Part shown: positions 1 to 64,000 of the stretch, one piece after another
Layout of the letters: every line of letters starts with the position of its first letter
How positions within the stretch are numbered: position 1 is the stretch's first letter
From: Dethiosulfovibrio peptidovorans
Lineage (GTDB): Bacteria > Synergistota > Synergistia > Synergistales > Dethiosulfovibrionaceae
DNA: 64,000 bases
Direction of reading: 5' to 3'
NCBI GenBank assembly: GCA_002748665.1
Contig: PDTB01000025.1
Location: 1-64,000, forward strand
The notes under the pieces: model-generated
The model's input: only the letters and a program-made list of their open reading frames with translations
Told to the model about the DNA's origin: nothing
The model's database searches: none
Made by a program: the position numbers and the translations under genes

Positions 1-761
1 CCAGTGTCATGTACCAGGTTACCCGAAAAGGTGCAGTTCGTCACGGTGGGGTTGCTGCCAGCAACGTTGCTTATCCCGCCGCCATACTTTGCTATGTTCC
101 CCGAGAAGGTGCAGTTCATCACGGTGGGGTTGCTGTTAACAACGTTGCTCATCCCGCCACCACACTCTGCCCTGTTCCCCGAGAAGATGCAGTACCTCAC
201 GGTGGGGCTGCTGTCACCGTTGTTGAGCATCCCACCACCAGCAACTCCGGAACCTCCACAGACGGTAAATCCGTCCAAAATCGCAGTGTTGTCACAACCA
301 GTGGACATAACCACGTGGAGGCTGTTGATCCCCACTATATGATCCGCAGACACTGTGGCTCCGTGAGCATCGCAGGTATCGTCACCGTCGATATCACCAG
401 TGAGGACCGTGATATGGGCAGAGGGATCCCTCTCAGCCAGGCTTGTCTCGCCTCCTGCGAACCCACCATAAAGCACCACGTCGTTCGACAACACGAAGGA
501 GTCGGTGCTGATGCTCCCGGGACGGTAGACGCCCTCCCTCACCCAGAACTCCACCTCGCCGCTCGCAGGGGTGACGGCTCTCAGAGCATCACGAAACTGA
601 GATTCGTTCAGAGCCGCAGCCCAGCTCGAACCATCACCGCCAACGCTTGCGACATCGACACGAAGGATCGTCGCCGCCAAGGTGGAGCTCGTCAGAAGCA
701 TCATAAAGACGACCAGCGTCCCCACTGCCGCCCATCTTCGTGCGTATCTGTTCTCACACAT
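1..761 (-). CDS. Secreted right-handed beta-helix repeat protein, N-terminal part (C-terminus off window)
   Basis: The reading frame is open from an ATG at 761 to the left edge, about 253 codons. AAAGGAGAG sits 7-10 bases before the ATG. Residues 1-31 form a signal peptide: basic MCENRYARR, a hydrophobic stretch with VVFMMLL, then SSTLAA. Residues 35-170 resemble the N-terminal region of surface proteins with polymorphic beta-helix repeats (FWVREGVYRPG, LYGGFAGGETS, LTGDIDGDD). From about residue 175 there are three 26-residue repeats of the form GGGMxNxxxSxPTVxNCxFSGN, typical of parallel beta-helix or pectate-lyase-like folds. It is probably exported and surface-associated; no enzyme activity can be assigned. 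The repeats are close copies at DNA level, so copy number may vary. Confidence 0.8.
   Translation of the reverse strand, partial: MCENRYARRWAAVGTLVVFMMLLTSSTLAATILRVDVASVGGDGSSWAAALNESQFRDALRAVTPASGEVEFWVREGVYRPGSISTDSFVLSNDVVLYGGFAGGETSLAERDPSAHITVLTGDIDGDDTCDAHGATVSADHIVGINSLHVVMSTGCDNTAILDGFTVCGGSGVAGGGMLNNGDSSPTVRYCIFSGNRAECGGGMSNVVNSNPTVMNCTFSGNIAKYGGGISNVAGSNPTVTNCTFSGNLVHDT
6..239 (-). repeat. Three tandem 78-bp coding repeats
   Basis: Units at 162-239, 84-161 and 6-83 on the minus strand each encode one 26-residue beta-helix coil (GGG-M/I ... PTV ... FSGN). The second and third units are nearly identical over most of their length. The array probably continues beyond the left edge. 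Such arrays expand and contract by recombination or slippage. Confidence 0.85.
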
Positions 762-1084
762 ATGGGTCTCTCCTTTCGTGAGTTCTATCAAAAAATACAC
801 AGCGGGTACGATACGCAACAAGCAATATATTTTAGTATAACACCAACAATAGGAATGAGGAGGAGGCATATTAAGTATAGAAACAGGGATACAAGGACTT
901 TTTTTATCGGGATCGGGTCAGGCAGACACATACACTGGAGACGGGGATGGACGTATGGAACCAGAGGGATGAAGCCGAAGAAGCCCCCCTCCCGACGTTT
1001 ATGCAGCGTTTCAACGCCGGGACGGGGGAGGTGTAATTACGGTATGAGTCGAGGGAGTATCTTCTCTCTCGGCCTCAATATTTT
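762..1084. other. Intergenic region, AT-rich half plus an inverted repeat
   Basis: This gap of about 320 bases lies between ppsR and the beta-helix gene. The part near 790-900 is much richer in A+T than its surroundings and presumably holds the minus-strand promoter of the beta-helix gene; TATACT-like and TATATT-like boxes exist around 825-840, but I cannot pick one with a convincing -35. No conserved ORF is visible. Confidence 0.5.
984..1030 (-). terminator. Strong inverted repeat after ppsR, possible terminator
   Basis: On the minus strand a CCTCCCCC...CCCGGCGTT arm pairs with AACGTCGGG...GGGGGG across a loop of about 12 bases. It lies 55-100 bases after the ppsR stop. The distal side is followed by CTTCTTC rather than a clean T-run, so termination is plausible but not certain. 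Confidence 0.45.
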
Positions 1085-1912
1085 TCAAGGTATATCATCG
1101 GTACTATTGGAGGCCAACCTCATGTCCTCCAGAAGGTTTTGAGAGACCTCCTCGATTGATCGATCGGTACTGTCGTAGATCCGACACCCTACCTTCGACA
1201 TGATCTCCCTGGCATAGTTCAGTTCCTGAAGGATCCTCTTTTCCTGGGCATACGCGGAGGTATCTGGGTCGAGCCCCATTATTCTCAGACGATCTTTTCG
1301 GATCTTGATGAGTTTCTCCGGAGCGATGAGAAGCCCCACACACTGATCGGCCGGGACCTGCCAGAGCCACTCTTGAGGGGGGATCTCGGGAACCAGCGGC
1401 AGGTTGGCCACCTTGTACCCCTTATTGGCCAAAAACATCGATAGCGGAGTCTTGCCCGAACGAGAGACGCCCAAAATGACGATGTCCGCCGACGGCATGA
1501 GGCTCTGGCTTTTACCATCATCGCATTTTATGGAGAACTCGATAGCCTTTATCCTTTGAAAGTATTTATCGTCCATGAGACGGAAGAGCCCCGGCGTTTG
1601 AAAAGGCTCGATACCGCTCCATCGGGCCAGAGCCCCCTGAAGAGGACCGAGAAGGTCTACAGCCTGGACACCTACGTTATGAGCCCGTTCCAGAAGGGTG
1701 TTTCGAACTTCGTCGGAGACCAGGGTAGAGACCACCAAGCCCCCGGAGGATCGAGCCTGTTCAATGATGGGGTCAATTTTATCCGTGGAATCGATAAATC
1801 GAAACCGAGCAAGGACAGGCTCCAAGCCCTGAAACTGGCTGAGGGTGGCCTGCAACAGATTCTCGGCCGTCTCTCCGGTCGAATCGGACACGAGAAGAAT
1901 TGTGAACTCCAT
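1085..1912 (-). CDS. ppsR: PpsR/PDRP family kinase-pyrophosphorylase (DUF299)
   Basis: 275 residues, full length for the family of bifunctional Ser/Thr kinase-pyrophosphorylases that switch PEP synthase or pyruvate phosphate dikinase off and on by phosphorylation. The N-terminus has the family pattern VSDSTGETAE (residues 8-17). The P-loop-like motif GVSRSGKTP is at 148-156. AGGAGG precedes the ATG, and the gene starts 9 bases after glyS, so it is the last gene of the glyQS operon. Its target, ppdK or ppsA, is not in the window. The sequence does not say which of the two it controls. Confidence 0.9.
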   Translation of the reverse strand: MEFTILLVSDSTGETAENLLQATLSQFQGLEPVLARFRFIDSTDKIDPIIEQARSSGGLVVSTLVSDEVRNTLLERAHNVGVQAVDLLGPLQGALARWSGIEPFQTPGLFRLMDDKYFQRIKAIEFSIKCDDGKSQSLMPSADIVILGVSRSGKTPLSMFLANKGYKVANLPLVPEIPPQEWLWQVPADQCVGLLIAPEKLIKIRKDRLRIMGLDPDTSAYAQEKRILQELNYAREIMSKVGCRIYDSTDRSIEEVSQNLLEDMRLASNSTDDIP

Positions 1913-1921
1913 ACCCCCCTC

Positions 1922-3988
1922 CTAGCGCTTCATCCGCCCCAGATTGCCTACCTCCTGGAAGAGGAGATCACAGCGTCCCAGAAGAGCCAGACGGTTGGAT
2001 CGCACTTCAGGGTCGTCGTCCATGACCATCACGTCCTCGAAGAACGACGTGATGGCAGGAGATAAACCGGCCAAGGCCGTCATGAGAGAGCTCCAGTCAT
2101 CTTTTCGCACAGCTTGAGACGTCTGGTCTTCGCAGGCTATGACCGCCGCAAACAAAGCTCGTTCCTGATCTCCCTTAAGAAGCGCCTCGTCCACGGTCGA
2201 TCCTGTGGGGTCGTCGCTTTTGCTCAGGATGTTCTGCACCCGAACCGCCGCCGTCACCAGATTGGCGAACCAGTCGAGCCCCCGAACCTCGTCCAAGGCC
2301 TTAAGGAGTCTCATAGCCTGTAGAGGACGACCACCCGTAACCGAGACGGCCAGCTCAGCCAGTTCGTGGGAGTAGCCCTTCTCCTTCAATTGCATGAGCA
2401 AACGCTGTCTGGCAAAAGAGACCAACTCCCCCATGGGATCTTCATCCAAGCCCAGCAGTGTTCCAGCCTGGGCCAGAAAACGATCTAAGTTGACGTCCAT
2501 ATCCAATCCCCAGAGGATCTCGTTGATGCACCGAGCGGCCCGTCTCAGGCCGTAGGGATCCTGAGATCCCGAGGGACGAAATCCCATCTTAAAGGCACCG
2601 ACCATGCTGTAGATCCTCTCGCTGAGACCGACGATAGCCCCCACGATGTCCGTGGGGAGCTCTCCTCCGGCACTCCTGGGAAGATACTGTTCGCAGATGG
2701 CGAGAGCAACACGAGGATCCTCGCCGTCGCTCCTGGCATATTCACGGCCTATGATACCCTGAAGTTCGGGAAATTCGTAAACCATGTTGGTGACCAGGTC
2801 AGATTTGGACAGGGTCGCCGCCCTCTCAACCAAGCGAACTATGTCTTCCTGGCCCAGATGCACACAGAGTTCCCTCGCCAGGGAGACCGTCGCCATGACC
2901 TTGTCGTACACCGAACCCAGTTTTTCCTGGTACACCACGGTTTTTAAACGATTTATCTTTGAGGATAGAGGCGTTTTTCTATCCTCTTTCCAGAAAAACG
3001 CCGCATCCTCGAGCCTGGCCCGCAGGACACGCTGGTTTCCCTCCTGGATGACTTTCATGTTGACAGCGCGGTTGTTACTCACTCCGACAAAGCAGGGCAT
3101 GAGTTTCCCCGAGTGGTCACGCACCGGAAAGTATTTTTGGTGATGTTTCATAGTGGTGATCAGAACCTCTTCCGGAAGCTCCAAATATCGTTTATGGAAG
3201 GTGCCAAAGAAAGGCACGGGGAACTCGACAAGGTACAAATTTTCCTGGACGAGGTCTGGATCCAGGTCAACACTGCCGTCCATTTCCTTTTCGATAACGG
3301 AGATAGCTGCAAGCATTTTTTCCTTTCTCTTTTCCTGATCGACCACCACGTAGTTGTCAAAAAGTTTTTCCATATACATCGATTCTTTTGGCACGGCCAG
3401 CCATGGCGCTCCCATAAATCGATGTCCTCTGGTTCGATCACCACTGGAAATTCCATTGAGCTCGAAGGGCACGATCTGGTCGTCAAGCAGGCAGAGAATC
3501 CACCGTATGGGGCGAGCAAAACGAACCGACGGTTTTCGCCAATACATGTTTTTCGGGAACACCAGTCTGTCCACGATCCGGGGCAATATCCCGGGTAGAA
3601 TTCTGTCCGTCTCTCCCCCTTTTTTGTTGACCTCGGCAAAGACGTAGGGGACACCGTTCACGTCCCGACGCTCCAGCTCATCTACGTCGATACCCTTGCT
3701 CTTGGCGAAGCCGACAGCCGCCCTAGTTGGGGTACCACTGCCATCGAAAGCGTTGCTCCAGGCAGGCCCCTTGAAGGACTCGGTCAGATCGTTCTGCAGC
3801 GGAGCCACCTCCTTGACCGACAGAACCAAGCGACGAGGGGTTCCATAGGTCTCCACCGAACCGTATGGAATCCGGGCCTCATCCAGCTCAGAGCACGCCA
3901 AATTCCTCAGATCCGCCAAGGCCTGGGCCATGAAACGGGAGGGAATTTCTTCGGTACCGATCTCCAGTATCAGATTACGGGTCTTCAT
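1922..3988 (-). CDS. glyS: Glycyl-tRNA synthetase beta subunit
   Basis: 688 residues, the usual size of GlyS from the bacterial alpha2-beta2 glycyl-tRNA synthetase. The N-terminus [15 protein letters not shown] is the family signature. [11 protein letters not shown] lies mid-protein, and the C-terminal part fits the HD and anticodon-binding region of the beta chain. With GlyQ it charges tRNA-Gly in the cytoplasm. Its ATG overlaps the glyQ TGA (ATGA), indicating coupled translation and balanced subunits. Confidence 0.97.
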
Positions 3989-4887
3989 CCCTTTGCTCCC
4001 TCCTTATGAGCACGCACGCCGATAGGATACCCCATCTCCTTGCGCTGATCGCTGTAGGTGTGGCAGCTCATGACCGCCAGAGCCCGTATTCTTCCGATGT
4101 ATCCAGTCCTCTGGGTCACGCTGATGGCGTTTCTGGCGTCCAGCAAGTTGAAGGTATGGGAACACTTGAGGGTATAGTCCCAGGCAGGCAGAACCAGCCC
4201 CTTCTCGGCAACCTGCCGAGCCTCGCGCTCGTACATGTCGAAGAGCTGAAAGAGCATGTTCGTGTCCGCGATCTCGAAGTTATACGTCGAGTGCTCCACC
4301 TCTCCCCTGTGGTGAACGTCGCCGTAGGTCAGGGTGTCGTTCCACTGAAGGTCATACACGCTGTCCACTTTCTGTACGAACATGGCGATCCGCTCAATAC
4401 CGTAGGTGAGTTCAGCCGGAACCAATGTCATGTCCACCCCTCCGACCTGTTGAAAGTAGGTGAACTGGGTGATCTCCATCCCGTCGAGCCAGACCTCCCA
4501 GCCGAGCCCCCATGCCCCCACGGTCGGGGATTCCCAGTCGTCCTCCACGAAGCGGATATCGTGCTCCGACGGATCGATGCCCAGAGCCGCCAAACTGTTG
4601 AGGTAGAGCTCCTGAACATCATCAGGAGCCGGTTTAAGGATAACCTGATACTGGTAATAGTGCTGAAGTCTGTTGGGATTTTCGCCGTAGCGTCCGTCGG
4701 TAGGGCGACGGGATGGCTCGACGTAGGCAACATTCCACGGTTCGGGGCCGATGACCCGCAAAGAGGTACTCGGATTCATGGTGCCAGCCCCTACCTCCAC
4801 ATCGTAGGGCTGTCGGATAATACACCCCTGTTCGGCCCAGAATCGCTCCAGACGGAAGATTATCTCCTGAAAGTTCACCTCTATCAC
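3985..4887 (-). CDS. glyQ: Glycyl-tRNA synthetase alpha subunit
   Basis: 300 residues, typical GlyQ length. Family stretches are present: [22 protein letters not shown] near the N-terminus, [18 protein letters not shown], and [22 protein letters not shown]. It is the catalytic class II partner of GlyS. The start is a GTG at 4887 with a poor ribosome site (AAGGAC directly before it); the in-frame GTG three codons later is better spaced from the same site and is an alternative. Confidence 0.97.
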
Positions 4888-4904
4888 GTCCTTATATCGA
4901 TATT

Positions 4905-5603
4905 TTAATAAACCAAAGACAGGGTATTCAAGAGCTTCCCCGTCACATACTTTACCGTAGGGGTATCGTTATCATCCAGTCTCATCCCCAGGATTGATCT
5001 TCTGTCCGAGAGAACCCACCGTCGAAGAAGATCCATGGGTATAAGAGTCTCGGCCTCGGGACGACATCGGCGACAAAGGAATCCATCGTCGAACCAGACG
5101 GCGTGGTGAAGAGGCGACGCACACCGACAACATCGATAAAGGGACGGTGCCAGTCCCCAGCGGTGCAGAAGACGCCACAGAAATCGAAGATGGGCTCCCT
5201 CGGGCGGAACGCCCTGTTCCAGCAGGTCTAAGCTCCAGAAGAGAACAGGCAAGACCTCGTCGGTACCGTGACCGGATATCAGCGTCGTCGACAAGAGACG
5301 CGACCACCGAAGGGCCATGGACAGACATTCAGGCGTGTTCCTCAGCCCCCAGAAATCTCTCCTCACCTCAATTTCTTTGAGAAAAGATCGGGAACGACTT
5401 CGATAGAGGGAGAACTCCCCCCAGACCAGGGGTTCGGTACTGCCTCCGAGACGAACGGAGCCCCGTCCTCCTCCCGGCAGAGAGCACCATTCCGAGCCCG
5501 TTTTTTTGAAGAGAATCTGGAGATCCAGATCCCCTTCGGGGCTGATCTCCCGCCGAAGGATGACCCCAGTTCCCCGGTAGAGCCCTTGAACAGCGCCTAT
5601 CAT
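4905..5603 (-). CDS. recO: DNA repair protein RecO
   Basis: About 232 residues from an ATG at 5603 whose sequence overlaps the era TGA (ATGA). The N-terminal OB-like region ([10 protein letters not shown]) and a four-cysteine cluster ([10 protein letters not shown] then FLCRRC) near residues 165-190 match RecO, which loads RecA onto SSB-coated DNA with RecR. The position directly after era is a conserved order. An upstream in-frame ATG at 5648 would lie wholly inside era and is less likely. The sequence is divergent, so confidence is lower than for neighbours. Confidence 0.85.
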
Positions 5604-6523
5604 TCTCGATACCCAAAGCGACGGAGTTCCGAGTCCGAGTTTCGCCAATCCTTTCGGACCTTGACCCAGAGGTCAAGGTATACCTTGCCGCCGAGAAAAT
5701 CCTCTAGGGCCTGGCGGGCAGCCGTGCCGATCTCTTTGATCATTTGCCCTCGAGACCCCAGAAGGATGAGCTTCTGTCCTCGACGTTCCACGAAAATCAC
5801 GGCGCTGATGTAGGTATCTTTCCGGTCAGGATATTCCTCGGGCGTCTTGTATTCCAGCACCTCGACCGCCACGCTGTGGGGGACCTCCTGAGCTGTTCGG
5901 AGGAGGACCTGCTCACGGATAACCTCTGCTGCCAGAAAACGGGACGAACGATCGATGAGAATGCCGTCAACGTAGAGAGGAGGGCCTGAAGGTAAATGAC
6001 TCATGATGGCCTCGACCAGAACGTCCAGATTGGTGCCCTCCCTGGCTGAGACGGGGAAAACATCCTGAGGATTCAGCGCTCTTCGGTAGACCTCGATCAG
6101 GGGCAAAAGTCTGGCTCTTTTGGCGCCTAAAAGATCGACCTTGTTGACCGCCAGGATCACCGGTGTCTCCGCCCTCACCAGCTGAGCTACGACATGACGA
6201 TCTGGAGCCGTTATCCCCTCATCCTCCGCAGAGATGACGTAGAGGATGGCATCAGCGTCGTTGAGGGTATCCAGCGCAGCCTCGACGAGAGCCTCTCCCA
6301 GTTTATGCTGGGGTTTATGAATTCCCGGGGTATCCGTAAAGACGATCTGTCCGTTTTCTACATCCAAAATACACCGTATGGTGTTTCTTGTGGTCTGAGG
6401 CTTCGGAGAAACGATGGACGCCTTGCACCGAAGAAGGCCGTTGATCAGGGAGGACTTGCCCACATTGGGACGACCGACCACGGCGACGACACCGGATCGG
6501 TACTCGTGCTCATCACCAGTCAC
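5600..6523 (-). CDS. era: GTPase Era, 30S ribosome assembly
   Basis: 307 residues from a GTG at 6523 preceded by GGAGGGG. It has a G1 motif GRPNVGKS (17-24), DTPGI for G3, NKVD for G4, and a C-terminal KH RNA-binding domain (FVERRGQKLILLGSRGQMIKEIG region). Era binds the 3' end of 16S rRNA during small-subunit maturation. Longer N-terminal readings would add about 54 residues with no Era similarity and would run deep into corC, so I chose the GTG; it overlaps the end of corC by 11 bases. Confidence 0.96.
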   Translation of the reverse strand: MTGDEHEYRSGVVAVVGRPNVGKSSLINGLLRCKASIVSPKPQTTRNTIRCILDVENGQIVFTDTPGIHKPQHKLGEALVEAALDTLNDADAILYVISAEDEGITAPDRHVVAQLVRAETPVILAVNKVDLLGAKRARLLPLIEVYRRALNPQDVFPVSAREGTNLDVLVEAIMSHLPSGPPLYVDGILIDRSSRFLAAEVIREQVLLRTAQEVPHSVAVEVLEYKTPEEYPDRKDTYISAVIFVERRGQKLILLGSRGQMIKEIGTAARQALEDFLGGKVYLDLWVKVRKDWRNSDSELRRFGYRE

Positions 6524-7787
6524 GATACCCCTCCCCCTCGGTGATCTTTCGAAGCTCCAGCTCGACAACACGATGATCGACCACCTGCATAACGGTGAAG
6601 ATCCACTCACCATATGTAACGGAGCTTCCCACAGAGGGGAAATCCCCCGAAAGATCGGTGACGAGCCCCCCGACTGATTCCACATCCTTCGACTCGAAGG
6701 GATATCCCAAAGTCTCGCTCAGGTCCTCCAGATCCATGTTCCCCTGAACCCTATACGTATGATCGTCCACTTTCTCAATGGAAGGCAACTCGTGGTCGTA
6801 TTCGTCCTGGATCTCCCCGACGATCTCCTCCAACAGATCCTCCAGGGTAATGATACCCGCCGTGCCGCCATACTCGTCCACAACCACAGCCATGTGAATT
6901 CGCCGGTTTTTCATGATATTGAACAGATCAGGAACCTTCATTGTTTCTGGGACAAAGAGAGCATCCCGTTTTAACTGGACGACCTTAACACCGGTCTCGC
7001 CGGAGTGAAGACGCCCGATAAGGTCCTTAACATACAGGATTCCCACGATGTCGTCCAGGCTCCCTTTATAGATGGGGATTCGAGAATGCCCGTGATCCTG
7101 AAGTATAGGGACGAGCTCCTCGATGCTCATCTCGCTCTCGACTACGTCCATGTCTATCCGGGGAACCATGATCTCTGAGACGCGGGTATCGTCAAAAGAG
7201 ATGATGCCGTGGATCATCCGACGCTCGGCTTCCTCCAGGACCCCCGATGCTTCACCGATGGTGACCACCTGTTCGATTTCTTCCCGGGTAATAAAGGAGG
7301 CCTGAAGAGAGAGATCGACCCTGGAGAGCTTCCCTATAAAGGTGACAAGGACGCTGATGAGCCAGACAAAGGGCGTCAGAAGGACGTTGGCGACACGAAT
7401 ACAATGGATCGTAAGAAATAAAACCCGATCACTTCGAGCCAGAGCAAAACTTTTAGGAAAGATTTCCCCAAAAATGACGATGAGCACCGTCATAACGGCT
7501 ACCGCAAGGATCATTCCATGGTTTTGAAAGACAGCCATCGCTACAATGGTTGCCAGGGAACTAGCGGCGATATTGACCAGGTTGTTGGCGATAAGGATAG
7601 TGGTCAAAACACTCTGGCGATCCTTGAGGAGCCAATCTAAAATTTTTTGAAACGGCCTATGACGCTCTCGAAGGGTCATAAGCTTGGCCCGGCTGGTGGC
7701 GGTGATGGCCGTCTCTCCTCCACTGAAAATAGCCGATAAAAGGAGAAGAACGAGTACAGCCCCCCCGGTCTGAAGGACGACGGTCAT
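6513..7787 (-). CDS. CorC/HlyC family membrane protein with CBS pair
   Basis: About 424 residues from an ATG at 7787 that overlaps the ybeY stop (ATGA). The N-terminal DUF21 part has several hydrophobic helices (LVLLLLSAIFSGGETAITA, VAVMTVLIVIFGEIFPKS). Two CBS motifs follow (EIMVPRIDMDVV; VPDLFNIMKNRRIHMAVVVDEYGG), then a C-terminal CorC_HlyC domain. Such proteins are linked to Mg/Co export or resistance; the older hemolysin label is not supported by anything here. The place beside ybeY and pgpH is a conserved order. Confidence 0.9.
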   Translation of the reverse strand: MTVVLQTGGAVLVLLLLSAIFSGGETAITATSRAKLMTLRERHRPFQKILDWLLKDRQSVLTTILIANNLVNIAASSLATIVAMAVFQNHGMILAVAVMTVLIVIFGEIFPKSFALARSDRVLFLTIHCIRVANVLLTPFVWLISVLVTFIGKLSRVDLSLQASFITREEIEQVVTIGEASGVLEEAERRMIHGIISFDDTRVSEIMVPRIDMDVVESEMSIEELVPILQDHGHSRIPIYKGSLDDIVGILYVKDLIGRLHSGETGVKVVQLKRDALFVPETMKVPDLFNIMKNRRIHMAVVVDEYGGTAGIITLEDLLEEIVGEIQDEYDHELPSIEKVDDHTYRVQGNMDLEDLSETLGYPFESKDVESVGGLVTDLSGDFPSVGSSVTYGEWIFTVMQVVDHRVVELELRKITEGEGYRDW

Positions 7788-8293
7788 GAGGGCATCTCCT
7801 CTCGACAGAGACGGTCCATGAGGCGCTCTCTGTAACGTTCCTGAAAACACCACATCTGGGCCTTCCTCTCATCTGTATCGTGATCCCACCCCAAAAGGTG
7901 AAGCAAACCGTGGACAACCATCAGGGCCAACTCAGAATCGAAAGATGTGCCATGAGCCCTGGCGTTCACCCTGACCACTGCTGGACAGATAACCACGTCC
8001 CCCAAGGGGAGGTCATTCCAAGCATTCGGTGGTTCAAAGTGCCCATTCTCCTCCCATTGAGGGAAAGACAGAACATCTGTGGGAGCGTCGATCCCTCGAT
8101 AGGTTCGATTCAAGCCCCTGATGGAATCTGTGTTCACCGTTGCGATGGACAGAGATACCGAGTTTCGATCTGTCCACTGAGGCCACACCTCGTCAAGCAG
8201 AGAGGGAAGCTCAGACAGGAGCAACTCCTCATCAAGAACAGGGTATGATCGAGGGTCTCCTTCGTCAGAGGAGATGCCGATCTCCAATTTCAT
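7784..8293 (-). CDS. ybeY: Endoribonuclease YbeY, 16S rRNA maturation
   Basis: About 169 residues with the zinc-binding signature H-GLLHLLGWD-H near residues 128-138 and the upstream family motif APTDVLSFP. YbeY is a metal-dependent RNase acting in 16S rRNA 3' processing and ribosome quality control, matching its neighbour era. The ATG at 8293 shares bases with the pgpH TGA (TGATG); a GTG one codon earlier is also possible. Confidence 0.95.
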   Translation of the reverse strand: MKLEIGISSDEGDPRSYPVLDEELLLSELPSLLDEVWPQWTDRNSVSLSIATVNTDSIRGLNRTYRGIDAPTDVLSFPQWEENGHFEPPNAWNDLPLGDVVICPAVVRVNARAHGTSFDSELALMVVHGLLHLLGWDHDTDERKAQMWCFQERYRERLMDRLCREEMPS

Positions 8294-10332
8294 CACGTAG
8301 GTCCGTCCTTTCCGGCAAGAGCCGTTGTCTGTGGTAAGGGTGCGATGTTTCTGGTGTGATACATGGATTTCAGGGTCTGGATCATGGCCGACTTGACCAA
8401 CGAAAGATCAGCAAAAGTCAGGCCAGTGTCGTCCAATTGACCTGCCTTCAGCTTGGATGCGACCACGCCGTCAACGATCTCCTGGAGATCTGAGAAATTT
8501 CGGAGATTCTCCCGCTCAGCTCGAACGGCAGCCTCTACCGAGTCGGCCAGCATGACTACCCCTGTCTCCGCACTGGCTGGTCTGGGGCCAGGGTAGTGAA
8601 ATTGACTGGAGGATGGGTCCAACCCCATACGCAATGCCTTTTTATAAAAATACCCCAAAAACGTGGTTCCGTGATGCTCCGATATGAACCGACGAATTCC
8701 CTCGGGAAGCCGATATTCCGCCGCTAAATCAAGTCCCTCCCTGACATGGGATATGATAACCAACGTCGACATAACCGGTGAAAGGCCATCGTGAGCGTTT
8801 TTGGCACCAAATTGGTTTTCGACGAAAAATTGAGGTCGTTTGAGCTTGCCGATATCGTGAAAAAAAGCCCCGGCCTTAGCCAAACGCGAGTTAATCCCCA
8901 AGGCATCCGCTCCAGCCTCAGCCAGAGTAGCCACCATCTGAGAATGGTGATAGGTCCCCGGAGCCTCAATCTGAAGCCTTTTTTGAAGCGGATGGTCTGG
9001 CTGACACAGCTCCAGAAGCCTGAGAGGGGAAAGTGTGTCAAAAAGGGCCTCTGTCAGTGGGAGGAAGACCATGATGACAGTCCCCCACAAAACGGACACG
9101 CTCAAGGTTTTCATGAAAAACATGTAGTCAAAAGAGCTTCTGAAGGCCCATCGAGTCGCCAGAGTCACCATCAGAGCTACCAAACCAAGCTCGACCATGC
9201 TCAGCCAGAGCCGGGATCGAGAGTCGATTTTCATAAAAAGCCTCTCCCCAACAGCAGCCACCGCCACTCCCGTCGCCAAGATCTCGCCAAAAGAAAGAGG
9301 CGTTGAGTCGTTAAACACCACGGCGATAATCACCGAACCAGACAGAACAACACCGCTGGCCGGACGAAGAGGCATCGTGGCATAGGCCAACGCCCCCAAT
9401 GGAATGACCGCCAAAGCCGTCATCTTGTATAAGCCAGAGAGCCCGGCAGCGCAAAGTCCCATAGAGAACAAAAACACCACATATCCCATTCTCGAAGGAT
9501 CCCAGGGCAGAACCACCACCCACCTGACCCAGAAAAAAGCCAATGGAACTGTCAAAAGAAGCAGGAGCATGAATCGATAAGGGAAACTGGCCCGAGGATA
9601 GCCTTGTTTTTCGAGGAGTCTGGCTATCTGATCCGTAATCAGCTGACCTTTGGTCACGATCACATCCCCCCCATGAACTTCCTGAGAGACAGACTGAACG
9701 GCCTCGGCAACCATATTTCTGAGCTTGTCAGTGATCTCGCCATCCTCGGCTACCAGGGGGATCAAGACCTCCGAGAGGGTCTGAACAGCCAGGTTCCCTT
9801 CGCCAGCAGAAAGGTCTGCTTTCGCCAAAGATCTCCAAAGGATATCGTCGGTAACACCCATAGGAGAGTTACGATATCCATCCTCCAACAAAAGAGCGGT
9901 CCCCGCCGAGGAAATTTCCCGAAGGACGACCATCCGCCGATCTTCCGAGATCGTGCCGAGAAGCTCAGCCAGGGCCGGGGAAACGCCGGCCTCCTGCAAA
10001 CGACCAGAAGCGACGAGTTGAAGTCGCTCCTTAACCTCCCGAAGTCGCCTGGTCTGTCTGGTCAAAACTCCGACAACGCTGTCTTGAGCCATATCCCGGA
10101 GACGTTGCGTTTCGTCCTGATCATCATAGAACATATCGTACAGGGCAAAATAGGTCCTCGGTGCCGGAGCTCCTGCCATAAAGCCGTTCTCCAGATCAAG
10201 AGCTGCCCATCGAAGAATCAAAAGCAGCATCGCCACGATGGACAGGACAAACAGAGGAAGATAGACCGTCCGAAGACGAGCGAGGTTCCTCTCAGGATGA
10301 TGATGTGGCGTTTCTCTTTTCGAATCTCTCAT
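8293..10332 (-). CDS. pgpH: 7TM-7TMR-HD family protein, PgpH-type c-di-AMP phosphodiesterase
   Basis: About 679 residues. A first membrane segment (YLPLFVLSIVAMLLLILRW) is followed by a large extracytoplasmic domain, a block of seven hydrophobic helices, and a C-terminal HD hydrolase domain with H-HSQM, HDIGKLKRP and SEHHGT. This layout is that of PgpH, which degrades c-di-AMP. cdaA and cdaR are in the same window, supporting that role. The start is uncertain: ATG 10332 or 10362, both inside the end of phoH. Confidence 0.88.
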   Translation of the reverse strand: MRDSKRETPHHHPERNLARLRTVYLPLFVLSIVAMLLLILRWAALDLENGFMAGAPAPRTYFALYDMFYDDQDETQRLRDMAQDSVVGVLTRQTRRLREVKERLQLVASGRLQEAGVSPALAELLGTISEDRRMVVLREISSAGTALLLEDGYRNSPMGVTDDILWRSLAKADLSAGEGNLAVQTLSEVLIPLVAEDGEITDKLRNMVAEAVQSVSQEVHGGDVIVTKGQLITDQIARLLEKQGYPRASFPYRFMLLLLLTVPLAFFWVRWVVVLPWDPSRMGYVVFLFSMGLCAAGLSGLYKMTALAVIPLGALAYATMPLRPASGVVLSGSVIIAVVFNDSTPLSFGEILATGVAVAAVGERLFMKIDSRSRLWLSMVELGLVALMVTLATRWAFRSSFDYMFFMKTLSVSVLWGTVIMVFLPLTEALFDTLSPLRLLELCQPDHPLQKRLQIEAPGTYHHSQMVATLAEAGADALGINSRLAKAGAFFHDIGKLKRPQFFVENQFGAKNAHDGLSPVMSTLVIISHVREGLDLAAEYRLPEGIRRFISEHHGTTFLGYFYKKALRMGLDPSSSQFHYPGPRPASAETGVVMLADSVEAAVRAERENLRNFSDLQEIVDGVVASKLKAGQLDDTGLTFADLSLVKSAMIQTLKSMYHTRNIAPLPQTTALAGKDGPT

Positions 10333-11329
10333 AAGCAGCCACAACCCTCTGGACGATCTCATGACGCACCACGTCCACGTTCTCCAAACGGATAAACTGA
10401 ATACCCATGACGTCGTTCAGTATCTCCTGCACGACAAACAAACCGGACCGTTTCCCCGACGGAAGATCGACCTGGGTCAGGTCCCCGGTGATCACGGCCT
10501 TAGACCCAAAACCGAGCCTGGTAAGGAACATTTTCATCTGTTCCGGCGTCGTGTTCTGGGCCTCATCCAGGATGACAAAACTGTCGTTCAGGGTTCGTCC
10601 CCTCATGTAGGCCAGAGGCGCTATTTCGATGACGTTCTTATCCACGTACCGCATGAACCGCTCCGGCGTAAGGAGCTCAAAAAAAGCATCGTAAAGGGGA
10701 CGAAGGTAGGGTTCCACTTTCTCTTGAAGAGCACCAGGCAGAAAGCCCAAACTCTCGCCGGCCTCTACCGCAGGACGGACCAGAACGATGCGGTTAATAG
10801 CTCCGGATTTGAGCATATTCACCGCCTCACAGACCGCCAGATAGGTCTTACCGGTTCCAGCAGGGCCAATACCAAAAACGACGTCGTTTTCTCGAATTGC
10901 CTGAACATAGGTGCGTTGTCCCAGCGTTTTAGGCCGAACCGGTTTGCCTCGGGCTGTCATGCAGAGTAGGTCGTCATACAGGGCCTCCAGGTCAACCGAG
11001 CCCTTTCGGGCAATCATGTCCATGCCATAGCGGATCTCGGCAGGGCGAATAGAATGCCCCTTCTCAGCGATCCGCCCCATCTGCTCCACCAGGTTAGAGA
11101 CGATCTCTACGGCATCCTGATCAGGTCCCTGGACCACCACCACGTTTCCTCGCAGAACCAGCCGAACAGGGTAGCGTTCCTCTATGAGTTTGATGTTCTC
11201 GTCATCTTTGCCAGCCAACTTCGAGATAGCCTCCATACCGGCAAAGTCGAAAGAGGCCGAGCATCCCTCCGAGGTCACGATCACTGAGGATCTCCGCCGA
11301 CTCAAGGGTGCTGATCTCCTAAGTGACAC
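10292..11329 (-). CDS. phoH: PhoH family ATPase
   Basis: 345 residues from the first possible start (GTG 11329). A KH-like N-terminal part is followed by a PhoH ATPase with Walker A GPAGTGKT (155-162) and Walker B FVILDEAQN. PhoH/PhoL proteins are cytoplasmic nucleotide hydrolases linked to RNA metabolism and are typically beside ybeY, as here. A TTG at 11305 has AGGAGA about 9 bases before it and would be the better-spaced start, giving a protein about 8 residues shorter. Confidence 0.93.
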   Translation of the reverse strand: MSLRRSAPLSRRRSSVIVTSEGCSASFDFAGMEAISKLAGKDDENIKLIEERYPVRLVLRGNVVVVQGPDQDAVEIVSNLVEQMGRIAEKGHSIRPAEIRYGMDMIARKGSVDLEALYDDLLCMTARGKPVRPKTLGQRTYVQAIRENDVVFGIGPAGTGKTYLAVCEAVNMLKSGAINRIVLVRPAVEAGESLGFLPGALQEKVEPYLRPLYDAFFELLTPERFMRYVDKNVIEIAPLAYMRGRTLNDSFVILDEAQNTTPEQMKMFLTRLGFGSKAVITGDLTQVDLPSGKRSGLFVVQEILNDVMGIQFIRLENVDVVRHEIVQRVVAAYERFEKRNATSSS

Positions 11330-11367
11330 AGAGGCTTTCTCGTGAGCTCTTCACACATATTCATCAT
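11302..11367 (-). CDS. Possible 21-residue leader ORF before phoH
   Basis: An ORF beginning ATG-ATG at 11367 with AAAAAGGAC just before it encodes MMNMCEELTRKPLCHLGDQHP and stops at a TGA overlapping the candidate phoH TTG start (TTGA). The overlap would couple phoH translation to it. There is no homology support, and chance is a realistic explanation. Confidence 0.2.
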   Translation of the reverse strand: MMNMCEELTRKPLCHLGDQHP

Positions 11368-11397
11368 GTCCTTTTTCACATTCTGCACACGAACGGA

Positions 11398-12807
11398 TCA
11401 AACCGGATATGCGATCTCCTCGACAGCCTGTTCCAAACCAACATCTCTCAGGGTGCTCCTGACGTATTTTTTCATGAGAAAGTCCTTGGCAACAGCAGGG
11501 AAGAGGACGTAGCTCAGGACGTCTTCGGGCTGGGTCACCCATGCTGCAACATCAGCACGAGCTTCCTCCAGCTCTGGTTCTATTTTTTCTCCGGGGCGAC
11601 AGATGATGGGTTGATCGGATCCCAAAATTTTTGCCTGGATTTCCGGGTCAACCGGTGCCGGAGGTTTACCGTAGTACCCCATAAAATAATTTCGAACCTC
11701 CTTGGGGACGATCTTCCATCGTTCTCCCACCAGGACGTTGAGGGTCGCCTGGGTTCCGACGATCTGACTGGATGGAGTGACCAACGGAGGATACCCCATA
11801 GCCTTTCGGACCACGGGCACTTCCCGAAGGACCTCCTCAAGGCGATGCTCAGCCGCCTGTTCCTTGAGTTGGTTGACCAGATTCGAGTACATTCCGCCGG
11901 GGATCTGATAGATCAGAACGTTTGTATCGGCACCCTCAAGTCTAACGAAAAGCTCATCATATTTTCGCCGGAGCTCCTTAAAGTGGTGGGCAATGGGAAT
12001 CATATCATCCAACGCAAGACCTGTATCGTAGCGTCCCCCGGCCAGGGCTGCCACCATAGTCTCAGAGGCTGGCTGGCTTGTCCTCATCGAGAAGGGAGAG
12101 ATGGCACAGTCCACGACGTCCGCCCCTGCCTCTATCGCAGCGTAATAGGCCATGGAGGCCAGACCACTCGTATAGTGGCTATGGAGCTGAATCGGCAACC
12201 CGGTCTCCTTCTTGATGCCCCGGATCAACCGATCAGCGTCCACCGGGCTGAGAAGACCGGCCATGTCCTTGATACAGATCGAGTCGGCCCCCATGTCCCT
12301 CATGGATCCGGCAAGCTCGACAAAGAGCTCGTTTGTGTGGACCGGCGAGAGGGTGTAGGAGATACACATCTGGAGATGGGCACCCTCACGTTTGACCTGA
12401 TCAGCCGCGATCTCAAGGTTTCGGATGTCATTCAATGCATCAAACACCCGCATAATGTCGATACCGTTGCCCACGGCCCGCTTCACGAATTCCCGAACCA
12501 CGTCGTCGGCGTAGTGCCGATAGCCCACCAGGTTCTGTCCACGGAGGAGCATCTGAAGTTTGGTCTTGGAAACGTGTTTTCTGAGAATCCTCAAACGCTC
12601 CCAGGGATCTTCATCCAGGAAGCGCATGCATGAATCGAAGGTCGCCCCACCCCAGACCTCCAGGGAATGGTACCCCACCTGATCCAGCCTCTCCAGGACC
12701 GGCAACATGTCCTCTATTCGGAGTCTCGTGGCCATCAGAGACTGATGGGCATCTCTCAAAGCCGTCTCGGTAATCCCCACTCTGTTTTTTTTCTTCGATT
12801 GACTCAT
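11398..12807 (-). CDS. Oxaloacetate decarboxylase alpha / pyruvate carboxylase B-type carboxyltransferase, no biotin domain
   Basis: 469 residues. TETALRDAHQSLMATR at the N-terminus carries the family's metal and substrate residues. IKDMAGLL and the HSH metal site in LPIQLHSHYTSG follow, then the conserved carboxyltransferase C-terminal domain. The enzyme moves carboxyl groups between carboxybiotin and pyruvate or oxaloacetate. The protein ends before any biotinyl-lysine (AMKM) domain, so the biotin carrier must be a separate protein. No other decarboxylase or carboxylase subunit is nearby. GGGAGGGG precedes the ATG. Confidence 0.9.
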   Translation of the reverse strand: MSQSKKKNRVGITETALRDAHQSLMATRLRIEDMLPVLERLDQVGYHSLEVWGGATFDSCMRFLDEDPWERLRILRKHVSKTKLQMLLRGQNLVGYRHYADDVVREFVKRAVGNGIDIMRVFDALNDIRNLEIAADQVKREGAHLQMCISYTLSPVHTNELFVELAGSMRDMGADSICIKDMAGLLSPVDADRLIRGIKKETGLPIQLHSHYTSGLASMAYYAAIEAGADVVDCAISPFSMRTSQPASETMVAALAGGRYDTGLALDDMIPIAHHFKELRRKYDELFVRLEGADTNVLIYQIPGGMYSNLVNQLKEQAAEHRLEEVLREVPVVRKAMGYPPLVTPSSQIVGTQATLNVLVGERWKIVPKEVRNYFMGYYGKPPAPVDPEIQAKILGSDQPIICRPGEKIEPELEEARADVAAWVTQPEDVLSYVLFPAVAKDFLMKKYVRSTLRDVGLEQAVEEIAYPV

Positions 12808-12843
12808 ATTATCCCCTCCCTGAACCGAGCTCTGAACACTATA

Positions 12844-13668
12844 TCACAAGGGTTTTCCCAACGCATCTTTCCGGGATGACGCTTTCTTGGCCTGCTCCCA
12901 GAGGACGTCGAGCTCGGTTAAATCGGTATCCTCCCAGGCGACCCCTCTGCTTCTGAGATCCTCCTCGATATGTTCAAATCGCCGGATAAATTTTTTATTC
13001 GTAGCCTCCAGAGCCTGATGAGGATCCACCCCAAGTCGTCGGGCGAGATTCACCACGGAGAACAGTACGTCGCCGATCTCCCGAGAAAGCTGATTTTTGT
13101 CCCCGCTCTTCATGGCCTCCCGGACCTCAATCACCTCCTCGGTGATCTTTTGAAAAACAGGCTCCTGGTTTTCTGGCTCCCAGTCGAAGCCTACATGAGC
13201 CGCCTTGTCCTGCACCCGAAAGGCCTTGATCAGAGGTGGAAGCCCTTTAGGAACCCCCGAGAGGACCGACGCTCCGCTGTCCTGCCCACCCTTTTCCTGA
13301 AGTTTGATCCGCTCCCAGTTTCTAAGGACCTGATCGCTGTCGGTCACCGATAGCTCCCCGAAAACATGAGGATGACGCCTAACGAGCTTGGACGATATGC
13401 CTTGTATCACGTCGTCCAGGGTAAAATCACCCAGCTCCTCGGCGATGACTCCCATGAAGACCACCTGGAGCAACAAATCCCCGGCCTCCTCGCATAGCCC
13501 CTCCATTGAACCCTCGGCCACAGCGTCCACAAGCTCGTAGGCCTCCTCGATGACGTGAGGACAGATGGAGCCGTAGGTCTGTTTTCTGTCCCAGGGGCAA
13601 CCTCCCGGCGCCCGAAGGCGCTCCATGATCCGTTTCAGTTCTCCAAACAACCGGGCACTCTGGGGCAC
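12844..13668 (-). CDS. mazG: MazG nucleoside triphosphate pyrophosphohydrolase
   Basis: 274 residues with two MazG domains, as in full-length MazG. The first contains CPWDRKQTYGSI, EEAYELVDA and EEAGDLLLQVVF; the second contains EEVIEVREA and EIGDVLFSVVNLAR. It hydrolyses NTPs or dNTPs to monophosphates (housecleaning). The start is a GTG with AAAGGAGT 8 bases upstream. It follows mfd by 4 bases, so the two are probably cotranscribed. Confidence 0.95.
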   Translation of the reverse strand: MPQSARLFGELKRIMERLRAPGGCPWDRKQTYGSICPHVIEEAYELVDAVAEGSMEGLCEEAGDLLLQVVFMGVIAEELGDFTLDDVIQGISSKLVRRHPHVFGELSVTDSDQVLRNWERIKLQEKGGQDSGASVLSGVPKGLPPLIKAFRVQDKAAHVGFDWEPENQEPVFQKITEEVIEVREAMKSGDKNQLSREIGDVLFSVVNLARRLGVDPHQALEATNKKFIRRFEHIEEDLRSRGVAWEDTDLTELDVLWEQAKKASSRKDALGKPL

Positions 13669-13672
13669 GAGA

Positions 13673-16600
13673 TCACTCCTTTCCGTTTTGTGCAGGGGTT
13701 TTCAGACAGGTCTGAAACAGGCTTTCGATCCCCTTAGTTCCTCCTGGACCGATCCAACGACGACCGATCCGACGCCACGGAAGAGGCAAGGAGATAGAGC
13801 TGGTCCGATCCACCGTAAGTTCCCATCGTTCCTCCGACACAACTCCGTGAATTATACCGTGCTTTCCTCCTTCCGTCCTGATCACCGCCAGGTCAACAAG
13901 AGCCCTAACTGTGGGTGGCAGAGGACCAAAGCGGTCTTGAAATTCCCGCCTGAGGTCCTCTCCATCGGCTACCGTGGCGACCTGATCCAGACGACGATAC
14001 AGACTCAGCCTCACCGACGACTGGGGGACATAGCTCTCGGGGATGGCGAGAGGCATCTGGATATCCACAGTGAGCTTCGGTAAAGCTTCGCCCCGGAGCT
14101 CCCGTATACGTTCCTGAAGTTTCGTGTAGTAGAGCTGAAGACCAATCCGCTCCCTGTGGCCATGTTGGGTCATCCCCAGGAGATCACCTCCGCCTCGAAT
14201 CTGGAGATCCTGACGAGCAAGCTCGTATCCCGCTCCCTGAAAGGAGAGCCGCCCGATAGCCTCAAGCCGTTCCTCGGTCGATCGAGGAATAGGTTGATTC
14301 TGAGGGTAGAGAAACAGAGCATACGCCGTCTCCTCCCGACGGCCCACCCGCCCTCGAATCTGATGCATCTGTGCCAATCCCAGGGTTCTGGAATCATCGA
14401 CGATCAGGGTATTGGCCCGCCCCACGTCCAGACCGCTTTCAACGATGGTGGTGCAGATCAGGATGTTCACCGTCCCTTCATAGAAAGCCATCATGGTCTC
14501 CTCCAGCTCTCTCTCGCCCATTTTCCCATGGGCCACAGCCACGACGGCGTCGGGGAAACGACTTTGGACCCATTCCGCTCGTTCCAAGATAGACGTTACC
14601 CGATTGTGAATAAAATAGGTCTGACCACCTCGGGCAAGCTCCCGAGCTACCACAGACCTCACCAGATCGTCGCTCCATGGTCCCGTAACCGTGACAACCG
14701 GCGGTCGGTTCCCCGGTGCCGTCTCGATCACCGAGATGTCCCTCATTCCCCTCAGGGCCATGGACATGGTCCGGGGGATAGGCGTCGCCGAAAGGGTCAA
14801 AATGTCAACACCTATAGAGAGCTCGCGGAATCTTTCTTTATGGGCAACCCCAAATCGATGCTCCTCATCGATCACGATTAGGCCAAGGTCCCGAACAGCC
14901 AGGCCTTGCTGAAGCAGACGGTGGGTTCCTATCACAACGTCGACCCGACCATCGGCCAAGGCGAGAAGGGTTTCCTCCTGTTTGGATGGCGAGACAAATC
15001 TGGAGAGGAGCTCGACTCGAACCGGAAACGGAGCCATTCGACTTTTGAAGGTGAGATAGTGCTGCTGAGCCAGGACCGTCGTAGGGACCAAAACCAACAC
15101 CTGAGTTCCATCCATGACGGCTTTGAAGGCTGCCCGAAGAGCCACCTCGGTCTTGCCGTATCCCACGTCGCCGACGATTAAACGATCCATGGGGTGGGAA
15201 GACTCCATGTCCCTCTTGACATCCTGAATGGCCTGGAGCTGATCCCTGGTCTCCATGTGGGGAAAGTGGGCCTCGAAGGTCCTCATAGCTTCGCCGTCGG
15301 ACGAGAAGGAACGCCCCTGAGCCACAGCTTTACGGGCGTAGAGGTTCAACAGCTCTCGGGCCTCCTCCTCAACCTGATGTTCGGCTTTTTTCAACGCCGT
15401 CCGCCAACGCTTCGATCCGAGACGATCAGCTGACGTCGATTCATCGACGGAGCCTTGATAGGAGGATATTTTGGCAAGCTGTGTCACCGGAAGGAGAAGG
15501 CGTTTTTCATCGTGGAAAAGCAACGCCAAAAACTCCTGGCTCCCCCAGTCTCCTCCTATAAGCTCAAGTCCGCCATATCGACAAAGACCGTGCTCCTGGT
15601 GAACCAGCCACTGTCCCTCGTCGAACGCCAGACTCCAGTCACGAGGCGTATTCGCTCGATCAGTCCGGCGATCCGGTCTCAGGCCGTAGAGCTCCATGTC
15701 CGACAGGACTACCCGTTTCCGTCGAAGATCCACAAAACCACCGGTCACAGGCGACGGAGCCCAGTCCAGTTTTTGAAGCGAACGAGGCGGCGGGGAGGTA
15801 CTTCTGATGGATATATGATACCCCTCGTCAATCCAGAGGGAGACCTGAGCCTCCAGGTCCTCAATACGCCCTCGAAACCGGGGAGGTTCTACAACCCCAG
15901 GCCGTTCCTGACGGAGCGTCACAACGGGCTCAAAGCGAACGACCTGTGGCGCATCCATGAGGAAGCGATCCCAACGATCCTCCGGAATGGAGCATCGATC
16001 AGACAGGTTGTTCCAGATCCACCGAAAACCGTCGGCGTTGCTCTGACAACGCCGAGGATCGAAGATATAGACCGGTCCGTTCTCGACGATCATCGACGCC
16101 ACAGACTGAAAATCCCGATTCTCAAGTCCCCAAACGGTGACGGTCTCTGAACGATATCGAGTCGTTTGATCTCCTGGGGAAAAAAGCCGGATATCCTCGA
16201 CCTCCTCGTCGAAAAAAGCAATCCGATAGGGCATCTTAGACGAAGGGTCAAAAAGGTCCACCACGCCACCTCGAACGGCATATTCACCAGGGCGCCATAC
16301 CAGATCAACCCGGCGATATCCTCTTTCATCAAGCCATAAAACCAGTCGTTCCCGACCAACGTCTCTCCCAACAACCAGCTCCAGGCTGGAGCGACCTCCC
16401 GCATACGGAGACAGAATTCCACCCGGTGTTGCCACCAATATTCCTCTTGTACGGCTCCATTGCCGGAGAACATGCCCTCGAACCGACGGCTCTATGAGAT
16501 CGTTGACGTCCCGTTTTTCCAAAGCAGGATCTGAAAGCCGGAAAAAGAGTCCGTCGGGGCGAAGGGCCAGAGCATCGGAAAGGAAATCGTCGGCCTGAGC

Positions 16601-16726
16601 TTCGTCGGGAAGCACTACCGTGAGTCGAACGTCCTCCGGGCAGAGCCATGGCCGAATAGCTCCTTTCATGGCAAGGAGAACGCTGATTGACCTCGAATCC
16701 CTCTTTGTACTTCCATCCGCCACCAT
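13673..16726 (-). CDS. mfd: Transcription-repair coupling factor Mfd
   Basis: About 1017 residues from ATG 16726 with GGGGGAGG 4 bases before it; the earlier ATG at 16780 lacks a ribosome site. Order: UvrB-like N-terminal region, CarD-like RNA-polymerase-binding domain (GQWLVHQEHGLCRYGGLE), RecG-like helicase with VGDVGYGKTEVALRAA and DEEHRFG, then the C-terminal TRCF domain. Mfd removes stalled RNA polymerase and recruits UvrA. It is somewhat shorter than the usual 1100-1150 residues, with the reduction in the N-terminal part. Confidence 0.96.
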   Translation of the reverse strand: MVADGSTKRDSRSISVLLAMKGAIRPWLCPEDVRLTVVLPDEAQADDFLSDALALRPDGLFFRLSDPALEKRDVNDLIEPSVRGHVLRQWSRTRGILVATPGGILSPYAGGRSSLELVVGRDVGRERLVLWLDERGYRRVDLVWRPGEYAVRGGVVDLFDPSSKMPYRIAFFDEEVEDIRLFSPGDQTTRYRSETVTVWGLENRDFQSVASMIVENGPVYIFDPRRCQSNADGFRWIWNNLSDRCSIPEDRWDRFLMDAPQVVRFEPVVTLRQERPGVVEPPRFRGRIEDLEAQVSLWIDEGYHISIRSTSPPPRSLQKLDWAPSPVTGGFVDLRRKRVVLSDMELYGLRPDRRTDRANTPRDWSLAFDEGQWLVHQEHGLCRYGGLELIGGDWGSQEFLALLFHDEKRLLLPVTQLAKISSYQGSVDESTSADRLGSKRWRTALKKAEHQVEEEARELLNLYARKAVAQGRSFSSDGEAMRTFEAHFPHMETRDQLQAIQDVKRDMESSHPMDRLIVGDVGYGKTEVALRAAFKAVMDGTQVLVLVPTTVLAQQHYLTFKSRMAPFPVRVELLSRFVSPSKQEETLLALADGRVDVVIGTHRLLQQGLAVRDLGLIVIDEEHRFGVAHKERFRELSIGVDILTLSATPIPRTMSMALRGMRDISVIETAPGNRPPVVTVTGPWSDDLVRSVVARELARGGQTYFIHNRVTSILERAEWVQSRFPDAVVAVAHGKMGERELEETMMAFYEGTVNILICTTIVESGLDVGRANTLIVDDSRTLGLAQMHQIRGRVGRREETAYALFLYPQNQPIPRSTEERLEAIGRLSFQGAGYELARQDLQIRGGGDLLGMTQHGHRERIGLQLYYTKLQERIRELRGEALPKLTVDIQMPLAIPESYVPQSSVRLSLYRRLDQVATVADGEDLRREFQDRFGPLPPTVRALVDLAVIRTEGGKHGIIHGVVSEERWELTVDRTSSISLPLPWRRIGRRWIGPGGTKGIESLFQTCLKTPAQNGKE

Positions 16727-16802
16727 CAACCCTCCCCCATATAAAATGATCAGGGGACAGCGAGCTCTTGGCCCGTCCATCCCCTGAGATAGACTCTATT
16801 CG

Positions 16803-17363
16803 TCAGTTGATCAGGCTCATGACGTCAGCTATGGGTCTCTCGATCCACAACCGACATGCCTCCAGAGCTTTTTCCAGACTGTGGAGGAAATACGGCAGTT
16901 CGTCGTCCCGAAAGCGTCCCAGAACGAAGTCGGCCAAAGGTATCTTCGGAGGTTTAGGCCCAACTCCAATACGCAACCTGGGGATTACCGAGGTACCGAG
17001 AGAGGCAATGACGGATTTCATGCCGTTATGCCCCCCGGCAGACCCCTGAGCCCTGATCCGGACGGTACCGGTATCCAAAGCGACCTCGTCGTAAACCACG
17101 AGGAGGTCCTTCAGCTCCACAGGACGATAGCGGCAAAACTCCAAAAGAGCTTCGCCGCTGCAGTTCATATATGTAAGGGGCTTGAGCAGGTAGACAGACT
17201 CACCATCCAGACAAGCTGGTCCCCAGAGAACGGATCGAAACCGCTCCTGAGGCCTCCCCAGGCCAAGGGTGGCCACAAGCTCATCAACGAGCATCCACCC
17301 AACGTTGTGCCTGGTCTGACCATACCGGAGTCCTGGATTTCCAAGCCCGATGATGACTTTCAC
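16803..17363 (-). CDS. pth: Peptidyl-tRNA hydrolase
   Basis: 186 residues, typical Pth. The N-terminus GLGNPGLRYGQTRHNVGWM carries the catalytic His and substrate-contact Asn; the later blocks YMNCSGEA, VVYDEVALDTG and GSAGGHNGMKS are all conserved. It recycles peptidyl-tRNA released prematurely from ribosomes. It follows rplY with an 18-base gap, a widespread order. Confidence 0.97.
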   Translation of the reverse strand: MKVIIGLGNPGLRYGQTRHNVGWMLVDELVATLGLGRPQERFRSVLWGPACLDGESVYLLKPLTYMNCSGEALLEFCRYRPVELKDLLVVYDEVALDTGTVRIRAQGSAGGHNGMKSVIASLGTSVIPRLRIGVGPKPPKIPLADFVLGRFRDDELPYFLHSLEKALEACRLWIERPIADVMSLIN

Positions 17364-17381
17364 GATCTGGACGTTGAGCCC

Positions 17382-18017
17382 CTACTCGGCAGTCTCCACT
17401 TCTTCTTCGACGACTCCTTCAGCCTCCTCGGAGACTTCGATCTCCTGGACTCTGCCATGACTCACCTCGACCACGACCTCCGACAGATCGTCCCTGAGGA
17501 TCTCGGCACTTTCAGGAAGAAGAAGGTCCTGCAAGGTGACGCTCTCTCCAATCTCCATTTCGCTCACATCCAGGACAACGACTTCGGGTATGTCTTTAGG
17601 AAGAACGGAGATCTCGACATCGATCACTCCCTGCGTGATCTGTCCTCCAGCTTTGACGCCAGCGCAGACGTCCTTGCCCTCAAGCTCGATAGGAATTCGA
17701 ACGGAGACCTTATGACCCTTCACCAACTGGTACAGATCAACGTGAAGCACCTCGTCGGTGGTGTAGTTTCTGGACAGCTCCCGGATGATACACATTTCGT
17801 TTTTTCCGCCATCAATGTGGGCGTCAAATCGCAGTGTGTTCCAGTGCCCTCCCCGAAGATGGGGGAGAAAATCGTCGGCCTTGATTTTGCCGACAATTGC
17901 CTCTTGATAGTCTGGTCCATAGAACACCGCCGGGATATACCCGGATCGGCGAAGGCGACCACAGGCCCCTTTCCCGGTTTCCTCCCGTTTTTCAAAAGTC
18001 AAATTCACAAGATCCAT
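17382..18017 (-). CDS. rplY: 50S ribosomal protein L25, Ctc form
   Basis: About 211 residues from ATG 18017, which has AGGAGG 9 bases upstream. The N-terminal L25 domain (KREETGKGACGRLRRSGYIPAVFYG) binds 5S rRNA. A second beta domain (the Ctc/TL5 extension) follows, then an acidic glutamate-rich tail. The neighbourhood prs-rplY-pth is conserved. A start 11 residues earlier lacks a ribosome site. Confidence 0.95.
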   Translation of the reverse strand: MDLVNLTFEKREETGKGACGRLRRSGYIPAVFYGPDYQEAIVGKIKADDFLPHLRGGHWNTLRFDAHIDGGKNEMCIIRELSRNYTTDEVLHVDLYQLVKGHKVSVRIPIELEGKDVCAGVKAGGQITQGVIDVEISVLPKDIPEVVVLDVSEMEIGESVTLQDLLLPESAEILRDDLSEVVVEVSHGRVQEIEVSEEAEGVVEEEVETAE

Positions 18018-18073
18018 CAAAAAAATCCTCCTCAGACGTCGCTTTCGCAACTTTATGGTAACGACCGATTGAG

Positions 18074-19120
18074 CTAGTCGAAAAGGCTGCTCACCGAGCG
18101 ATCCACATGCACTCGCCGGATGGCTTCCGCAAACAAGGGCGCAATGGACAACTGAGTAATTTTATCCAGTTTTCGCTCATCCGGCAAGCAGATACTGTCG
18201 GTCAGGATCACTCCATCCACATCAGGAGACTCCAAGCGCTCCATCGCTGGTCCCGAGAGAATCCCGTGAGTCGCGCAGCAGTAAACCTGCCGTGCTCCTC
18301 GTTCCTTCAACGCCTTAGCAGCGTTGACGATGGTCCCCGCCGTGTCGATAATATCGTCCACCAGGATAGCGACCTTACCAGAGACATCGCCAATAACCGC
18401 CATGACTTCGCAGTAGTTGGCAACCTCATGAGACCGACGCTTGTCTACGATAGCAAGATCGGCGTTCAGCGCAACAGCAAACTTACGTGCCCGAACAACC
18501 CCCCCGACGTCGGGAGCCACAACGGTCACATCCTGCTTCTCCAGGTCCTGGACTAAAGATTTCTGGAAGTGGGAGGCCAGCAGAGGAATCCCCGTGAGAT
18601 GATCAACCGGGATGTCGAAAAACCCCTGAATCTGACCGGCGTGCAGATCAGCGGAGATTACCCGATGGACTCCCGAGGTCTCCAGAAGGTTGGCCACGAG
18701 CTTCGCCGATATGGGATCTCGGGCTTTGGTCTTTCGGTCCTGTCGGGCATACCCAAAATAGGGAATGACTACGTTAATTCTATAGGCCGACGCCCGCTTC
18801 AGCGCATCCACCATGATGAGCAGTTCCATAAGATTGTCGTTAACGGGATAACTTGTGGGCTGAACGACAAAAACATCGTCCCCCCGAATGCTCTCCTCTA
18901 TGGAAAGTCCGATCTCGCCATCGGAAAATCGATAATGGCTCACGTTCCCCATAGACACACCCAGCTCGGCACATACTTTCTCGGCAAAGGCCTTATGAGC
19001 CGTCCCCGACAGGATCGTAAGCTTATTGTGGCTATTTGCGATGATCTCCACCCCCTGTTTTTTTACGGGCTCTCCACCCTTCAATATGCCTCTGGCGAGC
19101 TCTGGCGATCGCCAGAGCAT
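18074..19120 (-). CDS. prs: Ribose-phosphate pyrophosphokinase
   Basis: Up to 348 residues. The PRPP synthase core begins near residue 30 (LTILSGTAHKAFAEKV); FGYARQDRK and DLHAGQIQGFFDIPVDHL follow, and the PRPP loop VDDIIDTAGT is near residue 245. It makes PRPP for nucleotide, His and Trp synthesis. The listed ATG overlaps the end of glmU by about 89 bases. The true start could be an internal GTG at 19051 (VEIIANSHNK), which would give a standard-length enzyme. Confidence 0.96.
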   Translation of the reverse strand: MLWRSPELARGILKGGEPVKKQGVEIIANSHNKLTILSGTAHKAFAEKVCAELGVSMGNVSHYRFSDGEIGLSIEESIRGDDVFVVQPTSYPVNDNLMELLIMVDALKRASAYRINVVIPYFGYARQDRKTKARDPISAKLVANLLETSGVHRVISADLHAGQIQGFFDIPVDHLTGIPLLASHFQKSLVQDLEKQDVTVVAPDVGGVVRARKFAVALNADLAIVDKRRSHEVANYCEVMAVIGDVSGKVAILVDDIIDTAGTIVNAAKALKERGARQVYCCATHGILSGPAMERLESPDVDGVILTDSICLPDERKLDKITQLSIAPLFAEAIRRVHVDRSVSSLFD

Positions 19121-20420
19121 CCTCCGGTACGTCCCTGGTGATGATCGATCCGGCCCCGGTCATGGACCGGTCTCCCAGGTGAACAGGTGCCACCAACATG
19201 GTGTCGCTACCGACAAAAACATCGTCTCCGATAATTGTCCCGTGTTTCGACGTACCGTCGTAGTTACAGGTGATCGTACCGGCTCCCACATTGGTACAGG
19301 TCCCCACCACGGTATCACCCATGTAGGACAGATGAGGGACCTTGCTGCCCTCTCCGATGCGGCTGTTTTTCACCTCAACGAACTTCCCGGCAAAGGCCCC
19401 CGATCCCAGGACACTCCCCTGACGCATGTAACAAAACGGACCAGCCTGCGATCCTGGCTCCATGGCCGAGTCCTCAATGCAACAAAAACCCTTCACCTGA
19501 GCTTGTTCGCCGATATTTGCGTTCCTGAGTATCGAAAAGCTGGCGATGGAGGCCCCTATACCAACTATGGTTTTCCCCCAAAGCTGAACGTTGGGAAAGA
19601 GCACAGCTTCTCCAAGAAAGGATACATCGGCCCCAATCCAGACCGAATCGGGGTCCACACACTTGACACCAGCGGCCATCCACCGATTCAGGAGACGGTC
19701 ACGAAGAAGCCGCCCCGCTTGGGCCAGTTCCCGGGGATCGTTGACGCCCAGGAGCGTTCGAGGATTGGGCACCATCACAGGAACGACAGGGACCCCCATA
19801 TCCTGAAAGAATACCACAGAATCCACAAGATAATATTCGCCTTGAGCGTTGTCCTGATTCAAGGATTCGAGGCTTTGAAGCAAAACCGGAACATCGGCCA
19901 GGTACACACCGGCGTTGACCTCGGCGACAAGACGTTCCTCAGGCGTGCAGTCCCGCTCCTCCACAATTCGTACCCGTTCTCCCCGAACGACTCGGCCGTA
20001 GCCATGAGGATCGTCCAGGTTGAACGTAAGAAAGGAACAGCCCCCCTCGTGAGCTTCAAAAAGCATATCCACAGTCTCACCGTCGAGCAGAGGCATATCT
20101 CCGTTAACGATGAGAACCCGTTCAAACCCCTGAAGCCATTCTCGAGCCATCATAACGGCATGCCCTGTTCCAAGCCGCTCTCGTTGCCAGATCGTCGTCA
20201 CCTGGGGCCACTGTTCGTCGAGATATTCACGAACCATATCCCCTCCATGACCGATCACAACGCCCACAGTGCCATATGGCTCGACGACCCTTAAAACATG
20301 AGCAATCATTGGCTCGTCCAAAACGGACTGCATCACCTTGGGCCGATCGCTCTTCATCCTGGTTCCCTGCCCGGCCGCCAAAACCAAAATAGCCACGGCA
20401 CCGTTGTCCCCATGTCTCAT
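19032..20420 (-). CDS. glmU: Bifunctional GlcN-1-P acetyltransferase / GlcNAc-1-P uridylyltransferase
   Basis: 462 residues. The N-terminal uridylyltransferase has LAAGQGTRMKSDRPK and NGDMPLL. The C-terminal left-handed beta-helix acetyltransferase has FVEVKNSRIGEGSKVPHLSY and NVGAGTITCNYDG. It makes UDP-GlcNAc for peptidoglycan and, in diderms, lipid A. AAGGTGA precedes the ATG. glmU-prs is a common pair; glmS and glmM are 3-6 kb away in the same orientation. Confidence 0.97.
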   Translation of the reverse strand: MRHGDNGAVAILVLAAGQGTRMKSDRPKVMQSVLDEPMIAHVLRVVEPYGTVGVVIGHGGDMVREYLDEQWPQVTTIWQRERLGTGHAVMMAREWLQGFERVLIVNGDMPLLDGETVDMLFEAHEGGCSFLTFNLDDPHGYGRVVRGERVRIVEERDCTPEERLVAEVNAGVYLADVPVLLQSLESLNQDNAQGEYYLVDSVVFFQDMGVPVVPVMVPNPRTLLGVNDPRELAQAGRLLRDRLLNRWMAAGVKCVDPDSVWIGADVSFLGEAVLFPNVQLWGKTIVGIGASIASFSILRNANIGEQAQVKGFCCIEDSAMEPGSQAGPFCYMRQGSVLGSGAFAGKFVEVKNSRIGEGSKVPHLSYMGDTVVGTCTNVGAGTITCNYDGTSKHGTIIGDDVFVGSDTMLVAPVHLGDRSMTGAGSIITRDVPEDALAIARARQRHIEGWRARKKTGGGDHRK

Positions 20421-20450
20421 ATCGTATCACCTTCACTCACAGGAGAGCAC

Positions 20451-20479
20451 AAAAAGAGGGGGAACCGCTGCCTCCCCCT
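20451..20479 (-). terminator. Terminator-like hairpin in the glmU leader
   Basis: Read on the minus strand, AGGGGGAG pairs with TTCCCCCT around a 7-base loop and is followed by CTTTTTG, the form of an intrinsic terminator, about 30-60 bases before the glmU ATG. A TAGTAT box at 20486-20491 would place a start right at the hairpin, so it could also act as a 5' stabilising stem or end transcription from further upstream. Confidence 0.45.
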
Positions 20480-20628
20480 TCTGCTATACTAAAAGACAGC
20501 GACGGCGCTCTTTTCTCAGAGACTCTCCGCCCAGATGTCGACAAACCATCATAAAAGCGCTCCTATACTACCATGGCTGTCTCGAGTGTCAAGGCGACCG
20601 AGAGAGCCAAGAAGATGAGGTGATTCCC

Positions 20629-20868
20629 TTGCTCGTTGCCCTACTGATTCTCATAGCCCTCTCCCTGCTCGTCGGCTCGATCGCAGGGATCATGGTTTTT
20701 CGAGGAGCGCCTCGAGCCACCCCTGTTTTCTGGACCTCGCTCATCCTCTTTTTCACCGCATCGGTGGTCCTTATCGCCAAAGAAATATCTTTATGGCTCG
20801 CCTTAGCTCCGGCCATACCGGCGACCATCATCGGTACGATTCTCTTCAAAACCGGGAGACATCCGTGA
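20629..20868 (+). CDS. Small two-to-three-helix membrane protein, unknown
   Basis: About 79 residues with three hydrophobic segments: a long N-terminal helix (LLVALLILIALSLLVGSIAGIM), a second (WTSLILFFTASVVLIA) and a third ending near IIGTILF. The start is either this TTG, which has GAGGTGA 5-6 bases upstream, or the GTG at 20620. Its stop overlaps the next gene (GTGA), so they form an operon. No family recognised; it might assist the following CPBP protease, by position only. Confidence 0.65.
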   Translation: MLVALLILIALSLLVGSIAGIMVFRGAPRATPVFWTSLILFFTASVVLIAKEISLWLALAPAIPATIIGTILFKTGRHP

Positions 20869-21386
20869 CGGCTCTGCTCATAACCACCCTTCTCCTCTAT
20901 GGCCCCTATGGATGGTGTTTTATGAGGGGAGAACCTCTGGAGCGATATGGCCTTCGGTGGATACTGACGCCTCAATCTCTTCGTGAGACTTTAGGAGCAA
21001 CGGCGGTAACGTTGCTCATACTTACTCCTGTAGCTATGGCGTGGCCAAGCTCGGCATTGCCGAGACACGTGGCATTGCCGGTTCTCCCACGCCTGGTCGG
21101 GATCGGAGTCTCAGCAGCCATCGTGGAGGAGGTTTTTTTTCGAGGCTGGGTTCAGACACTTCTGTCATCTCGCCTTACACCTCGATGGGCCATCCTCCTG
21201 ACGTCAGGGCTCTTTGCTCTGACCCATCTGATCCTCAAAGTACACTGGCTCAGGGTCGCCACGTTCTTCCCCGGCCTCGTCATGGGCCTTCTCAGACAAC
21301 GCCACGGTTCTGTGGCCCCCTCAGCCCTGTATCATTTTCTCGGGAACCTCTGGGCAATTTGGTTTTTCCCTGACATGCCGGTCTAA
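20865..21386 (+). CDS. CPBP family intramembrane metalloprotease (CAAX-like)
   Basis: 173 residues from a GTG overlapping the preceding stop. The polytopic membrane protein carries the Abi/CPBP motifs: VEEVFFRGW (EExxxR), FALTHL, and HFLGNLWAI near the C-terminus. The family cleaves within membranes; bacterial members include bacteriocin self-immunity proteins and anti-sigma proteases. The substrate is unknown. It is the second gene of a plus-strand block opposite in direction to everything around it. Confidence 0.85.
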   Translation: MTALLITTLLLYGPYGWCFMRGEPLERYGLRWILTPQSLRETLGATAVTLLILTPVAMAWPSSALPRHVALPVLPRLVGIGVSAAIVEEVFFRGWVQTLLSSRLTPRWAILLTSGLFALTHLILKVHWLRVATFFPGLVMGLLRQRHGSVAPSALYHFLGNLWAIWFFPDMPV

Positions 21387-21426
21387 ACTCAAGCTTATTA
21401 GAGAGCAGAAAAAGGAGGAACAGCGG

Positions 21427-22506
21427 TTGAACCTACGATTCTTGCGGCAGTTTCTGTCCATTCTGTTGATCCTTTGGAGTTTTCCTTGCTGGGGAGCTCT
21501 TCGATGGACCATCGAAATCCCAGTGCAGGAGGGAGCCCAGGTCACAGCGCACATGGACGGTAGAACGATTCCACTGGGAACCGTCGAGTCCATCCCTACC
21601 TCGTCCCGACACCCCAGCTACACCGCCAGTGCCTGGGGCACACCGGGACACTGTTGCGCGTCGGCGGTGAACGCCCTTCATTTTCTGGTGTCGGTGGAAA
21701 ACAAGAAGGGACGAACCATCAGCGTGATCCCATCGGACACGATAGCCCCAGCTGCCACTCCTGGAACCGCTGTGGTGATCCGAGGCAAAGGCGGCCTGGG
21801 GCTCTTCGGAACGTGGGCTCCTCCCGTGGGGACACCGGTCATGATTCGATCCCTCAACGGCTTCCAAGAAATTCTGGGACCATCTCGACTCCCCGTCCGA
21901 GGAGACACGATGGTCCTGGCCGTGAACGTCCCGTCACCGCCGATCATGGTCGACATAGAGAACAGGCCATCGGGACAGGTGACCCTGTGGACCGCACGGG
22001 GCCCCAGGATCATCGCCCACGTCGTTCGACCAGTTCGGGGAACAGGCCGATTCGGCGGAACCCTGTATCAGTCGGTGGGACGGATGAGAGCCAACCATCC
22101 GGGAGTTATCGACATCTCTACATCTCGATACGGCCACATCGGTGGCTTTCAGATCGTTCCCCTTCAACACGGTAAATCCCCCGAGATGGCATCGATGTGG
22201 TCCATGACCCAGTGGATGATCCTGGCCCCTGAGAGCGACACGCCTTTGGCGGGACACTGGCCTCTTTTCTCCGAGGCCATGATTCCGGGTCCTACTCAGC
22301 CCCAGGACGAATCAGCCCGGGGGCTCTCCCTCTGGGCTCGATACGGACGGAGATCTCTGGTGCTGTGTCGCATGGACAGTGGCCCCTGGCAGTGGCTTCC
22401 TCAGGTTGAGGGACGAAATGACCTGGGTCTTCAATCGATCACCCACCTGCGGATATATTTTCCAAACGACGCAGAACCCCTGAGCTCGAGAGATCAAGCC
22501 TATTAA
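21427..22506 (+). CDS. Secreted protein of unknown function
   Basis: 359 residues. The start is a TTG with AAGGAGG 8 bases upstream. Residues 1-24 are a clear signal peptide (LRQFLSILLILWSFPCWG then A). The rest is soluble, rich in Pro, Gly and beta-type residues. Two adjacent cysteines lie near residue 76 (PGHCCASA) and another near residue 316. I recognise no family or catalytic motif. It is 40 bases after the CPBP gene and probably cotranscribed. Confidence 0.75.
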   Translation: MNLRFLRQFLSILLILWSFPCWGALRWTIEIPVQEGAQVTAHMDGRTIPLGTVESIPTSSRHPSYTASAWGTPGHCCASAVNALHFLVSVENKKGRTISVIPSDTIAPAATPGTAVVIRGKGGLGLFGTWAPPVGTPVMIRSLNGFQEILGPSRLPVRGDTMVLAVNVPSPPIMVDIENRPSGQVTLWTARGPRIIAHVVRPVRGTGRFGGTLYQSVGRMRANHPGVIDISTSRYGHIGGFQIVPLQHGKSPEMASMWSMTQWMILAPESDTPLAGHWPLFSEAMIPGPTQPQDESARGLSLWARYGRRSLVLCRMDSGPWQWLPQVEGRNDLGLQSITHLRIYFPNDAEPLSSRDQAY

Positions 22507-22541
22507 AAAACGTGAAGAGGATACCATGATGAGGCATCACA

Positions 22542-23087
22542 ATGAAGAATAAAAAAATATTAAAAGTAACAATCTTTCTTTTTCCAGGAGCAGTATTGAC
22601 AATACTTTGTTTAATATCATTCTACGTGTTTGAACTATGGCATCGAAATACCTACAAAACCGAATTGCAAACCATAAAAATGCCAGAACGAAATATAAAA
22701 TTTATACTACTAACTGACATGTCTGGTTTTGATGACATTTCATGGTATGTGTATAAAATTTCTGTTGATAAAAACCTCTCTGCCGCTCAGAAAAAATCAG
22801 GGGAAACAAATGACGTTTTGTTCTGGAATTATTCTGAAGCAGGTGAACATCAAGAAAACCCATTCATCAGGATCACCAAAGGGAAATATCTAATATTTAG
22901 CAGAGGCAATTTAGATTATAGTCTTTACGATATTGACCAAGATAAAGTTATTGTAAATGAACACTCTGCATGGGGTGCTGTAGCAAAAAAATCAACTATC
23001 GATTTACCGATCCAAGAAACCGATCAATTAATGAATGAATGGGTGCTAAAAAACGTACACACGAAAATAAGCAATTATATTAAATAG
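22542..23087 (+). CDS. AT-rich gene, single-membrane-span protein of unknown function
   Basis: 181 residues. It begins with lysines and one transmembrane helix (VTIFLFPGAVLTILCLISFYVF, about 9-30); the remainder should lie outside the membrane (MPERNIKFILLTDMSG, SWYVYKISV, LFWNYSEAGEH, YSLYDID). Base composition is far more AT-rich than neighbours and codon choice differs (AAA, ATA, AAT frequent), a strong sign of recent transfer. It vaguely resembles small accessory proteins of enterobacteria, but I cannot name a family. No clear ribosome site immediately precedes the ATG. Confidence 0.75.
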   Translation: MKNKKILKVTIFLFPGAVLTILCLISFYVFELWHRNTYKTELQTIKMPERNIKFILLTDMSGFDDISWYVYKISVDKNLSAAQKKSGETNDVLFWNYSEAGEHQENPFIRITKGKYLIFSRGNLDYSLYDIDQDKVIVNEHSAWGAVAKKSTIDLPIQETDQLMNEWVLKNVHTKISNYIK

Positions 23088-23115
23088 CTGAGATAACAAT
23101 ATCCTCCCCGCCCTC

Positions 23116-24942
23116 TTACTCTACCGTCACGCTTTTTGCCAAATTCCTGGGCTGGTCGATCTCCCGGCCTCGTGCCAAAGCCACGTAATAGGCGAAAAGC
23201 TGAAGGGGAACCACCGTCAGAAACGGTGATAACTCGGGCTCAGTTTGGGGCACCCAGATCACGTCCTGAACCTGATCGAGGAGGACATCCCGCCCCCGAG
23301 AAGCCACGGCAATAACCGGAGCATGCCGGGCTTTGGTCTCCTGGACGTTGGACAACGTCTTCTCGAACAACGAATCATCCGGCATGATGACCACCACCGG
23401 AACCGACGCCTCCAGCAGGGCGATGGGGCCGTGTTTCATCTCCCCTGCGGCGTAGGCCTCAGCATGAATGTAGGATATCTCCTTGAGTTTCAACGCACCC
23501 TCCAAAGCCACGGGGAACGACACCCCCCGTCCAAGAAACAAGAAGTCCTTCACATCGGCATATCGACTGGCTATCTCCTGAATCACGGCTGCCTGTTCGA
23601 GGGATGCCTCTACCTTGTACGGCAGGGACACCAGTTCCCTGACGATACGACCTTCGTCAGCCTCAGGAAGAGTTCCCCTGAGTTTGGCCAGGTACAGCCC
23701 CAGAAGATATAACACCGTCACCTGCCCTAAGAAAGTTTTTGTAGCGGCCACACCGATCTCAGGACCGGCCTCGAGCAAGAGAACATCGTCCACCTCTCGA
23801 GCGATGGAGGAGAGGCCGTTGTTCGTCACCGCCAGACATCGAGCCCCCTTGCTTTTGACGAATCGCTCCGCCGACAGGGTATCTATGGTCTCGCCCGACT
23901 GAGAGACGAGGACAGCCAAGGTCTCCTCTCCGGCAGGAATAGCCCGATATCGATATTCCGAAGCGATTTCCACTCGGACGTCCAAATCAGTGAATCTCTC
24001 GATAAGCCGCTCCGCTACCTGAGCAGCGTATAAGGAACTTCCACAGGCTACCAGATGAAGCCTTCGAAGGGACCGGGCCCATTTGGGGGTCCAGTCGAGT
24101 TCATGAGAGAGATCTACCCGATCACCCTCGGTCCGTCTCTGAAGAGATCGACGCAGGACGGCCCCCTGCTCGTTGATCTCCTTGAGCATGAAATGGGGAT
24201 AGCCCCCCTTATCGACCATGGAGAGATCCCAATCGACCTGGAGGGACTCTTTCGAGATATCCCGCCCCTTCTCGTCCCAGAAGACAACGCCCTCCCTGGA
24301 GAGACAGGCCATCTCTCCTTCCCCCATATAGACGATCCGACGAGTGTACGGGAGGACTGCCGGAACGTCAGAGGCGCAGAGAAACTCGCCATCTCCGAAC
24401 GCCACAATCAGAGGAGAGCCCTTTCGAAGACAGTAGAGGTGTTCCCTGTCATCGGTGAAGATCACAGCCAAGGCGAACGCACCGCTGAGACGCTCAGAGA
24501 GCTCGACCAGAGCCTGCTTGGGATCGCCACGATACAGCCGGGCCAGAAGCTGGGCGATGACCTCAGTATCCGTCTCAGATACGAAAGTGACGCCTTCTCG
24601 AAGAAGTTCGTCTCTAATATCCAGATAGTTCTCAGCGATACCGTTATGGACTAAAACGACCGAGTTGCCCTCATCCCTGTGGGGATGTGCGTTCTCCACG
24701 GTCACCCCACCATGGGTAGCCCATCGGGTATGTCCCAACCCCACGGTTCCCTTCAAAGGAGATCGATTGACCGCCTGAAGCAAATCGGCCACCTTGCCGA
24801 CCTCTCGAACCACCTGAACCCCGTCCTTACCGACGACAGCCATTCCTGCCGAGTCATACCCCCGATACTCTAACCGGGCAAGCCCTTCTAAAATCACCTG
24901 GGAAACGTCCCGGTGACCGATATATCCTACAATTCCGCACAT
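23116..24942 (-). CDS. glmS: Glutamine--fructose-6-phosphate aminotransferase (isomerizing)
   Basis: 608 residues from the ATG at 24942, which makes the residue after Met the catalytic Cys (MCGIVGYIGHRDV). A class II glutaminase domain is followed by two SIS domains (VACGSSLYAAQVAERLIE, VSQSGETIDTLSA) and the C-terminal PRNLAKSVTVE signature. It makes glucosamine-6-P, the first step to UDP-GlcNAc. AAGGA is better spaced for an ATG three codons earlier, but that product would bury the nucleophile, so the internal start is preferred. A glmS ribozyme lies just upstream. Confidence 0.97.
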   Translation of the reverse strand: MCGIVGYIGHRDVSQVILEGLARLEYRGYDSAGMAVVGKDGVQVVREVGKVADLLQAVNRSPLKGTVGLGHTRWATHGGVTVENAHPHRDEGNSVVLVHNGIAENYLDIRDELLREGVTFVSETDTEVIAQLLARLYRGDPKQALVELSERLSGAFALAVIFTDDREHLYCLRKGSPLIVAFGDGEFLCASDVPAVLPYTRRIVYMGEGEMACLSREGVVFWDEKGRDISKESLQVDWDLSMVDKGGYPHFMLKEINEQGAVLRRSLQRRTEGDRVDLSHELDWTPKWARSLRRLHLVACGSSLYAAQVAERLIERFTDLDVRVEIASEYRYRAIPAGEETLAVLVSQSGETIDTLSAERFVKSKGARCLAVTNNGLSSIAREVDDVLLLEAGPEIGVAATKTFLGQVTVLYLLGLYLAKLRGTLPEADEGRIVRELVSLPYKVEASLEQAAVIQEIASRYADVKDFLFLGRGVSFPVALEGALKLKEISYIHAEAYAAGEMKHGPIALLEASVPVVVIMPDDSLFEKTLSNVQETKARHAPVIAVASRGRDVLLDQVQDVIWVPQTEPELSPFLTVVPLQLFAYYVALARGREIDQPRNLAKSVTVE

Positions 24943-24967
24943 GGGAGTCATCCCATCCTTCCGTCAT

Positions 24968-25118
24968 TGGGGAAAATCCAAGGCTCTTTGTCCCGTCGGT
25001 CACCCAACAGTTTTGTGGCCTGGGTTCTGGGAGGTTTCCCGCCCCCCTGGAGGCATCCGCCGATATATCGATCATCCTCCACCCTCGTCAACTGAGATGT
25101 TACCCCAGTCCAGGCGCT
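24968..25118 (-). ncRNA. glmS ribozyme-riboswitch (GlcN-6-P-activated self-cleaving RNA)
   Basis: In the 233-base gap between glmM and glmS, the minus strand carries the conserved blocks of the glmS ribozyme in order. First is A|GCGCC with the predicted cleavage between 25118 and 25117. Then come AGTTGACGAGGGTGGAGG (25075-25092), ATCGATATATCGG, and CGGCGGATGCCTCC (within 25049-25062), followed by the pairing regions of P3/P4. The GTGGAGG/CCTCC and ATCGAT/ATCGG elements form the pseudoknotted core. In known cases GlcN-6-P acts as cofactor, the mRNA cleaves itself and is degraded, lowering GlmS. The 3' limit is approximate. Confidence 0.9.
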
Positions 25119-25175
25119 TCCATCAACCGCTTTGCAGCCTCAATGTCACCTCCCTTCACGAAGGGACGGTCCTCA

Positions 25176-26546
25176 TCAAAGTGCCGTCTCAAGTATCAAT
25201 TGCTCAAGATCACGAGAGAGGGTCTCCATCCGAAGAGAGTCCTCACATTCCACCAGAAGGCGAATCAGCGGCTCAGTTCCCGAGGGACGGAGAAAGATCC
25301 GCCCTGAAGAGCCAAGCGCTCTATCCTCAGCCTCCACGACCTGCGAGATTCTTTCGGAGCTCATAACTGACGCCCTGTTTTGAACCGGGATATTCGTCAG
25401 TTTCTGAGGAAAACGACCAAATCGGTCAACCAACGAGTCCACATCCTCGCCGAGATCACGACACGCCTGAAGAAAGAGAAAACCGGTACACAGTCCATCT
25501 CCCGTTTTGGTGAAGGGGTGGACAATGACGTGTCCCGATTGCTCCCCTCCAAGATGAGCTCCCCGCTCTTTCATGGTCTGAAGAACATATCTGTCTCCCA
25601 CAGAGCACCGATAGACGGAGATAGACTCGTCCTGCAAGCGACGTTCCAGGGCAAGATTGCTCATGACCGTCGCCACGACACCCTCACCAAGGCGTCCCTG
25701 AGAATGAAGCCACCGAGCCAGCACCCAGAGCATGATGTCCCCGTCCAGCACACGCCCCTGGCTGTCGGACAACAGGACCCGATCAGCATCTCCATCGTAA
25801 GCGATACCTAAACGGTATCCCTCAGACCTGACCGCAGAACACAAGGTATCCATAACCATGACGCCACACTTCTCGTTGATATTCAAACCATCAGGAGATG
25901 CCCCTAGAATGGAGGCTCTTTCGAAACCACAGGACCTCAGGATCTCCGGAATCACCGAAGCAGCAGCACCATGAGCACAATCAAAGAGAATTCGAAGGTC
26001 ACGATCACATTTTTCTCCAACGGAAGTCACGTGAGAAGCGTATTGGTTATTGAAGTCGGACTCCATATATTGGATGGACCCCACTGAGGCTCCAGAAGGC
26101 CGCCAATCGTCGATCAGATTGTCACCCAGATACTCCTCAATAGCCAGTTCGTCCTGGTCTGAGAGCTTACACCCCGCCCCATCCAGAAATTTGATTCCGT
26201 TGTACTCGGCCGGGTTATGAGACGCGCTGATAACAGCGCCCCCCTGAGCATTTAAGGCCTCAACACCATAGCTCACCGCCGGGGTCGGCATCACCCCCAC
26301 GCACAGTACGTCAGCACCGGCAGAGGTCATTCCCGCCACAAGAGCAGACTGAAGCATGGGGCCCGACTTTCGAGTGTCCCGTCCCACAACGATTCGAGGT
26401 CGGGGAACTCCCCGCTCAGTCAGGAAAAGAACGTAGGCTCTTCCAAGACGCAAAGCCATCTCGGGCGTCATCGCTCCTCGATTGGCCACATCTCTCACCC
26501 CGTCAGTACCGAAAAGACAGCGTCGCCGTACTCCATCGTCACCCAT
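25176..26546 (-). CDS. glmM: Phosphoglucosamine mutase
   Basis: About 456 residues from ATG 26546; an earlier GTG lies before the GGAGGG ribosome site, so it is not used. RCLFGTDGVRDVAN is the N-terminus. The active-site serine loop is ISASHNPAEYNGIKF, the metal loop is AYDGDADRVLLSD, and the sugar-binding loop GGEQSGH and phosphate loop RPSGTEPLIR follow. It converts GlcN-6-P to GlcN-1-P, the step between GlmS and GlmU. It overlaps no gene but sits 17 bases after cdaR. Confidence 0.97.
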   Translation of the reverse strand: MGDDGVRRRCLFGTDGVRDVANRGAMTPEMALRLGRAYVLFLTERGVPRPRIVVGRDTRKSGPMLQSALVAGMTSAGADVLCVGVMPTPAVSYGVEALNAQGGAVISASHNPAEYNGIKFLDGAGCKLSDQDELAIEEYLGDNLIDDWRPSGASVGSIQYMESDFNNQYASHVTSVGEKCDRDLRILFDCAHGAAASVIPEILRSCGFERASILGASPDGLNINEKCGVMVMDTLCSAVRSEGYRLGIAYDGDADRVLLSDSQGRVLDGDIMLWVLARWLHSQGRLGEGVVATVMSNLALERRLQDESISVYRCSVGDRYVLQTMKERGAHLGGEQSGHVIVHPFTKTGDGLCTGFLFLQACRDLGEDVDSLVDRFGRFPQKLTNIPVQNRASVMSSERISQVVEAEDRALGSSGRIFLRPSGTEPLIRLLVECEDSLRMETLSRDLEQLILETAL

Positions 26547-26563
26547 GTTTCCATCGCCCTCCT

Positions 26564-27784
26564 TCACTGAACCTTCGCCTTCACCGTCACCCGCTCGGGT
26601 TTGACTGAGACGATGGACAGATTTCTTTCGTTCACGTCGATAGTCACAGGAACCCTAAGCTGCCGAGATATGATATTCGTCACGTCCACATATACGGAAA
26701 AGGGCGGATCATTCTCGATAGCACCCACAGCAGCAACCGAGCCCTGTATCCGAACATCTACCGCTTGAGGCAGGACCTCCCAACCTGGATAGACGCTCCG
26801 TCCTCGAATCTCCACGGGAACTCTGGAGAAGAGCCGCGAGGACATCTTAGGCTTTAACAACACCTTCACGGATATCGACGTCTCGCCCAGAAGATGCAAA
26901 TTTTTGTCGACAAGGGGACGAAGAGGAACGATCATGGATCGATCCTGATCGAAACCAGAGATATCGATAGCGTCGGTCTCCAGCTGTCCCAAATTCTGCA
27001 GGGACTTCTCTGGTCCCTCCACCTCCACAAAGGACGGGGAAACCACCAGACGATCCACCTGATAATTGACATCAGGTACACCGGAAAGAGGGACTTCCAC
27101 AGGAAGCGACGCTCGGGGCTGCCCTTTTCGAAGAATGGCCGTCAAAGCCACCGTCTCTGGATGAACCGTCAAAGCAGCGTTTACCCCCTCAGGATGAACG
27201 AGTTTCAGGAGAAGGTCTCTTGTCTCCCCCCGCTGAAGCTCCTCCAAAGTGGGCTGCACCAGGACATCGGTGACCTCGGAAATAGCGTCCTCGGGCCCCT
27301 TAATCGTCACGTCCTTCGGATCCAGCTCCACACTATCCATAAGCAGCCCTGGCGGCAGCCCATCGACCACGGAGACATGTACTGGAAGGACCTTCTCAGC
27401 ATAGCGAACCAAGGACACCTCCAAGTTGAGGGGATTTACATGGGTCAGAGTACTCCTGCCAGGCAGGTTGACCTTCACGGGAAGTCGATACTTGCCAGGT
27501 CCGAGCCCTTGAACATCCACCTCACAGAGGATATTCTGAGGAGTCAATTCCGCTACGACGTCTCGAGGTCCCTGGATTCCCACGTCAACAGTGCGCCGAT
27601 CCACGTTTAACGTCAGCTCGGACGAGATGCTCCGAAACTGAACGTCACAGGACATCTCTTTCTCCATATCAGCACCAAAATCTCCGTTGACATAGCCCCA
27701 CAAAAAGAAAGCGATACACACCGAGATACACTTGAGGAAGGTCTTGGACCCCACGAACTTATCAAGCTCCTTGAAAAACGACAC
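26564..27784 (-). CDS. cdaR: YbbR/CdaR, regulator of c-di-AMP synthase
   Basis: 406 residues: an N-terminal membrane anchor (FLKCISVCIAFFLWGYVNG, about 17-35) and an extracytoplasmic region of several YbbR repeats (VGIQGPRDVVAELTP, VTIKGPEDAISEV, VEVEGPEKSLQNL, VRIQGSVAAVGAI). CdaR modulates the membrane diadenylate cyclase CdaA, encoded immediately upstream. The cdaA-cdaR-glmM order is conserved and links cell-wall precursor synthesis with c-di-AMP. Confidence 0.93.
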   Translation of the reverse strand: MSFFKELDKFVGSKTFLKCISVCIAFFLWGYVNGDFGADMEKEMSCDVQFRSISSELTLNVDRRTVDVGIQGPRDVVAELTPQNILCEVDVQGLGPGKYRLPVKVNLPGRSTLTHVNPLNLEVSLVRYAEKVLPVHVSVVDGLPPGLLMDSVELDPKDVTIKGPEDAISEVTDVLVQPTLEELQRGETRDLLLKLVHPEGVNAALTVHPETVALTAILRKGQPRASLPVEVPLSGVPDVNYQVDRLVVSPSFVEVEGPEKSLQNLGQLETDAIDISGFDQDRSMIVPLRPLVDKNLHLLGETSISVKVLLKPKMSSRLFSRVPVEIRGRSVYPGWEVLPQAVDVRIQGSVAAVGAIENDPPFSVYVDVTNIISRQLRVPVTIDVNERNLSIVSVKPERVTVKAKVQ

Positions 27785-27799
27785 AGCGTTCCCTCCTCA

Positions 27800-28615
27800 C
27801 TATCCTAGAGAGCGGATCTCTTCTCGCAAGGTCTCCAAAAAGGATTGCTGCTCCGTATCCTCTCCGGAGAAATAGTGTACCAGCAATCTGTGTACCTGAT
27901 CGTCCTTTACGTTTCGAGAAAGATGGCCATTCGTAGCCACGGACACCTCTCCTCGCTCCTCTGAGACGATGATGGAGACGGCATCCGAGACCTCTGTCAC
28001 CCCGATCCCCGCCCGATGTCGGGTACCGATCCACCGAGACAGGTCGCTGTTTTCCGTCAGGGGCAGATAACACCCGGCAGCGATGACTCGTGATTGATCC
28101 AAAATAACGGCACCGTCATGAAGTGGGTTGTTTTCCCAAAAGAGGGATATCAAAAGCTCCTGACTGATAGCTGCATCTAAAAACACAGCCGTCCGCCAGA
28201 AGTCCTTAAGACCGGTCTCCCGCTTAAAAACCAACAACGCTCCGATCTTATGGCTCTTCAGGTAGGCTAAAGCCTTAGAGATCTCATCGGAGATGGATTC
28301 GGCCCGCTTTTGGGCCTTACGCCTCTTCCATATGTTGCCCCGCCCCAACTCCTCCAATATTTTCCGAACTTCGGGCTGAAAAACGATGGGTATGGCTATC
28401 ACCATGATTCCCAGCAACTGCCCCATGAACCATGAGATCGTGGTCAAATCCAACAACCGGGCAACTGAAGCCAGGAGACCGATAACTAAAAGCCCCTTCA
28501 CCAGCTGCATGGCTCGGGTTCCGTAGAGGAGCGAAAGCAATCGGTAGATGACGAAGGATATAACAAGAATATCCACCACGTCCTGCCACCTGATAAGTGT
28601 GATGATCTTCGTCAT
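27800..28615 (-). CDS. cdaA: Membrane diadenylate cyclase CdaA (DisA_N domain)
   Basis: 271 residues. Three hydrophobic helices occupy residues about 12-80. The cytoplasmic diadenylate cyclase domain carries DGA (167-169, in NPLHDGAVIL) and RHR (199-201, in GTRHRAGIGVTE), the two signature motifs for making c-di-AMP from two ATP. It is the first of cdaA-cdaR-glmM-glmS. A PgpH-type phosphodiesterase at 8293-10332 could be the opposing enzyme. Confidence 0.96.
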   Translation of the reverse strand: MTKIITLIRWQDVVDILVISFVIYRLLSLLYGTRAMQLVKGLLVIGLLASVARLLDLTTISWFMGQLLGIMVIAIPIVFQPEVRKILEELGRGNIWKRRKAQKRAESISDEISKALAYLKSHKIGALLVFKRETGLKDFWRTAVFLDAAISQELLISLFWENNPLHDGAVILDQSRVIAAGCYLPLTENSDLSRWIGTRHRAGIGVTEVSDAVSIIVSEERGEVSVATNGHLSRNVKDDQVHRLLVHYFSGEDTEQQSFLETLREEIRSLG

Positions 28616-28671
28616 AAAACCCCTCTCTCATGTATGTCGATCCGAGACGAGAGTCCTCGCTCCCCTAGAAT

Positions 28672-29250
28672 TCAATTACTCTGTAGACGAAACCGCCGAA
28701 GATACCCGAGACGGTCCAGATTCCGGATCATACGAGCCGAAGCGCCCCAGATCGTGAGGGATGCCTCCAGGGAGTATTCGGGATACTCGTAGGATACTCC
28801 TCGAACCTCTCCTGCTCGGATAGGAGGAGAAGAAGAAAGCTTTCGGGGCTCCACCAGAATAAGCTGCTCGACCTCCGAGGGATTGGGATGCAGGTCTCGA
28901 ATATCCACAGCAGTCAATATCTGCACAACAAGGGGAAACACTCGAAAACGACTCACCCAGACATCCTCCAGTGGCAAGGCCCCCAAGTAAAGTAAAGACG
29001 CACTATGGAGCGCAACCTCCTCCCACGCTTCTCGACAGGCGGTATCCCAGGGGGATCGGTCTTGAGGCTCCACTCCACCGCCGGGAAAGGAGATCTGTCC
29101 TCCGTGAGCTCTCATGGTCTGGGGGCGAAGAATCATGACGATACGAGCCCCTTGTTCGGTCTCGACAATGGGGATCAGGACCGCCCCCCATCGAACCGAG
29201 TTGTCCTGCAGGAAAAAGTTCCAAGAAGAAAATGGAGACCTATTCTCCAA
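28672..29250 (-). CDS. NUDIX hydrolase, CoA pyrophosphatase type (NudL/YeaB)
   Basis: 192 residues. MRAHGGQISFPGG matches the NudL-type motif preceding the NUDIX box, followed by the box itself (G-x5-E then REAWEEV). Members with this extra motif hydrolyse CoA and its derivatives to phosphopantetheine and 3',5'-ADP. Its start overlaps the end of pyk by 11 bases. Substrate assignment is by motif only. Confidence 0.87.
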   Translation of the reverse strand: MENRSPFSSWNFFLQDNSVRWGAVLIPIVETEQGARIVMILRPQTMRAHGGQISFPGGGVEPQDRSPWDTACREAWEEVALHSASLLYLGALPLEDVWVSRFRVFPLVVQILTAVDIRDLHPNPSEVEQLILVEPRKLSSSPPIRAGEVRGVSYEYPEYSLEASLTIWGASARMIRNLDRLGYLRRFRLQSN

Positions 29251-30997
29251 GGTTCACCGTCCCCTCGTACACCAATCCTTTACCGCTATCCATCGTGACG
29301 ATGGCCCCGGTCTTCAGCATATCCATACACCCTTTGGCGCTCACTATACAGGGAAGTCCCAGCTCCAGGGCCACGATTGCCGATGGCGACGTGAGCCCCC
29401 CCTCCTCCACGATCAGGGCCCCAGCCCGTTTCAGAGCCTGAAGGTACTGGCCGTCGGCGGCCGGGGTGACCAGGATGTCACCGTCATCGATGGCCTGGGC
29501 CTCCTGAGCGTCCATCGCCCGAAATACCCGTCCAGCCAAGACCTTGGGGATCAGTGGCAATCCCCTCAAAACAATACGAGCGATGGTGTGGACCCGAACC
29601 ATGTTCGTGGTACCCGGAACGTCCAGAGGCATACCGGCAGTGATGACCACCAGATCGCCCTCGGAGACAAGTCCCCGTTGCAACGCAGAGGTCACAGCGC
29701 CCTCTACGGCGCGATTTTCGTCGTCGTCGGAACTTTTGTATAAAGGCACGACTCCCCAGCTCAGAGACAACTCCCTCTGGGTTTTATCCGACGGCGTCGT
29801 AGCCACCACAGGACACTTGGGACGATATTTGCTCACCATCCGAGCTGTGATACCGCTTCGGGTCAGTGAGATTATGGCTTTTGCCCCCGTTTTTTCGGCA
29901 ATTTCAACCGCCGCCATACTCACAGCATCAGGAACGCTGTTAGGCACCGAGGGAACCTGGAATGGACGCTGCCACCGACGAAGCTCCGCTTCAGCCTTGA
30001 CGATGATCCGAGCCATGGTCTGAACCGACTGTACTGGGTATTTTCCCGCAGCGGTTTCCCCGGAGAGCATAACCACGTCGGCCCCATCCAGTACCGCATT
30101 GGCCACGTCACTGGCTTCGGCTCTGGTTGGCCGAGGATTTCGAATCATGGAGTCCAGCATCTGAGTCGCCACGATCACGGGTTTCCCCTGAGAACGGCAA
30201 ATGTCGATAATTCGTTTCTGAACCAGGGGTACGTCCTCCGTGGGGATCTCCACCCCCAAATCACCCCGGGCGATCATCATGCCGTCGACCACTTTGGCAA
30301 TCGTCTCAATATTAGCCACAGCCTGATGAGTTTCGACCTTGGCGATCAACTTAATATCCCCACCAGCGTCCTCAATCACCTTACGGACAGCCAGAACATC
30401 CTGACGGTCCCGAACAAAGGAGATCGCCACGAAATCCACGTCGTGTCGAACACCCCACAATATATCCTCACGATCCTTCTCCGACATTACCGAAAACGAA
30501 AAATCAGCACCAGGGACGTTGATTCCCTTGCGATTTCCCAGATCACCTCCCACCAACACGTCACAGAGGACCTGGTCGTCGGTGATGGAGCAAACCCGCA
30601 GGTGAAGTGTGCCATCGTCCACGAAGATGTCCTGCCCAACCCGTACTTCCTCCCCCAGAAGACCATAGTTCACCCACACTCCCGAGGAATCTCCCAGGGC
30701 ATCGTCCTTCAGGCGAAGAGCAAAGGTCTCACCGGAGGTCAGCTGCACCAAGTCGCCCTCGACAAGACCAGTTCGAATCTCAGGGCCCTTGGTGTCCAAC
30801 ATAACGGGCACAGGAGCACCGTAGACGTCGGTCAGGCTGCGAAGCAGGGCCAGACGACCAGAGTGCTCCTCGTGACTCCCATGACTGAAGTTCAATCGAG
30901 CCACGGTCATACCAGATTGAATCATCTTGACCAACGTTTCTTTGTCGGAGCTAGCGGGCCCCAACGTACAGATGATTTTCACTTTCTGTTGTGTCAT
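29240..30997 (-). CDS. pyk: Pyruvate kinase with C-terminal PEP-utiliser-like domain
   Basis: 585 residues. The barrel contains KIICTLGPASSD, the substrate region MIARGDLGVEIP, and VATQMLDSMIRNPRPTRAE. It makes ATP and pyruvate from PEP. Residues from about 475 form an extra domain similar to the mobile PEP-utiliser domain of Bacillus-type pyruvate kinases. In this copy the usual GGLTSHA is GGLTSPSA, so the histidine is absent. GAGGA precedes the ATG, which lies 47 bases inside the dnaE 3' end. Confidence 0.96.
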   Translation of the reverse strand: MTQQKVKIICTLGPASSDKETLVKMIQSGMTVARLNFSHGSHEEHSGRLALLRSLTDVYGAPVPVMLDTKGPEIRTGLVEGDLVQLTSGETFALRLKDDALGDSSGVWVNYGLLGEEVRVGQDIFVDDGTLHLRVCSITDDQVLCDVLVGGDLGNRKGINVPGADFSFSVMSEKDREDILWGVRHDVDFVAISFVRDRQDVLAVRKVIEDAGGDIKLIAKVETHQAVANIETIAKVVDGMMIARGDLGVEIPTEDVPLVQKRIIDICRSQGKPVIVATQMLDSMIRNPRPTRAEASDVANAVLDGADVVMLSGETAAGKYPVQSVQTMARIIVKAEAELRRWQRPFQVPSVPNSVPDAVSMAAVEIAEKTGAKAIISLTRSGITARMVSKYRPKCPVVATTPSDKTQRELSLSWGVVPLYKSSDDDENRAVEGAVTSALQRGLVSEGDLVVITAGMPLDVPGTTNMVRVHTIARIVLRGLPLIPKVLAGRVFRAMDAQEAQAIDDGDILVTPAADGQYLQALKRAGALIVEEGGLTSPSAIVALELGLPCIVSAKGCMDMLKTGAIVTMDSGKGLVYEGTVNLGE

Positions 30998-33900
30998 TTC
31001 GTCCTCGCCCCCCCTCCTTCTCGTCTATCGACATCGAAACTCCGAAATCCACAGGGACCAATTGTTCCAAAGCTTTCCTGAGCTCAGGACCTGGGGTCAC
31101 ACGAACTCCCTCTATAGCGACACAGACCCGTTCGTGTTCTCCCTCCACAGTCAGAAGGACCTCATGAGATCCTGGGTGCCCCTTGAGCGATCGAAGAAAT
31201 TCCCGGAAAAAGGGCGCTCCCTGAAAAAGTTCCTCCCGCAAAATAATCTCTACGTATCGAGATACCCCTTCCAGAGCTCCGTCCAGGGGGATGAGGTTGT
31301 TAATCGCCACGTTACCTCGATCCTGCTGAACAGTACCACGAACCAGGTATGGAGCTCCAGATCTCAACATGGGTTTCAGGTCAAGCCAGGGCGTACCGTT
31401 TCTGGGCTTGGGGTAGCAGACAGCTTCAACCTCTCCAGAACAATCTTCAAACCGAAGGATACCCATAGGGATCCCTTTTTTTGTGTATTTTTCAGCCCAC
31501 CCGACGAGCAATCCAGAAAAACAAGGGGTCATCCTCTCGCTCTGCCAAAGCTCCAGATCGGGGATGGCACAGTTGACATACTGAGCTGCATCGGCCTCAA
31601 AACGCTCGAATGGATGGCCCGAGATGTACATGCCGAGAGCGTTTTTCTCCTTTTCCAGCTTTTCCGAGAATCCATAATCCTCGGTCTGGACCATGTCGGG
31701 ATGGACAGGTATATCCGCCTCGTCAAAAAGAGAACACTGGTTGACGTCACTCCCCCGCTTAAGCGCATACTCCATCATTGTCGGGAAGGAGTCGATAAGC
31801 TGTTTCCGGTTGGAGGAGATCGAATCGAAAGCCCCGGCCCCGATGAGGTTTTCCATAACGCCCTTATTGAGACATCGAACATCGACCCTATCGAGGAAAT
31901 CCCAGAGACTCTCGAAGGGGCCTCCCTCATCCCGGGCTTTCAGGATAGCCTCCACGGCACCGGAACCGACCTTTCCTACGGCTTCTAAACCGAAGCGAAT
32001 CACGTCGCCTGCGGCGGTGAAAGCTGATCGAGATTGGTTCACGTCCGGGGGAAGTACCGGTATACCTGACTTTCGAACATCGCGAACATAACTGGCCATG
32101 ACGTCCTTCTTGGCACCGATCTGGCTTGTGAGATAGGCTGCCATAAACTCCCGATCATGGTGGGCTTTCAGGTACGCCGTCTGGTAGCTGATCAGAGCGT
32201 AGGCCGCACTGTGAGATTTGTTAAATCCATACCCAGCGAACTTCTGAATGATATCGAAAATCTCGTTGGCCTTCCGTCGCTCAACACCTTGCCTGGACGC
32301 ACCATCCAGGAAGATAGCTCGCTGCTCGTTCATGACCTCCACTTTTTTCTTCCCCATGGCCCGGCGCAACAGGTCAGCACCTCCCAACGTAAAACCCGCC
32401 AAAGTCGATGCACATTTCATAACCTGCTCCTGGTAGAGGATCACCCCATACGTCTCCCTGAGAATATCTTCCAGAAGAGGGTGAAGGCTGTGAACTGCAG
32501 AGCGGCCATGCTTACACTCCACGTATTGATCCACCATGCCGCTCTCCAGAGGGCCAGGTCGGTACAGGGCCAGCACGGCAATCAGATCCTCAAAACAGTC
32601 GGGAAGCATTTTCTTCAAAAGCCTCCTCATACCCGCCGATTCGAGCTGGAACACCCCCAGGGTGTCCCCAGCCTGAAGCATACGGAAGGTGAGCTCGTCG
32701 TCCATCGGGAGATCGTTCAGATCTGGAGGCTCTTTCCCATTAGCTTCTATGTTTTTCACTGCCTCCTCCAGAATTGAGAGGGTCTGAAGTCCCAGAAAGT
32801 CCATCTTCACCAGGCCTAGTTTCTCCACAGGCTCCATGGAAAACTGGGTAACAACCTGGTTGTCGCCGATACGTCGTACGGGGACGAGGTCCGTCAAGGG
32901 CATGGGAGTGATGACCACCCCGGCAGCGTGCTGGGAGGCGTGTCGAGCCAATCCCTCAATCTTGGCAGCGCTCTCCAGGAGGGTTTTCATCCGAGGGTCC
33001 TTGGCCCGGAGGTCCTGGAGCTCAGGGGTCATGGCGACGGCGTCGGCAATGGATTTAGAGCCGTCGGGAACGAGCTTGGCCACCCCATCAACCTCGGAGT
33101 AGGAAATCCCCATAGCTCGTCCCACATCCTTGATAGCCGCCTTGGTCTTCATTCGACCAAAAGTAATAATCTGAGAAACGTTCTCCACACCGTACTTCTC
33201 CACCACGTATCGCAGCAGATCCTCCCGCCCTTTATCCGAGACGTCCGTATCGATATCTGGCATGCTCACCCGCTCGGGGTTGAGAAACCGCTCGAAAATG
33301 AGTCCGTATCGGATAGGATCAAGCTCGGTGATCCGCATAGCGTACGCCACCAGGGAACCGGCTGCGGAGCCTCGCCCGGGACCGATGGGGATACGCCGTT
33401 CCTTACAGGCCTGAATGACGTCGGCGATGATCAGGAAGTACCCGGGGAACCCCATTTGATTGATCACCGACAACTCGTATTCCAGCCTTTTTCGATATTC
33501 GTCGGGGATATCCTCTCCCTTGAGACGATCTGTCAATCCCTGGAAGGCCTTCGCCTCCAGAGTGGATTCCAGGGTCTCTCCCTGAGCTATCTCGAACTGA
33601 GGCAGACAGTACTCTCGGGTTCCCAGATCGAACGATACATCGCATCTTTCGGCAATCCGAAGGGTGTTCTCAAGAGCCTCGGGTACTTCATCGCCGAAAA
33701 CTCCCCACATCTCATCGGCTGATCGAAAGTAAAAATCGTTGGTCTCGAAGGTCATCCGTTTAGGATCATCCAATGTGGCGTTGGTTCCCACACACAGGAG
33801 GATCTCGTGCCAATCGTAGTCATCCTCGTCCAGGTAGTGAGCGTCGTTGGTGGCCACCAAGGGGAAGTTCTCTTCCCGAGCCATACGAATCAGCGCCTTG

Positions 33901-34463
33901 TTCACCACCGCCTGTTGAGAAATCCGATTGTACTGAATCTCCAGGAAAAAATTCTCCCGACCGAAGATATCCCGATACATCTTGGCCTGGTCTAAGGCCC
34001 CTTGAAAATCGTCGTTCAGGATCATCTGGGGAATCTCGCCCGCCAGACAAGCAGACGTGGCGATGATGCCCCTGCTATACTGGGCCAACAGATCGTGATC
34101 CACTCGAGGCTTGTAGTAAAACCCTCTGGTGTTAGCGATAGAGACCAGCTTGACCAGGTTATGATAGCCCTCCTGGGTCTCAGCCAAGAGAATAAGGTGA
34201 TTGATGGGATTCTGTTTGCTCTTATCGTCAACGCCCCGGGGAGCCACGTACAGCTCACAGCCAATAATTGGTTTGACTCCCTCGTTCATGCAAGACTGGT
34301 AGAACTCGACCACACCGTACATAACACCGTGATCGGTAATAGCCACTCCAGGCATTCCCCACTCTGCCGCCCTCCGGGCCAGCTCACCACATCGAATGGC
34401 ACCATCCAGGAGACTGTATTCTGTATGGACGTGAAGGTGAACGAAGTTTTTCTCCCTACTCAT
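30951..34463 (-). CDS. dnaE: DNA polymerase III alpha subunit
   Basis: About 1170 residues from ATG 34463, chosen because GAGGAGG lies 9 bases before it; upstream ATGs lie in dnaX without ribosome sites. The N-terminal PHP domain is FVHLHVHTEYSLLDGA. Palm residues are in PDIDTDVSDKGRE, with IPIGPGRGSAAGS and YQEQVMKCA also present. The C-terminal part has an OB-fold (TKKGIPMGILRFEDCSGEVEAV). It is the replicative polymerase of the DnaE1 class and starts 2 bases after the dnaX stop. Confidence 0.97.
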   Translation of the reverse strand: MSREKNFVHLHVHTEYSLLDGAIRCGELARRAAEWGMPGVAITDHGVMYGVVEFYQSCMNEGVKPIIGCELYVAPRGVDDKSKQNPINHLILLAETQEGYHNLVKLVSIANTRGFYYKPRVDHDLLAQYSRGIIATSACLAGEIPQMILNDDFQGALDQAKMYRDIFGRENFFLEIQYNRISQQAVVNKALIRMAREENFPLVATNDAHYLDEDDYDWHEILLCVGTNATLDDPKRMTFETNDFYFRSADEMWGVFGDEVPEALENTLRIAERCDVSFDLGTREYCLPQFEIAQGETLESTLEAKAFQGLTDRLKGEDIPDEYRKRLEYELSVINQMGFPGYFLIIADVIQACKERRIPIGPGRGSAAGSLVAYAMRITELDPIRYGLIFERFLNPERVSMPDIDTDVSDKGREDLLRYVVEKYGVENVSQIITFGRMKTKAAIKDVGRAMGISYSEVDGVAKLVPDGSKSIADAVAMTPELQDLRAKDPRMKTLLESAAKIEGLARHASQHAAGVVITPMPLTDLVPVRRIGDNQVVTQFSMEPVEKLGLVKMDFLGLQTLSILEEAVKNIEANGKEPPDLNDLPMDDELTFRMLQAGDTLGVFQLESAGMRRLLKKMLPDCFEDLIAVLALYRPGPLESGMVDQYVECKHGRSAVHSLHPLLEDILRETYGVILYQEQVMKCASTLAGFTLGGADLLRRAMGKKKVEVMNEQRAIFLDGASRQGVERRKANEIFDIIQKFAGYGFNKSHSAAYALISYQTAYLKAHHDREFMAAYLTSQIGAKKDVMASYVRDVRKSGIPVLPPDVNQSRSAFTAAGDVIRFGLEAVGKVGSGAVEAILKARDEGGPFESLWDFLDRVDVRCLNKGVMENLIGAGAFDSISSNRKQLIDSFPTMMEYALKRGSDVNQCSLFDEADIPVHPDMVQTEDYGFSEKLEKEKNALGMYISGHPFERFEADAAQYVNCAIPDLELWQSERMTPCFSGLLVGWAEKYTKKGIPMGILRFEDCSGEVEAVCYPKPRNGTPWLDLKPMLRSGAPYLVRGTVQQDRGNVAINNLIPLDGALEGVSRYVEIILREELFQGAPFFREFLRSLKGHPGSHEVLLTVEGEHERVCVAIEGVRVTPGPELRKALEQLVPVDFGVSMSIDEKEGGRGRNDTTESENHLYVGAR

Positions 34464-36210
34464 CGTAGACATCCTCCTCTTTTCTCTCCATGTCCTCATC
34501 CCGACGAAGGTACAGGATCTCACCGCTCGTATGAGAACGGATGACTCGGAGAGCTTCCGCCAGTCCATCAGGGGACGTCTGGGTCGGTTGTTTAGTGGGG
34601 CTTAATTTTTTCACCTCGGTCGCAGCAATGTCCGACTCGAAGGATTGAGGCTCCTGGAGGAGAGTCTCCTCCGATGCCTCGACGGGCAATTCAGGAGAAG
34701 TGGGAGTCGCAAGTGACGGGAACGACCGCTCTTGATCACGCCAAAAAAGCCGCAGTCCCCCGGACCAACAATCGTCCGCTAAGGCAGATTGCAGAACGTA
34801 GGAGTTTCGATCTCCCGAGAGAAGCTCGAAACAATAGCCTCGATCCGACGGAATTCGGACTGACAGATTCTCTCCGTCTTTTGAGATCCGAGAGAGCGCC
34901 AAAGCCGTCACGATATGAGGAATCTCTCCAAGACGGGACCACAGGGGAGCCAACGGATCGCCATCATCAGAAATCGACGAGATCGGCTCACAAGGAAGCT
35001 CCTGTTCGACGACCTCTACGCTCTTCTCTGAAGTTCGGACTGGCTCGGCAAGGCCGTGAGAATCGGAATCGACGACAGGCAGGCTCTGTTTCCCTGCAGA
35101 GCAAACATCTTCAGCCCCTTGTCCCAAAGGGACAAGCTTTGTCATGAGGATTCCGGTCAGGACGTCCTGACGAAGTCCTCGACGCGACTGGGGCATGAGG
35201 GACGTAAGAAGGGTCATAGCCTCCCGAAGAAGAGATTCATCCCATCGGCCGCTCTCCTGCTGGAGGAACTCCCTTTCCCAAGGAGAGATCCTGAGCGCCT
35301 CCAGGCCTCTGTCGCCCCAACGTCGAGACACCCACATATCCCTGAAAACGAGGTAGAGCCCATCCAGCACCCGTTCAACGGAGGCTCCTCGAAGAAACAT
35401 CCCCTCCAGCTCTTGAAAGGCCTGAACATCCTCCCCATTCGAAACGAGTTGAATCCAACGACAGAGCTCGCTCCGCCCTCCCCCGCCGATCAGGCGCTGA
35501 ACTACATTCAGGTCCACCGCCTCGTCTCGAACTGCCATGGCCTGTTCCAGGAGGGCCAGAGCATCTCTATGAGCTCCATCTGCCTGACGACCAATCTCCC
35601 AGAGAGCCTCATCATCGACGGAGACTCCCTCTCGTTCAGCTACAGTGCGGAGATGGCCCACGATATGGGATAAATCAATGGCATGAAAGGGAACATGTTG
35701 ACATCGAGATCGAATGGTCACGGGTACCTTGAAGGGTTCGGTCGTTGCCAGAATAAAAACGACTGCTTTGGGAGGCTCCTCCAAGGTCTTCAATAACGCA
35801 TTGAAGGCCCCAATGGATAGCATGTGGACCTCGTCCACGATGTAGATCTTGTAGGGAGAAGAGAAGGACGCAAGACCCACATGAGTCTTAAGATCCCGTA
35901 TCTCGTCCACCTTGTTATTGGATGCTCCGTCGATCTCGATTACGTCCAGAGACGTTCCCTCAGCTATCCCCCGGCAGGAGGAACAGATCTGACATGGAGC
36001 CCCGTCATCAAAGCGGTTCCGGCAGTTGATCGCCTTTGCGAGAAGCCGAGCAACAGTGGTTTTTCCACATCCTCTGGGGCCGGAAAAAAGATAGGCGTGC
36101 CCCACCGCCTCATTTTGAATTGCCCGACGAACGACCTCGACGGCGACATCCTGACCGATAACGTCGTCGAAAGTCTGGGGTCGATACCGACGATAGAGGG
36201 AAAGATACAT
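34456..36210 (-). CDS. dnaX: DNA polymerase III tau/gamma subunit (clamp loader)
   Basis: 584 residues from ATG 36210 (MYLSLYRRYRPQTFDDVIGQ), with AGGAGG 5 bases upstream; a longer reading adds 11 residues without support. The AAA+ domain has GPRGCGKTTVARLLAKA, a zinc knuckle CQICSSC, DEVHML and LEEPPKAVVFILATTEP. The C-terminal part is poorly conserved, as usual for tau. I saw no obvious slippery frameshift signal for gamma, but did not examine every A-run. dnaE follows directly, an operon of replisome genes. Confidence 0.97.
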   Translation of the reverse strand: MYLSLYRRYRPQTFDDVIGQDVAVEVVRRAIQNEAVGHAYLFSGPRGCGKTTVARLLAKAINCRNRFDDGAPCQICSSCRGIAEGTSLDVIEIDGASNNKVDEIRDLKTHVGLASFSSPYKIYIVDEVHMLSIGAFNALLKTLEEPPKAVVFILATTEPFKVPVTIRSRCQHVPFHAIDLSHIVGHLRTVAEREGVSVDDEALWEIGRQADGAHRDALALLEQAMAVRDEAVDLNVVQRLIGGGGRSELCRWIQLVSNGEDVQAFQELEGMFLRGASVERVLDGLYLVFRDMWVSRRWGDRGLEALRISPWEREFLQQESGRWDESLLREAMTLLTSLMPQSRRGLRQDVLTGILMTKLVPLGQGAEDVCSAGKQSLPVVDSDSHGLAEPVRTSEKSVEVVEQELPCEPISSISDDGDPLAPLWSRLGEIPHIVTALALSRISKDGENLSVRIPSDRGYCFELLSGDRNSYVLQSALADDCWSGGLRLFWRDQERSFPSLATPTSPELPVEASEETLLQEPQSFESDIAATEVKKLSPTKQPTQTSPDGLAEALRVIRSHTSGEILYLRRDEDMERKEEDVYDE

Positions 36211-36254
36211 GAAATCCTCCTGTTCCTGTCTGGCGTCCCCCAAAGAGACACAAG

Positions 36255-36465
36255 AGCACCTCTAAAAACCTACATCCAAGTCTCCCAGCCTCAGGTCGTT
36301 CCGCCAGAGCCCTGTCTCGCCCAAACGTATTTTTGCCCCCCCAGCTTGGGAGGACATCCGCCTCGCCCCAGTCGATACTTCACGACGGCAGGTCAAAAAC
36401 ACGAGCCTCGAATGGGCTCCGTCGAAACAACCTGAGGCGAGTTTCTGAGTTTTTAGAGGTTCCCA
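36255..36465 (-). ncRNA. Structured noncoding RNA, 6S RNA-like candidate
   Basis: The gap between the M48 gene and dnaX encodes a long imperfect hairpin on the minus strand. Its ends pair as ACCTCTAAAAAC (36449-36460) with GTTTTTAGAGGT (36258-36269). A second stem pairs CCTCAGGTTGTT with GGAACGACCTGAGG. After a bubble holding a small GAGCC/GGCTC hairpin, a third stem pairs CGTGTTTTTG with CAAAAATACG. A TATAAT box lies just upstream of the 5' end. Closing stem, bubble with side hairpin and apical stem, at about 200 bases, is the architecture of 6S RNA, which mimics an open promoter. It lacks the SRP RNA GGAAG-loop signature. Class assignment is tentative; it could also be a structured dnaX leader. 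Confidence 0.55.
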
Positions 36466-36470
36466 CAATT

Positions 36471-36476
36471 ATTATA
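36471..36476 (-). promoter_or_regulatory. TATAAT -10 box for the structured RNA (and possibly dnaX)
   Basis: A perfect TATAAT on the minus strand lies about 11-16 bases before the first paired base of the RNA. No good -35 is visible at 16-18 bases; TTGATC is 21 bases upstream. There is no obvious terminator between the RNA and dnaX, so the same promoter may feed the dnaX-dnaE-pyk-cdaA-glmS operon. Confidence 0.55.
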
Positions 36477-36499
36477 CCCGACAGTACGGCCTTGAGGGA

Positions 36500-37606
36500 T
36501 CAAAAGAAATAGTCTACCATGGGGTTTCTCTCCTTGGCCCTAGAGAGAACCAGAAGCAACCTCTCCCGAAAGACGTTCAAAGACCACGCTCCCGAGGGAA
36601 CAGGCTCGCTCGCCACCGGATGTCCTCCAATCAGCAGGGTCGTCGCTCCGCCAAGCGGCGTTACGACCTGTATGTCATGGGGACTGAGCTCAAGTTCCAA
36701 CCATTGCACCAAAGCTTCATACGCATGTTGAAAAACCTGTGAAGAACGATCACTGCTCACAGCCCAGACAACCTCATCGTCGACACAAAGACGGATATCG
36801 CCGGAAGCAGATTGAACCGAGGGCACCAACAGGTGAAGGGCTTTTTTTCGGCTCAGTGACCAACCTCGATCCAGGATAGCTCGCCGGATATATTCAACTC
36901 TTTCGGCCGTTCTCGGATGATCTCGAAATATCCCTGGGTCCACCGATGGCCGTTTTATCCCCTCATAGGCCAACCCCTCCATAACCGTCAGAGCAGCTGC
37001 CGGCGGGTATCCCGCCCTTTGAAGTTTCTCCAGCCCCCCCAGATCAGCCTCCCGCTCTAACTCCATGCTGTATCCGTTGGTTACAGCTATTTGAGCAATA
37101 CCGGCCAAGAGACCAGCTGCCCCCTGTCCTTTGGTAGCGATGATGATAGCCAGAGACGCCAGAGAGAGTCTTTGAGACCGTTTTGCCTGAATCATCACGT
37201 GATTTTCGTCAGCGTGGGTCAACTCGTGAGCCAAAATTGCAGCCAGTTCAGCATCACTTCGAACGAAGTCCAGAAGCCCCGTGGTTACGTAGACCGTACC
37301 ACCAGGGATGCAAAAGGCGTTCGGGACGCTCTCACGAATAACCCGAACGTCGTAAGGTAAAGGTCTGGAGACCATGGGGAGAAGTCTTTCGAAGATCATA
37401 CGGACCCTGGCAACAACGGTGGGATTTTGAACCAGTGACCATCGCGCCTCCACCTGTCTGGCTACGGTCTTTCCCAGAGCAATTTCCCGTGAAAGACTAT
37501 CACCCCATATAGGCTCAACGCCCAATATCAATAAAAAAATGGCTGAGACAGCCATTGTTTTAAGGGAGGCATATACAGATCGATAAACTCGGGAAGAGGC
37601 CATCAT
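36500..37606 (-). CDS. M48 family metallopeptidase, exported
   Basis: 368 residues. An N-terminal signal peptide or anchor (MAVSAIFLLILGVEPIWGDS, about 18-37) precedes an M48 peptidase domain with the zinc motif AHELTHADENH and the third-ligand region ELEREADLGG. It resembles periplasmic BepA/LoiP-type proteases that handle misfolded envelope proteins. The C-terminal about 100 residues are not recognisable. Its start overlaps the stop of the FlgN-like gene (ATGA). Confidence 0.88.
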   Translation of the reverse strand: MMASSRVYRSVYASLKTMAVSAIFLLILGVEPIWGDSLSREIALGKTVARQVEARWSLVQNPTVVARVRMIFERLLPMVSRPLPYDVRVIRESVPNAFCIPGGTVYVTTGLLDFVRSDAELAAILAHELTHADENHVMIQAKRSQRLSLASLAIIIATKGQGAAGLLAGIAQIAVTNGYSMELEREADLGGLEKLQRAGYPPAAALTVMEGLAYEGIKRPSVDPGIFRDHPRTAERVEYIRRAILDRGWSLSRKKALHLLVPSVQSASGDIRLCVDDEVVWAVSSDRSSQVFQHAYEALVQWLELELSPHDIQVVTPLGGATTLLIGGHPVASEPVPSGAWSLNVFRERLLLVLSRAKERNPMVDYFF

Positions 37607-38055
37607 AGGTTTCCCATATACCCTCGAACAGCTTTTTTACCACCGGCAATCCGAGACATCTTCTCGCGAAACTCGGTCACTTTAGCCTCCAGATTTTTTT
37701 GAGCCAGAGCCTCCAGTCGAAGAGCCTTGGCTCCCAAGTCTCGAATCTCCCGAACGGCCTGCACCAACTCCTGATACCCCTGGGCATCGACGGCCTCGGA
37801 AAGAGCCCGCCAAAAAGCAGGCCCTTCCCGCCCCTCGGTCAAGCCCAATTCACCTGATACGTCGCTCCAACGCTCCAGAAGCCTTTCCTGACGAGATATG
37901 ATGGACTGTTTCTCCTGCAAAATGGATAAAAGGAGATCCATATCGTCGTTGTCAATAGCGATTAATTCGTGGTCGATCTGCTTATTGAGGGAGACGTAGA
38001 GATCTCGTTCTTGACGGAGAAGCCCCGAGACCATGGCCTTCAGCCTATCCGGCAA
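37603..38055 (-). CDS. FlgN/FliT-like flagellar chaperone candidate
   Basis: 150 residues, almost wholly alpha-helical and coiled-coil prone (LLRQERDLYVSLNKQIDHEL, LLLSILQEKQSIISRQERLL, LEALAQKNLEAKVTEFREKM). Size, helical pattern and position overlapping fliS by 11 bases fit the FlgNJ/FliT type of small export chaperones for hook-associated proteins or filament cap. The primary sequence alone is weakly diagnostic. Confidence 0.65.
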   Translation of the reverse strand: MPDRLKAMVSGLLRQERDLYVSLNKQIDHELIAIDNDDMDLLLSILQEKQSIISRQERLLERWSDVSGELGLTEGREGPAFWRALSEAVDAQGYQELVQAVREIRDLGAKALRLEALAQKNLEAKVTEFREKMSRIAGGKKAVRGYMGNL

Positions 38056-38494
38056 AGCTCACGCCTCCCCCCGTCTCGACAATTTCAGGGACGCTCTCAG
38101 AGACCGCTTCCTTACGAAGCGTTTCCATGACCTGAGTCCAGGTCTCCCGAAGCTCCTCCAACATGGATCGAGCCACGCACACCTTCTCCTGGGACTTCTC
38201 CACATTGGCCTCGACGAGACTTCGATACATAAAATCGTAGAGAGCCATGAGGTTGACCGTCACCTCACCGCCAATCTCTGTGTTCAGAGAGACCATGAGC
38301 TCACGGACAGCGTTTTGAGCTCTGATAAGGTTGTTATGTGCCTCCTCGGAATCGCCCTTCTCCAGAGCTGATTCAGCGGACAGACAGAAACGGATAGCTA
38401 TATCGTACGTGATCAAAAGGAGTTGCTCCCGAGACGCCGTTCGAATTCGGGTCGCCTGATAGGTTAGCTGGGCATTCTGTTTTTTGTGTCCCAC
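38045..38494 (-). CDS. fliS: Flagellin export chaperone FliS
   Basis: 149 residues. TYQATRIRTASREQLLLITYDIAIRF matches the conserved FliS N-terminus, and the helical core with LNTEIGGEVTVNLMALYDFMYRSLVEAN and the C-terminal LRETW follow. FliS binds the C-terminus of flagellin in the cytoplasm before export. No flagellin or other flagellar structural gene is in the window, so this is a detached chaperone pair, implying motility genes elsewhere. Confidence 0.92.
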   Translation of the reverse strand: MGHKKQNAQLTYQATRIRTASREQLLLITYDIAIRFCLSAESALEKGDSEEAHNNLIRAQNAVRELMVSLNTEIGGEVTVNLMALYDFMYRSLVEANVEKSQEKVCVARSMLEELRETWTQVMETLRKEAVSESVPEIVETGGGVSFAG

Positions 38495-38561
38495 GAACTA
38501 CTCACCCCCTCTAGCCTGTTTCGGACGAAACCCATCAAGAACTAAAATCCTCATTGGACCG

Positions 38562-39497
38562 TCATCGGAGCTTTTCGATCAATACCGTGGACATGAGCCG
38601 CTCGGCAGCCTCTCTACTGCTGATCCCCTTAGCCACATGGGTGGCATCCTCCATGGCACAGGCCATGCTGAACTTTATCGCGTCCTCCGAGGAGAGCCCC
38701 TCCAGATAAGCAACGATGAGCCCTGACACCAAGGCATCACTGGCGCTGAACATGGAGACCAGATCGGAACGATCCCCCAAGGTAGCCAGGTAGATTCCAT
38801 CAGGGGTGAAGAACACGTCACCATAGACGTGATAGGATGCGACTGCCCACCGAGCCCCAAAATCATGGATTTCCGAGACAGCGTCGATCAGATTATCCAA
38901 GGAGGATAAAGGGTGGTCAGAGAGCTGGGACATAAATCGATGATCGATCTTGGCAAAGGATGGCCCAGCCTCAATTCCAGCCATGAAGGCCGGTCCAGCA
39001 GCATCGATGAAGGTGGTACGCCCCGCATCACGAGCCAGTGTCACCAGATCTCGATAGATATCCTGTGGAACCCCAGGCGGGATTGAGCCACCTATAACCA
39101 CGACCGAGGCACGCTTCAACATCCGGCGATAATTGGACATGAAGCGATTGAGGGCATCTTCCGATATCGTGGGACCAAGTTCGGACAGCCCCGTCTCCAA
39201 GTGACCAAGCTCGTCCAGGACGTGAACGTTCGTTCGAGTCTCGCCCTCTACATGGACGAAGTTGGTCGTAATCCGTAAGCGCTGCAAAGCATCCCGGATA
39301 TAGTCTCCATTGAAGCCGGCCAGGAATCCCATAGCAGCCGAATCGTGACCAAGCTGGTTCAGAAGCAGCGACACGTTGATCCCCTTGCCTCCTGGAGTCT
39401 TCTCGGAAACCATAGCCCGAAACCACCGTCCTGGTACAAAATCCCGAACGACATAGTCCTCGTCTACCGCAGGATTAAGAGTTACAGTGACGATCAT
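38562..39497 (-). CDS. PfkB family sugar kinase, 1-phosphofructokinase-like, with altered motifs
   Basis: 311 residues. MIVTVTLNPAVDEDY and the glycine-rich TPGGKGINVSLLLNQLG are typical of the 1-phosphofructokinase/tagatose-6-P kinase subgroup. However, the nearly universal GAGD anion-hole motif is SASDALVSG here, and the conserved KPN is KID. The catalytic Asp is retained, but the oxyanion glycines are not. It may have changed specificity, low activity or a regulatory role. The reading frame is intact. Confidence 0.8.
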   Translation of the reverse strand: MIVTVTLNPAVDEDYVVRDFVPGRWFRAMVSEKTPGGKGINVSLLLNQLGHDSAAMGFLAGFNGDYIRDALQRLRITTNFVHVEGETRTNVHVLDELGHLETGLSELGPTISEDALNRFMSNYRRMLKRASVVVIGGSIPPGVPQDIYRDLVTLARDAGRTTFIDAAGPAFMAGIEAGPSFAKIDHRFMSQLSDHPLSSLDNLIDAVSEIHDFGARWAVASYHVYGDVFFTPDGIYLATLGDRSDLVSMFSASDALVSGLIVAYLEGLSSEDAIKFSMACAMEDATHVAKGISSREAAERLMSTVLIEKLR

Positions 39498-39598
39498 GCG
39501 CCAGCATCCTCCTTCTGTCCACCGAACGGGGAAAACCCTTTACATAACAGGGGCAAGATGAGAGTCATCCCGCCCCTGAGCTTATTAATATAAAGCCT

Positions 39599-40516
39599 TT
39601 AAAAATGCTCTGCAATGTATTCGTAGGACGACATGGCGGCGATGGCTCCATCGCTCGCAGCGGTCACTACCTGACGAAGTGATTTGCTCCGCATATCACC
39701 AGCAGCGAAGAGGCCAGGGAGAGATGTAGCCATTTTTGCATCGGTTTTGATCCAGTCGCCCTTTTCGACGTCAACCATATCTTTAATGAGGTCAGCATTG
39801 GGAGTATTACCCACAAACATAAAGACACCCGAAACGGGAATATCTGAGAGCCCTCCTGTCTTGACGTTCTTCACGACAACTTTCTCCACCATGTCGTCTC
39901 CGGCGATCTCCTCGACGACAGAATCCCACACGGGCTCAATCTTGGGGTTGGCCAGGGCCCGATCCACGGCGATCTGATCGGCTCTGAATTTATCTCTCCG
40001 ATGAACGATATAGACCTTGGACGCAAACTGTGTCAGATAGCACGCCTCCTCAACGGCGGTGTTCCCTCCACCGATAACAGCCACCTCCAAATCCTCGAAG
40101 AAGGCTCCATCACAGGTCGCACAGTAGCTTACCCCCCTGCCGGTAAACTCAGCTTCGCCAGGACACCCAAGCTTTCGGAAACTGGACCCTGTGGCCACGA
40201 TCAACGCCTTAGCCTGGTAGTCTCCCTTATCGGTTGTCACGATCTTAGAAGCACCATCCTCCCGAATAGATTTAACCTCGGCATCCAAAAATTCAGTGTT
40301 GAGGACATCGGCGTGTTCCTTGAACATGTCACCCAGCTCGGGCCCCGTGGCGTGCTTCACTCCCGGCCAGTTTTCGATCTCGTCGGTTACGGCAATAGCA
40401 CCACCAAACACACCTTTTTCGATAACCAAGGTGCTCAAGCCTGCCCGCCGCCCATAGATAGCAGCTGTCAGCCCGGCAGGGCCACCTCCGACAATGATCA
40501 AATCTCTTTGTTCCAT
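39599..40516 (-). CDS. trxB: Thioredoxin reductase
   Basis: 305 residues from ATG 40516, with AGGAGG 8 bases upstream (an earlier ATG precedes the ribosome site). FAD-binding GGGPAGLTAAIYGRRAG is at the N-terminus, the redox-active CATC is at 132-135 in YCATCDGAFF, the NADPH motif is VIGGGNTAVEEA, and the second FAD motif ends in GLFAAGDMR. It passes electrons from NADPH to thioredoxin. No thioredoxin gene is adjacent. Confidence 0.95.
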   Translation of the reverse strand: MEQRDLIIVGGGPAGLTAAIYGRRAGLSTLVIEKGVFGGAIAVTDEIENWPGVKHATGPELGDMFKEHADVLNTEFLDAEVKSIREDGASKIVTTDKGDYQAKALIVATGSSFRKLGCPGEAEFTGRGVSYCATCDGAFFEDLEVAVIGGGNTAVEEACYLTQFASKVYIVHRRDKFRADQIAVDRALANPKIEPVWDSVVEEIAGDDMVEKVVVKNVKTGGLSDIPVSGVFMFVGNTPNADLIKDMVDVEKGDWIKTDAKMATSLPGLFAAGDMRSKSLRQVVTAASDGAIAAMSSYEYIAEHF

Positions 40517-40580
40517 GGTCTTTTCCTCCTCATAATGTAGTAACATACTCTCTAAAGTTCAGATATCAAACCAAATAAGA

Positions 40581-41429
40581 TTATACACGACGCCATCCCA
40601 TAAGGCGAGGTTCTCCCGAGAGATCAGGACGCACCGCTTGAAGACTCAGTCCTGGCGACCCAATCGCCGAGAGGATGGGTTCCTGATCCTTTCCCCCAAA
40701 CTCAACCCACAACCAGCCTCCAGGCCGAAGGACTTTTTCAGCCCAGGGCAGAAGTACTCTGTAGGGATCAAGACCATCCTCCCCGCCATCCAGAGCCGAC
40801 GTCGGCTCATATCGAACGACGTCGTCCATGAGCCCGTCAAGGTCGCCCGTCGGGATATACGGTGGGTTCGATACGATCATGTCGCAGCGATTCAGGGGGA
40901 TACGTTCCGGGACGGCACAGTGCCACAGCAGACATCGATCGGCCACCTTCAGACGCCTCATATTGGACCAGGCTACGCTCAGGGCTCGAGGACTTCGATC
41001 CACAGCCAACGCCGAGCTCTCCGGCCTGGCGGCAAGGATCGATCCAGCAATACAACCTGAGCCCGTCCCCCAATCGACGAACGTTCCTCGATCGAAGGTC
41101 TCCAACGCAGCCGCCACCAAAAACTCGGTCTCGGGGCGGGGAATCAGGCACCCAGCCCCCACGGCAAACCGGTGTTCACAGAAGGGGCACTCGCCCAGAA
41201 TATAGTGAAGAGGCTCTCGAGAGGATCTGCGTGAGCCAGCTCTTTCTATGACCTCAATGACCTCCCCGGAGAGAATCTCATCCCCGTGACAGTGAAGCCA
41301 TGAACGAGAGACTCCCAGAACGGTCGTACAGATGAGATCAGCGTCCAGAGAAGACCTGGGGATTCCTGCATCGGCCAGTTCAGCTTCAATGCGTCTCCGC
41401 AGGACAGCCAAAGACCGATCATCGGCCAT
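40581..41429 (-). CDS. prmC: Release factor glutamine methyltransferase PrmC
   Basis: 282 residues from ATG 41429, with AAGG 6 bases upstream and an 11-base overlap with prfA. The N-terminal helical part precedes a SAM-dependent methyltransferase with [15 protein letters not shown] and the signature VSNPPYIP. It methylates the GGQ glutamine of release factors; its substrate PrfA is encoded just upstream in the same operon. Confidence 0.95.
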
Positions 41430-42495
41430 CCAATGCCTTAAGCCTCTCGGTCTGATCGGCAACTCTGAGAGCCTCCACCAACTCGCCCATGTTCCCCTCA
41501 AGAACGGACTCAAGCTTATACAGAGTCAGACCGATTCGGTGATCGGTCAGCCGGTTTTGAGGATAATTGTACGTCCGTATCCGTTCTGAACGATCACCGG
41601 AACCGATCTGACCCCGACGCTCCTGGGCCTCGGCATCCTGACGCCTCTGCTGCTCCATATCGTAGAGCTTAGTCCGAAGAAAGGCCATGGCCCGAACGCG
41701 ATTCTTGATTTGGGAGCGCTCGTCCTGACATGTCACCACCAATCCAGTGGGAAGGTGAGTAATCCGAACGGCAGAGTCGGTCATGTTCACGTGCTGGCCA
41801 CCAGCACCACTGGCTCTGTAGGTATCGATTTTCAGATCCTCCTGACGGATCTCCACATCCACCTCCTCAGCCTCGGGAAGGACAGCCACAGTTGCAGCAG
41901 ATGTGTGAATGCGTCCCCCCGACTCTGTGGCCGGTACCCGCTGGACCCGATGGACGCCACTTTCGTATTTGAGCTCGCTGTAGACCCCATGACCGGAGAC
42001 GGTGAACACAATTTCCTTATACCCACCGATTTCTGTCTCGTTGGCGTCCAGAATCTCAACAGACCAACGACGTCCCTCGGCAAATCGGCTGTACATCCGG
42101 TAGAGATCGGCAGCAAACAGAGCCGCTTCCTCACCACCGGTTCCGGCTCGAATTTCGACCACCACGTTCTTTCCATCATCGGCGTCCTTGGGAAGGAGCG
42201 AGAGAGTCATTCGACGTTCCTGTTCCTCAAGAAGAGGTTCAAGACGATGGATCTCCTCCCTGGCCAAAAGAGCCATCTCGGCATCGGCGGACTCGCTCAG
42301 TTCCCGGGCACCACGGAGCTCCTCATCGATCTCCCGATAGAGCCTATAGGCCTCGACGATCTCCGAGAGCTCGGCATGACGTTTACTCAGTTCCTGAAGC
42401 TCTTTGGGCTTACCAGTTACAGCAGGATCGGCCATCTTGTGCTCAATCTCCTGATGAGCCGAGACGATCTCCTGGAGTTTACGATCCAGCTTCAC
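41419..42495 (-). CDS. prfA: Peptide chain release factor 1
   Basis: About 358 residues from the GTG at 42495, which has GGAAGGGA 8 bases upstream; ATG 42528 is an alternative that would extend further into DUF1385. The catalytic loop is [20 protein letters not shown] with GGQ, and the class-defining PAT motif region reads [15 protein letters not shown]. It reads UAA and UAG. The prfA-prmC order is nearly universal. Confidence 0.97.
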
Positions 42496-43444
42496 GATAG
42501 ATGTCCCTTCCCGGCCTGTCGGAGACAAACGTCACGTTCAGGGCCGACTCCAGGGAGACCAAAGCCACCTGGAGCTGTTTGGGGGTGGGCACTCTGGTAG
42601 TCAGATACTGAAGAGACAGCGCCGGAGCCATGATAGCTCGCCCGACAGCACCCCCACGAGCTGTAGCGCGGATGATCTCGTAAGAGAGCCCCACGACCAG
42701 AGGGAGGAGCACCACCCGAGAACCGACTCGCCAGAGGACTCCACCTCCTCCAATAGCTGAAAACACGAGGATACTCATCACCACAACCACAAGAAGAAAT
42801 GACGTGCCACACCGGGGATGAATCCGGGAAAAACGCCGAATCCGGAGAATCGTCATGGGAACTCCTGCCTCGAAGGCATTGATAGTCTTGTGCTCCGCTC
42901 CGTGATACATGAGGACTTCCCGAATATCCTTCCAGAATCCGATACACCCCACGTACGCGATGAAAACTAACCCACGGGCTATTCCTTCAACGGCGTTTTT
43001 TCCAACGTGCCCCAGTTCCAGCCATCGTCCAACCAGATCGCCAATCCACAGAGGCAGCGCCACAAAAAGGGCCACGACTGCCACAATGGCGACGAGAATG
43101 GAGATAAGCATATCCCTGGTGGTGAGTTCTTCCTCCTCCCCCAAGGCGATCTGAGCTGATCGGGAAAGCGCCCGGAATCCCTCACGCAACATCTCAGCCA
43201 TGGTAGCCATTCCCCGAAGGACAGGCAAATTCCAGGGGCGTCGTTTATCCCATCCGGCACACCGCCATCGATCCCGCCAGATACCCCCATCAGGACAACG
43301 TACCGCCATCCCCCAATGACTGGGACCTTTCATGATGACCCCTTCTATGACCGCCTGTCCACCAACAGGCAAAGCGACGTCATCTGCCTTGGCTTCCATG
43401 GCAGAGATGGCAAAAGCAAAGAGACGGCGAGGATCAAGGATCAT
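42479..43444 (-). CDS. DUF1385 family membrane protein
   Basis: 321 residues. [15 protein letters not shown] near the N-terminus and [15 protein letters not shown] in the middle are the DUF1385 signatures. Several hydrophobic segments lie at about 108-135, 150-175 and 200-245. The family commonly sits before prfA in Bacillota and relatives, as here; its biochemical role is unknown. The ATG overlaps the thyX stop (ATGA). Confidence 0.92.
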
Positions 43445-44088
43445 GAGATCACCTCCAACGGGATTTCAAGGTAGGAAGCAAGCCACGGTTCCTTCTCCAC
43501 GAGAAGCCTTCGCATCTCCAACAGAAGGGATCGAATTTCCCACTGAGCGCCCCGAACCATCACCCGTTTTTGATACATATCCATGAATGAACGGAGATTC
43601 AACGTGGTAACGAAGTTCGTCCCAGCAGCACCGGGAAGGATAAATCGAGCGTCCTCCCGAGGAATCCCCTGATCCAGAAGACGATCATACGCCGCCTGAG
43701 CCTGATCCATGGCCTGAGAGAAAACAGCCATAGCTTCAGGCGATGCCATGACAGACGGCGGCACTCGATGGTCGAAAAGACCTCCCGACTCGGATCGTTC
43801 CGAGACATATCTCTGACTCTGGACGCTGAGGCTCACCCCGATTCTGTGGCGGCTGTACTGAGCCAACAAGGTTCGGGAGACGCTGGAAACAGCAAATGTC
43901 ATGGAGCAGTGCTCCATAACGCTCAGATGTTCAGCTTTGATGATAAAATCGACGAATTTTTTCATGGACTCCCGCTCCACAGAATCCCTATAGAGCTCCT
44001 GCGGCAAACGAGGGCTATGACAAGTGCGCCCCGCTGACCAGATAGCCAACAGGTAATCGGGGGTCGTATACATCAGGTCGACTCTCAT
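43441..44088 (-). CDS. thyX: FAD-dependent thymidylate synthase ThyX
   Basis: 215 residues from ATG 44088, with AAAGGGG upstream. The ThyX motif is YSRHRIGVSLSVQSQRY (RHR at 80-82), and MEHCSMTF and TLNLRSFMDMYQKR also match the family. It methylates dUMP using FADH2 and methylene-THF, an alternative to ThyA typical of many anaerobes. It follows the rpmE terminator, so it is expressed by readthrough or its own unseen promoter. Confidence 0.95.
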   Translation of the reverse strand: MRVDLMYTTPDYLLAIWSAGRTCHSPRLPQELYRDSVERESMKKFVDFIIKAEHLSVMEHCSMTFAVSSVSRTLLAQYSRHRIGVSLSVQSQRYVSERSESGGLFDHRVPPSVMASPEAMAVFSQAMDQAQAAYDRLLDQGIPREDARFILPGAAGTNFVTTLNLRSFMDMYQKRVMVRGAQWEIRSLLLEMRRLLVEKEPWLASYLEIPLEVIS

Positions 44089-44142
44089 GGGACACCCCTT
44101 TCGTTCCACAAAAACAGTACCAACAGAATGTCAGCACACAAC

Positions 44143-44166
44143 AAAAAAGAGGGGCCTCAGCCCCTC
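44143..44166 (-). terminator. Rho-independent terminator after rpmE
   Basis: On the minus strand, directly after the rpmE stop, GAGGGG pairs with CCCCTC around a 6-base loop (44149-44166), followed by six T (44143-44148). Confidence 0.85.
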
Positions 44167-44397
44167 CTACTCGGTGGCCTCTCTCTGGCCGTAGTCCATC
44201 CCAGCGTACTTCTTGTTGAATTTCTCCAACCGTCCGGCCTCAGACAGAATCCTACCCTTCTTGCCTGTATAGAAAGGATGACAGACCGAACACACACCTA
44301 CCTTGATCTCGTCCACCGTAGCCTGGGTCTCAAAAGAGTTGCCACAGGCACAGGAAACCTTACACACACCGTATTTGGGATGAATCTCTTTTTTCAT
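44167..44397 (-). CDS. rpmE: 50S ribosomal protein L31, zinc-binding form
   Basis: 76 residues. MKKEIHPKYG is the usual start. The four zinc ligands of the C+ form are present: VSCAC (first pair in the CxC context) and VGVCSVCHPFYTGKK. GAGGAGG lies 8-9 bases before the ATG. The Cys-containing form is normally used under zinc-replete conditions. I saw no Cys-free paralogue in this window. Confidence 0.96.
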   Translation of the reverse strand: MKKEIHPKYGVCKVSCACGNSFETQATVDEIKVGVCSVCHPFYTGKKGRILSEAGRLEKFNKKYAGMDYGQREATE

Positions 44398-44464
44398 CGT
44401 AAACGCTCCTCCTCGAACAAACGCTGACCATTCGGCAACAACCGAAAATCATCTTCAAAGAAAA

Positions 44465-44493
44465 AGACTATCACAGCAATGGATTTTTATCAA
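44465..44493 (-). promoter_or_regulatory. Candidate rpmE promoter
   Basis: The minus strand has TTGATA (44488-44493), a 17-base spacer, and TAGTCT (44465-44470). It would give a leader of about 60 bases containing a TTCGG/CCGAA hairpin, a plausible site for L31 autoregulation, though that is inference. Confidence 0.5.
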
Positions 44494-44863
44494 GAGATGT
44501 TGTCGTTGCCCCAATGATAATGTGTAGGTGTTCAATACATCCGTTACACAGAGGAGGCAAAGATACCTCATTCCTGATGTAGTATCGATAAAGGATCAGA
44601 TTCCTGGGAAAACAAAACGGCAAATCTGTACAAACTTATGCCAAGTGTGGATGTCATTCCATAGGCCGTATCCGATCCACGTTTTTAGAAAGTAACAGTT
44701 TTGTCAGCCAGTTAGTGAAAGCAGATGATTCCACTAACCAGCAATCACTTAGGGACACCTCAGCGCAAGACAGTTTATACTTAATCTCAATGCAAGAGCA
44801 AAACACAGCCCGGCTGAAACTCTGGGCCGATTCAAATTGTACTCTTCGATCTCGTCAGATCTG
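44494..44863. other. Intergenic accessory DNA, no gene seen
   Basis: About 370 bases between the rpmE promoter and the fic stop. Composition is lower in GC than the backbone. A GTTAGTG...CACTAAC inverted repeat lies near 44711-44740. I found no conserved ORF, tRNA or transposase remnant; it probably marks the edge of an inserted segment. Confidence 0.4.
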
Positions 44864-45415
44864 TCAGCCAGGCAATTTTTCATGCCCTTCGTAATAATAA
44901 GACTGCTCAATCCCTTTCAAAACAACCTCTCTATCGTCCATTTTATCAGTCAAATGCTTCTTCAAAAGAAACTTTATCTCCAAGTCGTTGACAGGGCTTC
45001 TTTCCATCGCCTGAAGATATTTCGTCTTGTCCACTCGTTGCCAGTCGACAACGTGTCCAAGTTCTTTTTTCAACATCATATCGAGCCAGATTCTCATGGA
45101 TCTGCCGTTGCCCTCCATAAATGGATGAGCGATGTTCATCTCGACGTACTTTTCAACGATCTCGTCAAACGAGCCTTGAGGTAGGGTCTCTATCTTACTC
45201 AAGACCTCTTTCAGATACAGACTGTTTGCAAAGCGGAAATTACCCTTTGAGATATTTGATTCTCTGATCTCACCAGCAAAGTCGTACAATCCACCGAAAA
45301 TATAGAGATGTATCTCCTGAAGCCCTCTGACGGTGCCAACCTCGATGGTCTGTATATCACCGCTCCTAAAGAGATCATATGCTTTTTTAAGGCTTTTTTC
45401 GTCGATCGAACTCAT
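44864..45415 (-). CDS. fic: Class III Fic adenylyltransferase (NmFic-like)
   Basis: 183 residues from ATG 45415, with AAAGGAGT upstream. The Fic motif [12 protein letters not shown] is at 97-108, and the C-terminal helix bears the inhibitory SYYYEG motif at 172-177. A C-terminal inhibitory Glu defines class III. The whole chain looks close to Neisseria meningitidis Fic ([41 protein letters not shown]). NmFic-type enzymes transfer AMP to target proteins (DNA gyrase has been reported) and are autoinhibited in an oligomer-dependent way. There is no antitoxin gene, as expected for this self-inhibited class. It is isolated in an accessory island. Confidence 0.95.
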
Positions 45416-45503
45416 CTGCACTCCTTTTGAGGCAATATGGAAGCCTCCGATCAGGACAAATAGCAACATATCCGTCCAAATACCACAGAATATGAACGTA
45501 TCA

Positions 45504-45509
45504 ATTATA
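45504..45509 (-). promoter_or_regulatory. Possible -10 box for fic
   Basis: A perfect TATAAT on the minus strand lies about 90 bases before the fic ATG. No good -35 is seen at 17 bases. It abuts the start of the truncated plus-strand algI remnant. Confidence 0.35.
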
Positions 45510-45536
45510 TCATCACGTTATGAAATGAGAGAGCAG

Positions 45537-45785
45537 TGACCTCCCTGAAGCTGGTCATCGCCGACACCCTGTCTCCCTGGGTGGCTGCAGTTTTCAACAG
45601 CAATGCGCCTGTGATGTTCTTTGAGGCCTCGGCTGGGGCGTTGTGTTATACGTTCCAGATTTATTTCGATTTTTCAGGGTATTCGGATATGGCTTTGGGA
45701 ATTGGACGGTTCTTCAATATCGAACTTCCCATCAATTTCAACTCGCCGTATAAGGCGACGTCGATCATAGACTTCTGGATAGGAA
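45537..45785 (+). pseudogene. algI-like MBOAT O-acetyltransferase, internal fragment
   Basis: About 80 codons match the middle of AlgI-type membrane-bound O-acetyltransferases: LKLVIADTLSPWVAAVFN, GALCYTFQIYFDFSGYSDMALGIG and LPINFNSPYKATSIIDFW. The roughly 200 upstream residues, and everything after FW including the catalytic His region, are missing. The 5' break lies at the edge of the fic segment. It then runs in frame into a second remnant, implying a deletion between two neighbouring genes of a polysaccharide-acetylation locus. Confidence 0.8.
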
Positions 45786-46535
45786 ACAGTCGATGCTACC
45801 ACAACAATATAGTTCCAAAAATCATCTGCCGAAACGACAGCCTGGAAACTCACGACGTAGTCAATGTGGGGGCGGAGGAAGCATCACCTTTTGAGATGCT
45901 TGTAAAGCATAAAAAGATGATGGCCTGTGGTAAACTTGAAAATGCAAACTTTTGTTTTTTTGTGCTTGACCCAGAATTTTTCTTCGAATCTTTATACGTA
46001 AAAAAACACTACGAAAAGATCTTCCTCAATAGCTCTCAATGGAGTGTCCTTGCCTTTCGATATGGGAATTTTTATTTTGTACCTTACTCTTATTTTTTTG
46101 AACTCTCTCCGCTATGTACCGACCAAAAGCGGTAAATGCGATGGATTTTCCCATTCTTAACGACGAGGAGCTTTTCCCCTTTTCCAGCTTCGAGCTTGAC
46201 AGTCTCGTAAAGCTTAAGAAAATGGTCGAGGAGGATGGGGGCTTTTCGTCTTCGTCTTTGCTCCCGTGTGGGATGTATCATCCTACCTGGCTTCAGAGAC
46301 ATTCCGCCGACAGTTGAAAAGCCTGGCTACCGGTATCAATGAGAGAATCGGCCCTGTTCGGCTGATGGGGAGTTGGGATAGAGACACATATGGTCTGGTA
46401 TACGAAGACTTTAAAGACAGAACACATCTTTCTCTGTCTGGAGCGGAAAAGTTCACGACCACGGTCTTTTCGTGCCTGGATGAGATAGCCCGTCAACAGC
46501 CTATTCGTATGACGGAAAAACCTACCCTCCGATAA
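45780..46535 (+). pseudogene. Frameshifted SGNH/AlgJ-like partner of the acetyltransferase
   Basis: Homologous-looking segments occur in three successive frames. The first (to about 46105) has GNSRCYHNN, like an SGNH block I, then ASPFEMLVKHKKMM, FFVLDPEFFFESLY and NSSQWSVLAFRYGN. The second (46114-46235) has MYRPKAVNAMDF and NDEELFPFSSFELDSLVKLKK. The third (about 46236-46535) has FAPVWDVSSYLASETFRRQL, DRDTYGLVYEDFKDRTHLS and SGAEKF. Read together they look like one periplasmic SGNH-hydrolase-type protein, such as those working with AlgI-like acetyltransferases. At least two frameshifts, near 46100 and 46238, make it nonfunctional. Confidence 0.75.
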
Positions 46536-46563
46536 CTCTTTATCTCGTTCTATCGATGCTCTC

Positions 46564-46592
46564 TTGTAATATTCTCTTCTTGATGATACTAT
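46564..46592 (+). promoter_or_regulatory. Candidate yerC promoter
   Basis: TTGTAA (46564-46569), a 17-base spacer, then TACTAT (46587-46592). An alternative TATACC lies about 10 bases further on. The site is 50-75 bases before the GTG start. Confidence 0.5.
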
Positions 46593-46640
46593 TATGCTAT
46601 ACCGCACAAAAAAGACACCTCAGAGAGGAGGCTGCACATC

Positions 46641-46943
46641 GTGGAAAAATGGAAGGATCGCCTTACTGATCAATTGTGCTCTGCTCTGCTCGCCCTTGAG
46701 ACTGAGGGGGAGGTTTATGCTTTTTTGGAGGACATCGCCACCATCGGAGAGATCCGAGCCCTTTCCCAGAGGCTGGAGGTTGCACGACTCCTTCAGGGAG
46801 GATACACCTATCCTCAGATCGCCCAACAGACCGGTGCCAGTACAGCCACCATCAGCCGGGTCAAAAAATTTCTGGAATATGGCGCCGACGGATACAGGAT
46901 CATTCTCGACCGTCTTCAGCCCCAGGATAACGGCAAGGCATAA
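46641..46943 (+). CDS. YerC/YecD family TrpR-like regulator
   Basis: 100 residues from a GTG, with AGGAGG 9 bases upstream. The fold is that of the Trp-repressor superfamily: FLEDIATIGEIRALSQRLEVARLL, then a helix-turn-helix YPQIAQQTGASTATISRVKKFL near residues 55-76. The YerC subgroup lacks a known corepressor, and its target genes are not apparent here. It is one of few plus-strand genes and stands alone between the fic island and nth. Confidence 0.9.
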   Translation: MEKWKDRLTDQLCSALLALETEGEVYAFLEDIATIGEIRALSQRLEVARLLQGGYTYPQIAQQTGASTATISRVKKFLEYGADGYRIILDRLQPQDNGKA

Positions 46944-46990
46944 AGACAAGCGGCGACGTCCTCAAGAAAGGAAAGTCGCCGTTTGTCTTT
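46944..46990 (+). terminator. Hairpin terminator between yerC and nth (convergent)
   Basis: AGACAAGCGGCGAC (46944-46957) pairs with GTCGCCGTTTGTCT (46975-46988) apart from one mismatch, starting at the yerC stop. The T-tail is short and interrupted (TTTGTT). As the genes converge it may serve both strands. Confidence 0.65.
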
Positions 46991-47007
46991 GTTGGATGTG
47001 CATACTT

Positions 47008-47721
47008 TTACAGCACCGCTGACGGACACCGAGTACGAATCCCGCAACCGGAACATCGGGGCGATCTGGCAACACAGATGGCCTTACCGTGGCTGATGAT
47101 GTTAAGATGGGCGCCTTTTTTACGAGATTCAGGGACCACCGTCTCCATATATGCCTGAATTCTGGGCGGGGGCATGTTGTGGGGTACCCATTTCATTCTC
47201 CGACAGAACCGGGCCACGTGGGTATCAACAGGAAAGGCCGGAATACCCAGATCGAAGACCAGGACGCAGGCAGCGGTTTTGGGACCGACACCTGGCAATC
47301 CTTCGAGAAACTCGCGAACCTCACCTGACGACCATGCCCCGAGTCCCTTCAGGCTGTAGGAGCCCATTCGAGAGGCGATGATATCCAACACCTCCAGCAT
47401 ACGCCCCGCTTTGACGTTGGCGATGCCGGCCACCCGAATGAATCCGGCTAGGGTTTCCTGATCCAGAGCAGCTACGTCCTTCCAGGAGGGAATTGCTTTC
47501 GTCAGGGTGGAAAAAGCCCTATCCCGATTGTTGTCGTTGGTGTTCTGAGACAGGATGGTCAGCATCAGGCCATCCAGGGGCTCGTCAAAGGGGACCACCC
47601 GAGGGTGGGCCTCCTGTCCCCACATAGCTTCCAGATCGTTAAGGATGGATGCTACCGTGGCACTATCCAGAGGAGGGAGGAGAACCTCCCGAGGTTCGGG
47701 GAGATCCGCAAGTCGGCTCAC
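47008..47721 (-). CDS. nth: Endonuclease III-like HhH-GPD DNA glycosylase with Fe-S cluster
   Basis: 237 residues. The substrate-binding ILSQNTNDNNRDRAF, the hairpin LPGVGPKTAACVL with the catalytic Lys, and PVDTHVARF with the catalytic Asp are all present. The C-terminal C-x6-C-x2-C-x5-C set (CVARSPRCSGCGIRTRC) binds a 4Fe-4S cluster. It removes oxidised pyrimidines from DNA. The start is a GTG overlapping the Lon-like stop (GTGA). Confidence 0.92.
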   Translation of the reverse strand: MSRLADLPEPREVLLPPLDSATVASILNDLEAMWGQEAHPRVVPFDEPLDGLMLTILSQNTNDNNRDRAFSTLTKAIPSWKDVAALDQETLAGFIRVAGIANVKAGRMLEVLDIIASRMGSYSLKGLGAWSSGEVREFLEGLPGVGPKTAACVLVFDLGIPAFPVDTHVARFCRRMKWVPHNMPPPRIQAYMETVVPESRKKGAHLNIISHGKAICVARSPRCSGCGIRTRCPSAVL

Positions 47722-50186
47722 CGGATAGGATCCTCGTTGTCCTTTTCCCCAGATCGTTTTTTCGACGATTCTTTATTTTCTCCAGAAAGTTCTTTGTTGA
47801 TTCGGGCCGCATCCTTCATCCACTTTTTGAGTTTGGCTTTGGCCCTGCCATGAACCGAGTTCTTAGGGAAAATGCCCCTGGCGTTAGGGACACCTGCGGG
47901 AACCCCTGTCAGGATCTCGATTCCCTGGTCGACCGTTTCGACCTCCCACAGGTGAAACTGGCCCTCACGCATGGCATCGACGACTTCCTGATTGAGCATA
48001 AGATGCCGCCGGTTCGGTCTGGGAATGAGGACACCCTGTCGTCCTGTCAGACCTCGCTCCTTACAGTAGGTGAAGAACCCCTCCACTTTTTCGTTGACAC
48101 CGCCGATGGCCTGCACGTTACCGAACTGGTCCACTGATCCTGTAACAGCGATAGACTGGTCTATCGGCAACTCGGCGAGGGACGAGAGCAGGCAGTAAAG
48201 TTCGGTTGACGAGGCGCTGTCTCCCTCAATGCCCCCGTAGTTCTGCTCGAAAGAGATGCTGGCCGAGAGGGTAAGGGGCATGTCCTGTGCGTATTTTCGA
48301 CCCAGATAACTGTTGAGGGTAAGGTGTCCTTTGTTGTGGATCGGACCGGCCATGGCCGTCTCCCGCTCAATGTTGACGACTCCTTCTTTGCCCATGTACG
48401 TGTTTGCAGTAATCCGAGCCGGGTGACCGAAGGCGTAATTGCCCAGGTCGATAACGGCCAAGCCGTTGATCTGCCCCACGGCACTTCCCTCGGTGTCGAT
48501 CCTGATGACACCGTCGGTAAAAGCCCGACGAACCCGTTCCTCCACTAAACTTGCCCGATATCGGGCCTCTTGAATGGCTTGATAAACGTGGTTCCTGGTT
48601 ACCAAGTCGGCCCCGTCCAATTTTGCCCAGGCAAGGGATTCCACGATGGTCTCAATGATCTGATTGAATTTGATGGAAAGCCGATCCTGGTCTCCGGCCA
48701 ATCGGGAGGACCAGTCAATAATTTCGGCCACGGCTTCGGCGGAGAAATGGGCTCCTCCCTCTCGCTGGACCACTGTGGAGATGAACTGAGCCATCTGGTG
48801 TTCTGTCTCGCTGGTCCGTTCCATATCCGACGTGAACTCGGCACGGAGCTTGAACATCTTTCGGAATTCAGGATCATAGTATTGAAGCAGATGATACAGA
48901 TAGTGGGTCCCCACCAGGACAACTTTGAGGTCAATCTCCACTCCTTCGGGGCGAAGAGACGACATGGGCACTGCCCCATACTGGTCTCCCAGGTTTTCTA
49001 TATGGAGAGTTCCTGTACGGAGAACTCGCTTGAGCCCCTCATAAGACATGAAATTTCGAAGCAGCAGGTCCATGTCCAGCACCAAAAACCCACCGTTGGC
49101 CTTGTGGATAGCTCCGGCCACGATTTTGCCAAAATCGGTGTAAAGGTACCCCTGACGGCTCTCGTACTCGACCTTGCCCATGAGGTTGTAGTAGGTGGGA
49201 TTGGTCTCCCATATAACTGGAGCCCCTTTATCCGGGTCGTTGGAGACAATGGCGTTCACCTGATAGACGCTGAAGTCCACCTCAGCGTTATCGTCTCGGG
49301 CGGCAGCAACGAACATGCCGAAGTTGTCGATGACACTGTCCGTCCAGTCCGAGAGCCACGCTTTGATCGTGTCCGTGACAGCAAAACGCTCGGTCACGTC
49401 CTCCAGAGCGGGCTGAATAGCGTTTCGACAGATCTCCGATTCCAGCTCACTGATCCGTTTTTTCAGGTCTTTCTCTTTCTCCCGTATTTCCCGAAGTACA
49501 GCCAAGGTCCGCTGGGATATCTCTTTAGACTCCTCCTGGAGGGAGTTCTGACGTTCTTCGTCCAACTCCTCAAATTCCTCGGGTTTGATCTCCCGCCGGG
49601 TGGCCTCTCCTTCCTCGTCAACGTCATCGATGAGAGGAATGTTGACAAAACCCTGGGGGGTACGCTTCACAGAGAACCCCTTGTCCCATGCCCAGGCTTT
49701 GACCCCCTCCATCTTCTCGTTGACCTCATCCTGAAAGACCTTGACCTCCTGGGCCTTGGTGTCCTCGTACTGCCCCTTTTCGAAGGCCTTGTTGATGACG
49801 CTTTTCAGCTCGTCGATCAAGGTAAGGAAAGCCGACTCCATGGCCTTTCCCTGACCTGCTGGCAAGAAGAGAGCCACGGGTTCGCCGGGATTATCGAAGT
49901 TATACCCATAGGCCAGGTCCTGCGGCGCCTCCATCTCCTCGGCCCGTTTTTTGAGACTGTCCAGAGCGTAGGTCGTTCGGCCGCTCCCTGGTGTCCCCAC
50001 CACGAAGATATTATATCCCTTGCTTTTCACGGAAAGGCCAAAATCCATGGCCCGAACCGCCCGATCCTGCCCGATAAAACCCGTAAGGCAGTCCATCTCC
50101 TCGGTCGAGCAACAGGACAGGGATTTGGGGTCGGTGACCTTTCGAACAGCGTGAGTATCCAGTTTCAGGGTATCCTTCAACGACAT
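47718..50186 (-). CDS. Lon-like ATP-dependent protease (AAA_32/LonB type)
   Basis: 822 residues. The N-terminal part holds an ATPase-type loop GTPGSGRTTY (about 63-72), where Arg replaces the usual Walker A Lys. A coiled-coil insert spans about 180-260. The C-terminal Lon protease domain has the catalytic Ser in EGDSASSTEL and Lys in GGVNEKVEGFF, plus the PLTLSASISFEQ region. It lacks the canonical Lon N-domain. Homologues are cytoplasmic proteases of poorly known substrates. It ends with a Lys/Glu-rich tail and overlaps nth. Confidence 0.92.
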   Translation of the reverse strand: MSLKDTLKLDTHAVRKVTDPKSLSCCSTEEMDCLTGFIGQDRAVRAMDFGLSVKSKGYNIFVVGTPGSGRTTYALDSLKKRAEEMEAPQDLAYGYNFDNPGEPVALFLPAGQGKAMESAFLTLIDELKSVINKAFEKGQYEDTKAQEVKVFQDEVNEKMEGVKAWAWDKGFSVKRTPQGFVNIPLIDDVDEEGEATRREIKPEEFEELDEERQNSLQEESKEISQRTLAVLREIREKEKDLKKRISELESEICRNAIQPALEDVTERFAVTDTIKAWLSDWTDSVIDNFGMFVAAARDDNAEVDFSVYQVNAIVSNDPDKGAPVIWETNPTYYNLMGKVEYESRQGYLYTDFGKIVAGAIHKANGGFLVLDMDLLLRNFMSYEGLKRVLRTGTLHIENLGDQYGAVPMSSLRPEGVEIDLKVVLVGTHYLYHLLQYYDPEFRKMFKLRAEFTSDMERTSETEHQMAQFISTVVQREGGAHFSAEAVAEIIDWSSRLAGDQDRLSIKFNQIIETIVESLAWAKLDGADLVTRNHVYQAIQEARYRASLVEERVRRAFTDGVIRIDTEGSAVGQINGLAVIDLGNYAFGHPARITANTYMGKEGVVNIERETAMAGPIHNKGHLTLNSYLGRKYAQDMPLTLSASISFEQNYGGIEGDSASSTELYCLLSSLAELPIDQSIAVTGSVDQFGNVQAIGGVNEKVEGFFTYCKERGLTGRQGVLIPRPNRRHLMLNQEVVDAMREGQFHLWEVETVDQGIEILTGVPAGVPNARGIFPKNSVHGRAKAKLKKWMKDAARINKELSGENKESSKKRSGEKDNEDPIR

Positions 50187-50199
50187 ATATTTTCCTCCT

Positions 50200-51273
50200 T
50201 CATCGACAGCTCACATGGGAGATAATCCCCCCGGCCAAAAGCCAGGAACCATCGTATACGACCAAAGATTGCCCCGGAGCTACGCCCTGAACGGGCATAC
50301 TCAAGAGGACCTCGAACGACGAACCGTCGAGATCGGTCATCGTGGCGAGAACGGCGCGAGAACGATATCGATGACACACCGTATAGCTCTCCCCCACTTT
50401 AATTCTATGATGCCATCGTAGCATAGAGCACCGAATCCTGACAACGGCACAGTCATCGACCCCTCCCAGGATCAGGGAGTTGGTCTTGCGATCTTTGTCC
50501 GCCACAAACCAGGGACCTCCACCGAGCCCCAAGCCCTTTCTCTGCCCCAAAGTGTATCGATAGAGACCGCCGTGCTCACCCAGACGACGTCCATCAGCTG
50601 TGATCATCGGACCCGGAGGACATGTATCACCAAGGCGACGGGCCAGAAAATCTTCCAGTCGTTCTGGCAAAAAACAAATATCCTGACTGTCTCCCTGTCC
50701 CAGATCGAACGCATCCAGTGCATGGGCGACCATGGTCCGAACCTGTGGTTTTGACAGGAGCTCCAGAGGGAAGATAAGTCGAGGAAGCCACTCCCGGGCC
50801 AGACGATAGAGCATGTAGCTCTGGTCTTTCCCACCACGGTCGGCCCGACGGATGGCAATCCCATCTCCGTAGGCCCCGAGACCTGCGTAGTGCCCCGTAG
50901 CCACGTGTTGAATTCCTCGACGATTCGCCTCGTCGAAGAGAAGACGAAATTTGACCCGCTCGTTGCAGAGGATACAGGGATTAGGTGTCGAACCGTCCCC
51001 GTAGGCAACGACAAAGGGGTCGATGACGAACTTTCTAAAGGCATCCCGACCGTCCACCTCGACAACGGGGATACCCAGTCTCTCCAGGCCAACCAGTCGC
51101 TTACGATCCCGGTCGTCGCCCTGGTCGTGGAGGATGAGGCGAATTCCGAGGGGATCGTACCCACGCTCTCGCAGGATCAAGGCAGCAGCGCAGCTATCTA
51201 CACCACCGCTGACTCCCAGGATGACAGGGACGCTAATGATCGATTCCCTCCCGGGAGAGAAGTCCCCGTTCAT
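50200..51273 (-). CDS. mnmA: tRNA-specific 2-thiouridylase MnmA
   Basis: 357 residues. PP-loop VSGGVDSCAAALIL, first catalytic Cys in TPNPCILCNERVKF, ATGHYA, KDQSYMLYRL and second Cys in SQDICFLP are all present, followed by the C-terminal RNA-binding domains (YTLGQRKGLGLG). It installs the 2-thio group on U34 of tRNA Lys, Glu and Gln. The ATG lies 41 bases inside cobO without a strong ribosome site, so coupling is likely. Confidence 0.95.
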   Translation of the reverse strand: MNGDFSPGRESIISVPVILGVSGGVDSCAAALILRERGYDPLGIRLILHDQGDDRDRKRLVGLERLGIPVVEVDGRDAFRKFVIDPFVVAYGDGSTPNPCILCNERVKFRLLFDEANRRGIQHVATGHYAGLGAYGDGIAIRRADRGGKDQSYMLYRLAREWLPRLIFPLELLSKPQVRTMVAHALDAFDLGQGDSQDICFLPERLEDFLARRLGDTCPPGPMITADGRRLGEHGGLYRYTLGQRKGLGLGGGPWFVADKDRKTNSLILGGVDDCAVVRIRCSMLRWHHRIKVGESYTVCHRYRSRAVLATMTDLDGSSFEVLLSMPVQGVAPGQSLVVYDGSWLLAGGIISHVSCR

Positions 51274-51754
51274 AGGGATGACGACGGCACTGAACTTCCG
51301 AGATATAGTCAGCCCGATCGACCAGGCTTGCCGAGATAAAACGGCCTGTCAGGATCAGCTCGGTCCCGGGGGCTTTGCCGTCGACCAAGTCCAAAAGGTC
51401 ATTTTCGGAGAACAGACCGTAGTCCAGGGCCACGGTCACCTCGTCCAAAATAGCCAGGTCCCGTGGATCATCCAGCAGAAATCGCCGAGCCGCTGCTAAT
51501 CCCCGACGGGCCTCGGATCGATCTTCTTCAGTCTCCCGCCCCCTGTACACGTATTCCCGACGACCGGTCTGAACGAGCTCCATCCCCTTGAGCCTCCGCA
51601 GAAGGGGGACCTCCGAGTAGGGGTATCCCTTCATAAACTGGACCATGCCCACCCTCCAACCAGCCCCCAAGGCTCGAAGGGCCACGCCCACGGCAGCCGT
51701 TGTTTTCCCCTTTCCGTCTCCGAAGTACACGTGTATCAATCCCTTATCTCTCAT
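51233..51754 (-). CDS. cobO: Corrinoid adenosyltransferase (CobO/BtuR type)
   Basis: 173 residues from ATG 51754, with GGGAGGAG 8 bases upstream. P-loop GDGKGKTTAAVGVALRALGAG at residues 12-32, VQFMKG, ILDEVTVALDYGL and LTGR follow the CobA family. It adds the 5'-deoxyadenosyl group to cob(I)alamin or precursors. No other cobalamin gene is adjacent and I saw no cobalamin riboswitch in the short leader. The longer reading upstream of this ATG runs into hypF and is not coding. Confidence 0.94.
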   Translation of the reverse strand: MRDKGLIHVYFGDGKGKTTAAVGVALRALGAGWRVGMVQFMKGYPYSEVPLLRRLKGMELVQTGRREYVYRGRETEEDRSEARRGLAAARRFLLDDPRDLAILDEVTVALDYGLFSENDLLDLVDGKAPGTELILTGRFISASLVDRADYISEVQCRRHPYERGLLSREGIDH

Positions 51755-51823
51755 AGACGGATCTCCTCCCTTCCTAAGGGATATCGTAGTACAATGCCGG
51801 TGAAACGGGGGGACGCACTCGTG

Positions 51824-54076
51824 ATGGAAAAAAGGATCCTTGTCACCGGCGTGGTCCAGGGCGTGGGATTTCGCCCGTTCTGTGCACGTCTGGCATCGTC
51901 TTTTGGCTTGGGTGGCTCGGTGATCAACAGCTCCGACGGGGTGGAGATCGTCCTCCGGGGGCCAGCTCAGGCCATAGACCACTATATCAGAGAACTGCCC
52001 CACAGGAAGCCAAATCCGGCGGATATCCACGACGTTCGAATCCTATCAGAGGGAGAATGCGCCGAAGCCGGTCCTTTTGTCATTGAAGCCAGCCGCCGAT
52101 CAAATCGGCAACGGGTTCTCATTCCGCCTGACATCGCCACCTGTGACCGTTGCCTGAAGGAGATGAACGATCCAACTGACCGTCGATACAGGTATCCCTT
52201 TATCAACTGCACCGACTGTGGCCCCAGGTTCTCAATCGTAAGAGGACTTCCTTATGACCGTCACCTGACGACCATGGCGATCTTTCCCATGTGTCCCGAC
52301 TGTGCCGAGGAATACGGGGATCAGGTGAACCGTCGATATCACGCTCAACCCAACGCCTGCCCGGTCTGTGGCCCCTCGGTCATCTTTCAAGGCCCCGACG
52401 GATCGACAGCTCAAAACGAGAACGCCATCCAGGACTGCCGAGAGGCTCTTAAAGCCGGGTTCATCGTGGCAATCAAAGGACTAGGGGGATTCCATCTGGC
52501 ATGCTCTCCATGGTTCGAGTCCCCCCTCAAGGTCCTCAGAAACCGCAAGAGACGGCCACACAAACCGCTGGCCATCATGGCTGAGTCGTTGGAAATAGCT
52601 CGAGAGCTGGTGACTCTTACCGAAACTACCCAGAGACTGCTCATCTCCCCCCAAAGGCCCATCGTCGTCTGCAATCGACGCCCCGACTCAGCGCTCCACG
52701 AGCTGGTAGCCCCAAGGCAATCGTCGGTGGGGGTCATGCTGCCCTATACGCCTTTGCACCACCTGTTGCTTCAGGACATGAAGGCCCTTGTCATGACCAG
52801 CGCCAACATCGCCGACGCTCCACTGATCTCCGACAACGACCGGGCCTTGACTGAACTGAAGGGAATCGCTGACGCCTTTCTCCTCCACGACAGGGATATC
52901 CACATGAAGGTTGACGACTCCCTGGTAGCTGAGGCCGAGGAGCGAACGGTTCTCCTCCGTCGGGGACGAGGGTACGTCCCCAACCCCCTGTCGGTCTCCT
53001 TCTTAATGCCGCCCATTCTGGCCGCAGGAGCTGAGATGAAAAGTACCTTCACCCTCACCCAGGACAACCTAGCCTTCCCGAGCCAATACTTGGGAGACGG
53101 TAAGCAAATGGAGACACTGGAATACTACCGAGAGGCTTTGAACCATTTCACCGGTCTGTACAATATTCATCCCAAGTTCCTCGTTCACGACAGCCATCCA
53201 CTCTACCTCTCCACTCGGGTCGCCCGATCATACATAGGAGAACCGGAACAGAGCATGGCCGTACAGCACCACCACGCCCACCTGGCAGCCTGTCTGGCAG
53301 AGTACGACCGAAATCAGCCCACTATCGGGGTGATCCTGGACGGCACGGGATACGGAGATGACGGAACAATCTGGGGAGGGGAGTTCCTCGTGGGAGACTG
53401 GTCAGGCTTTCGGCGCATGGGATTCCTGCGTCCCGCCCCTCTTCCCGGAGGAGATCGAGCGATTCTGGAACCCTGGCGATATGGCCTGTCTCTGCTCAAT
53501 CAAACCCTGGGCCCAAAAGGTGCCCTGAGAGAGGCGTCCAAACTATGGCCTGAAAAGGCAGATGCGATCAGGACCATCCTGAAAACCATAAAATCCTCAC
53601 CTCTCACGTCCTCCTGTGGACGATTGTTCGATGGGATCTCAGCTCTGCTGGGAGGCCCCCTCCAGGTCAGTTACGACGGTCAGGCGGCTATGGAGCTGGA
53701 GGCCGTAGCCCAGGATGAGGGAGGAAAGATGAACATGGCTCTCACGAAAAGGGGGGATCTCCTGAGCCTTGATTGGGGGACCTTGATACCGTGGATCCTG
53801 AGAGAACGTCCTACTCTGGAGCAGGGAAGTTCTGTCTTCCATGAGGCCCTGGCTCAGGGAATTCTTCGGGTATGTCGCTCCATTCGACAGACCGAATCCC
53901 TCTCCATGGTGGCCCTCTCCGGCGGCGTATGGCAAAATCGCCGCCTCCTGGCTCGATCCATCACTCTGTTGGAAGCCGACGGATTCCAGGTCCTCACCCA
54001 CAAGTCTTTTTCTCCCAACGACGAGTCCGTCTCCCTGGGGCAGGCGATCATCGCCGGTTGGGCATGGCGGAACTGA
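51824..54076 (+). CDS. hypF: Carbamoyltransferase HypF ([NiFe]-hydrogenase maturation)
   Basis: 750 residues. In order: acylphosphatase domain (VTGVVQGVGFRPF, 1-90); two zinc fingers (CDRCL...CTDCG and CPDCA...CPVCG, about 100-190); a YrdC-like domain (IKGLGGFHLAC, KRRPHKPLAIM); and a Kae1-like carbamoyltransferase domain with HHHAHLAACLAEY and GVILDGTGYGDDGTIWGGEF. HypF activates carbamoyl phosphate to make the cyanide ligands of hydrogenase. ATG 51824 is preferred; GTG 51821 and ATG 51794 are alternatives. None of hypA-E or hydrogenase genes are present. Confidence 0.95.
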   Translation: MEKRILVTGVVQGVGFRPFCARLASSFGLGGSVINSSDGVEIVLRGPAQAIDHYIRELPHRKPNPADIHDVRILSEGECAEAGPFVIEASRRSNRQRVLIPPDIATCDRCLKEMNDPTDRRYRYPFINCTDCGPRFSIVRGLPYDRHLTTMAIFPMCPDCAEEYGDQVNRRYHAQPNACPVCGPSVIFQGPDGSTAQNENAIQDCREALKAGFIVAIKGLGGFHLACSPWFESPLKVLRNRKRRPHKPLAIMAESLEIARELVTLTETTQRLLISPQRPIVVCNRRPDSALHELVAPRQSSVGVMLPYTPLHHLLLQDMKALVMTSANIADAPLISDNDRALTELKGIADAFLLHDRDIHMKVDDSLVAEAEERTVLLRRGRGYVPNPLSVSFLMPPILAAGAEMKSTFTLTQDNLAFPSQYLGDGKQMETLEYYREALNHFTGLYNIHPKFLVHDSHPLYLSTRVARSYIGEPEQSMAVQHHHAHLAACLAEYDRNQPTIGVILDGTGYGDDGTIWGGEFLVGDWSGFRRMGFLRPAPLPGGDRAILEPWRYGLSLLNQTLGPKGALREASKLWPEKADAIRTILKTIKSSPLTSSCGRLFDGISALLGGPLQVSYDGQAAMELEAVAQDEGGKMNMALTKRGDLLSLDWGTLIPWILRERPTLEQGSSVFHEALAQGILRVCRSIRQTESLSMVALSGGVWQNRRLLARSITLLEADGFQVLTHKSFSPNDESVSLGQAIIAGWAWRN

Positions 54077-54083
54077 CGGGTAT

Positions 54084-54118
54084 AAAAAAGCGGAGACGAC
54101 CTTCGGCCGTCTCCGCTG
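54084..54118 (-). terminator. Rho-independent terminator of the cold-shock gene
   Basis: On the minus strand AGCGGAGACG pairs with CGTCTCCGCT around a short loop containing CGAA, followed by a run of six T (54084-54089). It also lies just after the hypF stop but lacks a T-run on that side. Confidence 0.9.
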
Positions 54119-54135
54119 GCGTTCGAGGGGTGGAA

Positions 54136-54333
54136 TCAGATTCTGACCACGTTCGACGCTTGGGGGCCCTTATCACCATCGGTGATATCGAACTCGACTA
54201 CGTCGTTCTCATCAAGAGTCTTATATCCATCCATCTGAATTGCGCTGAAGTGGACGAACACGTCGTTCCCTTCCTCTGTGGTGATAAAACCATATCCCTT
54301 GGTGCCGTTGAACCATTTGACTGTGCCCTTCAT
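54136..54333 (-). CDS. Cold-shock domain protein
   Basis: 65 residues, CspA-like. RNP1 is KGYGFI and RNP2 is VFVHFSAI, with [16 protein letters not shown] at the start. It binds single-stranded RNA or DNA as an RNA chaperone. AGGAGG is 9 bases before the ATG. It is a single-gene unit with its own promoter, structured leader and terminator. Confidence 0.96.
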
Positions 54334-54418
54334 TACTTGTGCCTCCTAAAAATGGGTGTACACCTGCGACGAACGCGGCAGCTCCTCACAGAACGCCGAC
54401 CGTTCGGCGTCCCTATCC
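54334..54418 (-). other. Structured 5' leader of the cold-shock gene
   Basis: The predicted leader of about 85 bases contains an ACGCCGA/TCGGCGT hairpin and the ribosome site. Cold-shock mRNA leaders commonly fold differently with temperature; here only the hairpin is visible. Confidence 0.45.
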
Positions 54419-55429
54419 ACAATGTTTATAATCGATTCCACTGATAGCGTCAAGTTTTTTAGGACGATGAATCGCCTCCACATATCGAACTGTGCCGCTC
54501 TTGGACCGCATAACCAGGGAATTGGTAACGATCCGCTCGCTTTCGTACCGAACGCCCGACAGAAAATCACCGTCGGTTACCCCCGTAGCTGAGAAGAAAA
54601 CGTCGTCACTGGAGACCAGATCGTTCAGGGTCAGGACCTGCTCCAAGTTCAATCCCTGGGCTTGGGCACATGACCGGTCGTGGTCATCTCGGGTCCAGAG
54701 TTTGCCCTGCATACTGCCTCCCAATGCCTTGACAGCACACGCTGTGATAACGGCCTCGGGCGTCCCGCCAATTCCCATAAGCATATCGGCACCCCGATCG
54801 GTCTTGCAGGTCAGGAGAGCTCCGGCGATATCTCCGTCGGGGATAAGCTTGATCCTGGCTCCAGCGGAACGTATATCGGCGATAAGATCGGCGTGTCTCG
54901 GGCGATCCAACACGACGACGGTCACGTCGCAAACATCTTTTTTCTTGGCTTTGGCAACGTTCTGGATGTTCTCCGCCACGGAAGCCTCAATATTCACGAC
55001 ATCCTTAGCCTCCGGGCCAACCACCAACTTATTCATGTAGAACACGCATTTAGGATCGAACAGAGTTCCCCGAGGTGCTACAGCCACCACGCTGATGGCA
55101 CCGCTCAACCCCAGAGCCGTAAGTCGGGTTCCGTCGATAGGATCCACGGCTATATCTACCTGGGGACCATCACCGGTCCCCAGAGCCTCGCCGTTGAACA
55201 ACATGGGGGCTTCGTCCTTCTCGCCCTCGCCAATGACCACCACTCCGTCCATGTGGATAGTGTTGAGCATATATCGCATAGCGTTCACGGCCGCCCCATC
55301 GGCGGCGTTCTTGTTCCCCCGGCCCATCCACCGCCCAGCAGCCATAGCGGCTGCCTCGGTTCCCCGACAGAATTCCAACGCCATATTACGGTCGGGTGTA
55401 CGATCAACGCAGGTTCGATTCGTCATCAC
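54413..55429 (-). CDS. glpX: Class II fructose-1,6-bisphosphatase
   Basis: 338 residues with the GlpX metal motifs [11 protein letters not shown] and [13 protein letters not shown], plus [20 protein letters not shown]. It dephosphorylates fructose-1,6-bisphosphate in gluconeogenesis. Its start overlaps the purB stop (ATGA-like, 4 bases). Confidence 0.96.
54425..54453 (-). promoter_or_regulatory. Promoter of the cold-shock gene
   Basis: On the minus strand TTGACG (54448-54453), an exact 17-base spacer, and TATAAA (54425-54430). This is the best sigma-70-type promoter in the window. It lies inside the 3' end of glpX. Confidence 0.85.
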
Positions 55430-56739
55430 AAGACCTCCTCTCGCCCTGATCGGGTAAAACGGTCGAAAACAGCATCCACGTGACGGAAATAGTGATCCTC
55501 GGCAAAAAGGGCGTCCAAGTCATCTCCACTGAGGGAGGCCACCACCCGGTCGTCTACCCCAAGAAGATCCCTAAACGTCCCCTCCCCATCCCAACATCTC
55601 ATGGCGTTGGACTGGACGACAGCATAGGCATCCTCTCGACTCAGCCCCCGCTCGACCAGGCCCAACAGCACCCTCTGGCTGAAAACCAACCCTTTCGTGA
55701 GATCCAGGTTCCGCCTCATCTGATCGACATCGACGGTCATACCTCGGACTACCTGTTCCAGAAGCCGAGCCATGTAGTGGGCCAGGTGAAACGAGTCGGG
55801 CCAGGCAATTCTCTCTACCGACGAGTGGCTAATGTCCCGCTCGTGCCATAGAGCCACGTTCTCCAAGGCAGCCAAGTGATACGACCTCAGAAGACGCGCC
55901 ATGCCGGTGATCCTCTCGCAGAGGATGGGATTTTTTTTATGAGGCATAGCCGACGATCCCTTCTGTTTGCTACCAAACGGCTCCAGTACCTCCATGACCT
56001 CGGTCCGCTGAAGATGGCGAATCTCCATCGCGATACGCTCCATACCACATCCCAGACTCGCGAGAGCATAGGATACCTGGGCATGACGATCTCTCTGGAC
56101 AACCTGAGTAGATACAGGATCGGCCTTGAGCCCCAGGGCAGCACAGACCTTTTCCTCAAAATCCGGCGAGCTGTGAGCAAAGGTCCCGACAGCTCCAGAG
56201 AACGTACCGTATCCGATAGCCTCTTGAGCCACCGCCAGACGTTCCCGATCTCTGGAAATTTGAGAGTACCAGTTCAGGACCTTCAAACCAAAGGTTGTGG
56301 GCTCAGCATGAATACCGTGGGACCGCCCCACACAGGGAGTCCGACGGTGATGATCGGCGGTTTTCCACAAAACATCCAGAAGGGAATCCACCTGAGCCAA
56401 AATCACGTCCAGCGCCGCCATAAGCCGAAGGGCACTGGCAGTATCCAGAACATCGCTGCTGGTAAGTCCCATGTGGATATACCGTCCGCTGGGTCCCACG
56501 TGCGAAGCCATATCGGTGACGAAGGCGATCACGTCGTGATGGACCTCCGCCTCAATACGGGCGATGGAGTCCACATCGAAGTCGCTCCTGGCCTGGATAT
56601 CGTCCATGGCGTCTTTAGGGATAGCGCCCAGGTCACACCAGACCCGAGACGCCTCGATCTCGACGTTCATCCAGGTTCTGTATTGATTTTCGAGGGACCA
56701 TATTTTTCTCATCTCGTCGGTCTCATAGCGCCTGATCAT
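55426..56739 (-). CDS. purB: Adenylosuccinate lyase
   Basis: 437 residues with the fumarase/aspartase superfamily signature [12 protein letters not shown] carrying the mobile serine loop, an upstream [13 protein letters not shown], and the catalytic-His region [14 protein letters not shown]. It acts twice in purine synthesis (SAICAR and adenylosuccinate cleavage). It overlaps both neighbours by 4 bases, so it is translated as part of the ftsY-unknown-purB-glpX run. Confidence 0.96.
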
Positions 56740-57485
56740 GCTTCGTCCTCCTCGTCGGGCCCATCCTTTCGGGAAGGACCATCGATCTCAATATACCCCA
56801 AAAGCTCGTTCTCCCACCGGCAGGGTAGAATCTCAGCCTCGCCTTTTCCATCGGCCATACGATCCAGACGAACTAAAACCTCCCCCCGACGCTCCGCTCT
56901 ATCCCACAGAGTGTGTCCTACAGCAGCCCACCATCCTATATCCTTCGCAAGTGAGACGTCACAGCTTACGTCTTCCACTAAATAGAAATGCCCTTCCAGC
57001 CGGGAGAGGTACAGACGCCGCTCTCCATGAGCCAAAAGAAGAGTACCCTTTACCTCAAGGGACCGGATACCCTGGGACGGGATAAGCAGTACGCCGAACT
57101 CCTGAATCATCCGACGATTAGCCGTGATCTTGTTCCGAAAGACGGCAATAAGCGGTAGAGGAACATGCCACCAGTCGGGCAACTCCTCATTTTGCCCTTT
57201 CTCAATGACCTGGGCGTGTTCATCCATCTGCATAAGCCGAAATCCATGTCCGTCCAGGACCAAGACAGGACTACCCATCAGGGATTCATCTTTGGCAGGG
57301 CAGCCACGTTCCATCAGGACATCAACGATAGACGCCTCCCCCAAACCCATTCCCATAAAGGCGACAAGCCGTTCTTTCCGGAGAGTCCATCGACTACCGT
57401 TTCCCTCAACGAGGAGCCAATCTGCTCGATGGCCATACAGACGGCGCAGTGCTTCCTCAACGGAGATTGAGAGAGAATCCCTCAC
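56736..57485 (-). CDS. Unknown protein between ftsY and purB
   Basis: 249 residues, no signal peptide or membrane helix, mixed alpha/beta composition. It begins MRDSLSISVEEALRRLYG and ends in an acidic tail (GPDEEDEA). No catalytic motif is recognised. Four-base overlaps with both ftsY and purB mean it is firmly part of the operon and expressed. Codon use and GC match neighbours, so it is a lineage gene rather than a recent arrival. Confidence 0.8.
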   Translation of the reverse strand: MRDSLSISVEEALRRLYGHRADWLLVEGNGSRWTLRKERLVAFMGMGLGEASIVDVLMERGCPAKDESLMGSPVLVLDGHGFRLMQMDEHAQVIEKGQNEELPDWWHVPLPLIAVFRNKITANRRMIQEFGVLLIPSQGIRSLEVKGTLLLAHGERRLYLSRLEGHFYLVEDVSCDVSLAKDIGWWAAVGHTLWDRAERRGEVLVRLDRMADGKGEAEILPCRWENELLGYIEIDGPSRKDGPDEEDEA

Positions 57486-58408
57486 AATTCCTGCTCCTGA
57501 GAGAGCAGCGCATCCACAAAAGTCCTCGGTTCGAAGGGAGCCAGATCCTCCATCGATTCCCCTAGACCGATATATCTGATGGGGAGTTTTAATTCGTGGG
57601 CAATAGCCAAGACAATACCTCCCTTGGCGGAATTATCGTATTTCGCCAGGACCACGCCGGTCAGAGGAGCAGCTTCGTTGAACAGCCGAGCCTGTTGCAG
57701 GGCATTTTGCCCCATGACAGCGTCCAGAACCAGCAGGGACTCCACATTCTCCGACCCCAGCTCCCGGGTCACCACTCGATAGATCTTGCCTAACTCCTCC
57801 ATGAGGTTGTGCTTAGATTGAAGCCGTCCTGCCGTATCGACGAACACCACGTCGGCCGACGCCGATCGGGCTGCGTTGATGGCGTCGTACGCAACAGCAG
57901 CAGCGTCGCTTCCCTGCTGATGGGCAATCACCCGGAGACCAAGGCGATCTCCCCACACCTGAAGTTGTTCCGAGGCCGCAGCCCGAAACGTATCCGCCCC
58001 GGCCAGAAGGACCTTCCTGCCCTCCACCGTCAGTTGATGGGCCAATTTGCCCGTAGTGGTCGTCTTCCCACTTCCGTTGACTCCGACCATTACCACCGCC
58101 GCCAGATCGTCGGAGTCCCCTATAGGCTCTCCCATAGCAGGCACGGCCTCTAAAATCTCCACCAACATATCCTGAAAAGAACGAAGCAGTTCTTCCCGAT
58201 CTCGAAGGCCATCTCGACGAGCAAGGTCTCGAAGACGAGAGACCAGGTGCTCCGACAGATCAAGCCCCACATCTCCGGCAATCAGTCGTTCCTCCAGTTC
58301 CTCCCAGAACGACTCGTCAATTTTTCCAGAAAAAAGGACAGCCAAGCCATGGCCCCACCGACCTCGAGCCTTCTGAATTTTTGACGCAACTCCTTTAAAA
58401 AAAGCCAT
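57482..58408 (-). CDS. ftsY: Signal recognition particle receptor FtsY
   Basis: 308 residues: the NG domain without the long acidic A domain of E. coli. G1 is GVNGSGKTTTTGKLAHQ, DTAGRLQSKHNLMEEL is the G3 region, and the closing region reads VVLAKYDNSAKGG, where the usual TKLD is AKYD. It docks SRP-ribosome complexes at the membrane. SRP RNA and ffh are not in the window. Confidence 0.96.
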   Translation of the reverse strand: MAFFKGVASKIQKARGRWGHGLAVLFSGKIDESFWEELEERLIAGDVGLDLSEHLVSRLRDLARRDGLRDREELLRSFQDMLVEILEAVPAMGEPIGDSDDLAAVVMVGVNGSGKTTTTGKLAHQLTVEGRKVLLAGADTFRAAASEQLQVWGDRLGLRVIAHQQGSDAAAVAYDAINAARSASADVVFVDTAGRLQSKHNLMEELGKIYRVVTRELGSENVESLLVLDAVMGQNALQQARLFNEAAPLTGVVLAKYDNSAKGGIVLAIAHELKLPIRYIGLGESMEDLAPFEPRTFVDALLSQEQEL

Positions 58409-59712
58409 CAGCTCTGGATGCCTCCTTTAGGCCTCTCGGACCGGTCATTGCCTGACGGACGAACTCCTGTTTTTTTCTTTCGACGGCGGCGAGACGACGA
58501 CCGGGAGGTCTCCTGGGACGCTCCATCCGTTCGTTTCGCCTGGGGCGGTTTGGGCTTCGACGATGTTCTCCCTTCCCTGGAAGGATAACCACCTGATACC
58601 GACTGATCTATTATTCTCTTTTTCTTCGAGCGGCGACGATTGTGGGAGATGGAGCTCTCCTCAGAGCCAGATGACAAAGGCTGGACAGTCTTTTCAGACC
58701 CACGTTGGTCCTTGTTTCTCTGTCCGACCCTAGTTTTCTCTCGAGCCGACCTTTGAGGAGGAGATTCCTTCTGAGAAATGGAGGAAAAGTCGACGGGGTC
58801 TAGCTCAACCTCGTTTTCGGGAGATCGAATGTATTCCTGCCAATCCCTGTTATTCAGCACCGCTTCTTTGAACTGAGCAAACTTACCTACGGGGACGGAC
58901 ACATGAGCACCTCCCGGAGCTCTGACCAAAGCATCTTCACCGTAGACATCGACCCCCATGAGGATGAAAAGCCCCTGATCGGAGCGGATCTTGTTACCAG
59001 GGCTGGGTAATTTTTTCCAAAGCTCCCGATAGTTCTTATGCTCGTAACTCATACAGCACATGAGACGACCACAAATGCCGGATATCTTCGTGGGATTCAG
59101 TGCCAGATTCTGTTCTTTGACCATCTTGATCCCGATCGGAAGAAAGTTATGAAGCCAGTAGCTACAACAACATGGCCTGCCACAGGGAGCGATGCCTCGG
59201 GCAACCTTGGCCTCGTCCCGAACGCCAATCTGACGAAGCTCAATCCTGGTACGGAACTCCCTGGCCAGGTCCCGGACATACGCGCGAAAGTCCACCCGTT
59301 GCTCCGCCGTGAAGTAGAAAAAGAGCTTTTTTTTGTTCAATAGAAACTCTACATCGATGATTTTCATGGACAGACGATGTTTCGCAAGGATTTTTCGGGC
59401 CTGAAGGAGGATTTCCTCCTCTTCCTGTCGATTCTCCCTGTCGATCCGAACGTCCTCTTCGCTGGCCTGAGAGATGAAGGTTACCGAATGGACCCCGGGC
59501 TCACTTCCCTGGGCTCCATCCCCGGAATTTGCCTCGTTCGCCTTGCTATAGGCTACCACCTGCTCCCCGGTGACCTTTCCCCCTACAACAGCCACCTCAC
59601 CCCCCCGCATGGATTCCACGATAACAGGCTCCCCAGGCACTAAAGACGGAGAGTCCACCTCGATCACGCCCAGGTACCGAGGTTTACCGAAAATGATCAG
59701 ATATAAGCTCAA
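58408..59712 (-). CDS. ricT: PSP1 domain protein (RicT/YaaT family) with basic tail
   Basis: 434 residues from a TTG, with AAGGAGG 8-9 bases upstream. The PSP1 core (about 95-270) includes FYFTAEQRVDFRAYVRDLA, and cysteine clusters in APCGRPCCCSY and ISGICGRLMCCMSYEHKNY, which in the Bacillus Ric complex help bind Fe-S clusters. Residues beyond about 310 are a low-complexity Arg/Lys/Ser tail, unusual for the family and possibly RNA-binding. The family is linked to RNase Y-dependent mRNA processing. RicA and RicF are not adjacent. Confidence 0.9.
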   Translation of the reverse strand: MSLYLIIFGKPRYLGVIEVDSPSLVPGEPVIVESMRGGEVAVVGGKVTGEQVVAYSKANEANSGDGAQGSEPGVHSVTFISQASEEDVRIDRENRQEEEEILLQARKILAKHRLSMKIIDVEFLLNKKKLFFYFTAEQRVDFRAYVRDLAREFRTRIELRQIGVRDEAKVARGIAPCGRPCCCSYWLHNFLPIGIKMVKEQNLALNPTKISGICGRLMCCMSYEHKNYRELWKKLPSPGNKIRSDQGLFILMGVDVYGEDALVRAPGGAHVSVPVGKFAQFKEAVLNNRDWQEYIRSPENEVELDPVDFSSISQKESPPQRSAREKTRVGQRNKDQRGSEKTVQPLSSGSEESSISHNRRRSKKKRIIDQSVSGGYPSREGRTSSKPKPPQAKRTDGASQETSRSSSRRRRKKKTGVRPSGNDRSERPKGGIQS

Positions 59713-60451
59713 AAGGATATTCCTCCTTGATCAATAAATACGCAAGATCGGCGACCATCGTCGCCGAAAGATGGGTCCGAGCAGCCAGAAAAACCAGTTG
59801 AGACAGGCCTGCTGCCTCCTTCAGACGACCCTGTGCAGTCAGGGAGATCTCCATACCCCTCAGCTCCGTCAGGAGATCGCCGACTTGAGCTTTCTGGCTT
59901 ACTCGAGCTATCCACGTCAACCACGCTGCCTCTCCATCAGGGACGGGGAGCGCCTCAATCAGCTCCTCCTGAGGGAACCGAAGGAACCATGAACGGCTTC
60001 TGAGGGTAGTGATAAGCCCATCCCTCTCCATGAGAAAAAACACATGACCATGGCTTGGCGGCTCCTCAGCTATCTTGAGCATGCTGTTGGCGGCATTGAG
60101 GTTCATCTGATCAGCACAGAGGATCGCAGCGATACGCCGAGAGGACACCACAGGATAAAGACGAAGAGCGTCCGATATTCGTCGACACTCATTAACCGAC
60201 GGAGGTCCATCCTCACCGACGATAAGCAGATCAGGATGTCCCTCGTCACTCCAGGCCAGACAGGACGGACATTGGCCGCAACAAGTACGATCCCGACAAA
60301 GCCAGAATCGAGCCACGGACCACAGAAGCTGACGCTGGTACATCTCCGGGATAACCAAGGCCACGGCCGAAGGAAGCACAGCCCGGTTCAGAGCCTCCAT
60401 GAGTCCAGACCAGGCCGTACACTCAGTTATAGCAGCAGGGAGAGAATACAT
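59684..60451 (-). CDS. holB: DNA polymerase III delta' subunit
   Basis: 255 residues. It keeps the clamp-loader-type zinc cluster (CGQCPSC), HPDLLIV and the sensor region NAANSMLKIAEEPPSHGHVFFL. It has no Walker A, as is usual for delta'. It is shorter than typical (about 310-330). It lies between yaaR and ricT with overlaps on both sides, the conserved order tmk-yaaR-holB-yaaT. Confidence 0.88.
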   Translation of the reverse strand: MYSLPAAITECTAWSGLMEALNRAVLPSAVALVIPEMYQRQLLWSVARFWLCRDRTCCGQCPSCLAWSDEGHPDLLIVGEDGPPSVNECRRISDALRLYPVVSSRRIAAILCADQMNLNAANSMLKIAEEPPSHGHVFFLMERDGLITTLRSRSWFLRFPQEELIEALPVPDGEAAWLTWIARVSQKAQVGDLLTELRGMEISLTAQGRLKEAAGLSQLVFLAARTHLSATMVADLAYLLIKEEYPFELISDHFR

Positions 60452-60855
60452 CCCTTGATGTCCTCCATAAGCTCAAGGGCCCGAGTCCTCTGGCCCTCTC
60501 GAAACAAGACATCTTCCAGATCATGAAGCCAGGCCTCCGTCTGTTCCAATATAACGAAACCACGGGCACCAGTCCGACGCCATCGGAGATCCCGCTTCAG
60601 ACGAACCCCTTTGAGAGCCCGATCCAGAAGCTGCCGAACCAGCTCCCTGTAGCGAACCAGGACGACCGTGGACGGAACTCGAGAGAGTTTAGCGCTCACG
60701 TCATCCAGCTCCCGAAGAAGGAATTCGAGCTCCATGGCGTGAAACGCCTTCTCGAAAGGAGTCTCGCCAGTCTGAACAGCAGATCGTTTTTCATCCCCTC
60801 GAAAAGGCACATCGATGCCACCGGAATGGTCACGGCCCAGAGGATGAATCTTCAT
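60427..60855 (-). CDS. yaaR: YaaR family protein (DUF327)
   Basis: 142 residues, mainly helical after a loose N-terminus. FEKAFHAMELEFLLRELDDVSAKLSRVPS, VVLVRYRELVRQLLDRALKGV and RWRRTGARGFVILEQTEAWL fit DUF327. The function is unknown. The strongest support is the order tmk-yaaR-holB. Confidence 0.8.
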   Translation of the reverse strand: MKIHPLGRDHSGGIDVPFRGDEKRSAVQTGETPFEKAFHAMELEFLLRELDDVSAKLSRVPSTVVLVRYRELVRQLLDRALKGVRLKRDLRWRRTGARGFVILEQTEAWLHDLEDVLFREGQRTRALELMEDIKGCILSLLL

Positions 60856-61487
60856 GGCATCCCCATCCCAAGGGCGTTCAGGACAGCCGAAAAAACCTCA
60901 TGAGGGGTTCCCACACCATCAATACGCCACACCCGCTGGGGATTCTCGTCACAAAGGGTCCGAAAGCCCCGAGCTGCCAGCTCTATGAGAGAACGATTTT
61001 CCTCAAGTCGATCCGGTATTCCCTCCCGGTACCCAACCCGCTCCATTGCCAAAGACACGGGGAGATCCACCCACAGAGTTCTATCCGGCATGGGAAAGGC
61101 CGCCCGGCGAAACAAGTCCCGGACAAAATCACGATCCTGTCCCCGACCAAAACACTGGTAGGCCACGGTGGAATCAACGTAGCGGTCGCAGATGACCGTA
61201 TCTCCCCGACTCAAAGCAGGAAAGACGACCTGAGCGAGATGTTCGCAGCGATCAGCGACAAATAGAAACAGTTCCGTTTGATCATGGACGAAGGCCCCCT
61301 CCAAGAGAAGTTCTCGAAGCAAGCTCCCCTGAGACCAATCGCCAGGTTCCCTGGTTAACACGACAGTTCGCCCTTGGGCCACGAACCAATCCCGAAGGAA
61401 AGCCGCCTGGGTAGACTTGCCGCACCCATCGATTCCCTCAAAGGTGATAAACGTCCCTTTTTGATGCGAACCTCTCATCTGTGGCAT
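60852..61487 (-). CDS. tmk: Thymidylate kinase
   Basis: 211 residues from ATG 61487, with GAGGG 6 bases upstream. P-loop FEGIDGCGKSTQAAFLRDW, the DR(Y/H) motif in VICDRYVDSTVAYQ, and VLTREPGDW are present. It phosphorylates dTMP to dTDP and complements thyX in the thymidine route. The gene is first in its operon and diverges from the aminopeptidase gene. Confidence 0.96.
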   Translation of the reverse strand: MPQMRGSHQKGTFITFEGIDGCGKSTQAAFLRDWFVAQGRTVVLTREPGDWSQGSLLRELLLEGAFVHDQTELFLFVADRCEHLAQVVFPALSRGDTVICDRYVDSTVAYQCFGRGQDRDFVRDLFRRAAFPMPDRTLWVDLPVSLAMERVGYREGIPDRLEENRSLIELAARGFRTLCDENPQRVWRIDGVGTPHEVFSAVLNALGMGMP

Positions 61488-61539
61488 ATAATACCCTCGT
61501 TTCTCGTACAAGGAAAATCCCATATAAGGAGGCTCTTCA

Positions 61540-62922
61540 ATGGCACAGAAAAAAACTCATGCCAAGCGGAACGGGTGGAACCACTACACTCCAGAAGATG
61601 CTCAACCATCGGTTCGGTTTCTCATGAAGACGGTCAGCCAAAATAAGACCGAGCGGGAGTGGATTCGGTGGCTCCGAAGCGACCTGGCTCGGCGAGGCGC
61701 CGTGCAGACCGGTACAGAAAAACTAGCTCCCGGAGATCGTGTCTACCTGGACTGGAAAGGCCGGGCTTTTCTGGCAGCTGTCATCGGAACGAACGGTCTG
61801 GATTCGGGCGTCACGGTCATCGCCTCCCATGTGGATTCTCCCCGAGTGGACATAAAGGGGCGTCCCCTCTACGAAGAGGGGAACCTCGCCTTCCTCGACT
61901 GCCATTATTACGGAGGTTTGAAAAAATATCAATGGACCAACATCCCCCTGGCTCTTCACGGTGAAATTCACGGAACCGACGGGAGCACCCGACCGGTAAT
62001 CCTGGGAGAGGAGCCTTCCGATCCAGTTCTGACCATTCCCGATCTTGAACCACACGTAGACAGAGACATGGCATCTCGCAAGGCATCGGAGACCGTCATC
62101 GGCGAGGATCTGGACGCCCTGACAGGACACCGGCCTCTCGGCAACGAGAAACACGCCGTCAAGGCTGGAATACTCAAACTGCTTCAGGAGAACTGGTCCA
62201 TGGCCGAAAAGGACTTTTTAGCCGCAGATCTCGCCCTGGTTCCCGCCGGTCCTGCACGATTTGCCGGATTTGACCGATCCATGGTGGCAGCCTACGGGCT
62301 TGACGACCGAGTCTGCACTGCCATGTCCTATAAAGCTTTTACGGACATGGACATGCCCAAACGCACGGCACTATTCATGGCAGTAGACCGGGAGGAAATC
62401 GGGAGCGAGAGCGTCGGAAGTGCTCAGGGAGCTTTTCTGGACCTCTTCCTTCTGGAGCTTCTCCAGGGGCTTGGCAAAAGTAGCGACATCCTCAGCTTAA
62501 AGCGACTCTACAGCCGAAGCTGCGCCATCAGCGCCGACGTGACAGCCGGGATGAATCCCCTGTACCCAAAAAACTACGTTCGAGACCAGCAGGCCCTTTT
62601 GGGCAACGGCATCGGGATGGTTAAGTTCTCGGGGCACGGGGGAAAATACGACGGCAACGAAGCCCGAGGCGAGTTCGTCGCCTCCGTAGTTGCCACGCTG
62701 GATCGGGCCTCGGTGCCATGGCAGACCGGCAGTTTCGGCAGAGTAGACAAGGCGGGCGGTGGAACAATCGCCAAATACCTCTCACGAACGGGAATGGACA
62801 CGGTGGACATAGGTCCTCCGCTGCTCTCGATGCACGCACCTCTTGAGCTTGTGAGCATAGTGGACATAGAGGCCACCTATCAGGCTTACCGGGCTCTCTG
62901 GACCGATCTCCCCATGATCTGA
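61540..62922 (+). CDS. M18 family aminopeptidase
   Basis: 460 residues from an ATG with AAGGAGG upstream. Metal and catalytic regions of the M18 (aspartyl aminopeptidase/ApeA) family are clear: ASHVDSPRVD, YGLDDRVCTA, DREEIGSESVGSAQG, ISADVTAGMNP and LSMHAPLE near the end. It removes N-terminal residues from peptides in the cytoplasm, fitting a peptide- or amino-acid-fermenting organism. It is monocistronic on the plus strand. Confidence 0.93.
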   Translation: MAQKKTHAKRNGWNHYTPEDAQPSVRFLMKTVSQNKTEREWIRWLRSDLARRGAVQTGTEKLAPGDRVYLDWKGRAFLAAVIGTNGLDSGVTVIASHVDSPRVDIKGRPLYEEGNLAFLDCHYYGGLKKYQWTNIPLALHGEIHGTDGSTRPVILGEEPSDPVLTIPDLEPHVDRDMASRKASETVIGEDLDALTGHRPLGNEKHAVKAGILKLLQENWSMAEKDFLAADLALVPAGPARFAGFDRSMVAAYGLDDRVCTAMSYKAFTDMDMPKRTALFMAVDREEIGSESVGSAQGAFLDLFLLELLQGLGKSSDILSLKRLYSRSCAISADVTAGMNPLYPKNYVRDQQALLGNGIGMVKFSGHGGKYDGNEARGEFVASVVATLDRASVPWQTGSFGRVDKAGGGTIAKYLSRTGMDTVDIGPPLLSMHAPLELVSIVDIEATYQAYRALWTDLPMI

Positions 62923-62939
62923 TGAGGAGGTCTCAAGCC

Positions 62940-64000
62940 CTACAAATCATCCCGTTGCTTTTTCGGTAGGACTATAAAGGTCTTCTGCAAAGAGCCCTCC
63001 ACGTAGTACTCGGAACGATAAACCTTCATAGTCCCCTCCTTGATCTTCCGCCGACGAATCTCACCGGGGAACTCAGCAGATGGGGGCAACTCGGACTCCA
63101 TGTCCTCTTGCCCCTGCTTCTGGTACATCAGCTCAATGATGACCTCGTTATTTCTCTCCCGATCGTCAAGTTCTCGAAAAAGCTCGGGAAGGCTCGATAT
63201 GGAGCGATCCACGTCGCCGGGTTCATCTCCATCCGGCTCCCCTAATCCACCGCCTCGAACCACCACCTGACAGGGACCGGCAGTATCCTCAGGGACCTTT
63301 ACACTAAAGGCCTTGGTTTGGCTCGCCCCTCTGTAAGGGCGGAGATCCACCGAGACCTGGATGGTTTCCCCCGGATTATACATATCCTTGTCCAGGTTGA
63401 TGGCGTCAGCGTAAAGGATTTTCGGTTTTGCCGTCATATCCAGGTCGAAGCGAACTCCCAGGGGGAGAACAGTCTGAAATGGATTGAGGGGAACCAGGCG
63501 AACCAGATCCTCAACTGACTTTGTAAGACGTTCGGTAAGATCCTCTGGAGAAAAATAATAATCCGTATAGGACCACTTTCTACGCAAGCCTCCACCATCA
63601 AAGGACACCCTCATCTTGGCAGTTCCGGCACCCCGTCGGCCCCAGAGCCGATCCACGAGTCCCATGAACACTTTTGGGATGGTCTTAGGCACCAAAAACG
63701 GATCGGGAACGGTCCGAAAGTTCCGAACCTCCCAAATGCCCTGATCCAGGTCGTGAAGCCTGAGAGTCAGGTCCATGGCCGGCGCAAAACGCCCCAGATG
63801 CCCCCCCACGGCCTGGGGACGATCCTGGGTCAACGTCCCCACGATGGGGCCGAAAGAGCCGATCTTGAAAGGCGCCTGTATACTGGGGATTACGTGGTGA
63901 ATCCAGGCCCGACAGACGGGAAACTCAACAGCCCCAGCCCCAAGAAACGGGTGTGCGAAAGCCAAAAAACGACCATCTCGGGAGAGCGCCGACAACGTCC
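62940..64000 (-). CDS. SpoIVB peptidase S55-like protein, C-terminal part (N-terminus off window)
   Basis: About 353 residues are visible and the frame stays open at the right edge. GRFLAFAHPFLGAGAVEFPV followed by VGTLTQDRP and GGHLGRFAP matches the second half of the S55-like domain found in acidobacterial exported proteins; the Ser-containing GMSGSP segment would lie upstream, outside the window. The remaining about 250 residues are beta-rich (VRFDLDMTAKPKI, YNPGETIQVSVDLRPYRG) and may be a surface or adaptor domain. Probably envelope-located, but its signal peptide cannot be seen. Confidence 0.75.
   Translation of the reverse strand, partial: TLSALSRDGRFLAFAHPFLGAGAVEFPVCRAWIHHVIPSIQAPFKIGSFGPIVGTLTQDRPQAVGGHLGRFAPAMDLTLRLHDLDQGIWEVRNFRTVPDPFLVPKTIPKVFMGLVDRLWGRRGAGTAKMRVSFDGGGLRRKWSYTDYYFSPEDLTERLTKSVEDLVRLVPLNPFQTVLPLGVRFDLDMTAKPKILYADAINLDKDMYNPGETIQVSVDLRPYRGASQTKAFSVKVPEDTAGPCQVVVRGGGLGEPDGDEPGDVDRSISSLPELFRELDDRERNNEVIIELMYQKQGQEDMESELPPSAEFPGEIRRRKIKEGTMKVYRSEYYVEGSLQKTFIVLPKKQRDDL

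Follow-up and report, generated by a model that had tools for sequence, protein, structure and literature searches.

The locus described here raises the question of whether the RNA that precedes glmS in Dethiosulfovibrio peptidovorans is a genuine glmS ribozyme and, if so, how such an RNA came to reside in this organism and what it would do there. The original prediction, made for the 64 kb stretch of DNA that we analyzed as a whole and refer to below as the window, had placed a glmS ribozyme within a cdaA-cdaR-glmM-glmS cluster of a non-Bacillota host. The host does lie outside that phylum (Synergistota, order Synergistales), and its genome comprises 2.06 Mb in 48 contigs. We consider it highly probable (roughly 0.94) that the element is a canonical RF00234 ribozyme, long resident in Synergistota, with GlcN6P-triggered self-cleavage that would selectively lower GlmS. 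L-, G- and f-numbers below are our own codes for loci, genomes and families.

The glmS leader carries a full-length RF00234 match

The prediction had been based on conserved blocks, and a search with the Infernal/Rfam model RF00234 had been proposed as its test. When the whole window was searched with cmscan against Rfam 15, a significant, full-length match to this model (positions 1-167 of 167) was found at 25129-24968 on the (-) strand, with a score of 104.6 bits (gathering score 37) and an E-value of 1.9e-23, and no other match in the 64 kb reached a gathering score. The match extends 11 nt further upstream than the interval first proposed, which stopped at A-1. From 25118 onward on the (-) strand, the core blocks follow one another in the predicted order, A|GCGCC, then GTTGACGAGG, then ATCGA...TCGGCGGATGCCTCC, and self-cleavage, previously expected near 25117, is predicted to separate A 25118 from G 25117. 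The ribozyme sits within the glmS 5' leader and shares the strand of that gene, with 57 nt between the glmM stop codon and A-1 and 25 nt between the end of the match and the glmS ATG. Pfam bore out all four genes of the claimed context, which are arranged on the (-) strand as cdaA-cdaR-glmM-[ribozyme]-glmS:

27800..28615 (-), cdaA, diadenylate cyclase (DAC 138.7 bits, CdaA_N 24.5 bits)
26564..27784 (-), cdaR (YbbR, three stretches; its last 4 nt are shared with the start of glmM)
25176..26567 (-), glmM (PGM_PMM_I to IV)
25145..25154 (-), SD-like GGGAGGTGAC upstream of the ribozyme, found by eye and partly within a predicted hairpin
24968..25129 (-), glmS ribozyme (full RF00234 match and covariation)
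25117..25118 (-), predicted self-cleavage site, A-1 = 25118 and G1 = 25117 (Rfam alignment)
24957..24962 (-), possible glmS ribosome-binding site GGAAGG, read from the sequence
23116..24942 (-), glmS (Pfam SIS, GATase_6, GATase_7)

The glmS start was set from the sequence at the ATG at 24942, where Cys directly follows Met (MCGIVGY); a longer frame opens at an in-frame ATG at 24951, from which additional residues would precede the Cys. A small hairpin predicted at 24941-24956 (-), AUGGGA-UGAC-UCCCAU, contains the glmS start codon. Two further features of the window were observed. Just downstream of glmS, on the opposite strand, is an AT-rich ORF (22542-23087, +) with 33% GC at 22500-22999 (53-62% nearby); it has no Pfam match and no homologue among the 40 relatives searched, and it looks like a recent acquisition. 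The product of 8293-10362 (-) has 7TMR-HDED and HD domains and is presumably PgpH-like; it is possibly the c-di-AMP phosphodiesterase counterpart of cdaA.

In the gap between glmM and the ribozyme, simple sigma-70 and intrinsic-terminator scans gave neither a promoter-like nor a terminator-like match; across the region, they returned 6 promoter-like sites (4.0 in shuffled sequences) and 7 terminator-like sites (7.0 in shuffled sequences). The ribozyme is probably transcribed together with cdaA-cdaR-glmM and glmS, or possibly from a promoter of another type. Strong hairpins that appear terminator-like by eye are present in the glmM-ribozyme gap of two relatives of the same family without galU (L149, 2502-2610, -; L116, 2514-2620, -), so co-transcription may fail in some relatives, with glmS possibly being transcribed separately there. 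By eye, some relatives within the family also have motifs resembling GGGAGGTGAC in a comparable position. A short upstream ORF starting at this motif was considered and dropped because its frames differ among relatives by eye.

Covariation in P1, P2, P4 and P4.1 agrees with the Rfam structure

The fold was assessed by transferring the Rfam structure onto a MAFFT alignment of 44 Synergistota sequences, including that of the window. The A and the GCGCC at the cleavage site are invariant in this alignment, as are the blocks AGCGCC, ACGAGG, TCGA and TCGGCGG, and so too are the partner segments of the core pseudoknots known from the crystal structures. Standard pairs occupied 85.3% of 1568 cells, compared with a mean of 69.3% in shuffled alignments (none of 500 shuffles was as high), and sliding the structure by 1-3 columns left only 35.1-54.6% of the cells paired. 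Both sides had changed in at least one sequence for 29 of the 37 pairs, such changes occurring in pairs of P1, P2, P4 and P4.1, where 94.9%, 92.7%, 79.0% and 94.1% of cells, respectively, were paired. The two P3 helices were paired in 67.9% and 34.2% of cells in the MAFFT alignment, perhaps reflecting misalignment of a variable stem, and the window's own P3 fits the Rfam model. Unusual stability was not found in single-strand, pseudoknot-free folds (z of -1.58 for the flank and -1.32 for the whole leader). Judged by its sequence and alignment, the window RNA is a true and ordinary member of the known glmS ribozyme class.

Distribution in Synergistota and association with operon position

The RF00234 model matched 46 of 61 genomes in a set made up of the window's genome and its relatives. 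In a phylum-wide count that used stricter filters and lost some weak matches, 63 of 185 Synergistota genomes were positive (45 of 115 among those of good quality), and these were spread over 26 of 62 genera and over 11 family codes (f1-f10 and f12). The ribozyme was found in all seven genomes of the window's genus and in 12 of the 14 of its family, the two misses being genomes of 82-83% completeness that also gave no GlmS match. The counts leave out a regex screen, which overlooked some true ribozymes. Beyond the phylum, 78 of 119 Bacillota genomes were positive, with a best score of 126.9 bits. Among 80 named genomes with a similar GlmS, 23 carried the ribozyme, namely 23 of the 39 with Bacillota names and none of the 41 others; this split was made by name and in part with stricter filters, and the 41 include one Synergistaceae MAG and one unlabelled bacterium. 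Deinococcota glmS ribozymes likewise lie outside Bacillota: Deinobacterium chartae, included as a control, has a match, and structural variants in Deinococcota were reportedly described by McCown et al. in 2011. Literature searches for glmS ribozymes and Synergistota returned nothing on point among the matches listed, and none with Dethiosulfovibrio. Synergistota are named among riboswitch-rich phyla in the available portions of PMC11089507 and PMC12452182, whose main text does not name glmS there, and the available portions of PMC3766115, PMC9318921, PMC2258182 and PMC9495176 contain nothing on Synergistota glmS ribozymes.

The presence of the ribozyme was compared with gene neighborhood at 100 hand-picked Synergistota GlmS loci, 56 with a ribozyme and 44 without. 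At 49 of the 56 ribozyme-bearing loci, glmS is preceded by glmM in the same orientation; the other seven comprise six of family f9, where glmS has been relocated with its ribozyme kept, and one located where a contig begins. Neither glmM nor cdaR nor cdaA was present in the flanks retrieved for the 44 ribozyme-less loci, some of which are truncated by contig ends. In this hand-picked set, 50 loci with readable flanks lie off the operon, 44 without a ribozyme and six with one, all six bearing a single family code. A GalU-type gene is present between glmM and the ribozyme at 41 of the 49 operon loci (for example L114, L134 and L151, within L112-L211); three of these proteins scored 313, 321 and 351 bits with a galU model whose cut-off is 326.8. 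The eight galU-free operon loci are all from the window's family, f1. The window, too, lacks a GalU-type gene at this position, and its genome has no galU match above the cut-off, the best being far below it at 30.5 bits.

Origin of the ribozyme and of ribozyme-less glmS

GlmS phylogeny was examined with two trees. The larger, built by a quick method and unrooted, has 95 rows (30 Synergistota with a ribozyme, 30 Synergistota without and 35 others). A single starred group holds 51 Synergistota rows, 29 with and 22 without a ribozyme, and the window falls beside its genus. The ribozyme-bearing L163 (f12), on a long branch, is placed next to this group with weak support. The 22 ribozyme-less rows form one group inside the Synergistota group (support 91), while the remaining eight consist of six that group together among Clostridia (L196, L197, L198, L201, L205 and L207), a long-branched seventh nearby and one apart. 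The clostridial-type GlmS of those Synergistota suggests replacement of the native gene, and ribozyme-less glmS seems to have two sources, a relocated native gene and a clostridial-type replacement; because the tree is unrooted, we infer this direction. The second tree, prepared more carefully, has 35 rows, of which 12 are author-chosen Synergistota, all of the native type. It recovers a Synergistota clade that includes the window (100/100) and a separate Bacillota clade (100/100). Constraining Synergistota and Bacillota GlmS to group together cost 6.6 log units (p-AU 0.235), a result that neither rejects nor shows their sisterhood.

The original prediction had offered shared ancestry of the cluster or transfer along with its gene order as explanations for a ribozyme in this host. 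Recent acquisition of cluster and ribozyme from Bacillota would account for a gene order and ribozyme like those of B. subtilis and for Bacillota ribozymes that score as high as the window's or higher, but both GlmS trees disfavor it, with the window's GlmS in the Synergistota clade and beside its genus while Bacillota stand apart, and the near-complete occurrence in the genus and family also counts against it. We regard such an acquisition as extremely improbable: with the ribozyme spread across the phylum and the window's GlmS within the Synergistota clade, recent transfer is not needed, and the part of the earlier claim that invoked transfer for this host finds no support. Very old common ancestry and very old transfer are left undivided by the AU test. 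Movement of the ribozyme long ago between the stems of Bacillota and Synergistota, as opposed to inheritance from a common ancestor, has a substantial chance of being right, though one somewhat short of even. It agrees with the restriction to Bacillota names among genomes with similar GlmS, but the two groups held together are not rejected, and common ancestry followed by losses is possible.

That the window's copy is a decayed, inactive relic is also very improbable, if slightly less so than the recent acquisition. In favor of decay, the model matches nothing in most genomes of the phylum (122 of 185), but the core blocks of the window's copy are intact, its stems are compensated, and its score ranks second among the 12 matches of its family.

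Probable mode of action

B. subtilis has the same operon, cdaA-cdaR-glmM-glmS with a ribozyme, and mutation of the ribozyme there (glmS1) raises glmS mRNA more than 50-fold, according to the available portion of PMC6171935; the available portion of PMC3997798 reports that the post-cleavage, 5'-OH glmS mRNA is degraded by RNase J1. The window shares with the B. subtilis element a full-length RF00234 match, the core blocks, the gene, the position before glmS and the operon. It differs in host phylum and in an upstream GCG that few of the sampled Bacillota flanks have, and the GalU-type gene found between glmM and the ribozyme at most Synergistota operon loci is a further difference from B. subtilis, one not seen in the window.

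The B. subtilis-type working is most likely for the window ribozyme; ligand dependence, cleavage, decay route and co-transcription are all drawn from that organism. When GlcN6P, the product of GlmS, is plentiful, the RNA would take it as a cofactor and cleave itself at 25118/25117. CdaA, CdaR and GlmM would still be encoded by the upstream fragment, and the downstream glmS fragment, left with a 5'-OH, would undergo 5' to 3' decay by the host's RNase J homologue. The outcome would be product feedback in which glmS is removed from the polycistronic message while cdaA, cdaR and glmM are spared, so that GlmS alone drops. An RNase J-family protein of the host (TIGR00649, 568.5 bits with a cut-off of 400) makes the B. 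subtilis decay route available; TIGR00649 also exceeded its cut-off in 9 of 14 control genomes, and presence of RNase J is not distinctive. Given this homologue and the clear glmM-ribozyme gap in the promoter and terminator scans, selective lowering of GlmS by splitting of the operon mRNA is plausible. Among the literature matches listed, none reported experiments on the glmS ribozyme in this host or its phylum.

A GCG box upstream of the cleavage site

Although the sequences that precede the ribozyme otherwise vary among Synergistota, a short element recurs in most of them; in the window it is:

25128..25130 (-), GCG box, with its first base 12 nt before A-1 (counted in flanks)

GCG occurred 10-16 nt before A-1 in 47 of 60 Synergistota flanks, and in 36 of the 47 that remained after removal of those at least 70% alike. 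Across 2000 shuffles of the same flanks, the count averaged 5.6 and never exceeded 13, and intervals at other distances gave 3 to 7 of 47. The corresponding Bacillota counts were 3 of 76 and 3 of 74 non-redundant flanks (shuffled mean 4.8; 0 to 12 of 74 at other distances), and 3 of 20 among non-redundant flanks of at least 45% GC. The Fisher p for Synergistota versus Bacillota is 1.4e-17, a figure that ignores relatedness. The test was post hoc: the box was spotted by eye and counted on the same flanks, after which four more Synergistota loci and the Bacillota were added. The Synergistota survey covered L112-L164, L209-L211 and L278-L281, using 60 of the 63 ribozyme matches (G048 and G057 lay outside the retrieved set, and the flank of G065 was too short); L278 is probably mis-anchored and was counted as lacking GCG. 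Bacillota flanks were anchored for 62 of 66 in one set and 14 of 30 in a named set, in which 16 of the 30 genomes have a ribozyme.

At the relocated f9 loci, which have a different upstream gene, GCG is kept in four of six (L128, L131, L133 and L210, but not L125 or L161), and it is therefore not simply part of the upstream gene. GCG is the complement of C2-G3-C4, which is invariant in the cleavage strand. Nearest-neighbor folding of 33 flanks paired the box's C with G3 at a probability of at least 0.5, at some transcript length, in five (L116, L120, L140, L143 and L153), and no other recurring partner was seen. The bases adjoining GCG showed no convincing pairing with any ribozyme column in the 33 aligned rows with the box; A never follows the box, but in 17 of the 33 the next base is G, which is unable to pair with G1. 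The folds and the neighboring bases thus leave a pairing model unsupported. Readings of the box as a sigma-70 discriminator or as an RNA-polymerase pause signal were dropped by eye, there being no consistent -10 element or fixed spacing. The box may be a new, phylum-associated element, and no description of it was found among the literature matches listed, which is not a claim of its absence from print. A possible but doubtful interpretation is that it is a phylum-specific 5' element acting on Synergistota ribozymes, for example through an alternative pairing with C2-G3-C4 that is displaced before cutting, or through a partner in trans.

Taken together, the results indicate that Synergistota have long had feedback control by the glmS ribozyme as a trait of their own and did not recently borrow it from Bacillota, and that presence of the ribozyme is associated with retention of glmS downstream of glmM in the c-di-AMP and cell-wall operon. 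If the GCG element is functional, sequence outside the ribozyme core would be under selection in a whole phylum.
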